From an uncultured Pelagibacteraceae bacterium (GTDB lineage: Bacteria; Pseudomonadota; Alphaproteobacteria; Pelagibacterales; Pelagibacteraceae): a stretch of DNA of 64,000 nucleotides. The stretch is from contig CACHRI010000001.1 of NCBI GenBank assembly GCA_902582155.1, forward strand, positions 137,307 to 201,306, read 5' to 3'. Positions 1 to 64,000 of the stretch are shown here, in pieces (positions within the stretch are counted from its first letter, which is position 1; each line of letters begins with the position of its first letter). The notes below the pieces were generated by a model. The model did not search any database and had not been told where the DNA came from. It saw nothing but the letters and a program-made list of their open reading frames with translations. The translations under genes were made by a program, and so were the position numbers.

Positions 1-971
1 CTTGTGTTCTTAACTTTGATAACGCTAAGGGTTTTTTAATTGGTAAGGAAAATAAAGGATTGAGTTCAATGTTTACAATGATGAATTTAGAGAGAATTAT
101 TGTTGGTATACAAGGATTAGGGATTGCAGAAACTGCCTATCAAAATTCACTTGCTTATACTAGAGAAAGAAAACAAGGTAAATCTAACGATAACAAAAAT
201 GGTGAAACAGATTTAATAATTAAACATGCTGATATCAGAAGAAGTTTAATGAACATGAAATCAATAATTGAAGGTCAAAGATCTCTGGCTTTCTGGTTAT
301 CCCAACAAGTTGATGTAAGCTTAAATCATTCAAATGAAAAGGTTAGAAAAGAAGCAGACGATATGGTCTCCTTAATGACACCTGTAGTAAAATCTTTTTT
401 TTCAGATATGGGTATGGAGATAACAAATGAAGCAATACAAATTTTTGGTGGTTATGGCTATACAAGAGATCAGGGTATTGAGCAATTATACAGAGATAAT
501 AGAATTACACCAATTTATGAGGGAACTAATTCTGTTCAAGCAATTGATTTAGTATTCAGAAAAGTACTTACTAATCGAACGTTGGAAAAATTTATATCCT
601 TGCTTCAAAATGAAATTAAGAATTATAACGATAATGTTGAATTAAAAAGACTATCCAACATTCTTAAAGAAAAGATAAAACTTCTATTAGACTTTTCAAA
701 ATGGTTAGACGATAAGTTAAAAAATCAAAAAGATGATGTTAGCGCGGCATGCAATGACTTTTTAAAAGTTCTTGGTTATGTTGCTTTAGGTTTTTCTTGG
801 CTTAAAATGACTAAAGTAAGCTTTGACAATTCAAGTAAAAATAAAAACTTTTATGAAGAAAAAATTAATACTGCAAAATACTTTTTTGATAAAATTCTAC
901 CTAGAATAGACAGTCATTATCATTCAGCAATAGCTGGTAGTGAAAGCTTGATGAAAGCTAAATTTAACTGA
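1..971 (+). CDS. dmdC: Acyl-CoA dehydrogenase, DmdC-like (5' truncated by window edge)
   Basis: The open frame is continuous from base 3 (first complete codon TGT), so the start lies left of the window and about 320 C-terminal residues remain. The segment contains the FAD/acyl-CoA core of long (about 600-residue) acyl-CoA dehydrogenases. The motif YEGTNSVQA (Glu codon at 519-521) carries the glutamate that acts as catalytic base in DmdC-type enzymes, and the extra C-terminal helical domain follows. In this context, two bases before a DmdB-like ligase and in the same operon as dmdA, it should oxidise 3-methylmercaptopropionyl-CoA to methylthioacryloyl-CoA. A general fatty acyl-CoA dehydrogenase is the alternative; the assignment rests on neighbours. 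Confidence 0.8.
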   Translation, partial: CVLNFDNAKGFLIGKENKGLSSMFTMMNLERIIVGIQGLGIAETAYQNSLAYTRERKQGKSNDNKNGETDLIIKHADIRRSLMNMKSIIEGQRSLAFWLSQQVDVSLNHSNEKVRKEADDMVSLMTPVVKSFFSDMGMEITNEAIQIFGGYGYTRDQGIEQLYRDNRITPIYEGTNSVQAIDLVFRKVLTNRTLEKFISLLQNEIKNYNDNVELKRLSNILKEKIKLLLDFSKWLDDKLKNQKDDVSAACNDFLKVLGYVALGFSWLKMTKVSFDNSSKNKNFYEEKINTAKYFFDKILPRIDSHYHSAIAGSESLMKAKFN

Positions 972-973
972 AA

Positions 974-2602
974 ATGAGTGTATACGAAAAAAATTTAGAG
1001 AAAAATAAAGCTAATTTCGTACCATTAACACCACTTACTTTTTTAGTTAGAGCAAAAGAAATCTACCCAAATTATGAAGCAGTAATTTATGAGGATAGAA
1101 ATTACACATGGTCAGAGGTTTATAAAAGATGTGTAAAATTTGCCAGCGCGCTTTCAAAGATTGGTATAAAAAAAGGGGACACTGTTTCTTTTTTAGCTTT
1201 TAATACACCTGAAATATTTGAAGCACATTATTCTGTGCCCATGACTGGAGCAGTGCTAAATACAATTAATATTCGTTTAGATGCAAAAACGATTTCATAT
1301 ATTTTGGAACACGGAGAAGCAAAAGTATTAGTTGTAGATCGCCAGCTTCATGTAGAAGTAAAAAAAGCCTTAAGCACTATAAAAAGAAAAATTACCATTA
1401 TTGATATAAACGATAAGCATGCAGATCAGTCAAAGTGTGGAAAGATCGGTGATAGAGAATATGAAGAATTTTTAAAAACTGGTGACGAGAATTTTCAATG
1501 GAAAATGCCCGAGGATGAATGGCAAGCTCTTTCACTAAGTTATACTTCTGGTACAACAGGAAATCCAAAAGGAGTAGTATATCACCATAGAGGGTCTTAC
1601 TTAATGTCTACTGGTAGTGCTACTGCTTGGAACATGCCCAATAGGTTAAATTTTTTAACTATTGTGCCTATGTTTCATTGTAATGGATGGGGTTATCCAT
1701 GGACTGTACCGATGTTAATAGGTCGAACTATTTGCTTGAGAAATATTGACGTTAAAAAAATTTTTGAGTTGATAGATAAATACAATGTTACGCATTTTGG
1801 AGGCGCTCCTATAGTTTTAAATATGATAACGGGCGCTCCCGAAAAAGACAGGAAAAAATTAAAACAAAAAGTTTATGTTTTAACGGCTGGTGCGCCGCCT
1901 CCAAGTATCATTTTTAAAAAAATGAAGAGTCTAGGTTTCGAAGTTATGCACGTATATGGATTAACAGAAACATACGGTCACGTAACACAATGTGCTTGGA
2001 ACGAGTCTTGGGATGGACTTAATGAAGAAAAACAAAATGAAATTAAAGCTAGGCAAGGAGTTCGATATCCAAACACTGAAGGTGTGGCTATAATGGATCC
2101 TGAAACCATGAAAGAAGTACCTAAAGATGGCAAAACTATTGGTGAGATAATGATCAAAGGCAATGTTGTAATGAAAGGATATTTTAAGGATAAAGATGCA
2201 ACTGATAAAGCTATGAAGGGTGGTTGGTTCCATACTGGAGATTTAGCGGTAATGCATCCTGATGGTTATGTAAAAATTCAAGATAGATCGAAAGATATAA
2301 TAATTTCTGGAGGTGAAAACATTTCGTCCATAGAAATTGAAAATACTTTAGCAAAACATCCATCCGTATCTATAGCGGCAGTTGTTGCGAAACCTGATGA
2401 GAAGTGGGGTGAGGTACCATGTGCTTTCATAGAAATGGTAAAAGATAAACCGGTCACAGAAAAAGAAATAATCTCTTTTTGTAAAGAAACTTTAGCAGGA
2501 TTTAAAGTTCCAAAAAAAGTGGAATTTTGCGATTTACCAAAAACCTCTACGGGAAAAATACAAAAGTTCGAGTTGAGAAAAAAAGCTAAAGAGTTAAACT
2601 AA
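974..2602 (+). CDS. dmdB: Acyl-CoA ligase, DmdB-like (3-methylmercaptopropionate-CoA ligase)
   Basis: 542 residues, the normal length for the AMP-forming acyl-CoA synthetase family. The ATP-binding P-loop TSGTTGNPKG is at residues 191-200, followed by YGLTETYG, a GWFHTGDLA motif, the hinge region and the C-terminal catalytic lysine in STGKIQ (K528). It would activate 3-methylmercaptopropionate with ATP and CoA, feeding the upstream dehydrogenase. It begins 2 bases after the dehydrogenase stop, so the two are translationally coupled. The family also contains medium-chain fatty-acid ligases, so substrate is inferred from linkage to dmdA. Confidence 0.85.
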   Translation: MSVYEKNLEKNKANFVPLTPLTFLVRAKEIYPNYEAVIYEDRNYTWSEVYKRCVKFASALSKIGIKKGDTVSFLAFNTPEIFEAHYSVPMTGAVLNTINIRLDAKTISYILEHGEAKVLVVDRQLHVEVKKALSTIKRKITIIDINDKHADQSKCGKIGDREYEEFLKTGDENFQWKMPEDEWQALSLSYTSGTTGNPKGVVYHHRGSYLMSTGSATAWNMPNRLNFLTIVPMFHCNGWGYPWTVPMLIGRTICLRNIDVKKIFELIDKYNVTHFGGAPIVLNMITGAPEKDRKKLKQKVYVLTAGAPPPSIIFKKMKSLGFEVMHVYGLTETYGHVTQCAWNESWDGLNEEKQNEIKARQGVRYPNTEGVAIMDPETMKEVPKDGKTIGEIMIKGNVVMKGYFKDKDATDKAMKGGWFHTGDLAVMHPDGYVKIQDRSKDIIISGGENISSIEIENTLAKHPSVSIAAVVAKPDEKWGEVPCAFIEMVKDKPVTEKEIISFCKETLAGFKVPKKVEFCDLPKTSTGKIQKFELRKKAKELN

Positions 2603-2615
2603 TTAAATTATAATA

Positions 2616-3065
2616 ATGTCAAAAATTTCAATTAATCTCAAATGGAGTCTTAATAGTGGAGAATTATCACCTGGTAAATATTCAAATAAACATCAAATAG
2701 AATTTAACGATGAGATCATTATAAATGGTGATGCAGCTCCAGACTGGAATGGAAACAAACAAAATAGTAATCCAGAACAAGCTCTTGCAGCAGCTTTAAG
2801 CAGTTGTCATATGATGACTTTTTTAGCTCTTGCTGCCAAAATGAATTGGCCAGTATCAGGATATACAGATAATGCAATAGCTACTTTAGGAAAAAATTCC
2901 AAAGGCAAAATGTCAGTAACCAATATTGAATTAAATCCAAAGATAGCATTTTCAAAAGAATTTTCTGTAGATAAAAACAAAATGAAAGAGGTACAAGAGA
3001 GAGCCCATCGATATTGTTTTATAGCTAACTCTTTGTCAGATGAAGTAAAGGTAAAGATTAATTAA
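2616..3065 (+). CDS. OsmC/Ohr-family thiol peroxidase-like protein
   Basis: 149 residues with both family-defining cysteines: C64 in SSCHMM and C134 in HRYCFIANS. Together these form the redox pair that reduces organic hydroperoxides in OsmC/Ohr proteins. No signal peptide, so cytoplasmic. It sits between the DmdB-like ligase (13-base gap) and the crotonase-like gene (3-base gap), inside the putative DMSP operon. A role in handling reactive sulfur or peroxide products made during methanethiol release is plausible but is inference; the sequence shows only the fold and its cysteines. Confidence 0.85.
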   Translation: MSKISINLKWSLNSGELSPGKYSNKHQIEFNDEIIINGDAAPDWNGNKQNSNPEQALAAALSSCHMMTFLALAAKMNWPVSGYTDNAIATLGKNSKGKMSVTNIELNPKIAFSKEFSVDKNKMKEVQERAHRYCFIANSLSDEVKVKIN

Positions 3066-3068
3066 CCC

Positions 3069-3878
3069 ATGAATTATAGAAAAAACAGTAAAATTTTAGA
3101 AACTTATTTAAATAAAAATGGTGTAATGCGTTTTAACTTAAATAGTCCAGAGAATTTAAATGCTCTTTCTGAAAATATGATGGATTTAATGCAAAATGCT
3201 TTGGACAAGGCAAGTCATAATAAAAATGTAAGAGTAATAATAATTTCAGGAGAGGGATCAACATTTTCATCTGGACATGACTTAAAAGAGTTGAAGGCTG
3301 CAAGAAAAGGTGCAGATAAAGGAAAAAAATATTTTTTAAAGATAATGAAAAAATGTTCAAAGATGATGCAAACAATAATTAAATGTCCAAAACCAATAAT
3401 TGCAGAAGTTGAAGGAACAGCTACAGCCGCTGGGTGTCAATTAGTTGCAAGTTGTGATTTAGCATATGCAAGCAGTTCAGCTAAATTTGCAACTCCTGGG
3501 GTAAATATAGGCTTATTTTGTTCTACACCCATGGTTGCAATTTCGAGAAACTTATCCAATAAACATTCTATGGAAATGCTTTTAACTGGAGAATTAATTT
3601 CATCAGATAAAGCTGCTAAAATTGGTTTAATCAACGATGTTATTGAAATAAATAAACTTAAAGATTTTACATTGGATAAAGCTCAAAAAATTTCAAAAAA
3701 ATCCTCAGTAACTTTAAAAATCGGTAAAGAAGCTTTTTATAAGCAATTAGATATGAAACTTTCCGATGCTTATGATTATGCTTCAAAGGTAATGGCTCAA
3801 AATATGCTTAAACTGGATGCCAAAGAGGGTATCGATGCTTTTATTGATAAAAGAGAGCCTAACTGGAAAGATAAATAA
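3069..3878 (+). CDS. Enoyl-CoA hydratase/isomerase family protein, ECHDC3 type, catalytic glutamates absent
   Basis: 269 residues with the crotonase fold: the first oxyanion-hole segment SSGHD (67-71) and the second around ATAAGCQ (119-124). In classical hydratases the residue after GGC is Glu and a second Glu lies 20 residues later. Here these positions are Q124 and G144 (FATPGVNIG), the pattern I associate with the ECHDC3 subfamily. Its operon position suggests a link to methylthioacryloyl-CoA hydration, normally done by DmdD or AcuH, but the missing acids argue against a standard hydratase mechanism. It could be an isomerase, a thioesterase-like member or a non-catalytic partner. Confidence 0.85.
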   Translation: MNYRKNSKILETYLNKNGVMRFNLNSPENLNALSENMMDLMQNALDKASHNKNVRVIIISGEGSTFSSGHDLKELKAARKGADKGKKYFLKIMKKCSKMMQTIIKCPKPIIAEVEGTATAAGCQLVASCDLAYASSSAKFATPGVNIGLFCSTPMVAISRNLSNKHSMEMLLTGELISSDKAAKIGLINDVIEINKLKDFTLDKAQKISKKSSVTLKIGKEAFYKQLDMKLSDAYDYASKVMAQNMLKLDAKEGIDAFIDKREPNWKDK

Positions 3879-3898
3879 TTTTTAATAAAGGTTTTGAA

Positions 3899-4675
3899 TT
3901 GATTACAGAAATTAAAAAGAAAAAAATATTTTCAAATGATGTTGGGCATCCTTTTGACAAAAAAAAACCGACCATCATTTTATTGCATGGCAGTGGCCAG
4001 TCTCATGTTGTTTGGTCTTTAACTGATCAATTTTTAGCAGATAAAGGTTTTAATGTATTTACTTTAGATCTCCCAGGACACGGTAATTCCGAAGGACCTT
4101 GTTTAAAATCAATAGAAGAAATATCAAATTGGATAAATGATTTTGTTGATCATGTTGGTATTGAAAAATCTATATTGGTTGCTCATTCTCAAGGATGTTT
4201 AGAGGCCCTTGAATTTGCGAAAAACTTTCCAAAAAAAGTTGAAAAAATAGTTTTTATTGCAGGTTCCTATTCTATACCTGTTAACAAAAGTTTAATTGAT
4301 CTAGCTTTATCTGGTGATATGGAAGCTATAAATTTAATGATGAAATGGGGATATGGGTCCTCAAAACAATTTATTGGAGGCAATCCATTACAAAAAATAC
4401 TTAATTCTTCTAGAGAGGTAAGAGAGGTTCTGGCTGTTGATTTGATTGCTTGTAATAATTACAAAAATGGTGCTGCTGCGGTAAAAAGCATAACGTGCCC
4501 AACGTTTTTTATTTTTGGTGAAATTGATAAGATGATTAGATTAGAATCAGGAGAAAAATTTGCAAAAATGATTAACAAATCTAAAGTTCATATAATTAAA
4601 AATTGTGGTCATATGATAATTTTAGAAAATGCGTTTGAGATGAGAGAAAAGATTTTAGAATTTTTAAACAAATGA
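3899..4675 (+). CDS. Alpha/beta hydrolase in the DMSP operon
   Basis: 258 residues starting at a TTG, with no nearby ATG. An oxyanion-hole HGSG motif is at 30-33, the nucleophile elbow AHSQG has S97, and D210 (GEID) and H238 (NCGHMI) complete the catalytic triad, so it should be an active serine hydrolase. There is no signal peptide. The stop overlaps the dmdA start (ATGA), which implies translational coupling to DMSP demethylase. A CoA-thioester or ester substrate in this pathway is an attractive guess, but the family is too broad to name a reaction. Confidence 0.8.
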   Translation: MITEIKKKKIFSNDVGHPFDKKKPTIILLHGSGQSHVVWSLTDQFLADKGFNVFTLDLPGHGNSEGPCLKSIEEISNWINDFVDHVGIEKSILVAHSQGCLEALEFAKNFPKKVEKIVFIAGSYSIPVNKSLIDLALSGDMEAINLMMKWGYGSSKQFIGGNPLQKILNSSREVREVLAVDLIACNNYKNGAAAVKSITCPTFFIFGEIDKMIRLESGEKFAKMINKSKVHIIKNCGHMIILENAFEMREKILEFLNK

Positions 4676-5778
4676 AGAATTTTTACATAAGCAAATCACG
4701 AAGAGTAAGGTCTACACCTTTTACAAAAAAAATAGAAGAGCAGGGTGTCAAAAGTTATACTGTTTATAACCATATGTTATTGCCAACCTCTTTTTCCAAT
4801 GTTGATGAAGAATATTTACATTTAAAAAAAGATGTTCAACTTTGGGATGTTTCAGTGCAAAGAGAAATAGAAATTTCTGGTAAAGACGCACATCAACTAG
4901 TGCAATTAATGACATGTAGAGATCTTTCTAAATCAAAAGTAGGCAGTTGTTATTATGTGCCATTAATTGACTCAAACGGCGGCATGGTAAACGATCCTTT
5001 AATCTATAAGTTAGAAGATAATATTTGGAGAGTATGTATAGCTGACTCAGACGTTCTTTTGTATGCCAAAGGAATTGCTGCAGGTAAAAAACTAAATGTA
5101 AAAATATTTGAGGCAAATATTGATACCTTAGCTGTACAAGGTCCAAAGTCGTTTAAATTAATGGAGGATGTATTTGGAAAAGAAATTTCTAAATTAAAAT
5201 TTTTTAAATATGATTTTTTTAAATTTAAAAATAACAAGTTTCTGATTTCAAGATCAGGATTTTCAAAGCAAGGAGGTTATGAAATTCATGTAGAAAATGT
5301 AAAAGCTGGTTTGGAGTTATATGATTATTTCTTTGAGGAAGGAAAAAAATATAATATTAAACCAGGAGCACCTAATCATGCTGAAAGAATTGAAGGAGGC
5401 TTATTGTCATATGGAAACGATATGCTTATAAGTGATAATCCATTTGAATGTGGTTTTGAAAAACTAGTTCATCTAAAAGACGATGTAGAATTTATAGGGA
5501 AAGACAGTTTAAAAAAGATTTTGAAAAATGGTATTAAAAGAAAACTAATGGGTGTAAAGATTAATTCAGATTCATTAAATTTAACCAGTGTGGATTTGTT
5601 AAATAAAAAAAAACAAATAATAGGTAATTTGAGATCTGCAGCTTTTTCTCCAACTTTCAAGAAGATAGTTGGAATAGCCATGATTAATAAAGAATATTGT
5701 AAAAATAAAGAGATTTTTAATATCAATTTAAATGATAATTTAATTGATGGTGAAGTTTGTAAATTACCAATAATTTAA
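4672..5778 (+). CDS. dmdA: DMSP demethylase DmdA (GcvT-family, tetrahydrofolate dependent)
   Basis: 368 residues, matching the usual DmdA length. The N-terminus carries SRRVRSTPFT and YTVYNHMLLP, stretches I recognise as characteristic of DmdA rather than of glycine-cleavage GcvT. The GcvT-type folate site GGYEIHV follows in the middle. It transfers a methyl group from dimethylsulfoniopropionate to tetrahydrofolate, leaving 3-methylmercaptopropionate, which the DmdB- and DmdC-like enzymes upstream can process. It overlaps the preceding hydrolase by 4 bases and is followed after 1 base by a complex I accessory gene. Related aminomethyltransferase-like proteins are the alternative, but the context makes DmdA the best call. 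Confidence 0.9.
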   Translation: MKNFYISKSRRVRSTPFTKKIEEQGVKSYTVYNHMLLPTSFSNVDEEYLHLKKDVQLWDVSVQREIEISGKDAHQLVQLMTCRDLSKSKVGSCYYVPLIDSNGGMVNDPLIYKLEDNIWRVCIADSDVLLYAKGIAAGKKLNVKIFEANIDTLAVQGPKSFKLMEDVFGKEISKLKFFKYDFFKFKNNKFLISRSGFSKQGGYEIHVENVKAGLELYDYFFEEGKKYNIKPGAPNHAERIEGGLLSYGNDMLISDNPFECGFEKLVHLKDDVEFIGKDSLKKILKNGIKRKLMGVKINSDSLNLTSVDLLNKKKQIIGNLRSAAFSPTFKKIVGIAMINKEYCKNKEIFNINLNDNLIDGEVCKLPII

Positions 5779-5779
5779 T

Positions 5780-6064
5780 ATGAAAAAAGCAAAAATTTAT
5801 ATTCCATCTAAAGCTGCAACTCAATCAGGTTTGGGGAAAGAAGATAAATGGATTTTAGAGTTTGACTCTAAAGATTCAACCACAAATCCATTAATGGGGT
5901 GGGAGTCTTCAAATGATACTATGGGAGAGGTAAAACTTGAATTTTCTTCTAAAGATAAGGCCATTGAATATGCTAAAAATAACAATATTTCTTACAAAGT
6001 CATTGAGCCTAATAAAAGAAAATTTATTATCAAATCTTATGCGGAGAATTTTACTAAGAATTAA
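5780..6064 (+). CDS. Complex I accessory subunit, NDUFS4-like (ETC complex I conserved region)
   Basis: 94 residues. The family's hallmarks are present: an N-terminal KIYIPSKAATQSG segment, WILEF, then PLMGWESS and a C-terminal EYAKNNNISYKV strand. Proteins of this family are the alphaproteobacterial counterparts of the mitochondrial 18-kDa NDUFS4 subunit and associate with NADH:quinone oxidoreductase. The gene lies 1 base after dmdA and 2 bases before the SbmA-like transporter, far from any nuo gene in this window. Co-transcription with DMSP genes may reflect simple packing or a link between sulfur catabolism and respiration. Confidence 0.85.
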   Translation: MKKAKIYIPSKAATQSGLGKEDKWILEFDSKDSTTNPLMGWESSNDTMGEVKLEFSSKDKAIEYAKNNNISYKVIEPNKRKFIIKSYAENFTKN

Positions 6065-6066
6065 TT

Positions 6067-7071
6067 ATGTGGCGTAGTTTTTTTACAGATAAAAAATGGC
6101 TTTTGTGGTCTTGGGGTGGTTTCGCCTTTATAATACTATCTCTTTTAGCTCAGACCTATATAGATGTTAAAATAAACGAGTGGTATAAGGGATTTTACGA
6201 CCTTCTACAAAAAGCCCCAGAACGTGAATTATCGGAATTTTATGATGGTATTTACCTATTTATGAAATTGGCTATCCCTTATGTCATTATTTATACAGTT
6301 ACCAATTATTTTACTAGACTTTGGGCTTTTAGATGGCGAGAGGCTATGACATTTTCTTATATGCCATATTGGAGAGCAGTAGATGCTAAAGTAGAAGGCG
6401 CCTCTCAAAGAATCCAAGAAGATGCTATGAATTTTGCTAAAATAGTTGAGAGTTTAGGCTTACAAATAGTAAGAGCTATAATGCTATTGATAGCCTTTAT
6501 TCCCATTTTATGGGGCTTATCCTCAAATGTAGTAATACCATTTTTTAAAGATATCACTGGATCTCTAGTTTGGGTTTCTTTGACAGCTAGTTTGGGAGGT
6601 TTAGTAATAAGCTGGTTAGTTGGAATTAAACTTCCAGGTTTAGAATATAACAATCAAAAAGTTGAAGCAGCCTTTAGAAAAGAACTTGTTTACGGTGAAG
6701 ATGATAGAAAAAACTACGTTCAAGCACCAACAATATTTCAATTATTTACCGGAATAAAATTTAATTATCATAGACTATTTTTACATTATGGCTATTTCGA
6801 TCTTTGGATAATTATGTACAACCAAACAATGATAATAGTTCCTTATCTTTTAATGGGACCTGGATTATTTACTGGTGCAATGACATTAGGTGTTTTAATT
6901 CAAACCTCATCAGCTTTTAGAGAGGTTCAAAGTAGTTTTTCTTTATTTTTACAAAACTGGACAAGAATAACTGAATTAAGATCTATATATAAACGACTTA
7001 ATGAATTCGAGACTGCGATTAATTTTGGAAATAAGTTGAGAAAACCTCGAAAATCTGATGTAAGAGCTTAA
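6067..7071 (+). CDS. SbmA/BacA-like family inner membrane transporter
   Basis: 334 residues with several membrane segments (around 10-30, 70-95, 135-165, 175-195 and 240-290). Family features include NEWYKGFYDLLQ near the N-terminus, FTRLWAFRWREAM, and RIQEDAMNFA in the middle, typical of SbmA/BacA proteins that import peptides or related compounds using the proton gradient. The substrate cannot be read from sequence. The stop codon overlaps the start of the next permease by one base (TAATG), so both are at the distal end of the dmd operon. Confidence 0.8.
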   Translation: MWRSFFTDKKWLLWSWGGFAFIILSLLAQTYIDVKINEWYKGFYDLLQKAPERELSEFYDGIYLFMKLAIPYVIIYTVTNYFTRLWAFRWREAMTFSYMPYWRAVDAKVEGASQRIQEDAMNFAKIVESLGLQIVRAIMLLIAFIPILWGLSSNVVIPFFKDITGSLVWVSLTASLGGLVISWLVGIKLPGLEYNNQKVEAAFRKELVYGEDDRKNYVQAPTIFQLFTGIKFNYHRLFLHYGYFDLWIIMYNQTMIIVPYLLMGPGLFTGAMTLGVLIQTSSAFREVQSSFSLFLQNWTRITELRSIYKRLNEFETAINFGNKLRKPRKSDVRA

Positions 7072-7970
7072 TGGAGCTCTATATAAAGTTAATTGATGTT
7101 CTTTTCCCTGTCTTCTTTATTATTGGAGTAGGTTATTATCTTGGTAAAAAAGATCCAAATTTTGATACAACTTTCATAACAAATTTCGCCGGAAATATCG
7201 GTACACCAGCTATGATTTTTTATACAATTACAACAACTGGTGTAACTCTTGATGTATTTATAGAATATTTTATTTATGCTGTAATAATAATTGCAGGATT
7301 TGCAATTGTCGGTTTCATATTTTTATTTATTCTTAAAAAAGATACTATTACAGAATTACCACCGTTAATTTTACCAAATACTGGCAACATGGGTGTTCCT
7401 ATTTGTTTATTTGCGTATGGTACAGAAGGCCTTGGAGTGGCATCTGCTATAGCATCTGTAATTATTTTATTTCACTTCACTATCGGTGTTTTATTAGCCA
7501 AAAAAAGTTTTTCATTAGATATTTTAGTAAAAAACGTTCCTATCTATGGAATTATTATTGCGGTTCTTTTTCTTTACTTTGAGTGGGAGGTTCCAGGTTA
7601 TATTGAAAACACTACATTTTTATTAACTTATACAACAATATTTTTAGTTTTAATGTCTTTGGGTATAGCATTAACAAGACTTAAAGTTGTTTCTTGGACA
7701 CACGCATCTATACTAGGAGCGGTTAGGGTAGTTATCGGTCCAATTATAGGGTTTGCTCTTATTAAATTTTTAGGACTTACGGGTTTTGCTGCTGGGGTTC
7801 TTTTAATTCAATCCTCTATGCCTAGTGCAGTTTTAACTTATTTGGTTGGTTCAATGTATTCCGAAAAGAGGGCGGTAGACAACGTGGCTAGTGTAATAGT
7901 TACTTCTACGTTAATGTCCTTTATATCAGCACCTATTATCGTTTATATAAGTTTACTTTTTTTTCAATAA
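7071..7970 (+). CDS. AEC-family (auxin efflux carrier-type) transporter
   Basis: 299 residues and about ten hydrophobic helices. The conserved PNTGNMGVPI segment in the first half and QSSMPSAVLTYLVG in the second are the two half-site motifs of the AEC/MdcF permease family, which moves organic acids such as malonate or malate. It is the last gene of the plus-strand operon that begins left of the window; its start overlaps the SbmA-like stop. Substrate is unknown. A small carboxylate linked to DMSP breakdown is a reasonable hypothesis only. Confidence 0.85.
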   Translation: MELYIKLIDVLFPVFFIIGVGYYLGKKDPNFDTTFITNFAGNIGTPAMIFYTITTTGVTLDVFIEYFIYAVIIIAGFAIVGFIFLFILKKDTITELPPLILPNTGNMGVPICLFAYGTEGLGVASAIASVIILFHFTIGVLLAKKSFSLDILVKNVPIYGIIIAVLFLYFEWEVPGYIENTTFLLTYTTIFLVLMSLGIALTRLKVVSWTHASILGAVRVVIGPIIGFALIKFLGLTGFAAGVLLIQSSMPSAVLTYLVGSMYSEKRAVDNVASVIVTSTLMSFISAPIIVYISLLFFQ

Positions 7971-8351
7971 ATACAATGATTTACATTATATTGTTAAAGT
8001 AAAATATTAATATATAAGTAAATAATACTTACCTTTAAGTAATAATATCAACTAAAAGTATTGGTATTATTGACATATTTATACAATATTTTAGAAAAAA
8101 AAAATTATATTAAATAAAATCCAACAAATTAGAGATTAAAAATACCCCTAAAACCAATCATTTTTAGGTCTTCTAGAAGCGGCTAATAGTGGGAATTCTA
8201 GAGCAATGCATAAAAGGAATATAGCGTTTAAAAGGCCATAGATAGCGTTTTTTTTGCGATTTTATATTGTATGGCACAACTGACCCGCGAGTAAGTAAAA
8301 AAAGCAACCAAAGATTGAGAATTATGCTAAAACGCCCGTTAAACAACAATT
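7971..8351. other. 381-base non-coding segment at the edge of the accessory region
   Basis: By far the longest gap in a window where most genes abut. The left part (7971-8110) is almost pure A/T. The right part (about 8140-8345) is visibly richer in G and C and has stops in all frames. It contains a 7-bp stem with an 8-base loop (CCTAAAA at 8147-8153, TTTTAGG at 8162-8168), a perfect 10-bp palindrome CTTCTAGAAG (8170-8179), two copies of ATAGCGTTT (8221-8229, 8242-8250), and TTCTAGA at 8171, 8196 and 8350. This could be a structured RNA, a recombination scar or gene debris; I cannot decide. Confidence 0.5.
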
Positions 8352-8627
8352 CTAGAGAGTTATACCCTCCTTTTTTAGCAGTTTTCTCTTAGTTTTAATA
8401 CCACCTTTACCTGAGTATCCTCCTAGTGAACCGTCTGACTTAATCACTCTATGGCAAGGTATTTTGGGAGCATAAGGGTTTTTACCTACTGCATTGCCCA
8501 CAGCACGAGCTGAGTAGGGCCTTTTAATAGCTATAGCTACCTCTTTATAGGTTTTGACCTTACCTTTTGGTATTTTAAGCAAATACTTCCAAACTTTAAT
8601 CTGAAAATCAGTGCCTTTCAGCTTCAT
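8352..8627 (-). CDS. Methylated-DNA-protein cysteine methyltransferase, single DNA-binding domain
   Basis: Taken from the internal ATG at 8627, the protein is 91 residues, only the C-terminal domain of Ogt/MGMT enzymes. It has the helix-turn-helix region VKTYKEVA, the arginine-finger neighbourhood SARAVGNAV, and the active-site motif PCHRV, so the acceptor cysteine is retained, unlike alkyltransferase-like (ATL) proteins. It should repair O6-alkylguanine or flag it for other repair. An upstream start at 8669 would add 14 unlikely residues and lengthen the overlap with the cupin gene; the chosen start still overlaps it by 20 bases. Confidence 0.8.
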   Translation of the reverse strand: MKLKGTDFQIKVWKYLLKIPKGKVKTYKEVAIAIKRPYSARAVGNAVGKNPYAPKIPCHRVIKSDGSLGGYSGKGGIKTKRKLLKKEGITL

Positions 8628-9009
8628 TTTGATATTTTGAACTTGTTTTACTAGAGTGGTGGGGCCCAACCAGCATAATAGTCCACGCAGGCTTATTATC
8701 CTTTAGTTTAAGGCTATGTTTATCCGTGTTTTTTCTAAAACCAATGTATCCAGGACCTCTCCAAAAAGTACCTTTATCAGTAGTTTCCCAATAACCACCT
8801 TTTAAAATGATTGTTATATAAGACCAGTAATGGTCGTGTAAATCTCCTCTATCTTCCTTGAGTATCTTATGTATTAAAATATTGAATGGAAACCATTTAG
8901 GCCTTTTTCTAAATAAAACATAATACCTAATCATAAATGGTTCTGCTTTATCGTAATCTGGCCAACTTGGCCCTCTATCTAAAATAACTCTTTTCCTACT
9001 CTCAAACAT
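8608..9009 (-). CDS. Cupin-like protein with HDH motif, unknown function
   Basis: 133 residues. A DLHDHYWSY stretch near residue 57 resembles the metal-binding HxH of cupins, followed by IILKGGYWE and a GPGYIGF turn, then DKHSL with a possible third ligand. This is consistent with a small single-domain cupin, of a sort I associate with marine phage and bacterial genomes. No signal peptide. It overlaps the methyltransferase downstream and is preceded by a 54-residue membrane peptide 3 bases upstream, so all three probably form one small operon. Reaction unknown. Confidence 0.6.
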   Translation of the reverse strand: MFESRKRVILDRGPSWPDYDKAEPFMIRYYVLFRKRPKWFPFNILIHKILKEDRGDLHDHYWSYITIILKGGYWETTDKGTFWRGPGYIGFRKNTDKHSLKLKDNKPAWTIMLVGPHHSSKTSSKYQNEAERH

Positions 9010-9012
9010 GAT

Positions 9013-9177
9013 TTAATCAATTAATAAGGCTATTATTAATAGAATTCCAACTATTAGAATTGCTACTCCCGTTGTTAAAGTTAAATTTCTACTTTTGTTT
9101 TTTAGTTTTTCCCAACGATACATTAAAAAAAATGCTACGATCGGAACCGATAGTCCTAAAATAATATATTTAAGCAT
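9013..9177 (-). CDS. Small two-helix membrane protein (54 aa), unknown
   Basis: An ATG at 9175-9177 opens a 54-codon frame ending in TAA at 9013-9015. The peptide has two hydrophobic stretches, MLKYIILGLSVPIVAFFLMY and, after a basic loop WEKLKNKSRN, VAILIVGILLIIALL, giving a hairpin with a cytoplasm-like charged loop. It ends 3 bases before the cupin start codon, the spacing of a co-translated gene. No family recognised. Codon use is like the neighbours and the frame is hydrophobic in exactly two blocks, which supports a real gene over chance. Confidence 0.55.
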   Translation of the reverse strand: MLKYIILGLSVPIVAFFLMYRWEKLKNKSRNLTLTTGVAILIVGILLIIALLID

Positions 9178-9199
9178 TAAATTATTTTATCTTATTTGC

Positions 9200-9253
9200 T
9201 TGACTTCTAAAATAAGTTATTATATTACTAATGATAATTAATTGTTATCGATA
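9200..9253 (+). promoter_or_regulatory. Putative promoter and operator-like palindromes upstream of the recombinase
   Basis: TTGACT (9200-9205) and TATTAC (9223-9228) are 17 bases apart, a fair sigma70 promoter. Downstream lie GATAA (9233-9237) and TTATC (9245-9249) as an inverted repeat, and the 8-bp palindrome TATCGATA (9246-9253), itself the centre of an imperfect 18-bp palindrome. These sit between the promoter and the start codon at 9262, where a repressor or the recombinase itself could bind. Function is inferred only from position. Confidence 0.4.
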
Positions 9254-9261
9254 GTAATGAT

Positions 9262-10215
9262 ATGAATGAACTGACAACTGATATAAAAGCTTTACATGAG
9301 GAAACATTAAATAACCTTAAAACCTCTAAAGCTAATAATACTTTGAGAGCTTATAGATCTGATTTTAAAGATTTTGCGGGTTTCTGTGCTAAACATGGCT
9401 TCAAATCAATGCCATCGGATCCCAAAATCGTATCTTTATACTTAACTCACTTATCAAAAAAATCAAAAATTAGCACTTTAAGACGTAGATTAGTGTCGAT
9501 AGGTGTAGTTCATAAATTAAAAGGTCATTATTTAGATACAAAACATCCAGTAATTATTGAGAATTTAATGGGTATAAAACGATTAAAAGGGAGCAAACAA
9601 ATAGGTAAAAAACCTATATTAATCAATCATTTAAAACAAATAATTAATGTAATAAATGAACAAAATATTGAGGAAATTGTAAAATTAAGAAATAAAACAT
9701 TAATACTAATTGGATTTGGAGGTGGTTTTAGACGTACTGAGTTAATATCTATCGATTATGAAGATCTTGAATTCGTTGATGAGGGTGTAAAAATAGCAGT
9801 AAAAAGATCTAAAACAGATCAATTTGGAGAAGGTATGATAAAAGGTCTTCCCTACTTTTCAAAAGAAACTTATTGTCCGGTAACAAATCTTAAAAGTTGG
9901 TTAAGAATTTCAAAAATTAAAAATGGACCGATTTTTAGAAGATTTGCTAAGGGTTCTGCATTAACGCAAAATAGACTTACAGATCAATCAGTGGTTCTTA
10001 TAATTAAAGATTGTTTAAAATTAGCTGGTATAGCAAACACCAATTTCTCTGGTCATAGTTTAAGATCTGGTTTTGCTACTGTGGCCGCAGAAGCAGGAGC
10101 AGATGAGAGAAGCATAATGGCCATGACAGGACATAAAACAACACAAATGGTCAGAAGATATATTAGAGAAGCTAATATATTCAAAAACAATGCATTAAAT
10201 AAAGTTAAAATATGA
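9262..10215 (+). CDS. Tyrosine recombinase/integrase
   Basis: 317 residues with an N-terminal SAM-like core-binding domain (about 10-105) and a C-terminal catalytic domain. All active-site residues are visible: R157 in GGFRRTEL, K184 in RSKTD, H265 and R268 in GHSLRSG, H291 in MTGHKT, and nucleophile Y300 in RRYIREA. It should therefore be an active phage-type or Xer-like recombinase. Its 3' end overlaps an FkbM methyltransferase by 4 bases, at the border of a glycosyltransferase group. No att repeat pair or excision gene is visible, so it is either an island relic or a chromosomal recombinase. Confidence 0.9.
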   Translation: MNELTTDIKALHEETLNNLKTSKANNTLRAYRSDFKDFAGFCAKHGFKSMPSDPKIVSLYLTHLSKKSKISTLRRRLVSIGVVHKLKGHYLDTKHPVIIENLMGIKRLKGSKQIGKKPILINHLKQIINVINEQNIEEIVKLRNKTLILIGFGGGFRRTELISIDYEDLEFVDEGVKIAVKRSKTDQFGEGMIKGLPYFSKETYCPVTNLKSWLRISKIKNGPIFRRFAKGSALTQNRLTDQSVVLIIKDCLKLAGIANTNFSGHSLRSGFATVAAEAGADERSIMAMTGHKTTQMVRRYIREANIFKNNALNKVKI

Positions 10216-10985
10216 TTAAAGACTTAGAGTTCTTATTTAAAAAATTATTTTTTTCTGAAAGTTACTTATTAAAGAAGAGATTAAAAAGAGCTATTAATAA
10301 AGGTTATGAAAAAGAGCTTTTAATTATAGATAAATTTGCAGATAAATCTAAGGATGCTTTAGATGTTGGGGTTTATAGAGGTGTATATTCATACAAATTA
10401 TCTCAGAATTTTAAAAAAATACATTCATTTGAGCCTAATCCCCTTCTATTTCCCTATTTAGAAAAAAATTTAATTAAAATAATTTCAAATGTAAAATTGT
10501 ATAATCTGGCATTATCAAATGAGAATGGTTTTACAGAACTTAAACTTCCTTTAAGATCAAAATCAATTTTTAAGGATAACATAGAAGAATTATTCCAATT
10601 AGGAGCAGCAACTATGCACCCAAATAATAAGATTGATAATTTTAAAAAAGTACCAATTAAAATGAAGAAATTAGATGATGTAGAAATAGGTAATAAAATT
10701 GGACTTATAAAAATTGATGTTGAAGGGCATGAGAAGAATGTGCTTCAAGGAGGAATAGAAACTGTAAAAAGTAATAAGCCTGTTCTGCTTGTAGAAATTG
10801 AGGAAAGACATACGAAAACTTCTATAACAGAAATTATAACTTTTATAAACTCAATTGGTTATAAAGCATTTATATCGAAAGAGAATGATTTAATAGAGAT
10901 AGACAAAGTGAGAGACTTAAAGAAAGAAAACAATTTTTTTTTTCTACCATTAGATCACAAACTAATCCAATCCTCAGGCCAGTAA
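10212..10985 (+). CDS. FkbM-family SAM-dependent methyltransferase
   Basis: 257 residues. The SAM-binding motif I region ALDVGVYRGVYSY, the acidic FEPNP segment and the FkbM signature IKIDVEGHEKNVLQGG are all present. FkbM enzymes methylate hydroxyl groups, often on sugars, which fits the adjacent glycosyltransferases on the opposite strand. It starts inside the recombinase stop (ATGA), an unusual pairing that implies co-expression. Its last 31 bases overlap the end of the convergent GT11 gene. Acceptor unknown. Confidence 0.85.
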   Translation: MIKDLEFLFKKLFFSESYLLKKRLKRAINKGYEKELLIIDKFADKSKDALDVGVYRGVYSYKLSQNFKKIHSFEPNPLLFPYLEKNLIKIISNVKLYNLALSNENGFTELKLPLRSKSIFKDNIEELFQLGAATMHPNNKIDNFKKVPIKMKKLDDVEIGNKIGLIKIDVEGHEKNVLQGGIETVKSNKPVLLVEIEERHTKTSITEIITFINSIGYKAFISKENDLIEIDKVRDLKKENNFFFLPLDHKLIQSSGQ

Positions 10986-11890
10986 TCTTTATTTTTAACA
11001 TTAAGAAACTTAAAAAAATTTGATCTAGGTCTGACAACTATTTTATCGGCATTTTTGGATAACCATGTTCCCCACCAATTAAAAGCCGAAGGAATAACGG
11101 CATAATGTTTGCATTTTGTCATTAAATACAGATCTAAATGCATTTTTTCCACCTCGTCTGATATATTTGAATTGTCAACAAATTTTACATTATCATTTTT
11201 AAAGATATTTTTAAGATTGTTAAAATTATTACTCCATAAATAAAATGATGGGGATTTAAGCTTTTTTTTAAAATATTCTATTGCATTAAATACAAATGAA
11301 ACCTGTTCATCTAAAAAAATTTTTGATTTATTGCGATCTAAATTTGTAATATTGCTAAATTTTTCAGTAAATCTATCTTGTCTGAGACATAAAGAAACTG
11401 CCTCATTATCAATTATGTCATCAAAATATTTATTTTTTTTAAATTCAAGCTTTTTTTTAGGAGTAAAAATATTTAACAAATCTTTTTTATACTTCGAAAA
11501 ATACTTTTCTGACTCAAAATACCCTTCCATATATAAAGTATCTTTATATAGCTGATTAGTATTAATCACATTAAATTCAGTTTCTTTATTTTGATAATAT
11601 TTCTCTAATATAAAGGATTTTTTTTTGAAAAAAGGATCAATCTTTTTTTTAATTTTTCTTCTTAAATAACCACTTATATTCGTAAAATTATCCCGAGAGG
11701 AAGTAATATTATTTGGTATTTCAAAACCATCTAAAGCGTAAGTATAAATATTTTTTCTAGAATTATAAGATGATAGATTATCAAAATAAAATTTTCTTTT
11801 TAATAGTTTAGATGTAGCGTAACCCGCAGCAAACATAAACATTTGATTACCTATATTATTTGATAACCTAATAATTAATTTTTCTTCCAT
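10955..11890 (-). CDS. Glycosyltransferase family 11 (alpha-1,2-fucosyltransferase-like)
   Basis: 311 residues. GT11 motifs are clear: RLSNNIGNQMFMFAAGYA at the N-terminus, a middle SLCLRQDRF segment in place of the common HxRRGDY motif, and the C-terminal SAFNWWGTWL. Known members add fucose or related sugars in alpha-1,2 linkage to lipopolysaccharide O-antigen. The loss of the usual RRGD-like acceptor/donor motif is notable. Very AT-rich, in line with a horizontally exchanged surface-glycan gene. It overlaps the preceding GT9-like gene by 23 bases, so the glycosyltransferases form one transcript. Confidence 0.75.
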   Translation of the reverse strand: MEEKLIIRLSNNIGNQMFMFAAGYATSKLLKRKFYFDNLSSYNSRKNIYTYALDGFEIPNNITSSRDNFTNISGYLRRKIKKKIDPFFKKKSFILEKYYQNKETEFNVINTNQLYKDTLYMEGYFESEKYFSKYKKDLLNIFTPKKKLEFKKNKYFDDIIDNEAVSLCLRQDRFTEKFSNITNLDRNKSKIFLDEQVSFVFNAIEYFKKKLKSPSFYLWSNNFNNLKNIFKNDNVKFVDNSNISDEVEKMHLDLYLMTKCKHYAVIPSAFNWWGTWLSKNADKIVVRPRSNFFKFLNVKNKDYWPEDWISL

Positions 11891-12869
11891 ATTTAAGCAA
11901 TTTTATAATTCTATCAAAAGTTTTGTTTGCATTCTTTCTAGGTATAAGAAATTCATAATTATTTTTATTCGGTTTAAATTCATGAAATGCGTTTTTATAT
12001 TTGTATATATCTTTCTTTTTTTTTATATCACAATTAAATAAATCAATTACTTTTGTATCCTGAAACGTAGCAATTGAAGTAATGCTACCATGCATTGAAA
12101 TCACTAGACTCGCTCTACCTATTAGATTAAAGAATTTTTCACCTTTGATATTAACATAGTGCTTAAAAAATTTATTATTTGAGAATTTATCAGATATAAC
12201 TGAATTTGTATCATGATCATCAATATCATTAGTCAAAACAACATAATGTGATAAATTTAATATCTTTTCTATTAAAAAAATTAAATCTTTAAGACTCCAT
12301 CCAAGCTGTTCAAATTTAACTTTATTATAATGAATTAACAAATATTTTTCTTTGTTCGTCGATTTTTTTTTAATGAAAGAAAAATCACTGTATTTTTCAT
12401 CATTTTGTTTCACTAAATTCATATTTAAATTATAAATTGATTTTCTAATCTTATTTGTTCCCCTGTCATTTATTACATAATATTCTAAAAATCTCCTTAA
12501 AAACTTATTTGGCCTAAAATAATTTTTCTTTTTTACACAAACTCCATAAAAATTTATATTTTTAAAAAGAAATAATATGGGTAATAGAAATAAAAAATAA
12601 CTAGGTTTAAATATATAAACTTCTTTAACGTTATCTTTTAAAAAATTTAAAAAAATGTTTAACTTATCCTTTAAAGAAACTTTTTCTGAAATTATTCTTA
12701 TATTTGTATTATTATATCTAAATAAAAAACTCATGTCTTGATTATATTCAGACAAGTATATTACTATTTCTTTAGTAGGATTCTTATTTATTAAATAATT
12801 AATAGCATTAATACCATGAATTAAATCACCAATTTTTTCATTTTTAAAAACAATAATTTTTTCATTCAT
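11868..12869 (-). CDS. Glycosyltransferase family 9-like (heptosyltransferase-type) protein
   Basis: 333 residues. The N-terminus VFKNEKIGDLIHGINAI resembles the Rossmann start of heptosyltransferases (which have GDxxxxxPxL). A C-terminal ISMHGSITSIATF stretch corresponds to the GT9 donor-binding segment (H-G-x-x-x-x-A). The middle is divergent and lysine/asparagine rich. Probably adds a sugar to an LPS core or O-chain. It overlaps the 709-residue glycosyltransferase upstream by 8 bases and the GT11 gene downstream by 23. Acceptor and donor unknown. Confidence 0.65.
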   Translation of the reverse strand: MNEKIIVFKNEKIGDLIHGINAINYLINKNPTKEIVIYLSEYNQDMSFLFRYNNTNIRIISEKVSLKDKLNIFLNFLKDNVKEVYIFKPSYFLFLLPILFLFKNINFYGVCVKKKNYFRPNKFLRRFLEYYVINDRGTNKIRKSIYNLNMNLVKQNDEKYSDFSFIKKKSTNKEKYLLIHYNKVKFEQLGWSLKDLIFLIEKILNLSHYVVLTNDIDDHDTNSVISDKFSNNKFFKHYVNIKGEKFFNLIGRASLVISMHGSITSIATFQDTKVIDLFNCDIKKKKDIYKYKNAFHEFKPNKNNYEFLIPRKNANKTFDRIIKLLKYGRKINY

Positions 12870-14991
12870 TATGCCATAAAAATTTATTTTTTGCGTTTAT
12901 GTCAAAGGTTTTATTAAGAATAAAATTTGCAACTAAAGTTGAATTAAAATATTTTAAATATTTATCTCGCCCATTTTTTCCAATTTTTTTTCTTAATCTT
13001 TCATCTTGAGAAATTTTAGATATTTTTTCTGATAAATCATCCACATTTTTATAAAATACCATTTCATTATCATTAAAAAAATCTCTGTACCCAGTTTTTT
13101 CATCAATTAATGTTACCAAACCGTTACCTATAATCTGGGTAATTCTATCACTGCTATAATATTTTATCGGCTCGCCCCTACTTAAATTTAATCCCATTTT
13201 AGCATTTGAAATAGTTTTAAAATAATGATCAGCCCATATTGGTTGTACCTTATCAATTCCATAAATATCAAATTTTACATTTTTTGTTTTATCTATTAAT
13301 TTTCTAACAAATAGAGCTCTGTCATCTTTTTTTCCCATTTTGAGTATACCTCTGTGAACTCCATGACTTAAAGCAAAGAAGACATCCATGTTGCAATTTC
13401 TATTGTAGTTTTTTAATGTTTCAAATGAACTATCAGAGGGATTTGGTATAAAATAGTTCATTGTTTTTTTTGATAAAAAATTTAAAGCATCTGGGCTTGT
13501 TGTTAAAAAATTTGCTTCCATAAATTCAGATTTATCTAATATTCTTTTCTTATTTCTTTCAAAATCTGGTCCTTTTTTGTTTAAAGGATCCAAAAACCAT
13601 TGGGACATTTTTAAATTTGGATAGTCATCTCTCAATTCACTGAGTGTGTTAGGTGAGATTAAATCTGCATGTCCAAAAATAATTAGATCTGGCTTAAAAT
13701 TATAACATGTTTTTTTAAGCTTATTGTTTAAACTTTTAGATCCAGAAATATCCTTATAGCTTTTGTAATATTTTTGTATATCTCTATCGCTGAATTCTAG
13801 AATGCTATGTCCAAGTCTTATAAGACCATTATTAATTCTTCTACCGGTATTAAAAAATAATCTTCCGTCATGTCTTTCATTAAAGTTTGTAACATGGAGA
13901 ATTCTTAAAGATAAATTCTTCTTTATGTTAAACAAATTTTTAAATTTTAATTTTTCCTCACGATAAGAATCAATTATTGAGGAAACGAATTTGTGTGTTA
14001 AATAGAAATTTTTTACTGATTTTTTTTGTAATTCTATTCTTTTATTTTTATTTTTTATTAAGTAAACTAAATTTTTATATAAAGATTCAACTGATAAATT
14101 CTTCAGAATTAATCCGTTTGTAATTGTCTCTGGAAGTCCACCTCTGTTACTGATAATTACAGCACAACCAGCAGAAGAAGCCTCTAAACTAGTTCTTCCA
14201 AATGGCTCTTCCCATCTTGAACATACAACTGCTATATTTGATCTTTTGTAAATTTCAATGACCTTATTATGTGGTAAGAAACCATAATTTTTCAATCTTT
14301 TATGACTAAATTCTAATTTATCCCTTTGTTCATCGCCAACTACATTTGCTTCCCAATTAGAAAAGTTTTTAAGCACTTTTAAAACTGCTTTACCAAAAAT
14401 ATCGTAACCTTTAGATTTATTTAATTTACCTACAAATGTAATTTCATTTCTTTTGGCCTGTATATTAACTTTAGTTTTTTTTGCTGATTGAAAAACAACT
14501 AATAATTTGTCACTATTAATAAATTTATCATGCATGCCTTCTAAAAATCTTTTTTTTGACCAATTGCTATTAAAAATTATTTTATAACAATTTTTTAGTA
14601 GAAATTTTCTCTCATTGATTGTTTTAGATCCTGTCATTGTTAGAGGGTCATTATGAAAATATAAAACTAAGTTTCGTTTATCTAATTTAGTAATAATTTC
14701 AGAAAGATAATTTGGTCGATTATGTACTTCAATTAAATCGGAAGGATTAGTTGCTTCTATTTCAATAAATTTATTAACGTATTGTTTGCTTTTACTTTGG
14801 AATTTAAAATTAGATAATGGGATATTAAAATATTTGAATTGAAACTTTTTTTTAAAATGGGTGTTTCCATAAACAATTATATTCTTTTTAAATTTACTTA
14901 TGCTTGCTGTATCTTTGACAAATAAGGAAACTGCTCCTGGATAAATTGGTGAAAAATTTTCTTTATATGGTAATAGTATTGATATTTTCAT
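12862..14991 (-). CDS. Two-domain glycosyltransferase (GT4 domain fused to CgeB-like GT domain)
   Basis: 709 residues, twice the size of a normal GT-B enzyme. Residues 1-345 form a GT4 module with the GKLNKSKGYDIF segment and the donor-site motif SRWEEPFGRTSLEAS. From about 363 a second module starts (LRILHVTNF) and ends with NLSRGEPIKYYSSDRITQII, typical of CgeB/Glyco_trans_1_2-type proteins. Both halves look intact, so it probably catalyses two successive glycosyl additions to a surface glycan. Its start overlaps the GIY-YIG gene stop by 3 bases. Confidence 0.8.
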   Translation of the reverse strand: MKISILLPYKENFSPIYPGAVSLFVKDTASISKFKKNIIVYGNTHFKKKFQFKYFNIPLSNFKFQSKSKQYVNKFIEIEATNPSDLIEVHNRPNYLSEIITKLDKRNLVLYFHNDPLTMTGSKTINERKFLLKNCYKIIFNSNWSKKRFLEGMHDKFINSDKLLVVFQSAKKTKVNIQAKRNEITFVGKLNKSKGYDIFGKAVLKVLKNFSNWEANVVGDEQRDKLEFSHKRLKNYGFLPHNKVIEIYKRSNIAVVCSRWEEPFGRTSLEASSAGCAVIISNRGGLPETITNGLILKNLSVESLYKNLVYLIKNKNKRIELQKKSVKNFYLTHKFVSSIIDSYREEKLKFKNLFNIKKNLSLRILHVTNFNERHDGRLFFNTGRRINNGLIRLGHSILEFSDRDIQKYYKSYKDISGSKSLNNKLKKTCYNFKPDLIIFGHADLISPNTLSELRDDYPNLKMSQWFLDPLNKKGPDFERNKKRILDKSEFMEANFLTTSPDALNFLSKKTMNYFIPNPSDSSFETLKNYNRNCNMDVFFALSHGVHRGILKMGKKDDRALFVRKLIDKTKNVKFDIYGIDKVQPIWADHYFKTISNAKMGLNLSRGEPIKYYSSDRITQIIGNGLVTLIDEKTGYRDFFNDNEMVFYKNVDDLSEKISKISQDERLRKKIGKNGRDKYLKYFNSTLVANFILNKTFDINAKNKFLWHNE

Positions 14992-15236
14992 TTTGCCCGG
15001 TTTTTAATAATATTTCTTAAACCCCTATTCGTCTTTATATAATATTCTCTTAAAATTGCTTGATTTTTTGTTGAGCATTTTTCTTTATAAATAAGCTTCC
15101 ATTTTCTTCCTCTTGTAAATTTTGCACCTTTCCCGCTATTATGAAGCTTGATTCTATTAATTAAATTATTAGTGTAACCTACATAAGTAACCGATTTTTT
15201 CTCCACTGATTTGAGCATATAAACATAAAAGCTCAT
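14988..15236 (-). CDS. GIY-YIG domain protein (UPF0213-like)
   Basis: 82 residues comprising a single GIY-YIG nuclease domain: YVYML and YVGYT (the GIY and YIG elements), NRIKLHNSG with the conserved arginine, and ILREYYIK with the catalytic glutamate. Proteins of this small stand-alone family are widespread; some act on DNA but the physiological substrate is not established. It ends overlapping the glycosyltransferase start and begins 6 bases after the aldehyde dehydrogenase stop. Confidence 0.85.
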   Translation of the reverse strand: MSFYVYMLKSVEKKSVTYVGYTNNLINRIKLHNSGKGAKFTRGRKWKLIYKEKCSTKNQAILREYYIKTNRGLRNIIKNRAK

Positions 15237-15242
15237 TTAAAA

Positions 15243-16682
15243 TTATTTTATGCCTAAGTGTGTATATTTAATGTTTAAATAATCTTTTATAGCCATAGAG
15301 CCGCCCTCTCGACCATAACCAGTTTGTTTTATCCCGCCAAATGGTGCCTCAGGTAAAGCCACAACTCCAGTATTTACAGCAACAGTTCCTGTTTCCATTA
15401 ATTCAGATGCTTTATGTGCTTTTTCTAAATCATTCGTATAAATATAACTAGCAAGTCCCAAATCATTATTATTAGCTCTTTTAACAACATCATCAAAATT
15501 TTTAAAAGATAAAATTGGTATTAATGGACCAAATGGCTCTGTTTTCATTATTGTAAAATCATCTTTAACATTGTCAAAAATTGTTGGCTCATAGTAAAAA
15601 CCTTTATTAAAACCTGAGGGTTTTTTTCCTCCACATAAAATTTTAGCACCTTCTTTTTTTGTAGTTTCAACAAGATCTTCAATTTCATCTAATCTTTTTT
15701 TTGTGGTTAAAGGGCCTAAAGAGACTCCTTCGTCCATTCCGTTCCCAATTTTTAATTTTTTAGTTTTTTCAACCATTAAATTAGTGAATTCCTTTTTTTT
15801 ATTTTCATGAATATAAAACCGACTTGGTGAAATACATACTTGACCGTTATTTCTAAACTTTGCAAACAAAGCTATATCAGTAACTTTTTCTAAATCTACA
15901 TCTTCAAAAACAATAAAAGGAGAGTGCCCACTTAATTCCATAGTAACTCTTTGAACTTTTTCAGCAGCTTTTTTTAATATTAATTTACCAACCCTTGTTG
16001 AGCCAGTTATAGAAACTTTCTTAATTATATCTGAAGATAACAATTGATCTGTAATAAAAGGCGGATCTCCTGATAAAAGATTTATTACTCCAGAAGGAAC
16101 TCCAGACTCATGGCAAATATTAACTAGTTCCATTACTGCACCAGGTGTAATAACATCAGGTTTAACTATAACAGAGCACCCTGCAGACAAGGCTGTTGAT
16201 ATTTTTCTCGATGCTAAAGTAATTGGAAAATTCCATGGAACAAGTGCAGCTACAACTCCAACTGGCTGATAGTAAACATGGATTCTAGTATCAGGTAATC
16301 TTCCTTGCAATGTTTCACCATAAATTCTTTTAGCTTCTTCTGAACTCCATTCAAAAATATCTGCAGCACCTAATACTTCACCTTCACTCTCTTTTAAAGG
16401 CTTACCCACTTCCAATGTAATCCATCTTGATAGTTCATTTTTTTTCTTTTTAATATTTTCAGAAATTTTTCTAATTATTTTTGATCTTTCCCAAGGAGAA
16501 ATGTTTTTCCATATTTCAAATCCTTTTTGTGCTGATTTAAGAGCTAATTCGATATCTTTCTTATTTGCTTTTGAGGCTTTTCCTATAACTTCTTCGCTTG
16601 CTGGATTTAATACTTCGTATGTTTCCCCACTAGAAGATTTAGACCACTTACCATCTATAAATTGACCGAATTTATCATACAT
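15243..16682 (-). CDS. NAD(P)-dependent aldehyde dehydrogenase
   Basis: 479 residues from the ATG at 16682; an upstream in-frame start at 16718 would add a hydrophobic 12-residue leader unlike the family. The cofactor segment VPWNFPIT, the glutamate base in MELSGHSP and the nucleophilic cysteine in NNGQVCISP are intact, and PFGGIKQTGYGREGG closes the C-terminus. Closest in type to succinate-semialdehyde or betaine/aminoaldehyde dehydrogenases, but substrate cannot be fixed. A tRNA-Glu gene lies 38 bases upstream on the same strand. Confidence 0.85.
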   Translation of the reverse strand: MYDKFGQFIDGKWSKSSSGETYEVLNPASEEVIGKASKANKKDIELALKSAQKGFEIWKNISPWERSKIIRKISENIKKKKNELSRWITLEVGKPLKESEGEVLGAADIFEWSSEEAKRIYGETLQGRLPDTRIHVYYQPVGVVAALVPWNFPITLASRKISTALSAGCSVIVKPDVITPGAVMELVNICHESGVPSGVINLLSGDPPFITDQLLSSDIIKKVSITGSTRVGKLILKKAAEKVQRVTMELSGHSPFIVFEDVDLEKVTDIALFAKFRNNGQVCISPSRFYIHENKKKEFTNLMVEKTKKLKIGNGMDEGVSLGPLTTKKRLDEIEDLVETTKKEGAKILCGGKKPSGFNKGFYYEPTIFDNVKDDFTIMKTEPFGPLIPILSFKNFDDVVKRANNNDLGLASYIYTNDLEKAHKASELMETGTVAVNTGVVALPEAPFGGIKQTGYGREGGSMAIKDYLNIKYTHLGIK

Positions 16683-16720
16683 AATGAACAAATATATATT
16701 GAAAAAAAAAATATTCAAGT

Positions 16721-16795
16721 TGGCGGTCCCAAGGGGAATCGAACCCCTCTTTCATGGATGAAAACCATGTGTCCTAACCGATAGACGATGGGACC
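16721..16795 (-). tRNA. tRNA-Glu (anticodon UUC), CCA encoded
   Basis: The minus strand gives a full cloverleaf: acceptor stem GGTCCCA/TGGGACC, anticodon stem-loop CATGG-TTTTCAT-CCATG with anticodon TTC, and T arm GAGGGGTTCGATTCCCC. The 3' CCA is encoded at 16721-16723. The 5' 22 bases overlap the 3' end of recJ on the same strand, so there is no room for a separate promoter outside recJ. Confidence 0.95.
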
Positions 16796-18558
16796 GAATT
16801 TTTTTGAGTCTTATTAACAGAAATATCATCAATAATAAACTCTACATTTTTTTCACCTTTCCACTCATTCAAACTCAATTTTCCGACAATATTGAACAAA
16901 TTATTCCTATTATTTAGTAAAAATTGACCTAAATCACTGTCATTAGAATTAAACGATATAGTCTTTATTGTGGACCCATCCTTGGTTAATAATAATGACT
17001 TAACATGCTTTTCACCAACTATTTGTGACTTAATAACTTTCAAGTTTTCTAATAGAAATTTTGGTTCAGGATTACCTGATCCAAATGGAGAAAGTTTATC
17101 CACTTTAGTAAAAAAATCAAAATTTAAAGCTGATGCAGATATTGCGCTATCTAAATAAACATAATTTTTCTTTAAGTTTTTTTTGTCAATTTTTTTAAAT
17201 TTTTTGAAAATATATGCTTTCAAATCTTTTACTTTATCTTTGTGTATAGAAAAACCTCCTGCCATTTTATGCCCTCCTCCTTTTAAAAGTATTTTTTCCT
17301 GTACAGCAGATAAAATTAGTGATCCAATATCAATCCCCACAATTGATCTCGCAGATGCTTTTCCTATCTTATCTTTGAATGAGATTATAATAGCTGGTTT
17401 ATTAAACTTATCTTTTATTCTTGCTGCTATAATCCCTATAATTCCTTCATGCCAATTATCTCCTTGCAAAACTAGAATAGGATCATTTACATCTATTTTA
17501 ATAGTGTTTAAAATGGCTTCTAGTAATTCTTTTTCAATTTTTTTTCTGTCAGAGTTGTACTTATCTAATTCTGAAGCGATCTTAAAACTTTCTTTAGGAT
17601 CAGAGTTTAGAAGTAAATTTGCTCCATGCGAGCACTTACCTACTCTTCCTCCGGCATTAATTCTTGGTCCTAGAATATAACCTAAATGATATGTCGATGC
17701 TTTGTTATCTATCTTGCAAATATCTATAAGAGTTTTTAATCCTAAATTTTTTCTTAAATTTATTATTTTGAGCCCTTGCTTCACAATAGCCCTATTCAAG
17801 CCAATTAATGGAACCACATCACAAATAGTTCCAAGAGAAACTAAATCTAAAAAATTTAATAAATTAGGTTCTTCAATTTTTTTTTTATTAAACCAATTAT
17901 TTTCTCTAAGTAATGAGTTTAAAGATACTAATGTCATAAAGCACACGCCCGCAGCACATAAGTAATTCAATTGAGAATCATCATCAATTCTATTTGGATT
18001 TATAATTGAATAAGCGTTGGGTAATTTCACTTCAGATTGATGATGATCTAGAACAATAACGTCAATTTTTTTGCTATTAGCATAATCAATAGCCTCAAAG
18101 GACATGGTACCACAATCAACCGTTAAAATAAGATCAACATTTTTATTTATAAGTTCTTTAAACCCTTTTATAGAAGGGCCATATCCCTCTAATTTCCTAT
18201 CAGGTATATAAATTTCAAAATTTTGTTTTAAAACTTTAAGATAATTTCCGATTAGTGCAGTAGAGCTCGCTCCATCCACATCGTAATCACCAAATATACC
18301 TATTTTTTTTCCATTTGTAATTGATTTGAAAATTCTATTTGTTGCTTTTTCCATATCAATTAATATTTTTGGATCAGGTATAAGATTTTTAATTGATGGC
18401 TTCAAAAATGAGTCAATTTGACTTTTTTCAATATTTCTAATAGATAATAATTTAGCTGTTATTTCATCTAAATAAAAATTTTCTTTCAAATATTGAACAT
18501 AAACATTATCGAATTTTTTATGAATCCATTTTTTTCCAGATAATGATAAATCGTTCAT
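16774..18558 (-). CDS. recJ: Single-stranded-DNA-specific exonuclease RecJ
   Basis: 594 residues, full length. DHH motifs are present: FGDYDVDGASS (motif I), LTVDCG, the family's DHHQSE, GPRINAGGRVG, and the DHHA1 GGGHKMAGGFS. It degrades single-stranded DNA 5' to 3' in recombination and repair. It starts inside the glpX stop (ATGA overlap). Its last codons (SVPSSIG plus stop TAG) are read from within the tRNA-Glu gene, so RNase P cleavage at the tRNA 5' end would remove the recJ stop codon from the mRNA. Confidence 0.95.
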   Translation of the reverse strand: MNDLSLSGKKWIHKKFDNVYVQYLKENFYLDEITAKLLSIRNIEKSQIDSFLKPSIKNLIPDPKILIDMEKATNRIFKSITNGKKIGIFGDYDVDGASSTALIGNYLKVLKQNFEIYIPDRKLEGYGPSIKGFKELINKNVDLILTVDCGTMSFEAIDYANSKKIDVIVLDHHQSEVKLPNAYSIINPNRIDDDSQLNYLCAAGVCFMTLVSLNSLLRENNWFNKKKIEEPNLLNFLDLVSLGTICDVVPLIGLNRAIVKQGLKIINLRKNLGLKTLIDICKIDNKASTYHLGYILGPRINAGGRVGKCSHGANLLLNSDPKESFKIASELDKYNSDRKKIEKELLEAILNTIKIDVNDPILVLQGDNWHEGIIGIIAARIKDKFNKPAIIISFKDKIGKASARSIVGIDIGSLILSAVQEKILLKGGGHKMAGGFSIHKDKVKDLKAYIFKKFKKIDKKNLKKNYVYLDSAISASALNFDFFTKVDKLSPFGSGNPEPKFLLENLKVIKSQIVGEKHVKSLLLTKDGSTIKTISFNSNDSDLGQFLLNNRNNLFNIVGKLSLNEWKGEKNVEFIIDDISVNKTQKNSVPSSIG

Positions 18559-19496
18559 TTCAAATGAATATTTTTTATTTTTTTAACAACTTTAGTGTCT
18601 TTATGTAAAGCAAATGTAGATACTTCATATTTGTCACCTAGATCTTTTACACCGTCAACGATTTCACCATCTGTAATTGCAGTTGCTGAAAATATTACAT
18701 CGCCTCTAATTAAATCATCAATATTATATTTTTTTTTAAAGTTTTTTATGCCAAGTTTTTTTGCTCGAGCTATCTCATTATCATCTAAAACTAATCTAGT
18801 TTGTATTTGCCCACCAAGACATGATAAAGCCGCTGCAGCTAAAACTCCCTCGGGACCCCCTCCTATTCCTAAATAAACATCAATATTCATTGAAGGATCA
18901 ACGACTGATATAGCTCCAGATACATCTCCATCTGAAATAAATTTAATTTTCACTCCCAAATCATTAAGATCTTTAATAATTTGATTATGTCTCGGCCTTT
19001 CCAAGACGCAGGCTGTCAATTCATTAAATTTTTTATTTTTCGCTTGAGCTAAAAGTTCAATATTTTTTTTTACTCCATTATCTAAATCAAGTAAATTTTT
19101 TGGTAAATTTTGGCCTATGGCAATTTTTTCCATATATGTATCAGGAGCAGAAAATAAATTTCCATGCTCACAAGCTGCTATCATAGAAAAAGAATTCGGT
19201 AAATTTTTTGCTACAAAATTTGTACCTTCAAGTGGGTCTAAAGCAATATCAAGTTTTTGTCCTTTTTTGGTACCGACTTTTTCACCTATATATAACATAG
19301 GTGCTTCATCCATTTCTCCCTCACCAATAACCACTACACCGTCCATATTAATTGAATTAAGTTCTTCTCTCATTTTGTCTACTGATCCTTGATCGGCAGC
19401 AATTTTATCTCCCTTGCCAATAAACGGATATGCACCAATAGCTGCTTGTTCAGTTGCTTTTATAAATTTATCGAGATAATTCTTATCTATAGACAT
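18555..19496 (-). CDS. glpX: Class II fructose-1,6-bisphosphatase
   Basis: 313 residues with the GlpX signatures: GEGEMDEAPML, DPLEGTNFVAK (metal and phosphate binding) and IGGGPEGVLAAAAL. It hydrolyses fructose-1,6-bisphosphate to fructose-6-phosphate in gluconeogenesis. The start overlaps the hom stop by one base (TGATG) and its end overlaps recJ, so hom-glpX-recJ-tRNA-Glu is a single block. Confidence 0.95.
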   Translation of the reverse strand: MSIDKNYLDKFIKATEQAAIGAYPFIGKGDKIAADQGSVDKMREELNSINMDGVVVIGEGEMDEAPMLYIGEKVGTKKGQKLDIALDPLEGTNFVAKNLPNSFSMIAACEHGNLFSAPDTYMEKIAIGQNLPKNLLDLDNGVKKNIELLAQAKNKKFNELTACVLERPRHNQIIKDLNDLGVKIKFISDGDVSGAISVVDPSMNIDVYLGIGGGPEGVLAAAALSCLGGQIQTRLVLDDNEIARAKKLGIKNFKKKYNIDDLIRGDVIFSATAITDGEIVDGVKDLGDKYEVSTFALHKDTKVVKKIKNIHLK

Positions 19497-20785
19497 CAGC
19501 CATTTTCAATTCTTAATAATTTAGGTTTCTTAATTATATAAGTCTTTTTGGCTAAAGTTTTCAATGTTTTTTGAATGTGATAATCTTTAGAACTGTGAGT
19601 AATTATTATTATTGAAGAATTTTTTTTGTTTTTGTAAGGACTTTGTAAAACTCTTTTGATAGAGACTTTATTTCTAGAAAACGTTTTTGTTATATCAGAT
19701 AATACGCCATATTTGTCTTTAACATTTAATCTTATATAAGATGAAAAATATAAATCAGATATTTTTCCTGTTTTGAATTTTTTTCTTTTATCATTTGATA
19801 TGGCAAATGGATATTTAATGTTTCCTCTCAAAATTGATGAAATATCTGAAACTAAGGCTGAAGTAGTTGCTGCGGGTCCAGCACCTTCTCCTTGAATAAT
19901 ATTTTTCCCTATAGGTTTGCCATCGATTATAACAGCGTTTAAAACACCGTTAACACTTGCAATATAAGACGTTTTTTTTACTAATGTAGGATGCACTCTC
20001 TGAAAAAGTCTATTATTTAAAATTTCAGAAAAACCTAATAATTTTATTTTATAACCTAATTTATCAGCATTTATTATATCTTCATTATCAATTTCACTTA
20101 TTCCCTCGACATGTATGTTTTTGTTTAAAAAAGAGTTAAAACTCAAACAACTAAGAATTTTAACCTTAGATGCAACATCATCACCATCAATATCTGATTT
20201 AGGGTTTGACTCTGCATAACCATAATTTTTTGCTTTATTAATTGTTTCTTGAAATGAAGTTTTGTCTTTATCCATGCTTGATAAAACATAATTTGATGTT
20301 CCATTAAATATTCCGTAAATTCTATTAATTTTATTTGCTATCAAGCCTTCTTTTATAGATCTTATAATAGGTACTCCACCACAAACAGCTGCTTCATATT
20401 CTAAATTAACTTTATTTCTCTCTGCTATTTTAGAAAGTTGATCACCATATTTTGAAATTAAAGCTTTATTTGCGGTTACGACATGTTTTTTATTTTTTAG
20501 GGCATTAAATACTAATTTTTTAGCAGGCCCTTCTGCTCCGCCTATCAATTCTATAACTATGTCAATGTCTTTTTTTGTAACTATATCACGAATATTATTA
20601 ATCCATTGTTTTTTTTTTATTTTAAAATTTCGTTTCTTGTTTTTTGATTTTGCTGAAATATAAGCTATTTTAAAATTAGAATTATTTTTATTTGATAAAT
20701 AATTTTTATTTTTCATTAAAAAATTAAATAAATAAGATCCAATATTTCCTAATCCTACTAGTGCAATGTTATAATTTTTTTTCAT
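19496..20785 (-). CDS. hom: Homoserine dehydrogenase
   Basis: 429 residues. NAD(P)-binding GLGNIGSYL, the catalytic domain with VTANKALIS and IFNGTSNYVLSSM, and a C-terminal ACT domain (about 350-425) for threonine feedback are visible. It reduces aspartate semialdehyde to homoserine for threonine and methionine synthesis. It lies 2 bases after a small lipoprotein gene and overlaps glpX by one base. Confidence 0.95.
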   Translation of the reverse strand: MKKNYNIALVGLGNIGSYLFNFLMKNKNYLSNKNNSNFKIAYISAKSKNKKRNFKIKKKQWINNIRDIVTKKDIDIVIELIGGAEGPAKKLVFNALKNKKHVVTANKALISKYGDQLSKIAERNKVNLEYEAAVCGGVPIIRSIKEGLIANKINRIYGIFNGTSNYVLSSMDKDKTSFQETINKAKNYGYAESNPKSDIDGDDVASKVKILSCLSFNSFLNKNIHVEGISEIDNEDIINADKLGYKIKLLGFSEILNNRLFQRVHPTLVKKTSYIASVNGVLNAVIIDGKPIGKNIIQGEGAGPAATTSALVSDISSILRGNIKYPFAISNDKRKKFKTGKISDLYFSSYIRLNVKDKYGVLSDITKTFSRNKVSIKRVLQSPYKNKKNSSIIIITHSSKDYHIQKTLKTLAKKTYIIKKPKLLRIENG

Positions 20786-20787
20786 TA

Positions 20788-21303
20788 TTAGTTTTTTACA
20801 GATATATTAGGGAAATCTTTTTCATTACTTTTTTTAATTAAATATTTTGTAATAGAATCAATATCACACTTTTCTAGCTTTAAGCAAATATCGTCAGATA
20901 AAGTAACCAAACTACTATTTGCCCCAATATTATCAATTTTATTACCTTTTTTTATTTTTTTACTTTTAGCTTTTGTATCTCTTTCTTTGGAAATATTTTT
21001 TTTTTCCTTGATTTGTTTTTTTTTAATTTTAATCTCCTCTTTTGATAACTTTTTCACTATTTTATTTTTATTATTTTTAATTACTTTAATTTTTTGTTCC
21101 TGATTTTCCAAATTTAAATCAACAAGATCAAAGCTAGAAGTTTCCCCTGTATCTTTGATTCTTACTTCTATTGTTAAATTTTCTTCAAAATATTGTTTTG
21201 CTTCGGTTTTATTTATGCATTCATGATCTCCACAAATTAAAACACTTTTTTGTTTAGTGCACGAAAAAAGGGTTATTATTATAAGAAAAAAAAAATATTT
21301 CAT
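20788..21303 (-). CDS. Lysine-rich putative lipoprotein, unknown
   Basis: 171 residues. A short hydrophobic leader ends in the lipobox-like LFSC (C15), so it is probably a lipoprotein. The part after the leader has a compact start (CGDHECINKTEAKQYF, two cysteines 6 residues apart in the segment) and then a highly charged KKK/KEE stretch (about 75-125) likely to be helical or disordered. It sits between argC and hom with 4-base overlap to argC. No family recognised; it may be a clade-specific envelope protein. Confidence 0.65.
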   Translation of the reverse strand: MKYFFFLIIITLFSCTKQKSVLICGDHECINKTEAKQYFEENLTIEVRIKDTGETSSFDLVDLNLENQEQKIKVIKNNKNKIVKKLSKEEIKIKKKQIKEKKNISKERDTKAKSKKIKKGNKIDNIGANSSLVTLSDDICLKLEKCDIDSITKYLIKKSNEKDFPNISVKN

Positions 21304-22331
21304 CTAAGGCCTAGTGTTTCTTTAAACTTAAATAAAACATTCATATTTTGTATTGCTTGACCTGCTGCTCCCTTTATTAAATTATCTATTGCAGAAAATA
21401 TAACTATTTTATTTTTATATCTAAGATCGCAAACTGAAATTTCACAATTGTTTGTATTAAGAACATTTGCAGTTCCCATTGGAGTATCTAATTTATTAAT
21501 TTTAATAAAAGGTTCTTTTTTATAAAAATTTTTTAGAGCTTTTAATATTTTGTAAGTTGGTACATTAGATTTTTTTTTTAAATAAATAGATGAATGTATA
21601 CCTCTAAACGTAGGTATTAGATGTGGATTAAAAGTATATGAAATTCTTTTAGATATTTTACTAAATTCTTGATCCATCTCTGATAAATGTCTATGGTTTT
21701 TAGCAGCGTATGCAAAAGTTGAGAAATAAAAATTTTTTTGAGGAAATTTTTTTTTATAATTTTTACCAGCGCCCGAATATCCCGATTTTGAATCAATTAT
21801 TATATCTTTAAAGTCTATCATTTTATTTTTAAATAATGGCATTAAAGGAATTTGTATAGATGTTGGATAACAACCCGGATTAGAAATTATTCTAAAATTA
21901 TTAATATCCTTTTTGTTTAATTCAGTTATTGAATATAAAGATTTGTTTATTAATCTTTTTGCATGATGATTTTTTAGATAATATTTTTTATAAGTTTTTG
22001 CGTTTTTAATTCTAAAATCAGCCGACAAATCTATAAACTTTAAATTTGTATATTTATAATACAATTTATTAATTAACTTTTGTGCTTCACCATTTGGAAG
22101 TGATAAAAACAATAAATTAATTTTTTTCCAATCGACTTTGGAAATATTAGTTATTAGAGGAAGTTTTTTTTTAATTCTCTTATCAAAAGAATTGATTTTT
22201 TTACCAATGCTTTTTGTTGCGCAAAGGTATTTAATATTTACCTTAGAATGTCCTGCAAGTAAATTAATTAAGTCTAAACCGACATAACCTGTTGCACCAG
22301 CTATTGCCACATTAATTTTATTTTTAATCAT
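21300..22331 (-). CDS. argC: N-acetyl-gamma-glutamyl-phosphate reductase
   Basis: 343 residues. GATGYVGLDL (NADP binding), the active-site SNPGCYPTS with the catalytic cysteine, and HRHLSEMDQE are in the expected order. It performs the third step of arginine synthesis. It lies 44 bases after rpsI and overlaps the lipoprotein gene by 4 bases, so it is probably co-transcribed with rplM-rpsI, an order common in alphaproteobacteria. Confidence 0.95.
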   Translation of the reverse strand: MIKNKINVAIAGATGYVGLDLINLLAGHSKVNIKYLCATKSIGKKINSFDKRIKKKLPLITNISKVDWKKINLLFLSLPNGEAQKLINKLYYKYTNLKFIDLSADFRIKNAKTYKKYYLKNHHAKRLINKSLYSITELNKKDINNFRIISNPGCYPTSIQIPLMPLFKNKMIDFKDIIIDSKSGYSGAGKNYKKKFPQKNFYFSTFAYAAKNHRHLSEMDQEFSKISKRISYTFNPHLIPTFRGIHSSIYLKKKSNVPTYKILKALKNFYKKEPFIKINKLDTPMGTANVLNTNNCEISVCDLRYKNKIVIFSAIDNLIKGAAGQAIQNMNVLFKFKETLGLR

Positions 22332-22375
22332 GATAATCTTATATCATTAAATTAAAAATTTTAAATTTAAATGAT

Positions 22376-22816
22376 TTATCTTTTAGAAAACTGAAAACTT
22401 CTACGAGCTTTTCTATGACCGTATTTTTTTCTCTCAACAACACGGGAGTCCCTTGTTGTAAGTTTATCTTTTTTTAGCTCTTTTTTTAAACCTTGCTCAT
22501 GTATTATTAAGGCTCTGGAGATACCTAATATTATTGCTCCTGCTTGCCCAGATAGGCCTCCCCCCGTTACAGAACATTTTACGTCATAATTATTCAAGAC
22601 ATTTGTAATTTCTAGTGGTCGTGTAACAATTAATTGATGCATTGGTCTTTTAAAATAATCAACCATCATTTTTCCGTTAACAAATATTTTTCCAGAACCT
22701 TTTTTTACCCATACTTTTGCAATTGATTTCTTTCTTCTACCTGTAGAGTATTTGCTGTCTTTAAAATCAAGTTTAATTTTTTTAGTTTTCTCTTTATTTG
22801 ATTGAGTTTGTTCCAT
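22376..22816 (-). CDS. rpsI: Small ribosomal subunit protein uS9
   Basis: 146 residues with the canonical TGRRKKSIAKVW entry, GGGLSGQAGAI and the invariant C-terminal tail RKARRSFQFSKR that reaches the P-site tRNA. A 20-residue lysine-rich N-terminal extension precedes the core. The start codon overlaps the rplM stop by one base, so both are translated together. Confidence 0.97.
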   Translation of the reverse strand: MEQTQSNKEKTKKIKLDFKDSKYSTGRRKKSIAKVWVKKGSGKIFVNGKMMVDYFKRPMHQLIVTRPLEITNVLNNYDVKCSVTGGGLSGQAGAIILGISRALIIHEQGLKKELKKDKLTTRDSRVVERKKYGHRKARRSFQFSKR

Positions 22817-23277
22817 TAATTTTTAACAATATTTCTTTTATTTAAATTTTTAAAGTCAATTGGTTTAGGATTTTGATTCTGATGTGGATGCTTTTCTCCG
22901 CTATAAATTTTAAGTTTAGTTAGTTGTTTTTTAGCTAGAGGTCCTCCTGGCAACATTCTTTTAACAGCTAATTTCAATATGTCTTGTGTTTTATTTTTTT
23001 CAACCATAGTTAATGGGGAAGAAATTTTAATTCCACCAGGATGACCGGTGTGCCTATAATATTTTTTATTAGTAAATTTTTTTCCTGTAAATTTTATTTT
23101 TTCAATATTTGTTACTACCACAAAATCACCGTTATCAATATGAGGGTTATAAGTTGGTTTATTTTTTCCTCTAAGAACTTTAGATATAAATGCAGCAAGT
23201 CTTCCTACTGCAGCATTTTCAGCATTTATGATATACCAATCTTGTTTAATTTCTTTTTTTTTTATAAATGGCGTCAT
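22816..23277 (-). CDS. rplM: Large ribosomal subunit protein uL13
   Basis: 153 residues: WYIINAENAAVGRLA, the KYYRHTGHPGG segment, MLPGGPLAKKQL and YSGEKHPHQNQNP define uL13. First gene of rplM-rpsI(-argC). A TTGACT element about 40 bases upstream may be its -35 box. The start is the only suitable ATG and lies about 5 bases after the predicted transcription start. Confidence 0.97.
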   Translation of the reverse strand: MTPFIKKKEIKQDWYIINAENAAVGRLAAFISKVLRGKNKPTYNPHIDNGDFVVVTNIEKIKFTGKKFTNKKYYRHTGHPGGIKISSPLTMVEKNKTQDILKLAVKRMLPGGPLAKKQLTKLKIYSGEKHPHQNQNPKPIDFKNLNKRNIVKN

Positions 23278-23288
23278 TTCAAACGCGA

Positions 23289-23317
23289 TAACTACTAATA
23301 AAAAAACAAAAAGTCAA
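23289..23317 (-). promoter_or_regulatory. Possible promoter of rplM-rpsI
   Basis: On the minus strand TTGACT (23312-23317) is followed 17 bases later by TAGTTA (23289-23294). The -35 is near consensus, the -10 poor. The predicted start would be only a few bases from the rplM ATG. Weak evidence. Confidence 0.35.
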
Positions 23318-23323
23318 TTTATT

Positions 23324-24340
23324 TTAAGACATTTTATGATTAAGATTTAAAACACTAAAGACCAATATTACACTAGTTATTTGATGTAATGAGGCTAATA
23401 AAATATTCAGTCCACTTATTAAAGTAAAAACTCCCAAGATAATTTGGACTATTAGAGCTACAAACATAAAATAATAGCCTTTCAAATAAAAGTTATCTTT
23501 TCTTTTATAAACTTGAACTCCGATTATTATTACAAATAATGTAATTATATAAGCTAAATTTCTGTGCAAAAACTGTACAAAGCTTTGCTCATTTAAAAAG
23601 ATTAATAAATTAAAATCATAAATATTTAAATCATCAGGAAAAAAATGAAAATTCATTTTTGGCCAAGTTTGATATATTAAACCAGCATCTAAACCTGATA
23701 CGAAAGCACCTAAAATAATTTGGCATAAAATTAAAAAAAACAATATTTTCAAAGTTTTATTTTTAAGGTTGAAAAAAATTTTTTCTCTAACAGATTTCAA
23801 ATTTAAATACGCCCAAAATAATAATGAAATTATAATAAATGCAAAAAATAAATGAAGTGATAATCTGTAATGGCTTACTGAAACATTGTTTACTAAACCA
23901 CTCTCGACCATGTACCAACCCATAGCACCTTGCAATAAAATCATTAGGAAAATAAAATAAAATAAATATAATAATCTTTTACTTAATGCTTTTTTATATG
24001 TAAAATAAACTAATGGAGTTATATAAAAAATTCCTATAATTCTTCCAAATAATCTATGAAAATATTCCCAGTAAAATATTATTTTAAATTCATTTAAGGT
24101 CATTGTTGGATTTTCTAATTTAAATTGAGGAATTTCTTTATATAAATTAAAATAAAGTATCCATGCATCCTGAGTAAATGGAGGAAGAATTCCTCTAAAT
24201 AATTCCCATTCAGTTATTGACAAACCAGAATTAGTTAGTCTAGTTAGCCCCCCTATGACAATCATCAAAAAAACTAATATTATGCTGGTCAATAGCCATG
24301 AACTTATAAATTTTTGATAGTTGGTTTTAATTAAGTACAT
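23324..24340 (-). CDS. ctaA: Heme A synthase (CtaA/COX15)
   Basis: 338 residues and about eight membrane helices. GGLTRLTNSGLSITEW, the EYFHRLFGRIIG haem ligand region, SHYRLSLH, and the second-half histidines in FLHRNLAY and SLHQITS are the family landmarks. It oxidises haem O to haem A for cytochrome c oxidase. Transcribed divergently from the chorismate-mutase-like gene, 51 bases between starts. Confidence 0.93.
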   Translation of the reverse strand: MYLIKTNYQKFISSWLLTSIILVFLMIVIGGLTRLTNSGLSITEWELFRGILPPFTQDAWILYFNLYKEIPQFKLENPTMTLNEFKIIFYWEYFHRLFGRIIGIFYITPLVYFTYKKALSKRLLYLFYFIFLMILLQGAMGWYMVESGLVNNVSVSHYRLSLHLFFAFIIISLLFWAYLNLKSVREKIFFNLKNKTLKILFFLILCQIILGAFVSGLDAGLIYQTWPKMNFHFFPDDLNIYDFNLLIFLNEQSFVQFLHRNLAYIITLFVIIIGVQVYKRKDNFYLKGYYFMFVALIVQIILGVFTLISGLNILLASLHQITSVILVFSVLNLNHKMS

Positions 24341-24373
24341 AATTTAAATATATTATTATTAATCGAAATCTCA

Positions 24374-24379
24374 TATAAT
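24374..24379 (+). promoter_or_regulatory. Consensus -10 box before the chorismate mutase-like gene
   Basis: A perfect TATAAT lies 12 bases before the ATG at 24392; no good -35 is 17 bases upstream. The message would have a very short leader of about 5-7 bases and may be nearly leaderless. Confidence 0.4.
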
Positions 24380-24391
24380 CTAAATGTCGCT

Positions 24392-24670
24392 ATGAAAAAT
24401 TTAAAATTACTTAAAATAAGAAAAAAACTTGATAAACTAGATGATAAGTTTTTAGTATTAATTAAAAAAAGAACAGATTTAGTTAATCAAGTACTATTAA
24501 CAAAAGTATATAAAAATCAAATTATAGATAAAAAAAGGATTAGAAAGATTTTGTCAAATATCAAATCAAAATCAATTAAAAAAAAAATTGACACAAAAAT
24601 TACTTACTCTATTTGGAAAGCAATGATTAATGCTTACATTAAATACGAGTTTCGTAATTTTAAAAAATGA
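24392..24670 (+). CDS. Chorismate mutase, AroQ type (one active-site change)
   Basis: 92 residues, the size of the all-helical AroQ domain. Arginines R10 and R27, lysines near 38-41, D46 and R49 occupy the positions of the active-site residues in the E. coli enzyme, but the glutamate that normally follows the last arginine (RE) is I50 here. It probably converts chorismate to prephenate for Phe and Tyr synthesis, possibly with altered efficiency. It ends 0 bases before the convergent rpmG stop. Confidence 0.7.
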   Translation: MKNLKLLKIRKKLDKLDDKFLVLIKKRTDLVNQVLLTKVYKNQIIDKKRIRKILSNIKSKSIKKKIDTKITYSIWKAMINAYIKYEFRNFKK

Positions 24671-24862
24671 TTATTTGCTATGAGGAGGTAACTTTTTTTC
24701 TACGAAAAATTCGTGTTTTCTAGTATTTGGATTATATTTTTTTATTTTTAACTTAACTTTTGCCTTTTCACCTTTTGTTGGTTTTTTTGCATAATATATA
24801 AATGCGCTATCTGGTTTGCTTTCAGGAACCATTCTAACTTTTAAATGTGTTTTTTTAGCCAT
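24671..24862 (-). CDS. rpmG: Large ribosomal subunit protein bL33, slightly long
   Basis: 63 residues: MAKKTHLKVRMV, then IYYAKKP and the core KIKKYNPNTRKHEFFVEKK typical of bL33. The family is usually 50-55 residues; here the loop between the first strands (SKPDSA and TKGEKAKV) is longer. Its start lies inside the end of the MerR-like gene (8-base overlap). Confidence 0.9.
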   Translation of the reverse strand: MAKKTHLKVRMVPESKPDSAFIYYAKKPTKGEKAKVKLKIKKYNPNTRKHEFFVEKKLPPHSK

Positions 24863-25226
24863 AACTTTTTAATTTTTTAATCTTACTCAAAATATTATTA
24901 GATTTTTTTTTAATATTCTTTTTTAAGTACTCGTTTTTTATATTATTTCTATCAGAGACGTCAATATGTTTTTTGTTATTAAGTAGCATTTTAGCGCCTT
25001 TAATAGTTAAACCTTTGTCTTTAAGTAAATACTTTATAAATTTAATTTTTTCAACTTGGTCAGAGTCATAGTAACGTCTTTTACCTCTTAAAATTTTAGG
25101 TTTAATATCCTTAAATTCCTTTTCCCAAAATCGAAGTATATGATTAGCAGGTTTTCCAGTTTTTTTATTAATAAGGTCAAGTTTTAATGATAATTCCGTT
25201 ATATCAATTAGTTCTTTATCCATCAA
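24855..25226 (-). CDS. MerR-family transcriptional regulator
   Basis: 123 residues. A winged helix-turn-helix with HILRFWEKEFKDIKP and RRYYDSDQVEKIKFIKYLL is followed by KGLTIKGAKMLL, the standard MerR layout, and a short lysine-rich tail instead of an effector domain. In alphaproteobacteria a MerR gene commonly follows ihfA in the rpmF-plsX operon, as here. No cysteines, so it is not a metal sensor. Confidence 0.88.
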   Translation of the reverse strand: MMDKELIDITELSLKLDLINKKTGKPANHILRFWEKEFKDIKPKILRGKRRYYDSDQVEKIKFIKYLLKDKGLTIKGAKMLLNNKKHIDVSDRNNIKNEYLKKNIKKKSNNILSKIKKLKSYG

Positions 25227-25525
25227 ATTTCATTTATCTTTTTCTTAACGTAATTAGAGGCTTTAAAACTTATTGAGTTTCTGGATGAAATATAATGAAT
25301 TTCTTTTGTTTTCGGGTTTCGACCTATTCTTTTTTTTTTTTGAATGATGTTAAAAGAGCCAAAGTTTTTGATTTTGATTTTTTTTTTAGAAGAGAGAGTT
25401 CTTGATACAATATCAATTATATCATCTGTAACTTTTTCTATCAACAACAATGATGTTCCCATTTTAAATTTAATACTGTTGCTTAAATCTTTTTTAGAGA
25501 TATTTTGATTATATTTTGCCTTCAT
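25223..25525 (-). CDS. ihfA: Integration host factor alpha-like HU/IHF protein
   Basis: 100 residues. The HU/IHF fold is shown by KKIKIKNFGSFNI and the DNA-intercalating arm RIGRNPKTKEIHYI, then a SFKAS terminal strand. It follows plsX (17-base overlap) and precedes merR (4-base overlap), the order rpmF-plsX-ihfA-merR known in alphaproteobacteria. Lysine-rich throughout. The alternative is a general HU; order favours the IhfA role. Confidence 0.85.
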   Translation of the reverse strand: MKAKYNQNISKKDLSNSIKFKMGTSLLLIEKVTDDIIDIVSRTLSSKKKIKIKNFGSFNIIQKKKRIGRNPKTKEIHYISSRNSISFKASNYVKKKINEI

Positions 25526-26549
25526 TTAAATGACTTAAATTATCTTTTATTTGATTAATTAAATTCCCTTTAACAATCTTATAACATAAATCTATTGAGT
25601 AATAAAACCCAACAGAATCTGTTGAACCATGGCTTTTTACTACTGGTCCGTTTAAACCAAGAAATATAGCTCCATTAAATTTTCTAGGGTCAAGTTTTTG
25701 TTTAAAGCGTTTTAAACTAAAATAAGAAAAAATAAGAGAAAATTTTGAAATTATGTTTTCTGTTAAAGATTTTTTAAGACTATCCGTAATAAACTTTGCT
25801 GTACCTTCAGCAGTCTTTAGAGCTATATTGCCAGTAAAACCATCAGTAACTATAACATTTGTCTCTCCTTCAGGAATTTTATTACCTTCGATATAACCGT
25901 TAAAAGTAAAATCTCCATTTTTGCTAATTTCTTTTAATTTTAAGAATGCCTTTTTTATAGTTTCAGTTCCTTTTATTTCCTCAGAACCCACATTAAGTAA
26001 AGCTACCCTTGGTGTGTCCTTAGGAAATAATGATTTAAATAAAGCTGAACCCATCTCTGAAAATTCAACTAAATTATTTTCATCGCATTCAATATTTGCA
26101 CCAAGGTCTAAAACTACATTCATTCCGATTTTATTAGGCCAGAGGCCGGCTAAAGCAGGCTTGCTAACACCATTAATGGTTTTTAATATCATTCTAGATA
26201 TAACCAATAACACCCCAGTATTGCCTGCAGATAAAGATATATCGCTATCTTTGTTTATCTGTGAATAAACACTATTCCACATGCTGCTATTTTTTGAAGT
26301 TTTTACAGCAGTTAGTGGTGTTTCATTGTCTGATACTATCGAAGATGTGTGGTGAATTTTATAAATATCGTTAGGAATTTTGTATTTTTTTAATTCTAAA
26401 TTTATTCTGTTTTGATCACCAAAAATATTAAAAAAAAAATCTTTTTTGAAACTGTTTTTTTTGTAAAATAAGTTTAATCCAGCAATATTTTTTGCAGGTG
26501 AGTTCTCACCACCCATTGCATCAATTGCAATACAAATTTTTTTACTCAT
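25509..26549 (-). CDS. plsX: Phosphate acyltransferase PlsX
   Basis: 346 residues. IAIDAMGGENSP at the start, LSAGNTGVLL, DLGANIECD and the C-terminal GLNGPVVKSHGS are diagnostic. It converts acyl-ACP to acyl-phosphate for phospholipid synthesis, the substrate for PlsY, whose gene is at 61.6 kb. It follows rpmF by 7 bases. Confidence 0.96.
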   Translation of the reverse strand: MSKKICIAIDAMGGENSPAKNIAGLNLFYKKNSFKKDFFFNIFGDQNRINLELKKYKIPNDIYKIHHTSSIVSDNETPLTAVKTSKNSSMWNSVYSQINKDSDISLSAGNTGVLLVISRMILKTINGVSKPALAGLWPNKIGMNVVLDLGANIECDENNLVEFSEMGSALFKSLFPKDTPRVALLNVGSEEIKGTETIKKAFLKLKEISKNGDFTFNGYIEGNKIPEGETNVIVTDGFTGNIALKTAEGTAKFITDSLKKSLTENIISKFSLIFSYFSLKRFKQKLDPRKFNGAIFLGLNGPVVKSHGSTDSVGFYYSIDLCYKIVKGNLINQIKDNLSHLNEGKI

Positions 26550-26556
26550 TATAATG

Positions 26557-26730
26557 TTAAATATCTAGAATCTTTTTACCGTTATAAAAACCAGTTTTAA
26601 GGTCAACATGATGAGACATTCTGTATTCACCTGATTTTTTGTCTTCGACAACGTTAACATTTGAGATCTTGTGGTGTGATCTTCTTTTGTTTCTTTTAGA
26701 GACAGTTGTTTTTCGTTTAGGTACAGCCAT
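26557..26730 (-). CDS. rpmF: Large ribosomal subunit protein bL32
   Basis: 57 residues from ATG at 26728-26730 to TAA at 26557-26559. The sequence opens MAVPKRKTTVSKRNKRRSHH, the classic bL32 entry, and ends with GFYNGKKILDI. No zinc-binding cysteines, so it is the C-minus form. First of rpmF-plsX-ihfA-merR-rpmG; it lies 2 bases after the CBP3-like gene. Confidence 0.95.
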   Translation of the reverse strand: MAVPKRKTTVSKRNKRRSHHKISNVNVVEDKKSGEYRMSHHVDLKTGFYNGKKILDI

Positions 26731-26732
26731 AA

Positions 26733-27230
26733 TTAGTATTTAAAATTAATGAGCTCTTTTAGCATATTTTTATTAATAATATCAAAACAAAAATCATAAT
26801 ATTTTTTGAAATAATTGAGAAGTTTAGGTGATAATTCATTGTTTTTTTCATTAATAAATAAGAATTTCTCCATTTCTTTAACAGTTATATCTCTTTCTTT
26901 TTTTTTGTTTATAAATTTAAGCAACAAATCATGAAATATCTGATTAAATAATTTCATTTTTTTATTTACTGTTACATCTCCGTGTCCAATTTCTCTCAAA
27001 TTATTTTCAATATTATGAAAAATATTGTCATAAATTTCTTGTGAAATGCTGTTTAATTCAGAATTATTCTTTAAACAGTTAAGAATTATACTTAAATGAG
27101 CAAATATTAAGATAACTCTATTTTCAAGTTTATCATCAATTTTTAATTCTTTGTAAAAATATGTATTACGTGATAATTTTACAAGACTATTGTAGATATA
27201 ATTATGTCTTTTATATTTAAAATTAAACAT
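26733..27230 (-). CDS. Ubiquinol-cytochrome c chaperone (CBP3/UQCC1-like)
   Basis: 165 residues. The stretch NLREIGHGDVTVNKKMKLF is the family signature; RVILIFAHLSIIL earlier also fits. Mitochondrial CBP3 helps cytochrome b synthesis and assembly of complex III, and the bacterial homologues probably do the same. Starts are divergent and overlap: its first 27 bases are also the first 27 of bamE on the other strand. In alphaproteobacteria this gene is often beside bamE and rpmF. Confidence 0.88.
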   Translation of the reverse strand: MFNFKYKRHNYIYNSLVKLSRNTYFYKELKIDDKLENRVILIFAHLSIILNCLKNNSELNSISQEIYDNIFHNIENNLREIGHGDVTVNKKMKLFNQIFHDLLLKFINKKKERDITVKEMEKFLFINEKNNELSPKLLNYFKKYYDFCFDIINKNMLKELINFKY

Positions 27231-27680
27231 TTAAAATTTATTCAATTATTTTTTATAATAACTATATTATCTAATTGTCAATTTAAACAGCCAATTAAAA
27301 GTCACGGTATCAATTTTCTTGAGAATAGGTCGTTAAAAATAACAGTAAATGAAACTAATAAAAATGATGTTCTAAATATTTTGGGGAACCCTCACACGAA
27401 ATCAATAGATGATGATAATCTTTGGTTTTATTTCGATAGGAAACAAACTAGCGGCTCAATAATAAATTTTAAAGATACAAAACTTATAGAAAATAATGTT
27501 TTGGTAATAAAATTCGACAAATATGGAATAGTAAACAAAAAGGAATTTTTTAATAAACAGGACATGAAAAAAATAGTTTATTCTGACTTGGAAACTAACA
27601 ATCCTGTCTCTCAGCAAAGTTTCGTTACGAAGTTTTTACAAAGTGTGAAGCAAAAAATGTATGGTAAGAGAAAGTTTTAG
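27204..27680 (+). CDS. bamE: Outer membrane assembly lipoprotein BamE/SmpA
   Basis: 158 residues. A lipoprotein signal peptide ends at ILSNC (C25), followed by the BamE core: [16 protein letters not shown] and LWFYFDR. It belongs to the BAM complex that inserts beta-barrel proteins. The only possible start lies within the first codons of the divergent CBP3-like gene, so its promoter must be inside that gene. The stop overlaps hppA by 4 bases. Confidence 0.85.
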
Positions 27681-29779
27681 TGCGCTATAATAGATAGCAA
27701 TAATAATGCTACTATATTTGTAATTTTAATCATTGGATTAACAGCTGGACCTGCTGTATCTTTATAAGGATCACCAACAGTGTCGCCAGTTACAGCCGCT
27801 TTATGTGCTTCTGATCCTTTACCACCAAAGTTTCCATCTTCAATATACTTTTTAGCATTATCCCATGCGCCACCGCCAGCAGTCATGGATATAGCAACAA
27901 ATAAACCTGTCACAATTACACCAAGCAGCATTGCCCCTAAAGCTGCTAAAGCTGCAACTTTGCCTGCAATAAATAAAATTATTATATATAAAACAATAGG
28001 TGATAATACGGGTAACAATGATGGTATAACCATCTCTTTAATTGCAGCCTTTGTAAGAAGATCAACTAGCCGACCGTAATCTGGTTTTCTTTTTCCTTTC
28101 ATTATTCCAGGAATTTTTTTAAATTGACGTCTAACTTCAATTACTACAGCACCTCCTGCTCTACCAACTGCTTGCATTCCCATCGATCCAAATAGATAAG
28201 GTAGTAAGCCACCAATTAGTAATCCTATAACTACATATGGATTTGAAAGATCAAAACTTACTTTCATATTATATAAGGAAGAAGTTTTATCTAATGCATA
28301 ATATTTTATATCTTCAGTATAAGCTGCAAATAAAACGAGAGCCCCAAGACCTGCAGATCCAATTGCGTAACCTTTTGTAACAGCTTTTGTGGTATTTCCT
28401 ACAGCGTCTAGAGCATCAGTTGTTTTTCTTACATTTTTAGGTAATTTTGACATCTCAGCAATACCCCCAGCATTATCTGTTACTGGGCCATAAGCATCTA
28501 AAGCAACGACCATTCCAGTTAAAGCCAACATAGAAGTTACCGCTATTGCTATACCAAAAAGACCCGCATAGTTATAAGTGCTTATAATGCCAATAACTAT
28601 TATTAAAGCTGGTATAGCGGTTGCCTCCATAGAAATAGCTAGTCCTTGAATTACATTTGTACCATGTCCAGTTGTTGATGATTGAGCAACACTTTTTACT
28701 GGACGATAATTTGTTCCTGTATAATACTCGGTAATCCAAATTATAAGTCCAGTAATAATTAATCCGATAACTGCACATATATATAGATCAAAACCTGTAA
28801 AACTAGTATTAGAATAAGAATATACGTTTGTTAATCCTAAAGTTGCGTTAGTAAGAGGATATAAAATCAATAAAGATAAAACTGCAGTTGCTACAAAACC
28901 CTTATATAGAGCATTCATAATGTTTTTACTTTTACCTAACCTTACAAACCATGTTCCTATAATAGATGTAATTATACACGATCCACCTATGGCCAGAGGA
29001 TAAACCATCATATTTTGTATTTCAGGGAAAAAGATGGAAGCTAATACCATCGTTGCAACTATTGTTACAGCATACGTTTCGAATAAATCAGCTGCCATAC
29101 CTGCGCAATCACCAACATTATCTCCAACATTGTCTGCGATAACAGCTGGATTTCTTGGGTCATCTTCCGGTATGCCCGCTTCTACTTTACCTACTAAATC
29201 AGCTCCAACATCAGCACCTTTTGTAAAAATCCCACCTCCGAGTCTAGCAAAAATTGAAATTAATGATGCGCCAAATCCAAGCGCTACTAATGCATTTATA
29301 ATATCTCTGTCAGAAGTATTTAAATTTATTAACATTAAATAATAAATTGCAATAGCTAACAATGCTAATCCGGCAACTAAAAGTCCCGTTATAGCACCAG
29401 ATTTAAAAGCTATACTTAAGCCTGATTGCAAACTTTTTCTCGAAGCTTCTGCGGTTCTAACATTTGCTTTTACAGAAATAAGCATTCCAACATATCCTGC
29501 TATACCTGATAGTGTAGCACCAATAAAATAACCTACACCAACCAAGATGTTAAAAAAATACGTTACTATAATTAGGACAATTAATCCTACAATTGCAATA
29601 GTCTTGTATTGTCTATTAAGATAAGCTTTTGCACCTATTTGAATTGCCTCGGCTATTTCTCTCATTTTATCATTTCCGTCGCTAGCTGACAAAATCTGGC
29701 CAGATAAAAGATAACTATAAGCCACTGCTAACATTCCTGAAAAAATTATCAAATATAGAAGTTCTAATGATGAATTCAT
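27677..29779 (-). CDS. hppA: Membrane-bound proton-pumping pyrophosphatase, K+-independent type
   Basis: 700 residues with 15-16 membrane helices. The PPi-binding motif DVGADLVGK is at 190-198, and acidic substrate motifs DNVGDNVGD (217-225) and [12 protein letters not shown] follow. K465 in [10 protein letters not shown], where K+-dependent enzymes have alanine, points to a K+-independent H+-pumping enzyme. It saves the energy of pyrophosphate as proton-motive force, a plausible advantage in nutrient-poor sea water. Confidence 0.96.
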
Positions 29780-29829
29780 AATAATTCTTGATAAATGCCA
29801 AAATAAATTAAAAAACGCAAGCTAAACTT

Positions 29830-29843
29830 TTGATAATTATCAA
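29830..29843. promoter_or_regulatory. Perfect 14-bp palindrome between nusB and hppA
   Basis: TTGATAATTATCAA is self-complementary and lies in the 79-base gap upstream of hppA and just after the nusB stop (both genes on the minus strand). The GATAAT/ATTATC halves resemble Fur-type half-sites without the central base. It may be an operator for hppA or a weak hairpin; A/T palindromes also arise by chance here. Confidence 0.3.
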
Positions 29844-29858
29844 TATAATTGCTAAAAA

Positions 29859-30254
29859 TTAATTTTTTCTTATTAAAACTGACAATTTGTCCAAAATTGC
29901 ATTTAAATATTTAATTTGGGCTTTTTCTAAAAAGAAATGAGATATTTTTAGATACTCACTTATAATGACGCTCTTTGGATTATTGTGTTTATATAATAAC
30001 TCAAATACAGCGGCAAAAATAATTAATTTTAATAATTTATCAGTTCTTTTTAGGTCAATATCGTTTTTAAGGGACTTTTCTATTGTTTCTTGTATAAATT
30101 CTTGTCTTTCTAGAGTTCCTTCAGTAACATCTTTAATAAATTTTTTATATTGACTTTTATTGTAAATAATTTTTTCATCTGGATTAATTGATTTTGAGTA
30201 AAGTTTTTGAATAATTTTAACTCTTGGCAACACATTTTTATTTAAATTATTCAT
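29859..30254 (-). CDS. nusB: Transcription antitermination factor NusB
   Basis: 131 residues, mostly helical. The C-terminal half matches NusB: IIFAAVFELLYKH, the VIISEYLKISHFF helix and the ending LNAILDKLS. It binds boxA with NusE on rRNA transcripts. Its start overlaps ribH by 4 bases, the common ribH-nusB pairing. Confidence 0.88.
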   Translation of the reverse strand: MNNLNKNVLPRVKIIQKLYSKSINPDEKIIYNKSQYKKFIKDVTEGTLERQEFIQETIEKSLKNDIDLKRTDKLLKLIIFAAVFELLYKHNNPKSVIISEYLKISHFFLEKAQIKYLNAILDKLSVLIRKN

Positions 30255-30643
30255 ATTTTTAAAACCTCTAATACGGCATTAACAGCCTCCTTGCCTTTTA
30301 TAAAAGATCTTTTTTCTGCTTGATCCATGTTTAAAGACGTAATTATACCATTCCCTATTGGTTTTTTTGATTTAACAGAGAGATTTAAAATAGCATTAAA
30401 AGTTGAAATACAGAGATAATCAAAATGAGGAGTTTCTCCTTTTATAACGCAGCCTAAAGCAATAAAGCCATCATATTTTTTAATATTTTTCGATATAATA
30501 ACAGGCAATTCAAAAGTACCAGTCACATAGATAATTTTAAAATCTATATTATTTTTTTTTAATACCTTTTGTGCTTCAGTAACTAAAGTTTTTGTAATTT
30601 TTGAGTAATAATTAGAAGCAGTAATTAAAATTTTTTTTTTCAT
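30251..30643 (-). CDS. ribH: 6,7-dimethyl-8-ribityllumazine synthase
   Basis: 130 residues. TGTFELPVI, GCVIKGETPHFDY and GNGIITSLNMDQA form the substrate site of lumazine synthase. It condenses the dihydroxybutanone phosphate made by the next gene with the ribitylamino-pyrimidine. Overlaps nusB and the ribB gene by 4 bases each. Confidence 0.95.
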   Translation of the reverse strand: MKKKILITASNYYSKITKTLVTEAQKVLKKNNIDFKIIYVTGTFELPVIISKNIKKYDGFIALGCVIKGETPHFDYLCISTFNAILNLSVKSKKPIGNGIITSLNMDQAEKRSFIKGKEAVNAVLEVLKI

Positions 30644-31707
30644 CTTGTAATTTCTTGTTTTGCTATCTTTATATCATAGCCATCAAGACCAATAATTTTT
30701 TTCTTTGATCTTGAAACTAAAATCATTTTTTTTATACCTAAATCTTTAATAATTTGAGCACCTATACCATAATATCTCAATATATTGTTTTTTGTTTCAT
30801 CATAAATTTTTTGTTTCAATGATTTTTGATCTTTAATAACAATAAGAGCAAATTCCTTATATTTTGATAAAAATTTAAGGGATTTTCTTATTGTTATATC
30901 ATTAAAATTAATTTTATTTTTTTTAAATTTTTTTGAAATTACTCTTACTCTAACTGGTTTATTTTCTAAAAAATTACCTTTTTTAATGACATAACTTAAG
31001 GATTTTTCTAACAAATTTTCATAAGTAAGCAGTTCAAATTTTTCTTTATTAAATTTAGAAGTTTTATAGTTTATATTTCTTATAAGTTTTTCATTTTTTA
31101 ATCTAAATGATATTAAGTCTTCAATACTTGCAATTTTTATTTTATGTTTTTTTGCAAACCCTTTTAAATCTTTTAGCCTTGCCATTCTACCATCTTGATT
31201 CATGACTTCGCAAATGACAGCGCTAGGGTTTAATTTTGCTAGTTTTGATATATCTATAGAAGCTTCTGTATGACCAGCTCTTTCTAATACACCTCCAGGT
31301 CTCGCCACTAGAGGAAATACATGTCCGGGAGATACAATATCTTTTTTTTTTGAATTAATTTTTATAGCAGTTTTTATTGTTTTTGCTCTGTCGAAAGCAG
31401 AGATGCCAGTAGTAATCCCTTTTTTTGCTTCGATCGAGATAGTAAAAGCAGTTTGCATGCGCGCTTTGTTTAATGATGACATTAATGGTAAACCTAGTTG
31501 TTCAACTTTATTTTTTGTTAACGCTAGACAAATCAATCCCCTGCCATAAGTAGCCATAAAATTAATATTTTGTGAATTACATTTAGAGCCTGGTATGACT
31601 AAATCTCCCTCATTTTCTCTATCCTTATCATCCACTAAAATAAACATTTTCCCTTTTTTGGCATCTTTTATAATATCTTTTATTGGTGATAAGTAATTTT
31701 TATTCAT
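30640..31707 (-). CDS. ribB: 3,4-dihydroxy-2-butanone 4-phosphate synthase with degenerate GTP cyclohydrolase II domain (RibBX type)
   Basis: 355 residues. The first 200 are a full RibB: DDKDRENEGDLV, FMATYGRGLICLAL and GHTEASIDI with acidic and histidine metal ligands. The second half keeps the overall RibA shape, with YYGIGAQIIKDLGIKKM and GLDGYDI near the end. It lacks the GTP cyclohydrolase II zinc cysteines and the HSECLTGD-type catalytic motif, replaced by VRVISKKFKKNKINF. A cyclohydrolase must be encoded elsewhere. The RibBX arrangement is known in alphaproteobacteria. Confidence 0.88.
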   Translation of the reverse strand: MNKNYLSPIKDIIKDAKKGKMFILVDDKDRENEGDLVIPGSKCNSQNINFMATYGRGLICLALTKNKVEQLGLPLMSSLNKARMQTAFTISIEAKKGITTGISAFDRAKTIKTAIKINSKKKDIVSPGHVFPLVARPGGVLERAGHTEASIDISKLAKLNPSAVICEVMNQDGRMARLKDLKGFAKKHKIKIASIEDLISFRLKNEKLIRNINYKTSKFNKEKFELLTYENLLEKSLSYVIKKGNFLENKPVRVRVISKKFKKNKINFNDITIRKSLKFLSKYKEFALIVIKDQKSLKQKIYDETKNNILRYYGIGAQIIKDLGIKKMILVSRSKKKIIGLDGYDIKIAKQEITR

Positions 31708-32292
31708 TTAATTATTAATTTCATAAATATATTTACCAAATATATCAAACTCTATATTTACTAAATCATTTTTTTTTAATTTTTGTAAATTTGTTAGCTT
31801 TAAGGTGTGAGGTATTATATTTATTTCAAAATAATTTTTATATTTTTTTGAAACAGTTAATGAAACCCCATTAATATGAATAGATGCTTTTTCTACAATT
31901 AATTTCATAAAAGTTTTTTTGAGACTAATCTTTATAATCCAAGTTTGATCTAAGAATTTTATATTCGATACTTTACCAACAGTATCAACGTGTCCTTGGG
32001 TATAATGACCAGAAACCTCATCTCCATACATTATTGATCTTTCTAAATTTATAATTTTGCCTATTTTTATATTTTTAAAGTTTGATCTATCAATTGTCTC
32101 TTTAGAAAGATAAAAGTACATCATCTTTTTATTATAAGAAGTCAAGGTAAGGCATACTCCGTTACATGAGATAGAAGAGCCTATATTAGATTTATGTAAA
32201 TTGATATTAGACTGAATTCCAATAATATAGCTCTGTTTATTTTTTTTTAGGTATTTAACTATTCCCGTGTTTTTGATTATACCATTAAACAT
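31708..32292 (-). CDS. ribE: Riboflavin synthase alpha chain
   Basis: 194 residues made of two tandem lumazine-binding barrels. [12 protein letters not shown] at the start, SCNGVCLTLT, VSGHYTQGHVD and INGVSLTVS in the second barrel are typical. It dismutates lumazine into riboflavin. Adjoins ribB without gap and overlaps ribD by one base. Confidence 0.94.
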   Translation of the reverse strand: MFNGIIKNTGIVKYLKKNKQSYIIGIQSNINLHKSNIGSSISCNGVCLTLTSYNKKMMYFYLSKETIDRSNFKNIKIGKIINLERSIMYGDEVSGHYTQGHVDTVGKVSNIKFLDQTWIIKISLKKTFMKLIVEKASIHINGVSLTVSKKYKNYFEINIIPHTLKLTNLQKLKKNDLVNIEFDIFGKYIYEINN

Positions 32293-33389
32293 TATTTTAA
32301 TTTTTCTTTATATACATTGTCGTTAAAAAGATTAACTTTTAGTCGATTTTTTAATTTAATTTTTTTAATTACGTTATTGCTTGTATTATTCGATCCATTT
32401 TTTTTTAGATTAAAGTCGGTCTTAAAAATATAAATATTATCCAAGAGTTTATTCTTTATCAAAAAATTTATAAATATTAATCCTGCTTCTATAAAGATAC
32501 GTGAATATCCTTGAGCATTTAATGATTTAAAAATTTCAATATAATCATTTTTGTTACCCATACTTTTTTTAAGTATTACTTTAACTCCCCTCTTTTTTAA
32601 CCATTTAATTTTTTTTATTTTATTTTTAATCGTAAAAATCTTAATTTTTCTATTATTTTTTTTTTTATATAAATTTAAATTCTTTTTTAAGATTAAATTT
32701 CTATCAATTATTATTAGATCGGGAGTTTTTTCTCTTAAACCGTCAATTCTACAATTTAATAATGAATTGTCCTTATTAATGCTTTTTGCTGTTGAGACAA
32801 TTGCATTATATCTTGACCTTAATAAATGAGATAATCTTTGAGAATTATCATTAGTAATTCTTTTTTTAATCTTATTAATCGTAAAATAGTCATTTGAAAC
32901 TGCAATTTTACCATCAATTAAAGGTTTTTTACCATTTTTAAAATTGTAGTAGCTTTTATAAAAATTAATTCCTTTTTGCTTTAATAAATTGGTTCTTACT
33001 TTAATTTTTTTTTTTGATAAGACTTTTTTAGATTTTCTTTTGCTTCTACTATCATAATCATCAATAGAGTAGAAAACATTTCTAATCCCCTTTTTTTTAA
33101 TTAAATTTGTACAAGGTGGTGTTTTACCAAAATGAGTACAAGGTTCTAAAGTTACATAAAGATTAGAGTTTTTAAAATCTATTTTTTTATTAAGAGCATT
33201 AAATTCTGCGTGAGGACGTCCATTTATAGATGTATATCCACTAGAAATTATACTTCCATTTTTTTCAACGACGCAACCTACTGAAGGATTTGTTTTTGTG
33301 CTCCCAATGTTAATAGAAGCTAAATTAAAAGCTAATTCTAAATATTTTTTATGTTGGTTAAAAGACTTATTTTTTCTTTGAATTGCCAT
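32292..33389 (-). CDS. ribD: Bifunctional riboflavin deaminase/reductase RibD
   Basis: 365 residues. The deaminase domain has HAEFNAL and [15 protein letters not shown] with zinc ligands; the reductase domain follows from about 150 with DGKIAVSND and IFIEAG. The reductase half is lysine-rich and divergent. Its start lies inside the 3' end of nrdR (23-base overlap), the classical nrdR-ribD order. Confidence 0.93.
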
Positions 33390-33834
33390 CTAATTCTTCA
33401 ATATAGTTCCCAAATTCACCAATTTCTTTAAAATTTGTATATACTGAGGCAAATCTTATATAAGCTATTTTATCTAGCTCCTTAAGTGCATCCATTACCT
33501 TCTTTCCAATAATACTAGATTGAATTTCGGATTGACCCATTTCTTCTAACTCTCTTGATATTTTAGAAACTACTCTTTCAGTAGTATCTGAGTCGATAGG
33601 TCTTTTTTTTAAAGCTGTAAATAATGATCGTGCGAGTTTTTCTCTATCAAAAGGAGTTCTTCTTCCGTTTTTTTTGATAACAGTTAGTTCTCTAAACTGA
33701 ACTCTCTCGAAGGTTGTAAATCTTTGTCCGCCACCACAAGTACAAACTCTTCTTCGTCTAATAGCTGTTCCATCTTCAGTAGGTCTTGAATCCACTACTG
33801 ATGTATCTTTTTCTCTGCAAAATGGGCAAATCAT
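33367..33834 (-). CDS. nrdR: Transcriptional repressor NrdR (variant zinc ribbon)
   Basis: 155 residues. MICPFC opens the zinc ribbon, and the ATP-cone follows with [14 protein letters not shown] and [10 protein letters not shown]. The second zinc-ligand pair, normally CxxCG before RFTTFE, is CTCGGGQ here: the cysteines are separated by one residue and a glycine is added after them. It controls ribonucleotide reductase genes in response to dATP/ATP. Overlaps ribD by 23 bases. Confidence 0.92.
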
Positions 33835-33848
33835 TATTTTAATCTTTA

Positions 33849-35150
33849 TTACTCACTATATATAGGAAAAGCTGCACAAAGATCAATTACATCTTTTTGA
33901 ACTTCTTTTTCGATTTTAGAATTATCTGATCGATTTTCTGAAAGTCCTTTAATAACTTTAGTTATAAGTTCTCCTACAATTGTAAATTCTTTTGCTTTAA
34001 AACCTCTCGTAGTTGCTGCTGGAGTTCCCAATCTAATACCAGAAGTAATCATGGGGCTCTCTGTGTCAAAAGGTATACCATTTTTATTACAAGTAATATT
34101 TGCCCTGCCGAGACTTTCCTCTGCATCTTTTCCTGTCACGCCATATGGCCTAAGGTCAACTAACATTAAGTGGGTGTCTGTTCCTCCAGAAAATATTTTA
34201 AAATTATTTTTTGATAATGTATCACTTAAAGCTTTAGCGTTTGCTACAACATCTCGTGTATATTTTTTAAAATCATTACTTAAAGCTTCTTTAAAACAAA
34301 CTGCTTTAGCAGAAACAACATGCATTAATGGTCCACCTTGCAGGCCCGGAAAAACCGCGCTATTAAATTTTTTATACAATGTTTCATTATTTGTTAAAAT
34401 TATGCCTCCACGTGGTCCTCTTAAAACCTTATGTGTAGTAGAAGTAACAACATCTGCATAATCAAGAGGATTTGGATATGCTCCACCTGCAACTAAACCA
34501 GAAAAATGTGCCATATCGACTAATAAAAAGGCATTTACTTTATCACATATCGCTCTGAATTTTTTAAAATCTATAATTCTTGAGTACGCACTTCCACCAG
34601 CAATAATTATTTTTGGCTTATGTTCTAAAGCAAGTTTTTCTATATTGTCATAATCAATCAAACCAGTTGTTTTATCTACATCATAATGAACAGCATTAAA
34701 CCATTTTCCCGATTGAGCTGGCTTTGCTCCATGAGTTAAGTGGCCTCCAGAATTTAAACTCATTCCTAATATAGTATCTCCAGGCTTTATAAGAGCAAGA
34801 TAGACAGCTCCATTTGCTTGCGCTCCGGAGTGAGGTTGTACATTTGCAAATTTACAGTTAAAAAGTTTTTTTGCTCTTTCAATAGCAAGATTTTCAGAGA
34901 TATCTACGAACTCACATCCTCCGTAGTATCTTTTTCCTGAATAGCCTTCTGCGTATTTATTCGTGAGCACTGAACCTTGCGCTTCTAAAACAGCTCTTGA
35001 AACAATATTTTCAGAGGCAATTAATTCAATATGATTTTTTTGCCTTATGAATTCTTTGGAAATAGAATTAAATATCTCTGCGTCAGAGTTTTTAAGATCC
35101 TGCTCAAAAAAACTATTTGTTATTCTATTTATTTTTGTAACCGTTGACAT
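33849..35150 (-). CDS. glyA: Serine hydroxymethyltransferase
   Basis: 433 residues. [11 protein letters not shown], the PLP region [15 protein letters not shown] with the Schiff-base lysine, YSGKRYYGG and [15 protein letters not shown] are canonical. It interconverts serine and glycine and supplies methylene-tetrahydrofolate, metabolically linked to the folate-dependent DMSP demethylase. No glycine riboswitch is visible: the gene follows rpiB with no gap. Confidence 0.97.
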
Positions 35151-35588
35151 TTAAATCTTATTTATCCTCCTTTTATGTCTTCCACCCTCAAACTTGGTCT
35201 TTAAAAAAATCGAAACAATCTTAATTATATCTTTTTTTTTTGTTAATCTTGATCCTACACATAATATATTAGCATTATTATGCTGACGAGACAATTGAGT
35301 AGATTTAATATTATAACCTACAGCAGCTCTAATTCCTTTCATTTTATTAGCAGAAATTGCCATCCCAGTACCAGATCCGCACACAAGAATGCCAACATCG
35401 CTTTTTTTTCTTGAAATTCTTGAAGAAACTTTTTTAGCATAATCTGGATAATCAACAGAAGAGTCTGAAAATGGGCCAAGGTCTGATATTGATATATCTG
35501 CTTTTATTATTTTATCCTTAATGAATTCTTTAATGTTATATCCTGCATGGTCTGATGAAATGCAAATCTTTTTAAATATGGACTTCAA
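35151..35588 (-). CDS. rpiB: Ribose-5-phosphate isomerase B
   Basis: 145 residues. ISSDHAGYNIKEFI, DSSVDYPDYA and VCGSGTGMAISANK identify the RpiB/LacAB family; the ending GRHKRRI is typical. It interconverts ribose- and ribulose-5-phosphate. One base after the hydroxylase-like gene, directly before glyA. Confidence 0.93.
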   Translation of the reverse strand: MKSIFKKICISSDHAGYNIKEFIKDKIIKADISISDLGPFSDSSVDYPDYAKKVSSRISRKKSDVGILVCGSGTGMAISANKMKGIRAAVGYNIKSTQLSRQHNNANILCVGSRLTKKKDIIKIVSIFLKTKFEGGRHKRRINKI

Positions 35589-35589
35589 A

Positions 35590-36186
35590 TTAATTGAAAC
35601 GGTTTTCTAACATGCAGGCTACAATGTGAATTCTATTTTGTTCGCCTCCATTAAAAAAATTGTGGTATCTTGTGTTATTTGTTATCCAGACTTTACCGTC
35701 TGCAGGCATATGCTTTGCGACATCTTCTATTACCATTTTACATCCTGGATTAGTAATAATAGGAATATGTAGTCTAGGCTCAGGATCTCTGTGCCAACTA
35801 AGTGTAGATCTTGGTTCTTTTAATAAAATTCTTACCCTACCTAATTTAAATTTGTTTCTTAATGATTTGTAAACTTCCTCAAAGTAAGTGTTTTTAAAAT
35901 CATTAACTAGTTCAGTGTACATTGATTCATCAATTGGTTTATCTCTTACAACTTCTTTTCCTGAATCGTCTGGTTTTGTATAATAAATTCCTCTTACATT
36001 ATGGCCTTTTATAGAATTTTCATCTCCTGGAATTTTATTCATTGGTATAGCAGCAAAGTTAGTTATACCAAGTGTTTGATAATTTGATTTGCTCAAAATT
36101 TTCTCCAGATCATTCTTTAACTTTGATATATCAAATTTAAGATCTGGAACTTGGTAAAAATCTTTAAATGTTGAAGAATTGGACAT
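35590..36186 (-). CDS. Aspartyl/asparaginyl beta-hydroxylase-like 2-oxoglutarate dioxygenase
   Basis: 198 residues. A double-stranded beta-helix is indicated by LSWHRDPEPRLHIPI, with the HxD iron ligands and an arginine, and by YHNFFNGGEQNRIHIV with the distal histidine and an arginine for 2-oxoglutarate. Such proteins hydroxylate amino acids or proteins; the substrate here is unknown. First gene of a minus-strand block ending with the riboflavin genes, divergent from hemB. Confidence 0.7.
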   Translation of the reverse strand: MSNSSTFKDFYQVPDLKFDISKLKNDLEKILSKSNYQTLGITNFAAIPMNKIPGDENSIKGHNVRGIYYTKPDDSGKEVVRDKPIDESMYTELVNDFKNTYFEEVYKSLRNKFKLGRVRILLKEPRSTLSWHRDPEPRLHIPIITNPGCKMVIEDVAKHMPADGKVWITNNTRYHNFFNGGEQNRIHIVACMLENRFN

Positions 36187-36217
36187 AAATACTAATTAAA
36201 TTACTTTGCTTATAAGG

Positions 36218-36223
36218 TATAAT
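36218..36223 (+). promoter_or_regulatory. -10 box before hemB
   Basis: A perfect TATAAT lies 41 bases before the hemB start in the divergent intergenic gap; no convincing -35 is at the right distance. Confidence 0.4.
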
Positions 36224-36264
36224 ATTATATTTGTCGCATAAAAAAAACTTACAAAATTATAAAA

Positions 36265-37263
36265 ATGAAGATAATAGGCAAATTTCCATCAACAAGATTG
36301 AGAAGGGTTCGCAATTCAGATTGGATAAGAAGATTAGTATCAGAAAATAACCTTTCTGCTAGCGATCTTATACTTCCAATATTTATCACTGAAGGAAAAC
36401 ATAAAATAGAAAAAATAAAAAACATGCCAGGAGTAAACAGATTTTCATTAGATAATTTACCAAAAGTTCTTGACAAAGCTGAAAAGTATAAAATTCCAAT
36501 GATTGCTTTATTCCCAAACACTCCAATTAAAAAAAAAGACATTAAAGGTTCTGAAGCTTTAAATGAAGATAATCTTGTTTGTAAAGCAACTAGAATTATT
36601 AAAAAAAGATATAAAAAATTTGGTATTATGTCTGATGTAGCTTTAGATCCGTATACTACTCACGGTCATGATGGTATAATTGTTAATGGTGAAGTAGATA
36701 ATGACGAAACTTTAAAAGTTTTAGAAAAACAAGCATTGCTACAAGCTCAGTCTGGTTGTGATGTGATTGCTCCATCAGACATGATGGATGGAAGAATTGG
36801 AATTATACGTAAGATACTTGATAAAAATAAATTCTATAATACAAAAATATTATCTTATGCTGTAAAATATGCATCTAATTTTTACGGGCCTTTTAGAGAG
36901 GCTGTAGGATCAAGATCACTTTTAAAAGGTGATAAAAAATCTTATCAGATGGATTTTAAAAATTACAATGAATGTATTAGAGAAGTTGCAATGGATATTA
37001 ATGAAGGTGCTGATTTTGTAATGGTAAAACCTGGTTTACCATACTTAGATATAATTAGTCATATTAAAAAAAACTTTAAGATACCAGTTTTTTCTTATCA
37101 AGTATCTGGAGAATACTCGATGATAATGAGCGCTGTAAAAAATAATATTCTTAGCAAAAAAGCTATTTATGAAAGTTTAATCTCTCTGAAAAGGGCCGGG
37201 TCTAATGCCATAATAACCTACTTCGCTCTAGATATATTGAAAAACATTGAAAAGTTTAAATAA
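36265..37263 (+). CDS. hemB: Delta-aminolevulinic acid dehydratase (porphobilinogen synthase)
   Basis: 332 residues. DVALDPYTTHGHDG, with aspartates where zinc enzymes have cysteines, indicates the magnesium-type HemB. Active-site lysines are in YAVKYASNFYGPF and VMVKPGLPYLD, and PSDMMDGRIG is present. It condenses two 5-aminolevulinates in haem synthesis. The only plus-strand gene in this part; its end overlaps recO by 8 bases. Confidence 0.95.
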   Translation: MKIIGKFPSTRLRRVRNSDWIRRLVSENNLSASDLILPIFITEGKHKIEKIKNMPGVNRFSLDNLPKVLDKAEKYKIPMIALFPNTPIKKKDIKGSEALNEDNLVCKATRIIKKRYKKFGIMSDVALDPYTTHGHDGIIVNGEVDNDETLKVLEKQALLQAQSGCDVIAPSDMMDGRIGIIRKILDKNKFYNTKILSYAVKYASNFYGPFREAVGSRSLLKGDKKSYQMDFKNYNECIREVAMDINEGADFVMVKPGLPYLDIISHIKKNFKIPVFSYQVSGEYSMIMSAVKNNILSKKAIYESLISLKRAGSNAIITYFALDILKNIEKFK

Positions 37264-37924
37264 AAGAGTTTTCAAATACAAGTCTTGTTTTTGGAAAAAA
37301 TAAATTATTGGGTAAAAAAAACTTATTTAGTAATAAGCTTCGTGTAAAAAGTAACGATTGATTTACGATCTTATTTGAATAATTTATCGGTAATTTTTCA
37401 TTAACAATAAATTTTGGAACTTTATAAACAACATTGTCAATATTTATTGATAATAACTCTTGATCTGATGAAGTTTTTTCTAGTTTAAAACCAAAACCTA
37501 GTTCTCTTATTAAATTAATCTCCCAAAATATATAAATCAAAGGCCAGTTATCATGTTCAAAATTTTTAATTAGATTTTCCAATGAAGCATAAAGATTTTT
37601 ATAATTTTGCTCGTCAGGTAATAATGAGTTTAATAATTCTGATATTGATAAAAGACTATAAGATCTTTTTTTATCATCAAAATATCTTGGGCTAATAGCT
37701 TCTATTATCTCAGTTTTAAAATATCCAATTTTATTACGACTTTTAGAATTATGAATCAAAAAAATCTTATTTCCAATTTGTAAATAATTTTTTATTTTTC
37801 TTGACGTTCCTCCATAAACAATGCCAGTTACTTTTCCATGTTTTTTTGTAAAAACACTTATTATATTAGCGTTTTCTCTAAATTTTCTTTTATTTAATAA
37901 ATAACCTTCATCTTCCCAGTTCAT
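37256..37924 (-). CDS. recO: DNA repair protein RecO
   Basis: 222 residues. The N-terminal OB-fold is seen in DEGYLLNKRKFRENANIISVF and the KHGKVTGIVYGG segment. The middle ELLNSLLPDEQ and LIRELGFGFKL fit RecO. It helps load RecA with RecF/R. Its start overlaps rnc by 4 bases; in most alphaproteobacteria era lies between these two genes and is missing here. Confidence 0.88.
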   Translation of the reverse strand: MNWEDEGYLLNKRKFRENANIISVFTKKHGKVTGIVYGGTSRKIKNYLQIGNKIFLIHNSKSRNKIGYFKTEIIEAISPRYFDDKKRSYSLLSISELLNSLLPDEQNYKNLYASLENLIKNFEHDNWPLIYIFWEINLIRELGFGFKLEKTSSDQELLSINIDNVVYKVPKFIVNEKLPINYSNKIVNQSLLFTRSLLLNKFFLPNNLFFPKTRLVFENSFI

Positions 37925-38589
37925 AATTTTAATTCAATTATCATTTTTTTTGCAGCATCTTGTTGAGCTTGTTTTTTAGAAAGCCCTGTTCCTGTTATTT
38001 CTTTTTTTGAATCTGGTGTTTTAACCTTTACTTTAAATAAAGGTTTGTGATGAGGCCCTGAAGTTTTTAATAAAACGTAAGTGGGTAATTTTTTAAATTT
38101 CTTAAGACTATATTCTTGTAATTTTGTTTTTGAATCAATGATTGTATTATTTGATAATTTTAAGTAATGATCCCAAAAATTTAAAATAAATTTTTCGGCG
38201 TTTTTCAGTCCACCGTCTGTAAAAATTGCACCTATTAATGCCTCTAAACAATCACCGGTAATTTTTTCATATTTTTGGTCCTTTATTTTATATGTAGAAC
38301 CTAAAATCATAAATCTCTTAAGATTAATCTTATCTGAAATTAATGCGCATGTTTTTTTATTAACTAAATTCGCGTATTTTTTATCTATAATTCCTTCTTT
38401 CTCATTCGGATATCTTTTTAAAAGATTTTTTGAAATTATTAACCCAAGTACTCTGTCGCCCAAAAATTCAAGTTTTTCATTATTATTTTCATCATCGAAA
38501 CTTTTATGGGTTAAACTTTTTTTTAATAATTCTTTAGAGTCAAAAGAATAGTTGATAATGTTTTCTAGTGTTTTAAAGTTAATCTTCAT
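37921..38589 (-). CDS. rnc: Ribonuclease III
   Basis: 222 residues. NEKLEFLGDRVLGL is the catalytic signature, EALIGAIFTDGG the second metal site, and a C-terminal double-stranded-RNA-binding domain spans about 150-220. It processes rRNA precursors and double-stranded RNA. Overlaps lepB and recO by 4 bases each. Confidence 0.96.
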   Translation of the reverse strand: MKINFKTLENIINYSFDSKELLKKSLTHKSFDDENNNEKLEFLGDRVLGLIISKNLLKRYPNEKEGIIDKKYANLVNKKTCALISDKINLKRFMILGSTYKIKDQKYEKITGDCLEALIGAIFTDGGLKNAEKFILNFWDHYLKLSNNTIIDSKTKLQEYSLKKFKKLPTYVLLKTSGPHHKPLFKVKVKTPDSKKEITGTGLSKKQAQQDAAKKMIIELKL

Positions 38590-39326
38590 AATCTTTTAAA
38601 CAATCTATTAAATCTAAACGACTCACTCCAGTTCCACACTTTTAGAACACTATTTATTTTGCTATCATTGGAAAAGAAAATTAATTTAGCTTTTCCTACT
38701 AGATTTAGCTTTTTTACATAACCCACATCTAATAAAAACCTGCTATCTTTTGAACAATCTCTATTGTCTCCTAAGAGAAAGAAATGATTGTTTGGTACAA
38801 TAAATTTATCAGAATTTTGTAATGTCCCGATTTTACTATATACAGCTGTGTATTTTACTCCACTAGGTAAAGTCTCTTCATATGCATTAACAGGAATTGT
38901 GACATTTCCACATCTTATTTTGTTTTTGATATCTATTTTTTTTCTTAGAATTTTTTTTGAATTTAAAAAAAGATCTCCATTAATAAATTGTATAGTATCA
39001 CCAGGTAATCCAATTAGTCTTTTTATATAATCTGTCCTATTATCTGCTGGGGTTTTAAATACAACAAGATCACCTCTTAAAGGTTCTTTGTATAGCACTC
39101 GATCATTATATAAGGGAGGACTGAATGGAAAAGAATGTTTGCTATAGCCGTACGAATATTTTGAGACAAATAATCTATCTCCAACAAGTAAAGTGGGTTC
39201 CATAGATGATGACGGTATATAAAATGGTTGGAAAAATAAAGATCTCAAAATAATAGCAATAAGCAGTGCTATAAAAAGAGTTTTTAAATTATCAATAATT
39301 GAATTAAGTATTTTATTTTTTCTCAT
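38586..39326 (-). CDS. lepB: Signal peptidase I
   Basis: 246 residues. One N-terminal membrane helix, the serine nucleophile in IPSSSMEPTL, the lysine general base in DYIKRLIGLPGD, and GDNRDCSKDSR define a type I signal peptidase. It removes signal peptides from exported proteins. Tightly overlapped with acpS and rnc. Confidence 0.96.
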   Translation of the reverse strand: MRKNKILNSIIDNLKTLFIALLIAIILRSLFFQPFYIPSSSMEPTLLVGDRLFVSKYSYGYSKHSFPFSPPLYNDRVLYKEPLRGDLVVFKTPADNRTDYIKRLIGLPGDTIQFINGDLFLNSKKILRKKIDIKNKIRCGNVTIPVNAYEETLPSGVKYTAVYSKIGTLQNSDKFIVPNNHFFLLGDNRDCSKDSRFLLDVGYVKKLNLVGKAKLIFFSNDSKINSVLKVWNWSESFRFNRLFKRL

Positions 39327-39709
39327 TTTGTAATAGTAACAAATGCTACCGCAAAATTCTTTTCGTCAGACAGCGATAATGAAATTTTATATTTCTTTTT
39401 TTTTAATTTTTTTTCTACAACTAATTTAGTACCTTTTATAAGCTTAATGAAGGGTTTGCCACTCTTTTCGTTTAAGATAATTATTTCATTAAAGCTTATT
39501 CCTTGAGAAATACCAGTGCCCAAAGCTTTAGAAAATGCTTCTTTTGCAGCGAATCTCTTAGCTAAACAGGCAATTAAATTTATTTTCTTTTTTTTACAAC
39601 TAGAAATTTCTTCTTTTCCATAAACTCTATTTAAAAATGATTTATTTCTTATTTTGCCTTTTAATCTGTTTATTTCAATAATATCAGTACCTATACCGAA
39701 TATTTTCAT
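39323..39709 (-). CDS. acpS: Holo-[acyl-carrier-protein] synthase
   Basis: 128 residues. GIGTDIIEINRLK and RFAAKEAFSKALGTG are the AcpS motifs that bind magnesium and CoA. It transfers phosphopantetheine to acyl carrier protein. Overlaps pdxJ and lepB by 4 bases each. Confidence 0.94.
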   Translation of the reverse strand: MKIFGIGTDIIEINRLKGKIRNKSFLNRVYGKEEISSCKKKKINLIACLAKRFAAKEAFSKALGTGISQGISFNEIIILNEKSGKPFIKLIKGTKLVVEKKLKKKKYKISLSLSDEKNFAVAFVTITK

Positions 39710-40431
39710 GATTTTAATATTTTTTGAAAATTTTTAATTACTTTTCTTAAACCAATAAAAATTGACTCCCCAATTAAAAAATGTCCAATATTAAATTCTT
39801 TTATACCGGCAATTTTAGAGAGAATTTTTGCTGACTCGTACGTTAAACCGTGGCCCGCGTGAACTTCTAAACCTAGTTGATTGGCTAAGTTAACAGCTTT
39901 TTTTATTCTATTAAGTTCTTTTCGATAATTTTTTTTAACATTAATGAGATTACAAATTTTCCCCGTATGAATCTCAACGCAGTCAGCTTTTAAATTTTTA
40001 GAATCATTAATATCTTTAAGATTTGGTTCAACGAATAAACTAACACGAGATTTATTTTTTTTAAGTTTAGTTATTATGGATTTAAGAAAAATTTTATTAT
40101 GTTTTAAATTAAGACCACCTTCAGTTGTAATTTCTTTTCTTTTTTCTGGAACTATACATATAAAAGGAGGTTTGTTTCTTAAAGCTATTTTTAACATTTC
40201 TCGAGTAGCTGCAATTTCAAGATTTAATGGAATTTTTAATTTTGTTTTAATTTTTTTTAAATCTAAATCATTTATGTGTCTTCTATCTTCTCGCAAATGA
40301 ATAGTCACAGAGTCAGCGCCATTTTTTTGAGCCTCTAATGCCGCTCTTAAAGGGCTAGGATATTTTTCTCCCCTAGCGTTTCTAACGGTTGCTACATGGT
40401 CAATATTTACCCCTAATCTGATTTTACCCAT
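39706..40431 (-). CDS. pdxJ: Pyridoxine 5'-phosphate synthase
   Basis: 241 residues. GVNIDHVATVRNARG with the catalytic histidine, TIHLREDRRHI, and VHAGHGLTYESA are characteristic. It builds the B6 ring from deoxyxylulose phosphate and aminoacetone phosphate. One-base overlap with pyrE, 4-base overlap with acpS. Confidence 0.96.
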   Translation of the reverse strand: MGKIRLGVNIDHVATVRNARGEKYPSPLRAALEAQKNGADSVTIHLREDRRHINDLDLKKIKTKLKIPLNLEIAATREMLKIALRNKPPFICIVPEKRKEITTEGGLNLKHNKIFLKSIITKLKKNKSRVSLFVEPNLKDINDSKNLKADCVEIHTGKICNLINVKKNYRKELNRIKKAVNLANQLGLEVHAGHGLTYESAKILSKIAGIKEFNIGHFLIGESIFIGLRKVIKNFQKILKS

Positions 40432-41012
40432 TAAAGATTTCTGCTTCCTGGTTTTACGGCCTTAATATTCTTTAAGCTTATTGGCAAATCTTCCTCTGTG
40501 TAGGCAGGTATATTTAATTCAATTTGAGAAATTATTTTTTTTTTAATAGCTGTATTTCCATTTGATCTATCAATAAGAGATGCATATCCAATAACATTTG
40601 CTCCAAATTCTTCAGCAAGCTTAGAACATTCTAAACTCGATTTACCAGTAGTAATTACGTCTTCGACAATTAGCACATTCTGATTTTTTTTGAGCACAAA
40701 ATCTCTTCTTAGCTTAAACTCACCATTGACTCTCTCTGAAAATATAGTTTCTACATTTAAAATTTTACCTATTTCATAGCCTACGATTATACCACCCATT
40801 GCAGGAGATAGAATAATGTCAATCTTTTTAAATTCTTTTTTTATTTTTTCTGATAAAGAAACGCAAAATTTTAAAGCTTTTTCAGGTTTGCTCATTAATT
40901 GAGCGCATTGAACATATTGAGGACTATGTAATCCTGAGGATAGAATAAAATGACCTTCAATTAAAGCATTAGCTTCTTTTAAAATTTTCAAAGATTCTTT
41001 GTAAGAAAGCAT
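40431..41012 (-). CDS. pyrE: Orotate phosphoribosyltransferase
   Basis: 193 residues if started at the ATG at 41012, which aligns with the usual short lead before LKEANALIEGHFILSSGLHS; an ATG at 41036 would add 8 residues. The PRPP motif VLIVEDVITTGKSS is intact. It makes orotidine monophosphate. The start lies well inside the spoT 3' end (44-base overlap with the chosen start), unusually long even here. Confidence 0.92.
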   Translation of the reverse strand: MLSYKESLKILKEANALIEGHFILSSGLHSPQYVQCAQLMSKPEKALKFCVSLSEKIKKEFKKIDIILSPAMGGIIVGYEIGKILNVETIFSERVNGEFKLRRDFVLKKNQNVLIVEDVITTGKSSLECSKLAEEFGANVIGYASLIDRSNGNTAIKKKIISQIELNIPAYTEEDLPISLKNIKAVKPGSRNL

Positions 41013-42717
41013 TTTTTTTATTTTTGTGTCTAACAATTTTAAATTTATAATTTTTTTGCTTAATTTGACTTATCAAGTTTGTGAAATTTTTCAAATCTTT
41101 AATTTGTATATCAAAAGAAAATTGCAAGAATTCTTTGCTTCTTTTCAATAATTCAACATTTATGATATTGCTTTTATTTAATCCTATTAAGGTGCTGATT
41201 TCTCCTAAAACACCAGGGTTGTGGGGTAAATCAATAATTATTGTTGAATTATAGATTTTAGGTGTGTTTTCTGCTGTGTTATTTCTATCTTGCCAATATC
41301 TTCTAATAGCAGCTCTTGCTTTTCCTGTCTTTGATGATGAAAGCCAGTGTAATGATGGCGAAACATTTGAAGAAGTTAAAATTTTTATCATATCTCCGTT
41401 TTTTAGTACTGTTTGTAACGGCATTTCTTTTCCATTAATTTTACAACCAATCGCAGTGTCACCAACTTTTGTATGAACCGCATAACCAAAATCTATTGGT
41501 GTAGCATTTTTAGGTAATTTAATAACTGCTCCTTTAGGTGTAAAACAAAATACGTTATCTTGAAACATTTGAAGTTTAGTAAATTCATAATAATGCTCTG
41601 GACTATTTCCAGTTTCAATTATTTCAACTAAATCTCTTAACCAGTCATACTCTTTCCAAGAAAGTTCTGAAAATTTTTCTGATGACTTGTATTTCCAATG
41701 AGAAGCTATTCCTCTTTCTGCAAACTCATGCATTTCATGAGTTCTGATTTGAATTTCTATTCTTTGTTTATGCGGACCTATCACAGCAGTATGTATAGAT
41801 TTATATTTATTAATTTTAGGTGTTGAAATATAGTCTTTAAACTTTCCAGGAATTGTTGAGTATTTTGTATGAAATATTCCTAACGTTTTATAACAATCTT
41901 CTACATTATCTAATAAAATTCTAAATCCAACAATATCGGTCAACTGCTCGAGTGAAACTTTTTTATTTTGCATTTTCCTCCAGATAGAAAAAGGAGTTTT
42001 TTCTCTTCCAGCAATTTTTGCTAAGACACCATTTTCTTTAAGAAGATTTATAAGTTCAGCTGATATAATTTTGAAATTATCATCTCTATTATTTTTTATA
42101 AATTTTAATCTCTCTTGTATAAGATCTCTGGCTTCTTTGTTTAAAATTCCAAATGATAGATCTTCTAATTCATCTCTAATTCTATTCATACCCATTCTAT
42201 CTGCCAAAGGTGCGTAGATTTCCATCGTTTCTTTTGCAATTCTTTTTTGCTTATCTAAAGAATCAAATGCTTTTAATGTTCTCATATTATGAAGTCTATC
42301 AGCAATTTTAACTAGCAAAACTCTTATATCTTTGGAGGTGGCCAAAATTAATTTTCTAAAGTTTTCTGCTTTTGAATTTTCTAGGGCTTTATCTTCTAAT
42401 GCAGATATTTTGGTTACACCGTCTACTAAGTCAGCAACTTCTTTTCCAAATTCTTTTAAAACAACGTCATAAGTTGCTTTAGTATCTTCAATAGTGTCGT
42501 GCAAAAGTCCGGTAACAATAGTGGCGCTATCTAATCTTAAATCAGAAAGAATATTCGCAACTGCCAAAGGGTGAATAACGTAAGGATCTCCTGATTTTCT
42601 TTTTTGATTTTTATGGGCATCAACGGCAAATTTATATGCTTTACTTAACGTTTTTGGATTAAGAAATTTATTATAAGATTTGATTTTATTTATTAATTCT
42701 TCGTTATTAATCATCAT
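40969..42717 (-). CDS. spoT: RelA/SpoT (p)ppGpp synthetase/hydrolase, shortened form
   Basis: 582 residues. The HD hydrolase domain is intact (GLLHDTIEDT, KIADRLHNMRT). The synthetase domain has AGREKTPFS and RIEIQIRTHEMHEFAE with the catalytic Glu. TGS (about 390-450) and a C-terminal ACT domain (about 495-575) are present. Bifunctional RSH proteins are typically about 700 residues or more; here the helical and zinc-finger/RIS region between TGS and ACT is nearly gone. In the usual order rpoZ lies between folK and spoT; it is absent. Confidence 0.93.
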   Translation of the reverse strand: MMINNEELINKIKSYNKFLNPKTLSKAYKFAVDAHKNQKRKSGDPYVIHPLAVANILSDLRLDSATIVTGLLHDTIEDTKATYDVVLKEFGKEVADLVDGVTKISALEDKALENSKAENFRKLILATSKDIRVLLVKIADRLHNMRTLKAFDSLDKQKRIAKETMEIYAPLADRMGMNRIRDELEDLSFGILNKEARDLIQERLKFIKNNRDDNFKIISAELINLLKENGVLAKIAGREKTPFSIWRKMQNKKVSLEQLTDIVGFRILLDNVEDCYKTLGIFHTKYSTIPGKFKDYISTPKINKYKSIHTAVIGPHKQRIEIQIRTHEMHEFAERGIASHWKYKSSEKFSELSWKEYDWLRDLVEIIETGNSPEHYYEFTKLQMFQDNVFCFTPKGAVIKLPKNATPIDFGYAVHTKVGDTAIGCKINGKEMPLQTVLKNGDMIKILTSSNVSPSLHWLSSSKTGKARAAIRRYWQDRNNTAENTPKIYNSTIIIDLPHNPGVLGEISTLIGLNKSNIINVELLKRSKEFLQFSFDIQIKDLKNFTNLISQIKQKNYKFKIVRHKNKKNAFLQRIFENFKRS

Positions 42718-43226
42718 ACCAATATATCACTTTTACCTAATCTTGTAATCTCATTATGGGAGTTTTTTTGTAATTCTTGAAATAATAATTCGATTTTTTT
42801 ATCAGAAATCGGATGTATCCAATTGGGCTCTATTTCTCTTAAGGGGTAAATAACAAAATTTCTTAAATGTAATTTAGGGTGTGGTAGTGTTAGATTTTTT
42901 TTATCGATAATTTCACCGTTAAAATCAATTATATCTATATCGCATACTCTAGGCTCATTTTTTTTATTTCTTTTCCTTCCTAAAAGCTCCTCTATTTTTA
43001 AAGTCTCATTTAAAAAAACGTCAGCCTTTAAACTGGTCTCCATTTTTAAGCATAAGTTAAGAAAATCAGGATTTTTTTTATCTGGGTAAGAAGGAGTTTT
43101 ATAAAAACTTGATATTTTAATAATTTTCACACTCAATTTTTTTAAACAATGAATAGCTTTTTCAATATTTTTTTTTCTTAAATCAGAGTCAGCTGGTAAG
43201 TTAGATCCTAAATTAAGATATATCAT
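42714..43226 (-). CDS. folK: 2-amino-4-hydroxy-6-hydroxymethyldihydropteridine pyrophosphokinase
   Basis: 170 residues. [22 protein letters not shown], and the HPPK signature [12 protein letters not shown] with [16 protein letters not shown] are clear. It catalyses pyrophosphoryl transfer in folate synthesis, relevant to the folate-dependent DMSP demethylase. Overlaps spoT and smpB by 4 bases each. Confidence 0.93.
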
Positions 43227-43693
43227 TTGTTTTTTCTGCTAAAAATTCTGGCTTTTTCTCTTTGCCAATCTCTTTTTTTCTTGACTAGTCTCTTATCATA
43301 CAATTTTTTTCCTTTTCCTACAGCTATCTGTATTTTTGCTTTTCCTTTATTAAAGTACATTTTTGTTGGCACTATCGTCATTCCTTCTTGATTTATTCTT
43401 CCAATTAAAGTGTTTATTTGTTTTTTTGATAAAAGAAGCTTTCTTTCACGTTTAGGATCATGATTATTATATGAGGATTGCTTATATAATGGAATATGAG
43501 AATTAATTAAATAAATTTCTCCACCAATGTCGACAGCGTAAGCATCTGCGATGCTGCCCTTTCCAATTCTTAAAGATTTAACTTCAGAGCCTTTCAAGAC
43601 TATGCCAGCTTCAAATAGTTCTTTAAAATAATAATTAAAACTTGCTTTGCGGTTTAAGCAAATAATCTTTTGTGAAACATCTTTTAATTTCAT
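43223..43693 (-). CDS. smpB: SsrA-binding protein SmpB
   Basis: 156 residues. [32 protein letters not shown], and the basic C-terminal tail [13 protein letters not shown] are typical. It delivers tmRNA to stalled ribosomes; stop-less recJ messages made by tRNA processing (see tRNA-Glu) could be among its clients. One-base overlap with dapA. Confidence 0.95.
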
Positions 43694-44565
43694 CAGAGAA
43701 GTTTTGCAAATTTAAGAGCTTTTTCTACCTCTTTTTTTGTCTTATCTGTAACTTGAACCAAAGGCAATCTTACATCTGCAGGTGATAATTTCAATAGAGA
43801 TGCAGCAAATTTTACTGGAGAAGGATTGCTCTCAATGAAAAGTGCTTTATGTAAAGGAGATAAAAGATTATTTATTTTCACCGCTACTTCATTGTCATTA
43901 GATAATGATGCTTTATGAAAATCTGCGCAAAGTTTAGTTGCAACGTTTGCTGTAACGCTTATACATCCAACTCCTCCTCTTTTGTTAAACTCAAGTGCAT
44001 TATCGTCTTCTCCAGTCAATTGAATAAAATCTTTTCCCATTTTATTTAATTGCAAAGTTACTCTATTTAAATCTCCCGTTGCGTCCTTAACGCCTTTAAT
44101 ATTTTTTAACTCGTATAGTCTTGCCATAGTATCAACGGACATATCAATTACTGATCTAGATGGTATATTATAAATTATAATTGGTATTCCAACATTGTCA
44201 TTAATTGATTTATAATGTTGATATAGCCCTTCTTGAGTAGGTTTGTTATAGTATGGAGTTACAATTAAAAGGCCATCAGCTCCAGATGTTTCTGCATGTT
44301 TTGATAATTCGATGGCTTCACTAGTTGAGTTAGATCCTGTTCCAGCAATAACAGGAATTTTGCCTTTGCATTCCTTTACAGCAATCTCAATTACTCTTTT
44401 ATGTTCAATATGAGATAAAGTTGGGGACTCCCCTGTTGTTCCAGCTGGTACTACACCATTTGTGCCATTTTTAAGATGATGATGTAATATTTTCGTGTAA
44501 TTACTTTCATCTAAGCTGTTATCTTTAAACGGTGTTATTAAAGCTACGATTGAACCTTTGAACAT
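43693..44565 (-). CDS. dapA: 4-hydroxy-tetrahydrodipicolinate synthase
   Basis: 290 residues. [24 protein letters not shown], the tyrosine of IIYNIPSR and the Schiff-base lysine in [10 protein letters not shown] are canonical. It starts the diaminopimelate and lysine branch. First gene of the minus-strand cluster, divergent from the transglycosylase (33 bases between starts). Confidence 0.96.
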
Positions 44566-44598
44566 AAATCAATATAAGATTAATTATTATCTATTTTT

Positions 44599-46851
44599 AT
44601 GCTTATTCGATTAATTAGTCTAGCTATTTTATTGCTTTTAATTGATACAAATCACATCAGTTTAGCTGATGAAAATTTCATATTGCCTAAAGACAAACCT
44701 TCAGTTTTTAAAAAAATTGAAAAGCCCAGAGCACCAAGTAAAGACTTATTACCACAATCAAAACCAGTTATTAAAACTGAAACTACTCAAAAAAAGGAGG
44801 AGGTTAAAGAGAAAGTTAAAGTAAAAAAAAAGGAAGAAGAAAAAATAGTAAAAAAAGTTGAAAAAAAAATTAATGTCAGTGCTTTCGTATTACCTCAAAA
44901 AAAGCCAAAAACAATTAGAAAAACAACTGCTTCAGTTAAAAAATCAAAGTTTTTAAGTCAAAAAGATTTTGAAAGGGCAAAAATAGCATTTAGTCAAATA
45001 AAATCAGGAAAAGTGATTACTGGATACAAAACTTCTGAAAAAATAAAAGATAAAGACTTTAAATTGTTTGTTCAGTGGCTTTATTTAATGAAGAGTTCAA
45101 ACAATGCAACATTTTCAACATATGAAACCTTTATAAGAAATAATTCAGATTTTCCAAGAATAGGAAGATTACAATATTTGGCTGAACAAAAGATTTATCT
45201 CAAAAATTCTTCTCCTAAAAATATAATTAGATGGTTTGAAGATTTTCCGCCTGTTAGCGGTACAGGAAAACTAAAATTAGGTGAAGCATATTTTGATCTT
45301 AAAGATATTAATAATTCTAAAGAATTAGTAAAGGAAGGTTGGATAAATGCAGATTTAAGTAAGAGCCAATTAAGATTTTATCGAAAGAAATTCAAATCAA
45401 TATTAGATAGTGAAGATCATATTAAAAGAGCAGATTATTTGGCCTGGAACAGAAAATATTGGGATCTTAAGAGAATGCTTGTCTATTTGCCATCAGATTT
45501 TAAAGCCTTATATAACGCTAGACAAATATTAATGAGCAACTCTTACGGAGTTGATAATGCTATTGCAAAAGTTCCTGATAGATTTAAAAAAGATATTGGA
45601 CTTGAATACGATAGATTAAAATGGAGAAACAGAAGAGGAAGATTAGAGTCTTCTCTTCAAATTCTTTACGATAATTCAAATAGATCAGAGGAAGAATTAG
45701 TAAGAGCTGACCTATGGTGGAAACAAAGAGAAAGTATAGTTAGAAGTTTAATTTATAAAAAAAGGTATAAAACTGCTTATAAAGTAGCAAGTGAACACTC
45801 ACTCTCTTCAGGACCAGAATTTGCAGAAGCTGAGTGGTTAGCGGGTTGGATTGCTCATTCATTCCTAAAATCACAAGAATATGCTATAAACCATTTTTTA
45901 AATTTTTATGACAATGTAAGTTATCCTATTAGTGTAGCAAGGGGTGCTTACTGGTTAGGAAAGTCATATCAAGAAACTGGTAACACAAAAAAAGCTGAAG
46001 AATATTTTAAAGCTGGCTCAAAATTTTTAACAACATATTATGGACAGCTTAGTTTCAAAGAAATTAATTATGGAGGAGAATTTACTTTAAAAGAAGATGC
46101 TTCATATTCCAAAGATTATGAGAAAGAATTCTCAAAAAATAGACTTGTTAGAATTATTAAAATTCTTAAAGAGCTAGATCACACAAAATATTCAAAAGAT
46201 GTGCTTAAACATCTAGCAAATTTAAATATTGAGCAAGGTAGCGAAGTATTAGCGGCAAAGTTATCTACAGAGATAGAGAGATATGATTTTGCTATTCAAA
46301 TTTCTAAAAAAGCTTCCTATGAAAAAAGATTTTATTTAAAATATAATTATCCTATTATTTCAACGCCAAGAGAAATTAACAACAAACCTATGCCCCCGAG
46401 TGAAATGATACACGCTATTATAAGACAAGAAAGTGAATTTGATAGTAAAGCAAACAGTTATGCTGGTGCTAGAGGCATGATGCAGTTAATGAAATACACC
46501 GCAAAGATTGTAGCAAAACAAGCAAAGCTGCCTTATAGCATTAGTGGTTTAACAGATGATCCTATTTATAATATAAAATTAGGGTCTTATTATTTTGACG
46601 GATTATTAACAGATTATAACGGAGTTTATCCATTCGCAATAGCAGCCTATAACGCGGGTCCTAATAGAGTAAAAACTTGGAGAAGAGTTAATGGTGATCC
46701 AACTAAAAATCAATTAAGTTATATAGATTGGATTGAATTAATAAGGTTTAAAGAAACTAGGAATTATGTTCAGAGAGTTCTGGAAAACGTTAATGTATAT
46801 AAATACATGATTAGTAAGGAACCAGTTAAAATTGAGGAATTTTTTAAATAA
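44599..46851 (+). CDS. Soluble lytic murein transglycosylase
   Basis: 750 residues. Signal peptide up to about residue 23 (ISLADEN follows), then a K/E-rich low-complexity linker (about 60-100), a helical superhelix of TPR-like repeats, and a C-terminal SLT domain (about 610-730). The catalytic Glu is in IIRQESEFDS, with ARGMMQLM and AYNAGPNRV. It cleaves peptidoglycan in the periplasm during growth. Its stop is one base from the tRNA-Ser gene on the opposite strand. Confidence 0.92.
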   Translation: MLIRLISLAILLLLIDTNHISLADENFILPKDKPSVFKKIEKPRAPSKDLLPQSKPVIKTETTQKKEEVKEKVKVKKKEEEKIVKKVEKKINVSAFVLPQKKPKTIRKTTASVKKSKFLSQKDFERAKIAFSQIKSGKVITGYKTSEKIKDKDFKLFVQWLYLMKSSNNATFSTYETFIRNNSDFPRIGRLQYLAEQKIYLKNSSPKNIIRWFEDFPPVSGTGKLKLGEAYFDLKDINNSKELVKEGWINADLSKSQLRFYRKKFKSILDSEDHIKRADYLAWNRKYWDLKRMLVYLPSDFKALYNARQILMSNSYGVDNAIAKVPDRFKKDIGLEYDRLKWRNRRGRLESSLQILYDNSNRSEEELVRADLWWKQRESIVRSLIYKKRYKTAYKVASEHSLSSGPEFAEAEWLAGWIAHSFLKSQEYAINHFLNFYDNVSYPISVARGAYWLGKSYQETGNTKKAEEYFKAGSKFLTTYYGQLSFKEINYGGEFTLKEDASYSKDYEKEFSKNRLVRIIKILKELDHTKYSKDVLKHLANLNIEQGSEVLAAKLSTEIERYDFAIQISKKASYEKRFYLKYNYPIISTPREINNKPMPPSEMIHAIIRQESEFDSKANSYAGARGMMQLMKYTAKIVAKQAKLPYSISGLTDDPIYNIKLGSYYFDGLLTDYNGVYPFAIAAYNAGPNRVKTWRRVNGDPTKNQLSYIDWIELIRFKETRNYVQRVLENVNVYKYMISKEPVKIEEFFK

Positions 46852-46852
46852 C

Positions 46853-46944
46853 TGGCGGAAGAGGAGAGATTCGAACTCTCGGTACGATGTTACTCGTACG
46901 GTTAGTTAGCAACCAACTGGTTTCAACCGCTCACCCACTCTTCC
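46853..46944 (-). tRNA. tRNA-Ser (anticodon GCU), CCA encoded
   Basis: The minus strand folds into a class II tRNA: acceptor GGAAGAG/CTCTTCC, anticodon stem GTTGG/CTAAC with loop TTGCTAA (anticodon GCT), a long variable arm CCGTACGAGTAACATCGTACCG, and T arm GAGAGTTCGAATCTCTC. The 3' CCA is at 46853-46855. It reads AGC/AGU codons. Confidence 0.95.
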
Positions 46945-47013
46945 GTATTTCCAGTGTTATTTAGTACTAATTATTAAATTATTACCATATAAATCAATCA
47001 AAAAAATGGTGAA

Positions 47014-47886
47014 ATGAAAAAAAAATTATTTGAAGGATCTTTATTTACTGTAGGCGCTTCTCTTTGGTGGGGTATCATTGGTGTAATTTATTTCAAATTT
47101 GTGTCTTTTGCGTCACCTGTTGAATTGACAATACATCGTACTATTTGGACAACAGTGATTTTAGTATTTACAACCTTTTATTTTGGAAAGTGGTCAGAAT
47201 TTAAAAAAGTATCTAAATCTCTAAATACACTAGGTTTATTATTTCTTACTGGAGTTTTAGTTTCTATTAATTGGTTTACATGGCTTTATTCTATCTCAGT
47301 AAACAATATGCTAGATGCATCGCTTGGATATTATATTTTTCCTATATTAAGTGTTTTTTTGGGAAGGATATTTTTAAAAGAAAAAATTAATAGAAATAAA
47401 TCAATCGCTATATTTCTTGTATTTTTATCTATAATTTATTTACTAATTGAATTTAAGAATATTCCATGGATTGGTTTAACAGTCGCAATCACATTTAGTT
47501 TTTATACTTTAATAAGAAAAAAAATAAATATTTCATCAGATATAGGATTATTTTTTGAAACTTTGTTGATATCCCCAATAGCATTAATTTTATTCAGCTC
47601 TCTTGTTTTCAATAATATAAATGTCTTTGGATTTGATAATCCTACATTATCTTTTTATTTGTTTTTTGCAGGATTTATGACACTCGTTCCTCTCTTTATG
47701 TACATAAAAGGATTTGAATTAATAGGAATAGGACCTGCGAGCATGATATTTTTTTTGACACCAACAGCTCAATTTTTTTTAAGTATATTTTATCTAGGTC
47801 AACCACTTGAAATAGAAAAGTTAATAAGTTTTTTATTTATATGGATAGCAGTAATAATTTACCTTAACGAATTGCGTAAAGAGTGA
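47014..47886 (+). CDS. rarD: EamA-family transporter RarD
   Basis: 290 residues and ten predicted membrane helices in two EamA repeats. GASLWWGIIGVIYFKF, ELTIHRTIWT and NWFTWLYSIS match RarD. The exported substrate is not established. It converges on thiV and overlaps its 3' end by 28 bases. Confidence 0.88.
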   Translation: MKKKLFEGSLFTVGASLWWGIIGVIYFKFVSFASPVELTIHRTIWTTVILVFTTFYFGKWSEFKKVSKSLNTLGLLFLTGVLVSINWFTWLYSISVNNMLDASLGYYIFPILSVFLGRIFLKEKINRNKSIAIFLVFLSIIYLLIEFKNIPWIGLTVAITFSFYTLIRKKINISSDIGLFFETLLISPIALILFSSLVFNNINVFGFDNPTLSFYLFFAGFMTLVPLFMYIKGFELIGIGPASMIFFLTPTAQFFLSIFYLGQPLEIEKLISFLFIWIAVIIYLNELRKE

Positions 47887-49310
47887 AATAAAATTATTAT
47901 AAGAGGAGCAAATAGAGATATAAGAAAAGATATAAAAAGTAGATTTGTTCTAATAAAAATTGAAAAATTATCAATAGATATCAAATTTCCTACCAAAATA
48001 CTTGTCTCAAAATTTTGACTTGGAAAAAACAGCAGACCAAAAATCAAACCAAGAATTATTGAATAAGCTGCAAGTTTAGGATTAATATTTTTGTTAAAGA
48101 AACCATAAAAAATTGTAACAACAGCAGCACAGCAAAGAAGATCCGCCAGTAAAAATAAGTATAATATACTATATCCTCTTGATGCAAAAATAAAAACTAT
48201 AAAACATATAAATAAAATAATAAAATTTGTTTTTTCTTTAATTTTTTTTCCTTTAATCATTTTATTTATTTGACTACCATTCACGATTAGTAAACTCGAA
48301 ATAGCATTTATTAATGTGTCAATGGTACTTAATGTTAATGACAATGCTAAAATTAATACTGACACAACTATAAGAGATTTTTTTTCATCTAGAAGTAAGT
48401 TAAAGAAAGCAAGATCTGGAGTAACTTTTGAATTTAATGAAAAAGATATTAAACCTGAATATCCCATCCAAAAAACTATTATAAAAATTATAATAGATGA
48501 ATTAATTAAACTTTTTTTTAAAATTGAATTATTTTTTGCTGAAAAAACTCTTTGCCAATTTCCTTGATGAAATAAATTGGTACAAGCCACCGCTATGAAA
48601 AAAGTTAAGCCAGCTGTGTAGTTAGGTAAATAATCTTTGCTAATTAATTGTGGTGAATTTATTTTTATTATTTCATAGCTAGTTAGATTTAAGTTGCTAA
48701 AAACTAAAATTAATGAAAATAAAATAATGCACATTATAAAAACAAACTGATATTTGTCAGTAATAATTGAAAGTTTAAAACCCCCTCTTAATATATAAAG
48801 TAAACAAATGATTAAGGTTAAACCTGCGGTAACCCATAATGGAATTTTTGAAATATAATTTAATAAAAATGCTATAGCCGTCACCTCAGCAATTAAAAAA
48901 ATTATCAAATAAAATAGTATTAAGAATAAACTTAATTTTAATATAGTTTGACCAAATCTTTTTTGTATAAATTCAGTTAGTGTTAAACCGTTTGGAAATT
49001 CTTTTCGGATTTTAGGGCCAAAATTGTAAAGAAATAACATTGGCGCGGCCGTACCTAATGCATAACCGATTACGGCACCTATCCCTCCCCAAGTTGCTGC
49101 AGAAGGAGGGCCAAATAAAATCCAAGCTCCCAGTGCTGATGCTGTTAGGCTCGAAGTTAATGAAAATGTATTTTCATCCCTATCACCAACAATATAATTT
49201 TTATTATTAAATATTTTTTTATTATTTAAGTAACCCAGCCATATAAAGAACAGGCCAATTAATATTGTGATAGCTATTGTTGTTTGTTGCGATAAAAGTA
49301 TTTTATCCAT
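47859..49310 (-). CDS. thiV: Sodium:solute symporter, putative HMP (thiamin precursor) transporter ThiV
   Basis: 483 residues with 13 or so membrane helices of the SSS family: SLTASALGAWILFGPPSAA near the start, NGLTLTEFI and NLFHQGNWQRVFSAK in the middle. A TPP riboswitch sits directly upstream (49311-49375), which ties it to thiamin metabolism. In SAR11, a symporter with this arrangement (ThiV) is the proposed importer of 4-amino-5-hydroxymethyl-2-methylpyrimidine. It has its own promoter overlapping the umuC stop. Confidence 0.9.
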   Translation of the reverse strand: MDKILLSQQTTIAITILIGLFFIWLGYLNNKKIFNNKNYIVGDRDENTFSLTSSLTASALGAWILFGPPSAATWGGIGAVIGYALGTAAPMLFLYNFGPKIRKEFPNGLTLTEFIQKRFGQTILKLSLFLILFYLIIFLIAEVTAIAFLLNYISKIPLWVTAGLTLIICLLYILRGGFKLSIITDKYQFVFIMCIILFSLILVFSNLNLTSYEIIKINSPQLISKDYLPNYTAGLTFFIAVACTNLFHQGNWQRVFSAKNNSILKKSLINSSIIIFIIVFWMGYSGLISFSLNSKVTPDLAFFNLLLDEKKSLIVVSVLILALSLTLSTIDTLINAISSLLIVNGSQINKMIKGKKIKEKTNFIILFICFIVFIFASRGYSILYLFLLADLLCCAAVVTIFYGFFNKNINPKLAAYSIILGLIFGLLFFPSQNFETSILVGNLISIDNFSIFIRTNLLFISFLISLFAPLIIILFHSLRNSLR

Positions 49311-49375
49311 AGCTCCCTTACTGAATTACCGGTCAGGTTCTTCGGGTATAATCTCAGTCTTTCTGACACCCCGTA
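49311..49375 (-). promoter_or_regulatory. TPP riboswitch (THI element) controlling thiV
   Basis: The minus strand reads ACGGGGTG, a tiny P3 hairpin (GTC-AGAAA-GAC), the universal CTGAGA, TACCC, GAACCTGA, a short P4-P5 arm and AAGGGAG, then ATG. These are the conserved TPP aptamer blocks in order. The final AGGGAG is part of the aptamer core and also the only Shine-Dalgarno sequence, about 5 bases from the thiV start. TPP binding should therefore block ribosome binding directly, without a separate expression platform. Confidence 0.92.
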
Positions 49376-49379
49376 TTTT

Positions 49380-49409
49380 TTTATACTACTATTTTAGGCA
49401 AAGAGTCAA
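49380..49409 (-). promoter_or_regulatory. Promoter of thiV overlapping the umuC 3' end
   Basis: On the minus strand, TTGACT (49404-49409) lies in the final codons of umuC and TATAAA (49380-49385) overlaps its TAA stop; spacing is 18 bases. The transcript would begin right at the first bases of the TPP aptamer, which supports this as a real promoter. Confidence 0.75.
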
Positions 49410-50664
49410 ATGAAGCAGTATCTATTTTAGATGAATGTTCTCTTCTCATTTTCCAACCTTTGCTTAGTCCAGCTTGTGCTATACTGATTGCGTATCTTCC
49501 ATATTTTGTATTAGTGTAATCTATAGCTTTCATTAATTTCTTAGATTTATTTTCAAGAAGTGGGGTTAAAAGATTCTGATCATTTTGATTTGCATCTTTC
49601 AATCCCGATAAGATTATTCCAGCTTTTTGATAAGCATAACCGTATTTGTACATGTCGGTTAGTGCTTTAACAGCATTTTTTATTAATTCTATGCTGTTGC
49701 TAGTAGGGATTGCTAAATCTATTGTTTTTGAATTAGAGTAGTATCTTCTATTTTTATCAAATGGACTTGTTCTGATAAATACTGTTATTGTTTTTGCTAT
49801 TTGATCATCAGCTCTAATTTTTTCTGCTGCATTCAAGCAATGTGTAATAATTGATTCTTCTAATTCATTTAAATCTTTTACTTTTCTACCGAACGATCTT
49901 GAAACACAACAATTCTTCCTTTTCTCTTGATCTGTTTGTAGTTCAATACAAGATATTCCTCTTAGTTCCATCGCTGTTTTTGCGCCTAAAACATTTGTTC
50001 CTTTTTTTACCCACGTGTTTGAAACATTCTTTAAATCATAAGCGTTGCTTATATTATTCTTATGGTAAAACTTAGATAGCTGTTTACCTACTCCCCAAAC
50101 ATCTTCAATTGGAAATTTTTTTAACTTTTCATCAATATTCGTATTTAAATAAATTACACCTGCTTTTTCTTTTTTCGCTATATGATTGGCTACTTTACTT
50201 AATGTTTTTGTGCTGGCTATACCCACGCTTGTTGGTATACCCGTCCACTTAAGAACTCTTGATCTTATCTCTCTTCCATAATCCTCAACTCCTTTTTCAT
50301 CTATAAAAGATAAATCAATAAAAGCTTCATCGATTGAATAAATTTCTACTTTTGGTGAAAAAGTTTTTAATACTTTCATAACTCTTCTCGATATATCTCC
50401 ATACAATGCATAGTTTGATGAATACACTTCAACTTTATTTTTTTTTACTAATTCTTTTACTTTGAAGTAGGGCTCTCCCATTTTAATACCTAAATCTTTT
50501 GCTTCTCTTGATCTAGATATTACACATCCATCATTATTTGATAAAACTACTACAGCTTTTTTTTGTATCTTAGGATTAAAAAGTCTCTCACAGGATACGT
50601 AAAATGAATTACAATCTACTAAGGCTATTCTATTTTTCTTAGTTGTGTACTTGATGGATGACAT
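49381..50664 (-). CDS. umuC: DNA polymerase V subunit UmuC
   Basis: 427 residues of the Y-family. ALVDCNSFYVSCERLF, SNNDGCVISRS, YSIDEAFIDL with the catalytic acids, then GVGKQLS and a C-terminal MRREHSSKI segment typical of UmuC-type proteins (DUF4113). It performs translesion synthesis with UmuD'. Its start overlaps umuD by 26 bases; they form one SOS operon. Confidence 0.93.
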   Translation of the reverse strand: MSSIKYTTKKNRIALVDCNSFYVSCERLFNPKIQKKAVVVLSNNDGCVISRSREAKDLGIKMGEPYFKVKELVKKNKVEVYSSNYALYGDISRRVMKVLKTFSPKVEIYSIDEAFIDLSFIDEKGVEDYGREIRSRVLKWTGIPTSVGIASTKTLSKVANHIAKKEKAGVIYLNTNIDEKLKKFPIEDVWGVGKQLSKFYHKNNISNAYDLKNVSNTWVKKGTNVLGAKTAMELRGISCIELQTDQEKRKNCCVSRSFGRKVKDLNELEESIITHCLNAAEKIRADDQIAKTITVFIRTSPFDKNRRYYSNSKTIDLAIPTSNSIELIKNAVKALTDMYKYGYAYQKAGIILSGLKDANQNDQNLLTPLLENKSKKLMKAIDYTNTKYGRYAISIAQAGLSKGWKMRREHSSKIDTASFDSLPKIVV

Positions 50665-51037
50665 AAGTTACCACTCCCCAAATAATTACTTCTTGATCTT
50701 TTGCTAAATGAATTCTTTCTGATTTTTTTTTAGATCCAGATGTTAAAAATGTTTCCCCTTTTTCTTTCAGGATTGTTTTCACCACTAATTCATCGTTAAC
50801 ATTGGCTATAACTGTTGAAAGATTTTTTGGGTTAATACTTCGATCTACTATTAATAAATCACCATCATAGATTCCTACACTATTCATAGACTTGCCTTGA
50901 ACTCTAATTATAAATGTTGCTGGCGAATTTTTTATAAGATGATGATTTAAATCTACATCATCCTCTATATAATCTGTTGCAGGAGATGGAAAACCCGCTC
51001 CTACTTTGTGTATGTAATAAGGTATTTTCAGCTCCAT
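50639..51037 (-). CDS. umuD: UmuD-like S24 peptidase/polymerase V accessory subunit
   Basis: 132 residues. VGAGFPSPA holds the self-cleavage site (A-G at the N-terminus), the serine is in VQGKSMNSVGI and the catalytic lysine in LVVKTIL. RecA-assisted autocleavage would activate it as UmuD'. A LexA-type operator and a good promoter lie directly upstream. The start is the ATG at 51037, 4 bases from the operator. Confidence 0.92.
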   Translation of the reverse strand: MELKIPYYIHKVGAGFPSPATDYIEDDVDLNHHLIKNSPATFIIRVQGKSMNSVGIYDGDLLIVDRSINPKNLSTVIANVNDELVVKTILKEKGETFLTSGSKKKSERIHLAKDQEVIIWGVVTYVIHQVHN

Positions 51038-51041
51038 AAAT

Positions 51042-51056
51042 GTTCTTATTTTGTTC
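51042..51056. promoter_or_regulatory. LexA/SOS operator GTTC-N7-GTTC before umuDC
   Basis: GTTC at 51042-51045 and 51053-51056 are 7 bases apart, exactly the alphaproteobacterial LexA box. It covers the expected transcription start of umuDC, immediately downstream of its -10 box, and ends 4 bases before the umuD start codon. Confidence 0.85.
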
Positions 51057-51057
51057 T

Positions 51058-51086
51058 TTTATAGGAAAAAATTTTACTTTAGTCAA
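51058..51086 (-). promoter_or_regulatory. umuDC promoter
   Basis: On the minus strand TTGACT (51081-51086), 17 bases, TATAAA (51058-51063): near-consensus sigma70. The LexA box follows at the start site. The leader would be about 15-20 bases long. Confidence 0.8.
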
Positions 51087-51144
51087 CCATTATGTGGGGC
51101 AATATGCGTTTGGAAAATGAACAACTGAAAAGTTAAAAGAAAAC

Positions 51145-51912
51145 ATGAAAAAAATTATAGTACTTTTTATATTGCTATTAATGACCGCATCAGCAAACGC
51201 GGAGTCTAAACTTCAAACAATTAAAAAAAATGGAGAGTTAAGAGTTGGAACGACTGGAGATTGGGATCCAATGTCCATGAAAGATCCAGCTACTAACAAA
51301 TACAAAGGTTTTGACATTGATGTCATGAGAGAACTTGCAAAAGATATGGGCGTAAAAGTTAAGTTTGTGCCTGCAGAATGGAAAACAATAGTGGCTGGGA
51401 TTACAGCTGATCGATACGATATTTCAACAAGTGTAACTAAAACTCCAAAAAGAGCTGAAGTAGCTGGTTTTACTACTACGTATTATAAGTACGCTACTGT
51501 ACCGCTTGTTTTAAAAAAAAATTTAAAAAAATTTCCTACTTGGGAGTCGCTAAATAATAGTAATGTGAAAATTGCAACAACATTAGGTACTTCTCAAGAA
51601 GAAAAAGCAAAGGAATTTTTTCCGAAATCAAAACTACAATCTGTTGAAGCCCCTGCTAGAGATTTTCAAGAGGTTCTTGCGGGCAGAGCTGATGGAAATA
51701 TTACAAGTTCAACTGAAGCGAATAAATTAGTTATTAAATATCCTCAATTAGCCATAGTTCCTGATGGTGGAAAAAATCCAGCATTTTTAGCGATGATGGT
51801 TCCAAAAGGAGATAAAGTTTGGAATGAATACGTTAGTAATTGGATTAAAAAGAAGCAAGCTTCAGGTTATTTTAAGAAATTACTCTCTAAGTACAATTTA
51901 AAAAGCTTATAA
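51145..51912 (+). CDS. Amino-acid-type ABC transporter substrate-binding protein
   Basis: 255 residues. A signal peptide ends near ASANAES, then the bacterial SBP_bac_3 fold starts with [13 protein letters not shown] and [16 protein letters not shown]. Polar amino acids are the family's usual ligands; the GTTGD opening also recalls periplasmic cyclohexadienyl-dehydratase-like proteins. It sits 41 bases before an ABC permease. No ATPase gene is near, so the ATPase is either shared or elsewhere. Confidence 0.85.
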
Positions 51913-51953
51913 TTTAAGTTTCAATACCCTCCGATAACAAATATAGTTAAATA

Positions 51954-52688
51954 GTGAAATTTTTAAAATTAATCTCTATTCTATTTTTACTTCAGGGATG
52001 TAGTTCTAACTATGAATGGGGTTGGTATATATTAAGCCCTGATAATATAGAGGGTCTAACAAATCTAAAATTTTTAATTAGCGGTATTACAACAACTATT
52101 TATATTTCAGTAGTATCTATAGTTCTGGCTATGATTATAGGTTTAATAGTTGCCCTCCCATCTTTATCTAATAATAAATTTTTAAGTTATTTCAATATAA
52201 TTTATGTTGAAATCGTAAGAGCAATTCCCTTATTAGTTTTAATTCTTTGGATATATTACGGTCTTCCAATTATGATAGGAGTAAGTTTCTCACCATTTGT
52301 ATCAGGCATAATAGCATTAACTATTAGCGAAAGTGCATTTCAAGCAGAAATTTTTAGGGCTGGTATAAATTCTATCTCAAAAGGACAACATGAAGTATCT
52401 GAGTCACTTGGAATGAATTTCTGGAAAAAAATGAGATTAGTAATCCTGCCGCAAGCAATTAAAGTTGTATTGCCTGCAATGGGAAATCAATTTGTGTATG
52501 TTTTAAAAATGTCATCTCTAGTATCGATTATAGGAATAGGAGATTTAACAAGAAAGGCAAATGAACTAGTAACAACTACCTACAGACCATTAGAAATATA
52601 TACCTTTTTAATCCTAGAATACTTAGTGTTAATATTAGTAGTCTCTTATCTTGTGAGAAAATTAGAAAATAAACTAAAATACAAATAA
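51954..52688 (+). CDS. Amino-acid ABC transporter permease with lipobox-like N-terminus
   Basis: 244 residues from a GTG start. Five membrane helices and the EAA loop (LGMNFWKKMRLVILPQA) place it in the HisM/GlnP family. The first 15 residues form a hydrophobic leader ending in LLQGC (C16), like a lipoprotein signal, before the normal permease start YEWGWYIL. The 3' end overlaps the convergent MATE gene by 15 bases. It probably works with the upstream binding protein and an unlinked ATPase. Confidence 0.85.
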   Translation: MKFLKLISILFLLQGCSSNYEWGWYILSPDNIEGLTNLKFLISGITTTIYISVVSIVLAMIIGLIVALPSLSNNKFLSYFNIIYVEIVRAIPLLVLILWIYYGLPIMIGVSFSPFVSGIIALTISESAFQAEIFRAGINSISKGQHEVSESLGMNFWKKMRLVILPQAIKVVLPAMGNQFVYVLKMSSLVSIIGIGDLTRKANELVTTTYRPLEIYTFLILEYLVLILVVSYLVRKLENKLKYK

Positions 52689-54035
52689 CTTTTTAAAAGA
52701 AACTCTAAATACTCTCTTCAAAAAAAATGGAACAAAAGTTAATACGACTAATCCCATCATCCAATTTGTTACTAAGATTGTGTAAAAAATATCTTGGTAT
52801 TCACCGTTTCTTATATTAATTACATACCAGAGAGACATAAATGGTATTAACGTAAGTCTAAGTATTGTCATATATAAACTATAGATTGGTCTTTTAAGCG
52901 CTTGGAATAAAGCAGAAGTAATAAAAAATACAGGATAAACGGGCCCGATAAGAGCAGCGACTTGTAAGTAAAGCGCCCCTCTTTGAATGACCTCAAGGTC
53001 ATTTGTAAAAAAAGAAATTATAATTTCAGATGTTAAATAAACAAAAATACCAGCTAACACCATAAACCCGGAACCAAACATTAATGCTTTTCCATAAACT
53101 TCTTTAACTCTAAAATGCATTTTTGCTCCATAATTTTGACCGGCAATTGATAAAACGGCAGTGTTTAAACCTATAACAGGTAGTAATAAAACTTGTTCTA
53201 TTCTAACTGCTGTACCATAACCTGCTGTTGCTAGCTCACCAAATTGACCAACAAAATAAAAAATATTAAATACTCCAAACATTATCATTAACATAGTAAA
53301 CATTATTGGAACTGACTGTTTGAAAAGTGTGCTGATGTAATCAAATTTTGGTTTAAAGCATTCTAGGTACAAGTATTTTTTTAATTTACAGCAGTAAACT
53401 TTGTTGGCTAGATATATTAAGCCTACACACTGAGATACTAATGTAGCTATTGCTAAACCAGCAATTCCGAATGCTGGTATAAACCCATAACCAAAAATAA
53501 ATAAAGGATTGAGAAATATATTTAAAAAGAAAGTAAATATTAAAACGTTTCTATAACTTTTCGTATCACCTTGTGCATTCAGAGTTCCATTTAAAGATAA
53601 CTGAGCTAATACAATTATTGCACCAAAAAATATTATATCTAAGTATTCACGTGTTAAAATTATACTTTCTTCAGTAGAACCCATAATTCTTAAAAGTTCA
53701 TCGGAAAAATTTAAACCAAACAAAGTTACAAAAATTGAGATAACAATTGCTAGTACTATAGACTGAGCAACATACATAGAAGCTTTTCTGTCCTCTTTAG
53801 CCCCAATAGAGTTACTTATTAAAGCTGTTGTACCAGCTCCAATACCAACAGCCACAGCAATTGCTATAAAATAAATTGGCCAAGATTTTGCTATTGCTGC
53901 TAGTGCTTCTGGAGAAATTCTTCCTGCAAAATAGGTGTCAACTAGATTATAAAAAGTTTGAAAAAGAGATCCAGTACTAGCGGGTATAGTTACTTTTCTT
54001 AAAAGTTGCCAAATTGAACCTTTTGTTAAATCCAT
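52674..54035 (-). CDS. MATE-family efflux transporter
   Basis: 453 residues with twelve helices. The N-terminus has SLFQTFYNLVDTYFAGR and the GAGTTALISNSIGA repeat, and the second half has AVLSIAGQNYGAKM, matching the MATE family. It exports cationic compounds or metabolites using an ion gradient. Substrate unknown. Two bases after trhO. Confidence 0.88.
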   Translation of the reverse strand: MDLTKGSIWQLLRKVTIPASTGSLFQTFYNLVDTYFAGRISPEALAAIAKSWPIYFIAIAVAVGIGAGTTALISNSIGAKEDRKASMYVAQSIVLAIVISIFVTLFGLNFSDELLRIMGSTEESIILTREYLDIIFFGAIIVLAQLSLNGTLNAQGDTKSYRNVLIFTFFLNIFLNPLFIFGYGFIPAFGIAGLAIATLVSQCVGLIYLANKVYCCKLKKYLYLECFKPKFDYISTLFKQSVPIMFTMLMIMFGVFNIFYFVGQFGELATAGYGTAVRIEQVLLLPVIGLNTAVLSIAGQNYGAKMHFRVKEVYGKALMFGSGFMVLAGIFVYLTSEIIISFFTNDLEVIQRGALYLQVAALIGPVYPVFFITSALFQALKRPIYSLYMTILRLTLIPFMSLWYVINIRNGEYQDIFYTILVTNWMMGLVVLTFVPFFLKRVFRVSFKKLFVF

Positions 54036-54037
54036 AT

Positions 54038-54943
54038 TTAATATTCCTTTTGAAACTTATGCTTCTTTCCCGCTTTTTTGGCAAGATTAATTTGATTTTG
54101 CCTCATTCGAAATCTTGATTTTTGCAAACTTGATAGTGTGTCATAACACCTTTCACAAGAAACGCCCTCTTCATATTTTTTTGAATTCTTATCTTTTGTT
54201 GATATAGGTTTTCGACAACCCCCACAAATTGAAAAAGTTCCTTGTTTTAATTTATGTTTTAAAGAAACTCTATTATCAAAAACAAAACATTCGCCTTTCC
54301 ATAAACTATCTTTTTTTTTAGTTTTGTTGAGATAATTAATTATTCCACCTTTTAATTGAAACACGTTTTTGAAACCCTTTTTTTTTAAAAAAATTGATGC
54401 CTTTTCGCATCTAATACCTCCTGTGCAGAACATCGCAACAGGTTTGGTCTTTTCGATTTTATTTAAAAATTTAGGAAAATCTCGAAAATTTTGTATATTT
54501 GGATTCATTGCATTCTTAAAAGTGCCAACGCTATATTCAAAGGGTTTTCTTACGTCAATCAAAAGAGTTTCTTTTTTTATAATTAACTTGTTCCAAGATT
54601 CTCCAGACAAATACCTATTACGTCTTTTGCTTGCACTATTAATTTTCAAACCAAGTGGTACAACTTCTTTTTTTACTTTTACTTTTGCTTTGTGAAATGG
54701 TTGAAAACGACTAGTAGAAATATTGCTACTGTCAAATTCTGTAAATTTAAATTCTTTTTTTAGTAATTTTAAAATTTTAGAAATATCTTTGCTATTGCCT
54801 GCAAGAGATCCATTAATACCTTCTGACGAGATTATAATTGATCCTCTAATACTGGTATTTGATATTTCGTTTTCAATATAAGTTTTGTGCTTTTTTAAGA
54901 AATTAATCTTTTTAAACTTGTAAAATCCAGAAATAGTGAACAT
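54038..54943 (-). CDS. trhO: tRNA uridine(34) hydroxylase TrhO (rhodanese domain)
   Basis: 301 residues. The N-terminal domain has SEGINGSLAG, the rhodanese domain the active cysteine in AMFCTGGIRCEKAS, and the C-terminus a zinc-binding set (CGGCRKP and CERCY). The family hydroxylates U34 of tRNAs (oxygen-dependent ho5U). Overlaps the O-methyltransferase by one base; a tRNA modification role is inferred from homology. Confidence 0.9.
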   Translation of the reverse strand: MFTISGFYKFKKINFLKKHKTYIENEISNTSIRGSIIISSEGINGSLAGNSKDISKILKLLKKEFKFTEFDSSNISTSRFQPFHKAKVKVKKEVVPLGLKINSASKRRNRYLSGESWNKLIIKKETLLIDVRKPFEYSVGTFKNAMNPNIQNFRDFPKFLNKIEKTKPVAMFCTGGIRCEKASIFLKKKGFKNVFQLKGGIINYLNKTKKKDSLWKGECFVFDNRVSLKHKLKQGTFSICGGCRKPISTKDKNSKKYEEGVSCERCYDTLSSLQKSRFRMRQNQINLAKKAGKKHKFQKEY

Positions 54944-55596
54944 TATTTTTTAATACAAATAGTTAACCCATCTCCAATAGGAACTATGTTCTTTGTAATC
55001 CTTTTATCTTGTTTAATATGATTATTAAAATCCCTGATAATATTTGTAAATTTATCGTTATTTGTATCGTCGGCAACTTCACCATGCCATAATACATTAT
55101 CGATAACTATTAGACCCTTTTTATCTATCAAATTCATACAAGACTCATAATAATTTAGGTAATTTTCTTTATCAGCATCAATAAAAATTAAATCAAATAA
55201 CTTTTTTGTATCTTTTAATTCTTTCAAGCTCTCTATAGCTGGTTTGATAATTTGTTTAATCCTTTTTTCTTTAGCTTTGTCATAAAAGTATTTAGCCTTA
55301 TTGCTAAATTCGGGATTTTTATCTAAACTAATTAAAATTCCATCATTTGGAAGTGCTATAGCCATAGATAAAGCACTAAATCCAGTAAAACTACCAATCT
55401 CTAAAATTTTTTTTACATTTGAAACTTTTATTAGTGTTTGTAGAAATTGAGCTTGTGATACAGATATTTGTAATCTTTGTTGATCTCCTAAACTTTTATT
55501 ATGCTGAATTATTTCATTCTGAACGTCAGACAAAGCTTCTGAATGATCAATAATATATTTTTCAAGATTATCAGTTAAATCTAATTTTTTAGGCAT
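54943..55596 (-). CDS. Class I SAM-dependent O-methyltransferase (caffeoyl-CoA type family)
   Basis: 217 residues. KKILEIGSFTGFSALSMA is the SAM motif; FIDADKENYLNYYE and VIDNVLWHGEV hold the metal ligands of the catechol/CoA O-methyltransferase family. Close in type to TrmR-like or general metal-dependent methyltransferases. Adjacent to trhO, whose ho5U product is the substrate of TrmR/CmoB-type methylation, so a role in mo5U34 formation is a good hypothesis. Confidence 0.8.
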   Translation of the reverse strand: MPKKLDLTDNLEKYIIDHSEALSDVQNEIIQHNKSLGDQQRLQISVSQAQFLQTLIKVSNVKKILEIGSFTGFSALSMAIALPNDGILISLDKNPEFSNKAKYFYDKAKEKRIKQIIKPAIESLKELKDTKKLFDLIFIDADKENYLNYYESCMNLIDKKGLIVIDNVLWHGEVADDTNNDKFTNIIRDFNNHIKQDKRITKNIVPIGDGLTICIKK

Positions 55597-55598
55597 AA

Positions 55599-57068
55599 TT
55601 AGCCTTTTAAAAGTTTTTTTAAGATATCGTTTGTTATCTGTGGATTAGCTTTTCCGCCTGATTGTTTCATAACTTGACCAACAAAAAAACCAAATAATTT
55701 TTCTTTACCGGACTTATACTGGTCAACTTTATCTTTGTTCTTAGTTAATATTTCATTGATAATTTTTTCTAATTCTTTGGGATCACTTTGCTGTTTCATA
55801 CCTTTTGACTCGATAATTTTTTTAGGATTATCCCCGCTCTCTACCATTAATTCAAAAACTTCTTTTGCTATTCTGCCAGAAATTTCCCCTGAATTTATTG
55901 ATTGAATCAATTCAGCAAAATTTTTAGGAGAGATAGGTGACTTGGATATATTAAGTCCTTTGTCATTTAACATTGCAAATAAATCTCCCATCATCCATGT
56001 TGCAGCAAGCTTTTTATCAGATAATTTTGCAACTTCTTCGTAATAATTTGAAATTTCTTTTTCAGAAACTAGCACATTAGCTTCATATGAATTAAGTCCG
56101 TAATCACTCATAAATCTTTCTTTTTTATTATCAGGTAACTCCGGTAAAGTTTTTTTTAAATCATCTATTAATTTTTGTTCAATTTTGAGAGGCAAAAGAT
56201 CCGGATCTGGAAAATATCTGTAATCATGAGCATCCTCTTTTGATCTCATGGATCTTGTCTCATTTTTTTTTGTATCAAAAAGTCTTGTTTCCTGCTCAAT
56301 CTTTTTCCCTTCATCTAACAATTCAACTTGCCTATTAGCCTCGTATTCTATTGCCATTTGCATAAATTTTATTGAATTTACATTTTTTATTTCACATCTT
56401 GTTCCGAAATTTTTATCTCCTACTCGTCTTACTGATACATTAACATCAGCTCTTAATGAACCCTCTTGCATGTTACCATCGCAAGTTCCTAGATATCTCA
56501 TTATTGTTCTAAGTTTTTTTATATAAGCATTAACTTCTTCTGGAGATCGAAGGTCTGGTTTACTCACAATTTCCATTAACGCAATCCCAGAACGATTTAA
56601 ATCGACATAAGTACTTGACGGATCCATATCGTGAATACTTTTACCTGCGTCTTGTTCTAGATGAAGTCTTTCAATGCCAATCTCTTTTGAACCATATGGC
56701 ATATCTAATAAAACTTTTCCTTCGCCAACTATAGGATTTTTATACTGTGAGATCTGATAGCCTTGAGGAAGGTCAGCATAAAAATAATTTTTTCTATCAA
56801 AAACAGAATTATTATTAATTTTAGCATTTAAACCTAAACCAGTCCTTATAGCTTGGTTTATGCACTCTTTGTTTATAACTGGCAGCATACCAGGAAAAGC
56901 AGAGTCTATTAGACTTACTTGGCTATTAGGTTCAGCTCCAAATTTAGTTGCAGAACCAGAGAAAAGTTTTGAGTTTGAAGATACTTGGGCATGAACTTCC
57001 AAACCAATTATTACCTCATACTTGTTTTTCTCTCCTTTTATAAAATAATCAAATTTATCTTTGTTCAT
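55599..57068 (-). CDS. gatB: Aspartyl/glutamyl-tRNA amidotransferase subunit B
   Basis: 489 residues from the ATG at 57068 (an ATG three codons earlier is also possible). [41 protein letters not shown] and the C-terminal YqeY-like domain ([17 protein letters not shown]) are canonical. With GatA and GatC it converts Glu-tRNA-Gln and Asp-tRNA-Asn to the amidated forms. Its start overlaps gatA. Confidence 0.96.
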
Positions 57069-58522
57069 AACCACCAATTTTTTATTTCATTTTTAAAATT
57101 ACAATTTTTTTCAAAAGCATAGGCCACATTCAATATATTTTGCTCGTCTAAAGTCTTTCCAATTAACTGTAAACCTAGTGGATAGCCTTTTTTATCTAAG
57201 CCTGCTGGTACCGATATTGCAGGTAAACCAGCTAAATTTACCGGCACTGTAAATATATCATTGAGATACATAGAAATAGGGTCATGAGTCTTTTCACCAA
57301 TTTTAAATGCAGAACTTGGTGTTGAAGGTGTTAAAATAGCATCTACCTTGCCAAAATTTTCATCAAAATCTTTTTTAATGAGCTGTCTAACTTTTTGAGC
57401 TTTAAGATAATAAGCATCATAGTATCCTGATGATAAAACGTAAGTACCAATTAAGATTCTTCTCTTTACCTCATCTCCAAATGCTTCGGATCTTGTATTC
57501 TCATACATTTCAATTAAATCATTTCCTTTTGATGATCTATAACCGTACTTTACACCATCATATCTAGCCAAATTTGAAGAAGCTTCAGCTGGTGCCACTA
57601 TATAATATGTTGGCAGTGCATACTTTGTATGAGGGAGTGAGATATCAATTATGTCAGCACCTAAGTCTTTTAAAATACTTTTTCCCTTATTCCATAATTC
57701 GTCAATTTCTTTTGGCATATTTTCAACTCTATATTCTTTAGGTATACCAATTTTGAGACCTTTAATATCTGTTTTCAAATTTTTTGAATAATTTTCTTTT
57801 TTCTTTTCTATGGATGTAGAGTCTTTATTATCAAAACCGGCCATAGCCTCTAACATGATCGAACAATCTTTAACAGATTTAGTCATTGGACCAGCTTGAT
57901 CAAGTGATGAGGCAAAAGCAACAATCCCCCATCGCGAACACAAACCATAAGTGGGTTTTAATCCGACAGTTCCAGTGAAGGAAGCAGGCTGTCTTATTGA
58001 TCCACCTGTATCCGTACCTATTGTTGCAGGAGTTAAATCGGCTGCAAGTGCAGATGCAGATCCACCAGATGATCCGCCAGGAACAGTGTCCTTAGCTATT
58101 GGATTTATAACATTTCCAAAATAACTTGTTTCATTAGATGATCCCATGGCATATTCATCACAATTCAATTTACCGAGTAAGATTGCTCCCTCTTTCCATA
58201 AATTTTCTGTCACAGTGGACTCATATTGAGGTATAAAATTTTCAAGCATTTTACTACCAGCAGTGGTTTTAAATCCATTAGTACAAAAAAGATCTTTTAC
58301 GGCTAATGGGACTCCTGGGAGCAAAGAATTTAAATTAGGTTTTTTATCGAATTCTTTTGATTTTTGAATTGTATGTTCAAAACAGGTAGTTATATACGAA
58401 TTAAGTTTTTTGCTTTTATTTACTTTATCTATGTAAAGATTGGCAAGTTCTTCAGATTTAATCTCTTTTTTTTTTATTAAATCTATTATTTCTGATAAAT
58501 TTTTTTTTATAATTTCTGACAT
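57065..58522 (-). CDS. gatA: Glutamyl-tRNA amidotransferase subunit A
   Basis: 485 residues of the amidase-signature family. The catalytic lysine is in [10 protein letters not shown], the serines in [11 protein letters not shown] and [12 protein letters not shown]. It liberates ammonia for the GatB reaction. Shares a base with gatC and overlaps gatB; the gatCAB operon is complete. Confidence 0.97.
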
Positions 58523-58809
58523 TATTCAATTACCTTTGGAACAACAAAAAATTCCTCATTTTTTTTTGGCGAATTTTCAAGAATTTTATCTCTTATTTTT
58601 CCATCATTTATTTTATCTTCTCTTGCTCTAAGTGGTGTGTTTAAAATTGAAGATAATGGCTCCACTTTATCAGTATTTAACTCATTTAATTGCTCTATAA
58701 ATTTGAATATAGATGTTAAATCTTTAGCTAATGAGTCAGATTTTTTTGAATCTATAGAAATTCTAGCTAACTTACTAATATGTTTAATTTTATCTTTATC
58801 TATGGACAT
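58522..58809 (-). CDS. gatC: Glutamyl-tRNA amidotransferase subunit C
   Basis: 95 residues. [12 protein letters not shown] at the start, [28 protein letters not shown] and the tail [11 protein letters not shown] are typical. Its small helical protein stabilises GatA. First gene of gatCAB, divergent from ruvX with a 54-base gap. Confidence 0.95.
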
Positions 58810-58863
58810 CTGTGATTTATGTTATTTATATAGGAAATTAATATCATAAAATATAATAAATAA

Positions 58864-59328
58864 ATGTTGGATATTGAGGAATTTAAGAAAAAACTAGACA
58901 AAAAATCAAGGCTAATAGGCATTGATCCTGGAAAAAAGCGTATAGGGATAGCTATTTCAGATGAAAATAAAAAAGTTGCTACTCCATACACAACTATAAT
59001 TAAAAAAGATTATTCTAGTTTTTTGGCTGAAATAAAGAAAATAGTCCATGAAAATACTATAAAAGGTATTGTGATCGGAAACCCCATAAATATGGACGGC
59101 TCATCTGGTTCTTCATCTCAATCTGCAAAAGACTTGGCTTTAAATTTATCAAAAGATGTTACACAAAATATCACAATGTGGGATGAGAGATTATCAAGTG
59201 AAGGGGCTTTCAATTTGTCGAGCAATTTAGATATAAATGTAAGTAAAAAGGTCCAAAAATTAGACGAAAATGCGGCTCAATTCATATTACAAGGGGCTTT
59301 GGATTATTTAAATAAAAATAATACTTGA
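58864..59328 (+). CDS. ruvX: Putative pre-16S rRNA nuclease YqgF/RuvX
   Basis: 154 residues of RNase H fold. IGIDPGKKRIGIAISDE, GIVIGNPINMDG, MWDERLSSEGA and KLDENAAQFILQGAL carry the active-site acids. It matures the 5' end of 16S rRNA. Starts a plus-strand run of pyrB, pyrC-like, plsY, topA after a divergent gap. Confidence 0.93.
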   Translation: MLDIEEFKKKLDKKSRLIGIDPGKKRIGIAISDENKKVATPYTTIIKKDYSSFLAEIKKIVHENTIKGIVIGNPINMDGSSGSSSQSAKDLALNLSKDVTQNITMWDERLSSEGAFNLSSNLDINVSKKVQKLDENAAQFILQGALDYLNKNNT

Positions 59329-59363
59329 TAAGATAGTGCAAAAGGCCTATAGAGTTGATTTTA

Positions 59364-60308
59364 ATGGCAGTAGTAAAAAAGATTTCAGCTATTAAAAACT
59401 CACCCAAACATCTATTAGGTATTCAAAACTTATCAATTTTAGAAGCTAAAAAAATTCTTAATGAAGCAAAGACCTTCATAAAATTAAATAGAAGTAATAC
59501 TAAAAAATTAGACACATTAAGAGGCAAAACTCAAATTAATTTATTTTTTGAACCTTCGACTAGAACACAAAGTTCGTTTGACTTGGCTGGCAAAAGATTA
59601 GGTGCTGATGTTATGACTATGAATATGAGTAACTCCGCTTTAAAAAAAGGTGAAACTCTTATTGATACGGCTATGACATTAAATGCTATGCATCCAGATT
59701 TAATCGTAATAAGACACCAGGACTCGGGAGCGCCAAATTTACTTTCACAAAAAGTTAATTGTGCTGTAATTAACGCGGGCGATGGTAGGAGAGAACACCC
59801 TACTCAAGCATTGCTCGATGCTTTGACAATAATTAGTCGTAAAGGTAATATTGAAGGTCTTAAGATAGCAATTTGTGGGGATATACTCCATTCTAGGGTT
59901 GCCAGATCAAATATTTATTTAATGAATATGCTTGGAGCAGAAGTAAATGTAATTGCTCCTAAAACATTAATGCCAAAATCAATCGAACGATTGGGTGTGA
60001 AGTCTTTCACTAATATGAAAAAAGGTTTAGATGGTTGTGACATTGTTATGATGTTGAGATTGCAAAATGAAAGAATGCAAGGTTCATTTCTTCCATCTAA
60101 AAGAGAATACTATGAGTACTTTGGTTTAACTCCAGAAAAATTAAAGTTTGCCAACAAAAATGCTTTGATCATGCATCCTGGCCCAATGAACAGAGGAGTA
60201 GAAATAGATACTAAATTAGCTGATGATATTAATGTAAGTCTAGTAAAAGAACAGGTTGAACTTGGAGTAGCTGTTAGAATGGCATGTTTAAAATTATATT
60301 GTAAATGA
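59364..60308 (+). CDS. pyrB: Aspartate carbamoyltransferase catalytic subunit
   Basis: 314 residues from the ATG at 59364; an upstream TTG at 59355 is less likely. [13 protein letters not shown] (carbamoyl-phosphate site), [17 protein letters not shown] and [12 protein letters not shown] are intact. It commits aspartate to pyrimidine synthesis. Its end overlaps the PyrC-like gene by 4 bases, a pairing seen where ATCase needs a DHOase-like partner. Confidence 0.95.
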
Positions 60309-61591
60309 ATGAAAAAATTATAATAAACGCTAGAATTGTTGACCCATCCCAAAAATTAGATGAAATGGGTTCAATTATTATTGATAAAAATGGAAAAATA
60401 AAAGCTATTGGTAAAAAAGTATCTAAAAAAGACTGTCCAAATGCTGAAGTAATTGATGTTAAAAAAAATCTAATAATACCTGGTATCGTTGACATGAAGG
60501 CATTTGTTGGTGAACCAGGATTTGAATACAAGGAAAATTTTAGAACTTTAAGTCAGGCAGCTCTTGCAGGTGGTGTAACTTCTATTGTTACGATGCCTAA
60601 CACAAAGCCTATTATAGATAATGTCTCCATGGTTGATTTTATAATGAGACGTGGACGAGATAAATCAAAAATTAATCTCTTTCCGTGTGCTTCTCTCACA
60701 AAACAAATGGAAGGTAAGCTTATGACAGAATTTGGGTTATTATCGGCAAAGGGAATTATTGGATTTAGTGATGTAAACAAAACAGTTCAAAATACAGAGA
60801 CTATGGCAAGGATAATGGATTATGCATCCGATATTGGTGTTTTGATTATGCAACATGCTGAAGATTATGAATTATCAAAAAATAGATGTATAAATGAAGG
60901 CGAAGTATCAAATAGACTTGGTTTGAGTGGAATATCACCAATTGCTGAAAAAATTATTATAGAGAGAGATCTCTCTTTATTAAGTGAATTCCCATGTAGG
61001 TACCATATCAATCAAATTTCATCTCAGAGCTCTTTAGATGTTATTAAAAAAAATAAAATAAATGGTAAAAAATTTAGTGTTGGGGTTTCAATAAATAATA
61101 TTTCCCTTAATGAGAATGATATTGGGGACTTTAAAACATTTTTAAAACTATCTCCTCCCCTTCGATTGGAAGATGATAGAAAAGCGCTAGTAGAGGGAAT
61201 AAAAAACGGACTTATTGATGTTATAGTTTCAGATCACACTCCTGAGGATGAGGAAAGTAAAAGACTTCCTTTTGCTCAAGCAGCTACTGGCGCGGTAGGC
61301 GTAGAAACTCTCTTACCTCTAGCGCTAGAACTATATCACAATGAGTCTCTACCGCTTAACAAGATAGTTGAATGTCTAACAATAAATCCATCGAATATTC
61401 TTAAAATTAATAAAGGTACTTTAAAAAAGGGTTCTGATGCAGATATTTGTGTTGTTGATTTAAATAAACCATGGGTGGTCAAAGCAGGAAATTTAAAATC
61501 CAAATCTAAAAATACTGCTATTGAGGACAAAAAATTACAGGGTAAAGTTTTGATGACCTTTTTGAAAGGTGAAACCGTATTTAAAATTTGA
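60305..61591 (+). CDS. Dihydroorotase-like protein without metal-binding HxH (PyrC homologue, probably non-catalytic)
   Basis: 428 residues with the amidohydrolase barrel. Active class I dihydroorotases have DxHxHLREPG; here the stretch is [10 protein letters not shown] (63-72), so both histidines (now K65 and F67) and the substrate arginine are lost. A later SDHTPEDEE is retained. Such pseudo-enzymes (PyrC'/PyrX) assemble with aspartate carbamoyltransferase in Pseudomonas and many alphaproteobacteria. A real dihydroorotase must lie elsewhere. Overlaps pyrB by 4 bases. Confidence 0.85.
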
Positions 61592-61593
61592 AA

Positions 61594-62169
61594 ATGGAAA
61601 TTATAATTTTATCTTTGTTTTCATACCTTATAGGGTCAATACCTTTTGGTTTAATATTTACTAAATTTTTTTTAAAAAAAGATGTAAGAAAAATTGGATC
61701 TGGAAACATAGGTGCTACTAATGTGCTTAGGACTGGCAATAAATTTTTAGCTTTATTAACTTTATTTTTTGATGTTGGTAAAGGATATTTAGTAGTTAAA
61801 TTTTCTTTTATTTATTTTCCTGACTTAATATATTTAATAGGATTAATTTGTTTCATTGGTCATATTTTTCCTGTCTGGCTAAAATTTAAAGGTGGTAAAG
61901 GAGTGGCAGTTTATGTTGGTATAATTTTAGCCCTATCATTTAAATTGGCTTTAATTTTTGGAGCTACATGGTTAATTGTTTTATTTTTATTCAGATATTC
62001 TTCTCTCTCATCTATTTTGGCATCTTTATCATTAATAATTTATAATTTATTTTTAAATCATAATTTTCAAAATATTTTTTTAATTCTTTTTTTCTTGATA
62101 ATTATTTATACCCATAAACAAAATATTTTGAGAATAAAAGATAAAAAGGAAACTAAAATTAAGTTTTAA
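61594..62169 (+). CDS. plsY: Acyl-phosphate glycerol-3-phosphate acyltransferase
   Basis: 191 residues from the ATG at 61594. Five membrane helices. GSIPFGLIFTKFF, IGSGNIGATNVLRTG and LKFKGGKGVAVY are the conserved loops of PlsY. It transfers the acyl group of the PlsX product to glycerol-3-phosphate. Two bases after the PyrC-like stop. In many relatives dprA follows; here topA does. Confidence 0.94.
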   Translation: MEIIILSLFSYLIGSIPFGLIFTKFFLKKDVRKIGSGNIGATNVLRTGNKFLALLTLFFDVGKGYLVVKFSFIYFPDLIYLIGLICFIGHIFPVWLKFKGGKGVAVYVGIILALSFKLALIFGATWLIVLFLFRYSSLSSILASLSLIIYNLFLNHNFQNIFLILFFLIIIYTHKQNILRIKDKKETKIKF

Positions 62170-62239
62170 TTTATTAGCTTTTTCGTGTTAAATATAAATA
62201 AATTTGACATTTATATTAAATTTTGAATAAGTCTCAGAT

Positions 62240-64000
62240 ATGAATTTAGTTATAGTTGAAAGTCCAGCAAAAGCTAAAACAATAAATAAATATCTAGGAA
62301 CAAATTATAAAGTTTTAGCCAGTTACGGTCATATTAGGGATTTGCCATCTAAGAATGGTTCTGTCGATCCTGATAAAAATTTTGAAATGCAATGGGAGCT
62401 AGATTCATTTTCAAAAAAATATTTAAAAGAAATTACTGATGCTGCAAAAGAAAGTGATAAAATAATTTTAGCAACTGACCCGGATCGAGAGGGCGAAGCA
62501 ATTGCTTGGCACGTGAAACAAGTTTTAGACGATAAAAAATTATTAAAAGGAAAAAAACTTGAAAGAGTTGTTTTTAACGAGATTACAAAAAATGCAGTGC
62601 TTAAAGGTATAAATAATCCAAGAGATATTGAGGACACTTTAGTAAAAGCTTATCTAGCGAGAAGAGCTTTAGATTATCTTGTTGGTTTTAATATCTCACC
62701 TATTTTATGGACTAAACTTCCTGGATCAAAATCTGCTGGCAGAGTTCAGTCAGTTGCACTCAAACTAATAACTGAAAGAGAACATGAAATCGAATCTTTT
62801 AAACCTGAGGAGTACTGGACTATTGATGCAAGTTTTAAAAATTCAAAAGATAAAAATATATTCTCAAAATTAAACTTTATAAGAAACAAAAAAGTTGAAA
62901 GATTTAGTTTTAAAAATAAAAATGATATTAATAAAGCAACTGAAAATATTAATAAACATGAATATTTTGTTAAAGATGTAAATTCAAAAATTGTTAAAAG
63001 AAATCCTTCCGCACCTTTCACAACGTCGACTCTTCAACAGACTTCTTCTGGAAAATTTGGATTCGGGGCATCAAGAACAATGCAAATAGCACAACGGTTG
63101 TATCAAGGAATTGAAATTGATGGAGAAACAATTGGTCTTATCACTTATATGAGAACCGATGGAACAAATATTTCTAATGAAGCGATCAAAGAATTTAGAT
63201 CTTTTGTTGAAAATGACCTTGGTAAAAATTACTTACCAGATAATCCAAATAGTTATAAAGGGAAAAAAGCTAAAAACGCTCAGGAGGCACATGAAGCAAT
63301 TAGACCAACAGATATTAAAAAAAAACCTGTTGAGATGAAAAAATATCTAAGCACAGATCAATTTAAATTATATGATTTAATATGGTCAAGAGCCCTAGCA
63401 TCGCAAATGAAAGCCGCAGAATTTGATAGAAACACTATTCAAATTCATTCAAAAGATGACAGTGTTCAGTTTACTTCTAGCGGATCTGTAATTAAATTTG
63501 ATGGCTTTTTAAATATTTATTCTTTTCAAAACGATGATGAAGAAAAAAACATATTACCAGAAGTTAAAGTTGGAGAAAAATTAACTTTAGGAGAATTAAT
63601 TGATGAACAGCATTTTACATCACCTCCTCCAAGATATTCAGAAGCGAGTTTGGTAAAAAAAATGGAAGAATTAGGTATTGGCAGACCATCTACATATGCG
63701 AGTATAATATCAGTTTTATCAACTAGAAATTACACAGAATTATTAAATAAAAGATTTCATCCTACTGACAGAGGTAAATTATTGTCAGCATTTTTGGAGA
63801 AATTATTTTCTAAATATGTTGATTATAATTTTACAGCAGATTTAGAAAATCAACTTGATGAAATAACCAGTGGTAAAACTAATTATCTAAATGTCTTAGA
63901 AAGCTTTTGGAAAAGCTTTTATAATGACGTGGGCTCTGTCAAAGATATTAGAACTAGAGAAGTATTAGACTTATTAAATGACAGCTTAGGTGATTTAATA
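62240..64000 (+). CDS. topA: DNA topoisomerase I (3' truncated by window edge)
   Basis: 587 codons remain open to the last base. The Toprim domain starts VIVESPAKAKTINKYLG and has ATDPDREGEAIAWH. The catalytic tyrosine is in TYMRTDGTNIS; EAHEAIRPTD follows. The C-terminal zinc-finger region lies beyond the window. It relaxes negative supercoils. A 70-base gap separates it from plsY, with no gene in it. Confidence 0.97.
   Translation, partial: MNLVIVESPAKAKTINKYLGTNYKVLASYGHIRDLPSKNGSVDPDKNFEMQWELDSFSKKYLKEITDAAKESDKIILATDPDREGEAIAWHVKQVLDDKKLLKGKKLERVVFNEITKNAVLKGINNPRDIEDTLVKAYLARRALDYLVGFNISPILWTKLPGSKSAGRVQSVALKLITEREHEIESFKPEEYWTIDASFKNSKDKNIFSKLNFIRNKKVERFSFKNKNDINKATENINKHEYFVKDVNSKIVKRNPSAPFTTSTLQQTSSGKFGFGASRTMQIAQRLYQGIEIDGETIGLITYMRTDGTNISNEAIKEFRSFVENDLGKNYLPDNPNSYKGKKAKNAQEAHEAIRPTDIKKKPVEMKKYLSTDQFKLYDLIWSRALASQMKAAEFDRNTIQIHSKDDSVQFTSSGSVIKFDGFLNIYSFQNDDEEKNILPEVKVGEKLTLGELIDEQHFTSPPPRYSEASLVKKMEELGIGRPSTYASIISVLSTRNYTELLNKRFHPTDRGKLLSAFLEKLFSKYVDYNFTADLENQLDEITSGKTNYLNVLESFWKSFYNDVGSVKDIRTREVLDLLNDSLGDLI

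Follow-up and report, generated by a model that had tools for sequence, protein, structure and literature searches.

An ECHDC3-type crotonase without the hydratase glutamates in a DMSP demethylation operon of SAR11 bacteria

What does a crotonase that lacks both catalytic glutamates do in an operon for DMSP demethylation? The question is raised by a gene at positions 3069-3878 (+) of the window, the whole stretch of 64,000 nucleotides that was analysed. The window starts at C1:137307 of a 977 kb genome that is 88% complete and whose close relatives by sequence are Pelagibacteraceae (SAR11). A sequence-only reading had put the gene at the place where a hydratase for methylthioacryloyl-CoA (MTA-CoA) would be wanted, and had found this context at odds with the active site. 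The analysis described here favours a different reading, to which we assign a probability of roughly 60%: the protein is an accessory crotonase of the ECHDC3/PRK08139 family that carries out a step other than hydration, and MTA-CoA is hydrated instead by a fusion protein, HAD-ECH, encoded just outside the window.

The dmd operon across the window edge

The window opens within the operon, the upstream part of which falls outside it. The first gene of the operon, HAD-ECH, is located at C1:134294-136513 and ends 0.8 kb before the window. It lies directly upstream of the gene for a DmdC-like acyl-CoA dehydrogenase (whole ORF C1:136517-138277, 586 aa), whose 3' end occupies window positions 1-971 (+). 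This is followed on the same strand (+) by an acyl-CoA ligase of the PRK08162 subfamily in the dmdB position (974-2602; NF006020 860.6 bits, cut-off 677), an OsmC-family protein (2616-3065; PF02566 62.7 bits), its partner gene for the ECHDC3-like crotonase (3069-3878), an alpha/beta hydrolase (3899-4675; PF00561 105.5 bits) and the DMSP demethylase DmdA (4672-5778; NF009133 498.3 bits, cut-off 410). With DmdA above its cut-off and accompanied by ligase, acyl-CoA dehydrogenase and hydrolase genes, the locus is a SAR11 dmdA operon. The ligase is 86-92% identical in Pelagibacter-type dmdA operons and goes by the name fadD in the operon of P. ubique, where the hydrolase corresponds to the mhpC position (PMC3160333). 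The order HAD-ECH, DmdC, ligase, OsmC, ECHDC3-like, hydrolase, DmdA is found in 36 of 48 loci, a set collected for similarity to the ECHDC3-like protein. Seven of the remaining 12 are cut at contig ends, four are otherwise arranged, and one (L023) has no OsmC ORF between the ligase and the ECHDC3-like gene, owing to decay or to a sequencing error.

Several further features of the locus deserve mention. The ligase reaches 343.8 bits against the NCBIfam 3-(methylthio)propionyl-CoA ligase model PRK07008 (cut-off 822), and as a member of PRK08162 that is far from this model it may be overlooked as a DmdB in model-based surveys. A gene for a phage-integrase-family recombinase (PF00589, 71.7 bits) follows dmdA at a distance of 3.5 kb (9262-10215), and HAD-ECH has a tRNA gene just in front of it (L051:6211-6284). 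As, in addition, only 20 of the 81 genomes in the genus have DmdA above its cut-off, the operon may be part of a mobile island. An Rfam scan of L051 gave nothing above the gathering score except a tRNA, so the idea of a riboswitch here, for SAM or another ligand, was rejected. An aldehyde dehydrogenase gene at 15243-16718 (-) (PF00171 530.9 bits) is unlinked to the operon, and its product might act on acetaldehyde or malonate semialdehyde.

A crotonase family with a distinctive active site

The ORF is intact, starts with ATG and encodes 269 aa. It matches the crotonase domain PF00378 with 179.5 bits and exceeds the cut-off of the curated NCBIfam model NF006008/PRK08139 (379.8 bits vs 313), which bears out its earlier assignment to the ECHDC3 subfamily. 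AlphaFold2 predicts a crotonase fold with high confidence (mean pLDDT 95.9). The best Foldseek matches of this predicted model are 3myb and human ECHDC3 (2vx2), both with a TM score of 0.91 at 41-44% identity and with VIA-align Z values of 36.7 and 36.4, respectively; the rmsd to 2vx2 is 1.4.

Alignments to 3myb, 2vx2 and 5xzd place Q124 and G144 at the positions of the two catalytic glutamates, just as had been read from the sequence, and the same placement is obtained in a MAFFT alignment with Glu-complete crotonases from other genomes. The protein hence departs from enoyl-CoA hydratases of the ECHS1/AcuH/DmdD type, which carry glutamates at both sites. The accompanying claim that the oxyanion-hole glycines are kept is true in part: Gly69 and Gly122 are retained, but the oxyanion-hole glycine position itself is occupied by Ala121 and the other oxyanion position by His70. 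Ala121 aligns with G110 of the E. coli methylmalonyl-CoA decarboxylase ScpB, which we take to be the oxyanion-hole glycine of that enzyme. Oxyanion holes are formed by backbone NH groups, so to judge from the sequence a hole containing Ala121 and His70 can still function.

Q124 and G144 are present without exception in the 133 family members aligned, which range from SAR11 to diverse Pseudomonadota and were chosen by family match, so that part of their likeness stems from selection. H70, C96, M100, F150, C151, T153, P154, R160 and K165 are fixed to the same extent (133/133), and these eleven residues are not common as a set to 24 other crotonases aligned. All are likewise kept in an alignment of 59 representatives, made up of the window protein and 58 others that share 37-72% identity with it, and the human sequence displays the same motifs in the PDB alignment. 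The two substitutions, being fixed throughout, are therefore a family signature; they were correctly observed and are ordinary for the family. A quick tree groups 66 family rows apart from nine other crotonases with an SH-aLRT support of 98. Local decay of the active site was ruled out, as Gln and Gly are fixed family-wide and the gene is under purifying selection with a median dN/dS of 0.088 (15 comparisons), next to 0.073 for DmdA (14 comparisons). The fixed H70, Q124, C96 and C151 suggest that the protein is still an enzyme. The sequence-only reading had also held that the subfamily has no firmly established reaction, and in the literature searched no activity was found for any ECHDC3-family member.

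The family is above its cut-off in 86 of 147 genomes of the order and in 117 of 397 Pseudomonadota-level genomes. In having osmC as its neighbour in a dmdA operon, the window copy differs from the other SAR11 copy and from many copies in Alphaproteobacteria, which adjoin the gene of a CoA-binding protein, often together with metY. Of 20 loci with the other SAR11 copy, 17 have a CoA-binding-domain gene (PF13380) no further than 6 kb away, as do 20 of 63 diverse loci; metY (O-acetylhomoserine sulfhydrylase) is nearby in 14 of the 63. These neighbour counts are not independent of each other because of shared gene order. In other SAR11 bacteria (L087-L102, L106) small genes that resemble those for APS kinases and nucleotidyltransferases stand before the unlinked copy, and the CoA-binding-domain gene stands after it. 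Many other Alphaproteobacteria have metY as well, with rplM/rpsI-like genes and a 4HBT thioesterase on the opposite side of the ECHDC3 copy.

The OsmC-ECHDC3 pair and the HAD-ECH fusion

The osmC and ECHDC3-like genes are an accessory pair that is optional in otherwise complete dmd operons. Among the 81 genomes of the genus the ECHDC3-like gene is above cut-off in 20, the same number as DmdA, and both are present in 18. The two further ECHDC3 genomes (G884, G929) have a DmdA fragment right behind the ECHDC3-like gene. Two DmdA genomes are without ECHDC3, G885 and G892; the sequence of G892 stops inside the hydrolase gene and is not usable for judging the absence. The operon of G885 (L238) comprises HAD-ECH, DmdC, ligase, hydrolase and DmdA with neither osmC nor ECHDC3, and both are also absent from the dmd operons L202 and L215 (Pelagibacter-type), L284 and L289. 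Where OsmC occurs, its cysteines 64 and 134 are both kept (46 of 46 aligned).

The pairing recurs beside dmdA and its homologues. G664 (L207) has the order DmdA-OsmC-ECHDC3 with a DmdA of 535.7 bits, above the cut-off, G229 (L165) has DmdA-like-OsmC-ECHDC3-ligase, and a gammaproteobacterial bin (L046) has DmdA-like-ECHDC3 without OsmC. The demethylases of L165 (382.3 bits) and L046 (367.4 bits) are below the DmdA cut-off of 410 and so may act on another methyl donor. L045 contains OsmC-ECHDC3-ligase, upstream of which homocysteine methyltransferase-, adenosylhomocysteinase- and S-adenosylmethionine synthetase-like genes were recognised by eye (L045:487-9490). In the quick tree L165 and L046 are apart from the SAR11 clade, and the linkage needs two changes; the AU test, however, does not reject a tree in which the 11 linked rows form a single clade (p 0.648), and the tree constrained in this way scored 10.66 log units higher. 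The ECHDC3-dmdA linkage may thus have arisen once or more often, and repeated independent gain of it was not upheld.

HAD-ECH, the gene that heads the operon, encodes a 740 aa protein of the FadN type with an N-terminal 3-hydroxyacyl-CoA dehydrogenase and a C-terminal enoyl-CoA hydratase. The Pfam match of the latter is weak, at 39.1 bits against a cut-off of 27. Its catalytic positions are occupied by Glu539 and Glu559, and both glutamates are present in every one of 62 homologues. This domain is one of only two crotonase domains found in the 88% complete genome, the other being the ECHDC3-like ORF. The perceived contradiction between context and active site is thus largely an artefact of the window edge, which cuts the operon and leaves this glutamate-complete gene outside. 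Nor is the claim that the ECHDC3-like gene occupies the place of a wanted hydratase supported by the otherwise complete operons that do without it (L238 of the same genus; L202, L215; L284).

HAD-ECH heads the dmd operon in four SAR11 genera, namely that of the window, g6 (L283), g468 (L284) and g469 (L289). It lies apart from the dmd operon in genomes of the Pelagibacter type (g3; L285, L286), with 70-72% identity in the seven such genomes tested. In G664 (L288) the genes that come after HAD-ECH are a dmdB-type ligase, metY and a hydrolase, and in G714 (L214) a set of metY, hydrolase and HAD-ECH is divergent from dmdA (462.7 bits). Across 108 Pelagibacteraceae genomes HAD-ECH and DmdA are both above cut-off in 73 and both missing in 22, with eight having DmdA only and five HAD-ECH only; the resulting odds ratio of 40 is confounded by kinship and, in the genus of the window, by operon linkage. 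The co-occurrence follows genus lines, and some of the 13 discordant genomes may be incomplete.

DmdD orthologs are absent from 'Ca. Pelagibacter ubique', for which 'alternate enzymes are hypothesized' to release methanethiol (PMC5069961). HAD-ECH is our candidate for this step in SAR11 bacteria, which lack DmdD, and is probably the missing hydratase, a reaction that we infer; naming it makes the methanethiol-releasing step of ocean sulfur cycling directly testable. No such claim for HAD-ECH was found in the literature searched, in which one paper mentions that other bacteria have genes for MMPA located together with dmdA (PMC6383258).

Possible reactions and comparison with known systems

It is proposed that the ligase and DmdC would make MTA-CoA and that the C-terminal ECH domain of HAD-ECH would hydrate it to yield methanethiol and malonate-semialdehyde-CoA. 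The ECHDC3-like protein would hold the carbonyl of a small acyl-CoA in an oxyanion hole made by the backbone NH groups of His70 and Ala121, and Gln124 and Cys151 would replace the water-activating glutamate pair. Its step could be enolate chemistry as in methylmalonyl-CoA decarboxylase, or a thioester or C-C cleavage, and would remove a side or end product, for instance malonate-semialdehyde-CoA, while OsmC as a thiol peroxidase would deal with peroxides or oxidised products. By analogy with mutants of other crotonases, an acyl-CoA reaction other than hydration is most likely for the ECHDC3-like protein; which step and substrate is a guess, and malonate-semialdehyde-CoA is our guess for the likeliest single substrate. 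One specific form of the proposal has an outside chance at best, the smallest of any considered here: Cys151 and His70 would cleave malonate-semialdehyde-CoA via an oxyanion-held acetyl-CoA enolate into acetyl-CoA and formate. If true, this would be a third exit from DMSP demethylation, which saves the thioester and feeds C1 oxidation in SAR11, and the first reaction for the ECHDC3 family including the human protein, that is, a retro-Claisen removal of the beta-carbonyl from short acyl-CoAs.

Other roles have to be weighed against this. With both hydratase glutamates gone in every family member aligned and the fold kept in the predicted model, the protein might be a non-catalytic pseudoenzyme that binds acyl-CoA and buffers or carries the reactive CoA esters of the pathway. 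We regard this as unlikely, given that several of the eleven fixed residues are polar (H70, C96, Q124, C151, R160, K165), seemingly beyond the needs of binding, and that a dN/dS of about 0.09 is similar to that of the enzyme DmdA (0.07). Somewhat more doubtful is a pathway thioesterase that takes over the second half of the DmdD reaction, hydrolysing malonate-semialdehyde-CoA while HAD-ECH hydrates. The fixed Cys151 and His70 speak for it, and DmdD both hydrates and hydrolyses, so that an enzyme limited to hydration would call for a second one to hydrolyse; yet hydrolysis by DmdD needs Glu141, which is missing here (PMC3660561). Moreover, operons lacking the ECHDC3-like gene exist (L238, L202, L215, L284, L289), and the neighbouring alpha/beta hydrolase, present in all of them, is the better hydrolase candidate.

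It seems very improbable that the protein does hydrate MTA-CoA by means of a non-canonical active site. NCBIfam does name the family 'enoyl-CoA hydratase', and the gene belongs to the dmdA operon, following directly after dmdA and osmC in L207 (G664). However, Gln and Gly at the glutamate positions together with a Glu-complete hydratase domain at the head of the same operon make hydration by the ECHDC3-like protein unlikely, some dmd operons lack its gene, and the family extends far beyond dmdA carriers (117/397 Pseudomonadota genomes, against DmdA above cut-off in 32/386 Alphaproteobacteria-level class genomes). Replacing the catalytic glutamates by alanine leaves DmdD and AcuH with little or no activity, which also agrees with the sequence-only view that activity of their type is not to be expected (PMC3660561, PMC5651017).

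What is new here is the variant of the operon: it contains a concrete candidate for the hydratase that SAR11 bacteria are missing, and it links DMSP demethylation to an OsmC-ECHDC3 pair that is optional. An optional pair in an otherwise fixed pathway provides a compact genetic context for finding the reaction of a family shared with human mitochondria, one whose structure has been solved but for which the literature searched gives no reaction.

FadN-type enzymes normally serve beta-oxidation, a point against the proposed role of HAD-ECH; the fusion described here is tied to dmd genes. It matches the FadN/FadB-type model NF052272 over its full length with 519 bits, below the cut-off of 999 of this exception-type model named for staphylococci. 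The dmdA operon of 'Ca. P. ubique' has the same four core genes (dmdA, mhpC, fadD, mmgC), published without HAD-ECH (PMC3160333); unlike it, the present operon begins with HAD-ECH and has osmC-ECHDC3 inserted between ligase and hydrolase. DmdD and AcuH, hydratases of MTA-CoA and acryloyl-CoA, share the crotonase fold and the dmd pathway context but depend on the glutamate pair that the ECHDC3-like protein lacks: E121A abolishes DmdD activity and E141A costs about 88,000-fold (PMC3660561), and E112 and E132 of AcuH are essential (PMC5651017). Ech-20 and Ech-30 of 3,3'-thiodipropionate catabolism were considered as possible functional relatives (PMC6370202). ScpB, like the ECHDC3-like protein, has no glutamate at the second hydratase position, and in the sequence alignment its His66 matches His70 in the oxyanion loop. 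It differs in having Tyr140 and Glu113 in place of Cys151 and Gln124, so that only the histidine of its Tyr140-His66 pair is present, and the ORF scores 137.1 bits against PRK11423 (ScpB), below the cut-off of 257. M. smegmatis 3myb and human ECHDC3 2vx2, members of NF006008, share with the window protein the fold, Gln and Gly at the glutamate positions and the fixed H70, C96 and C151.
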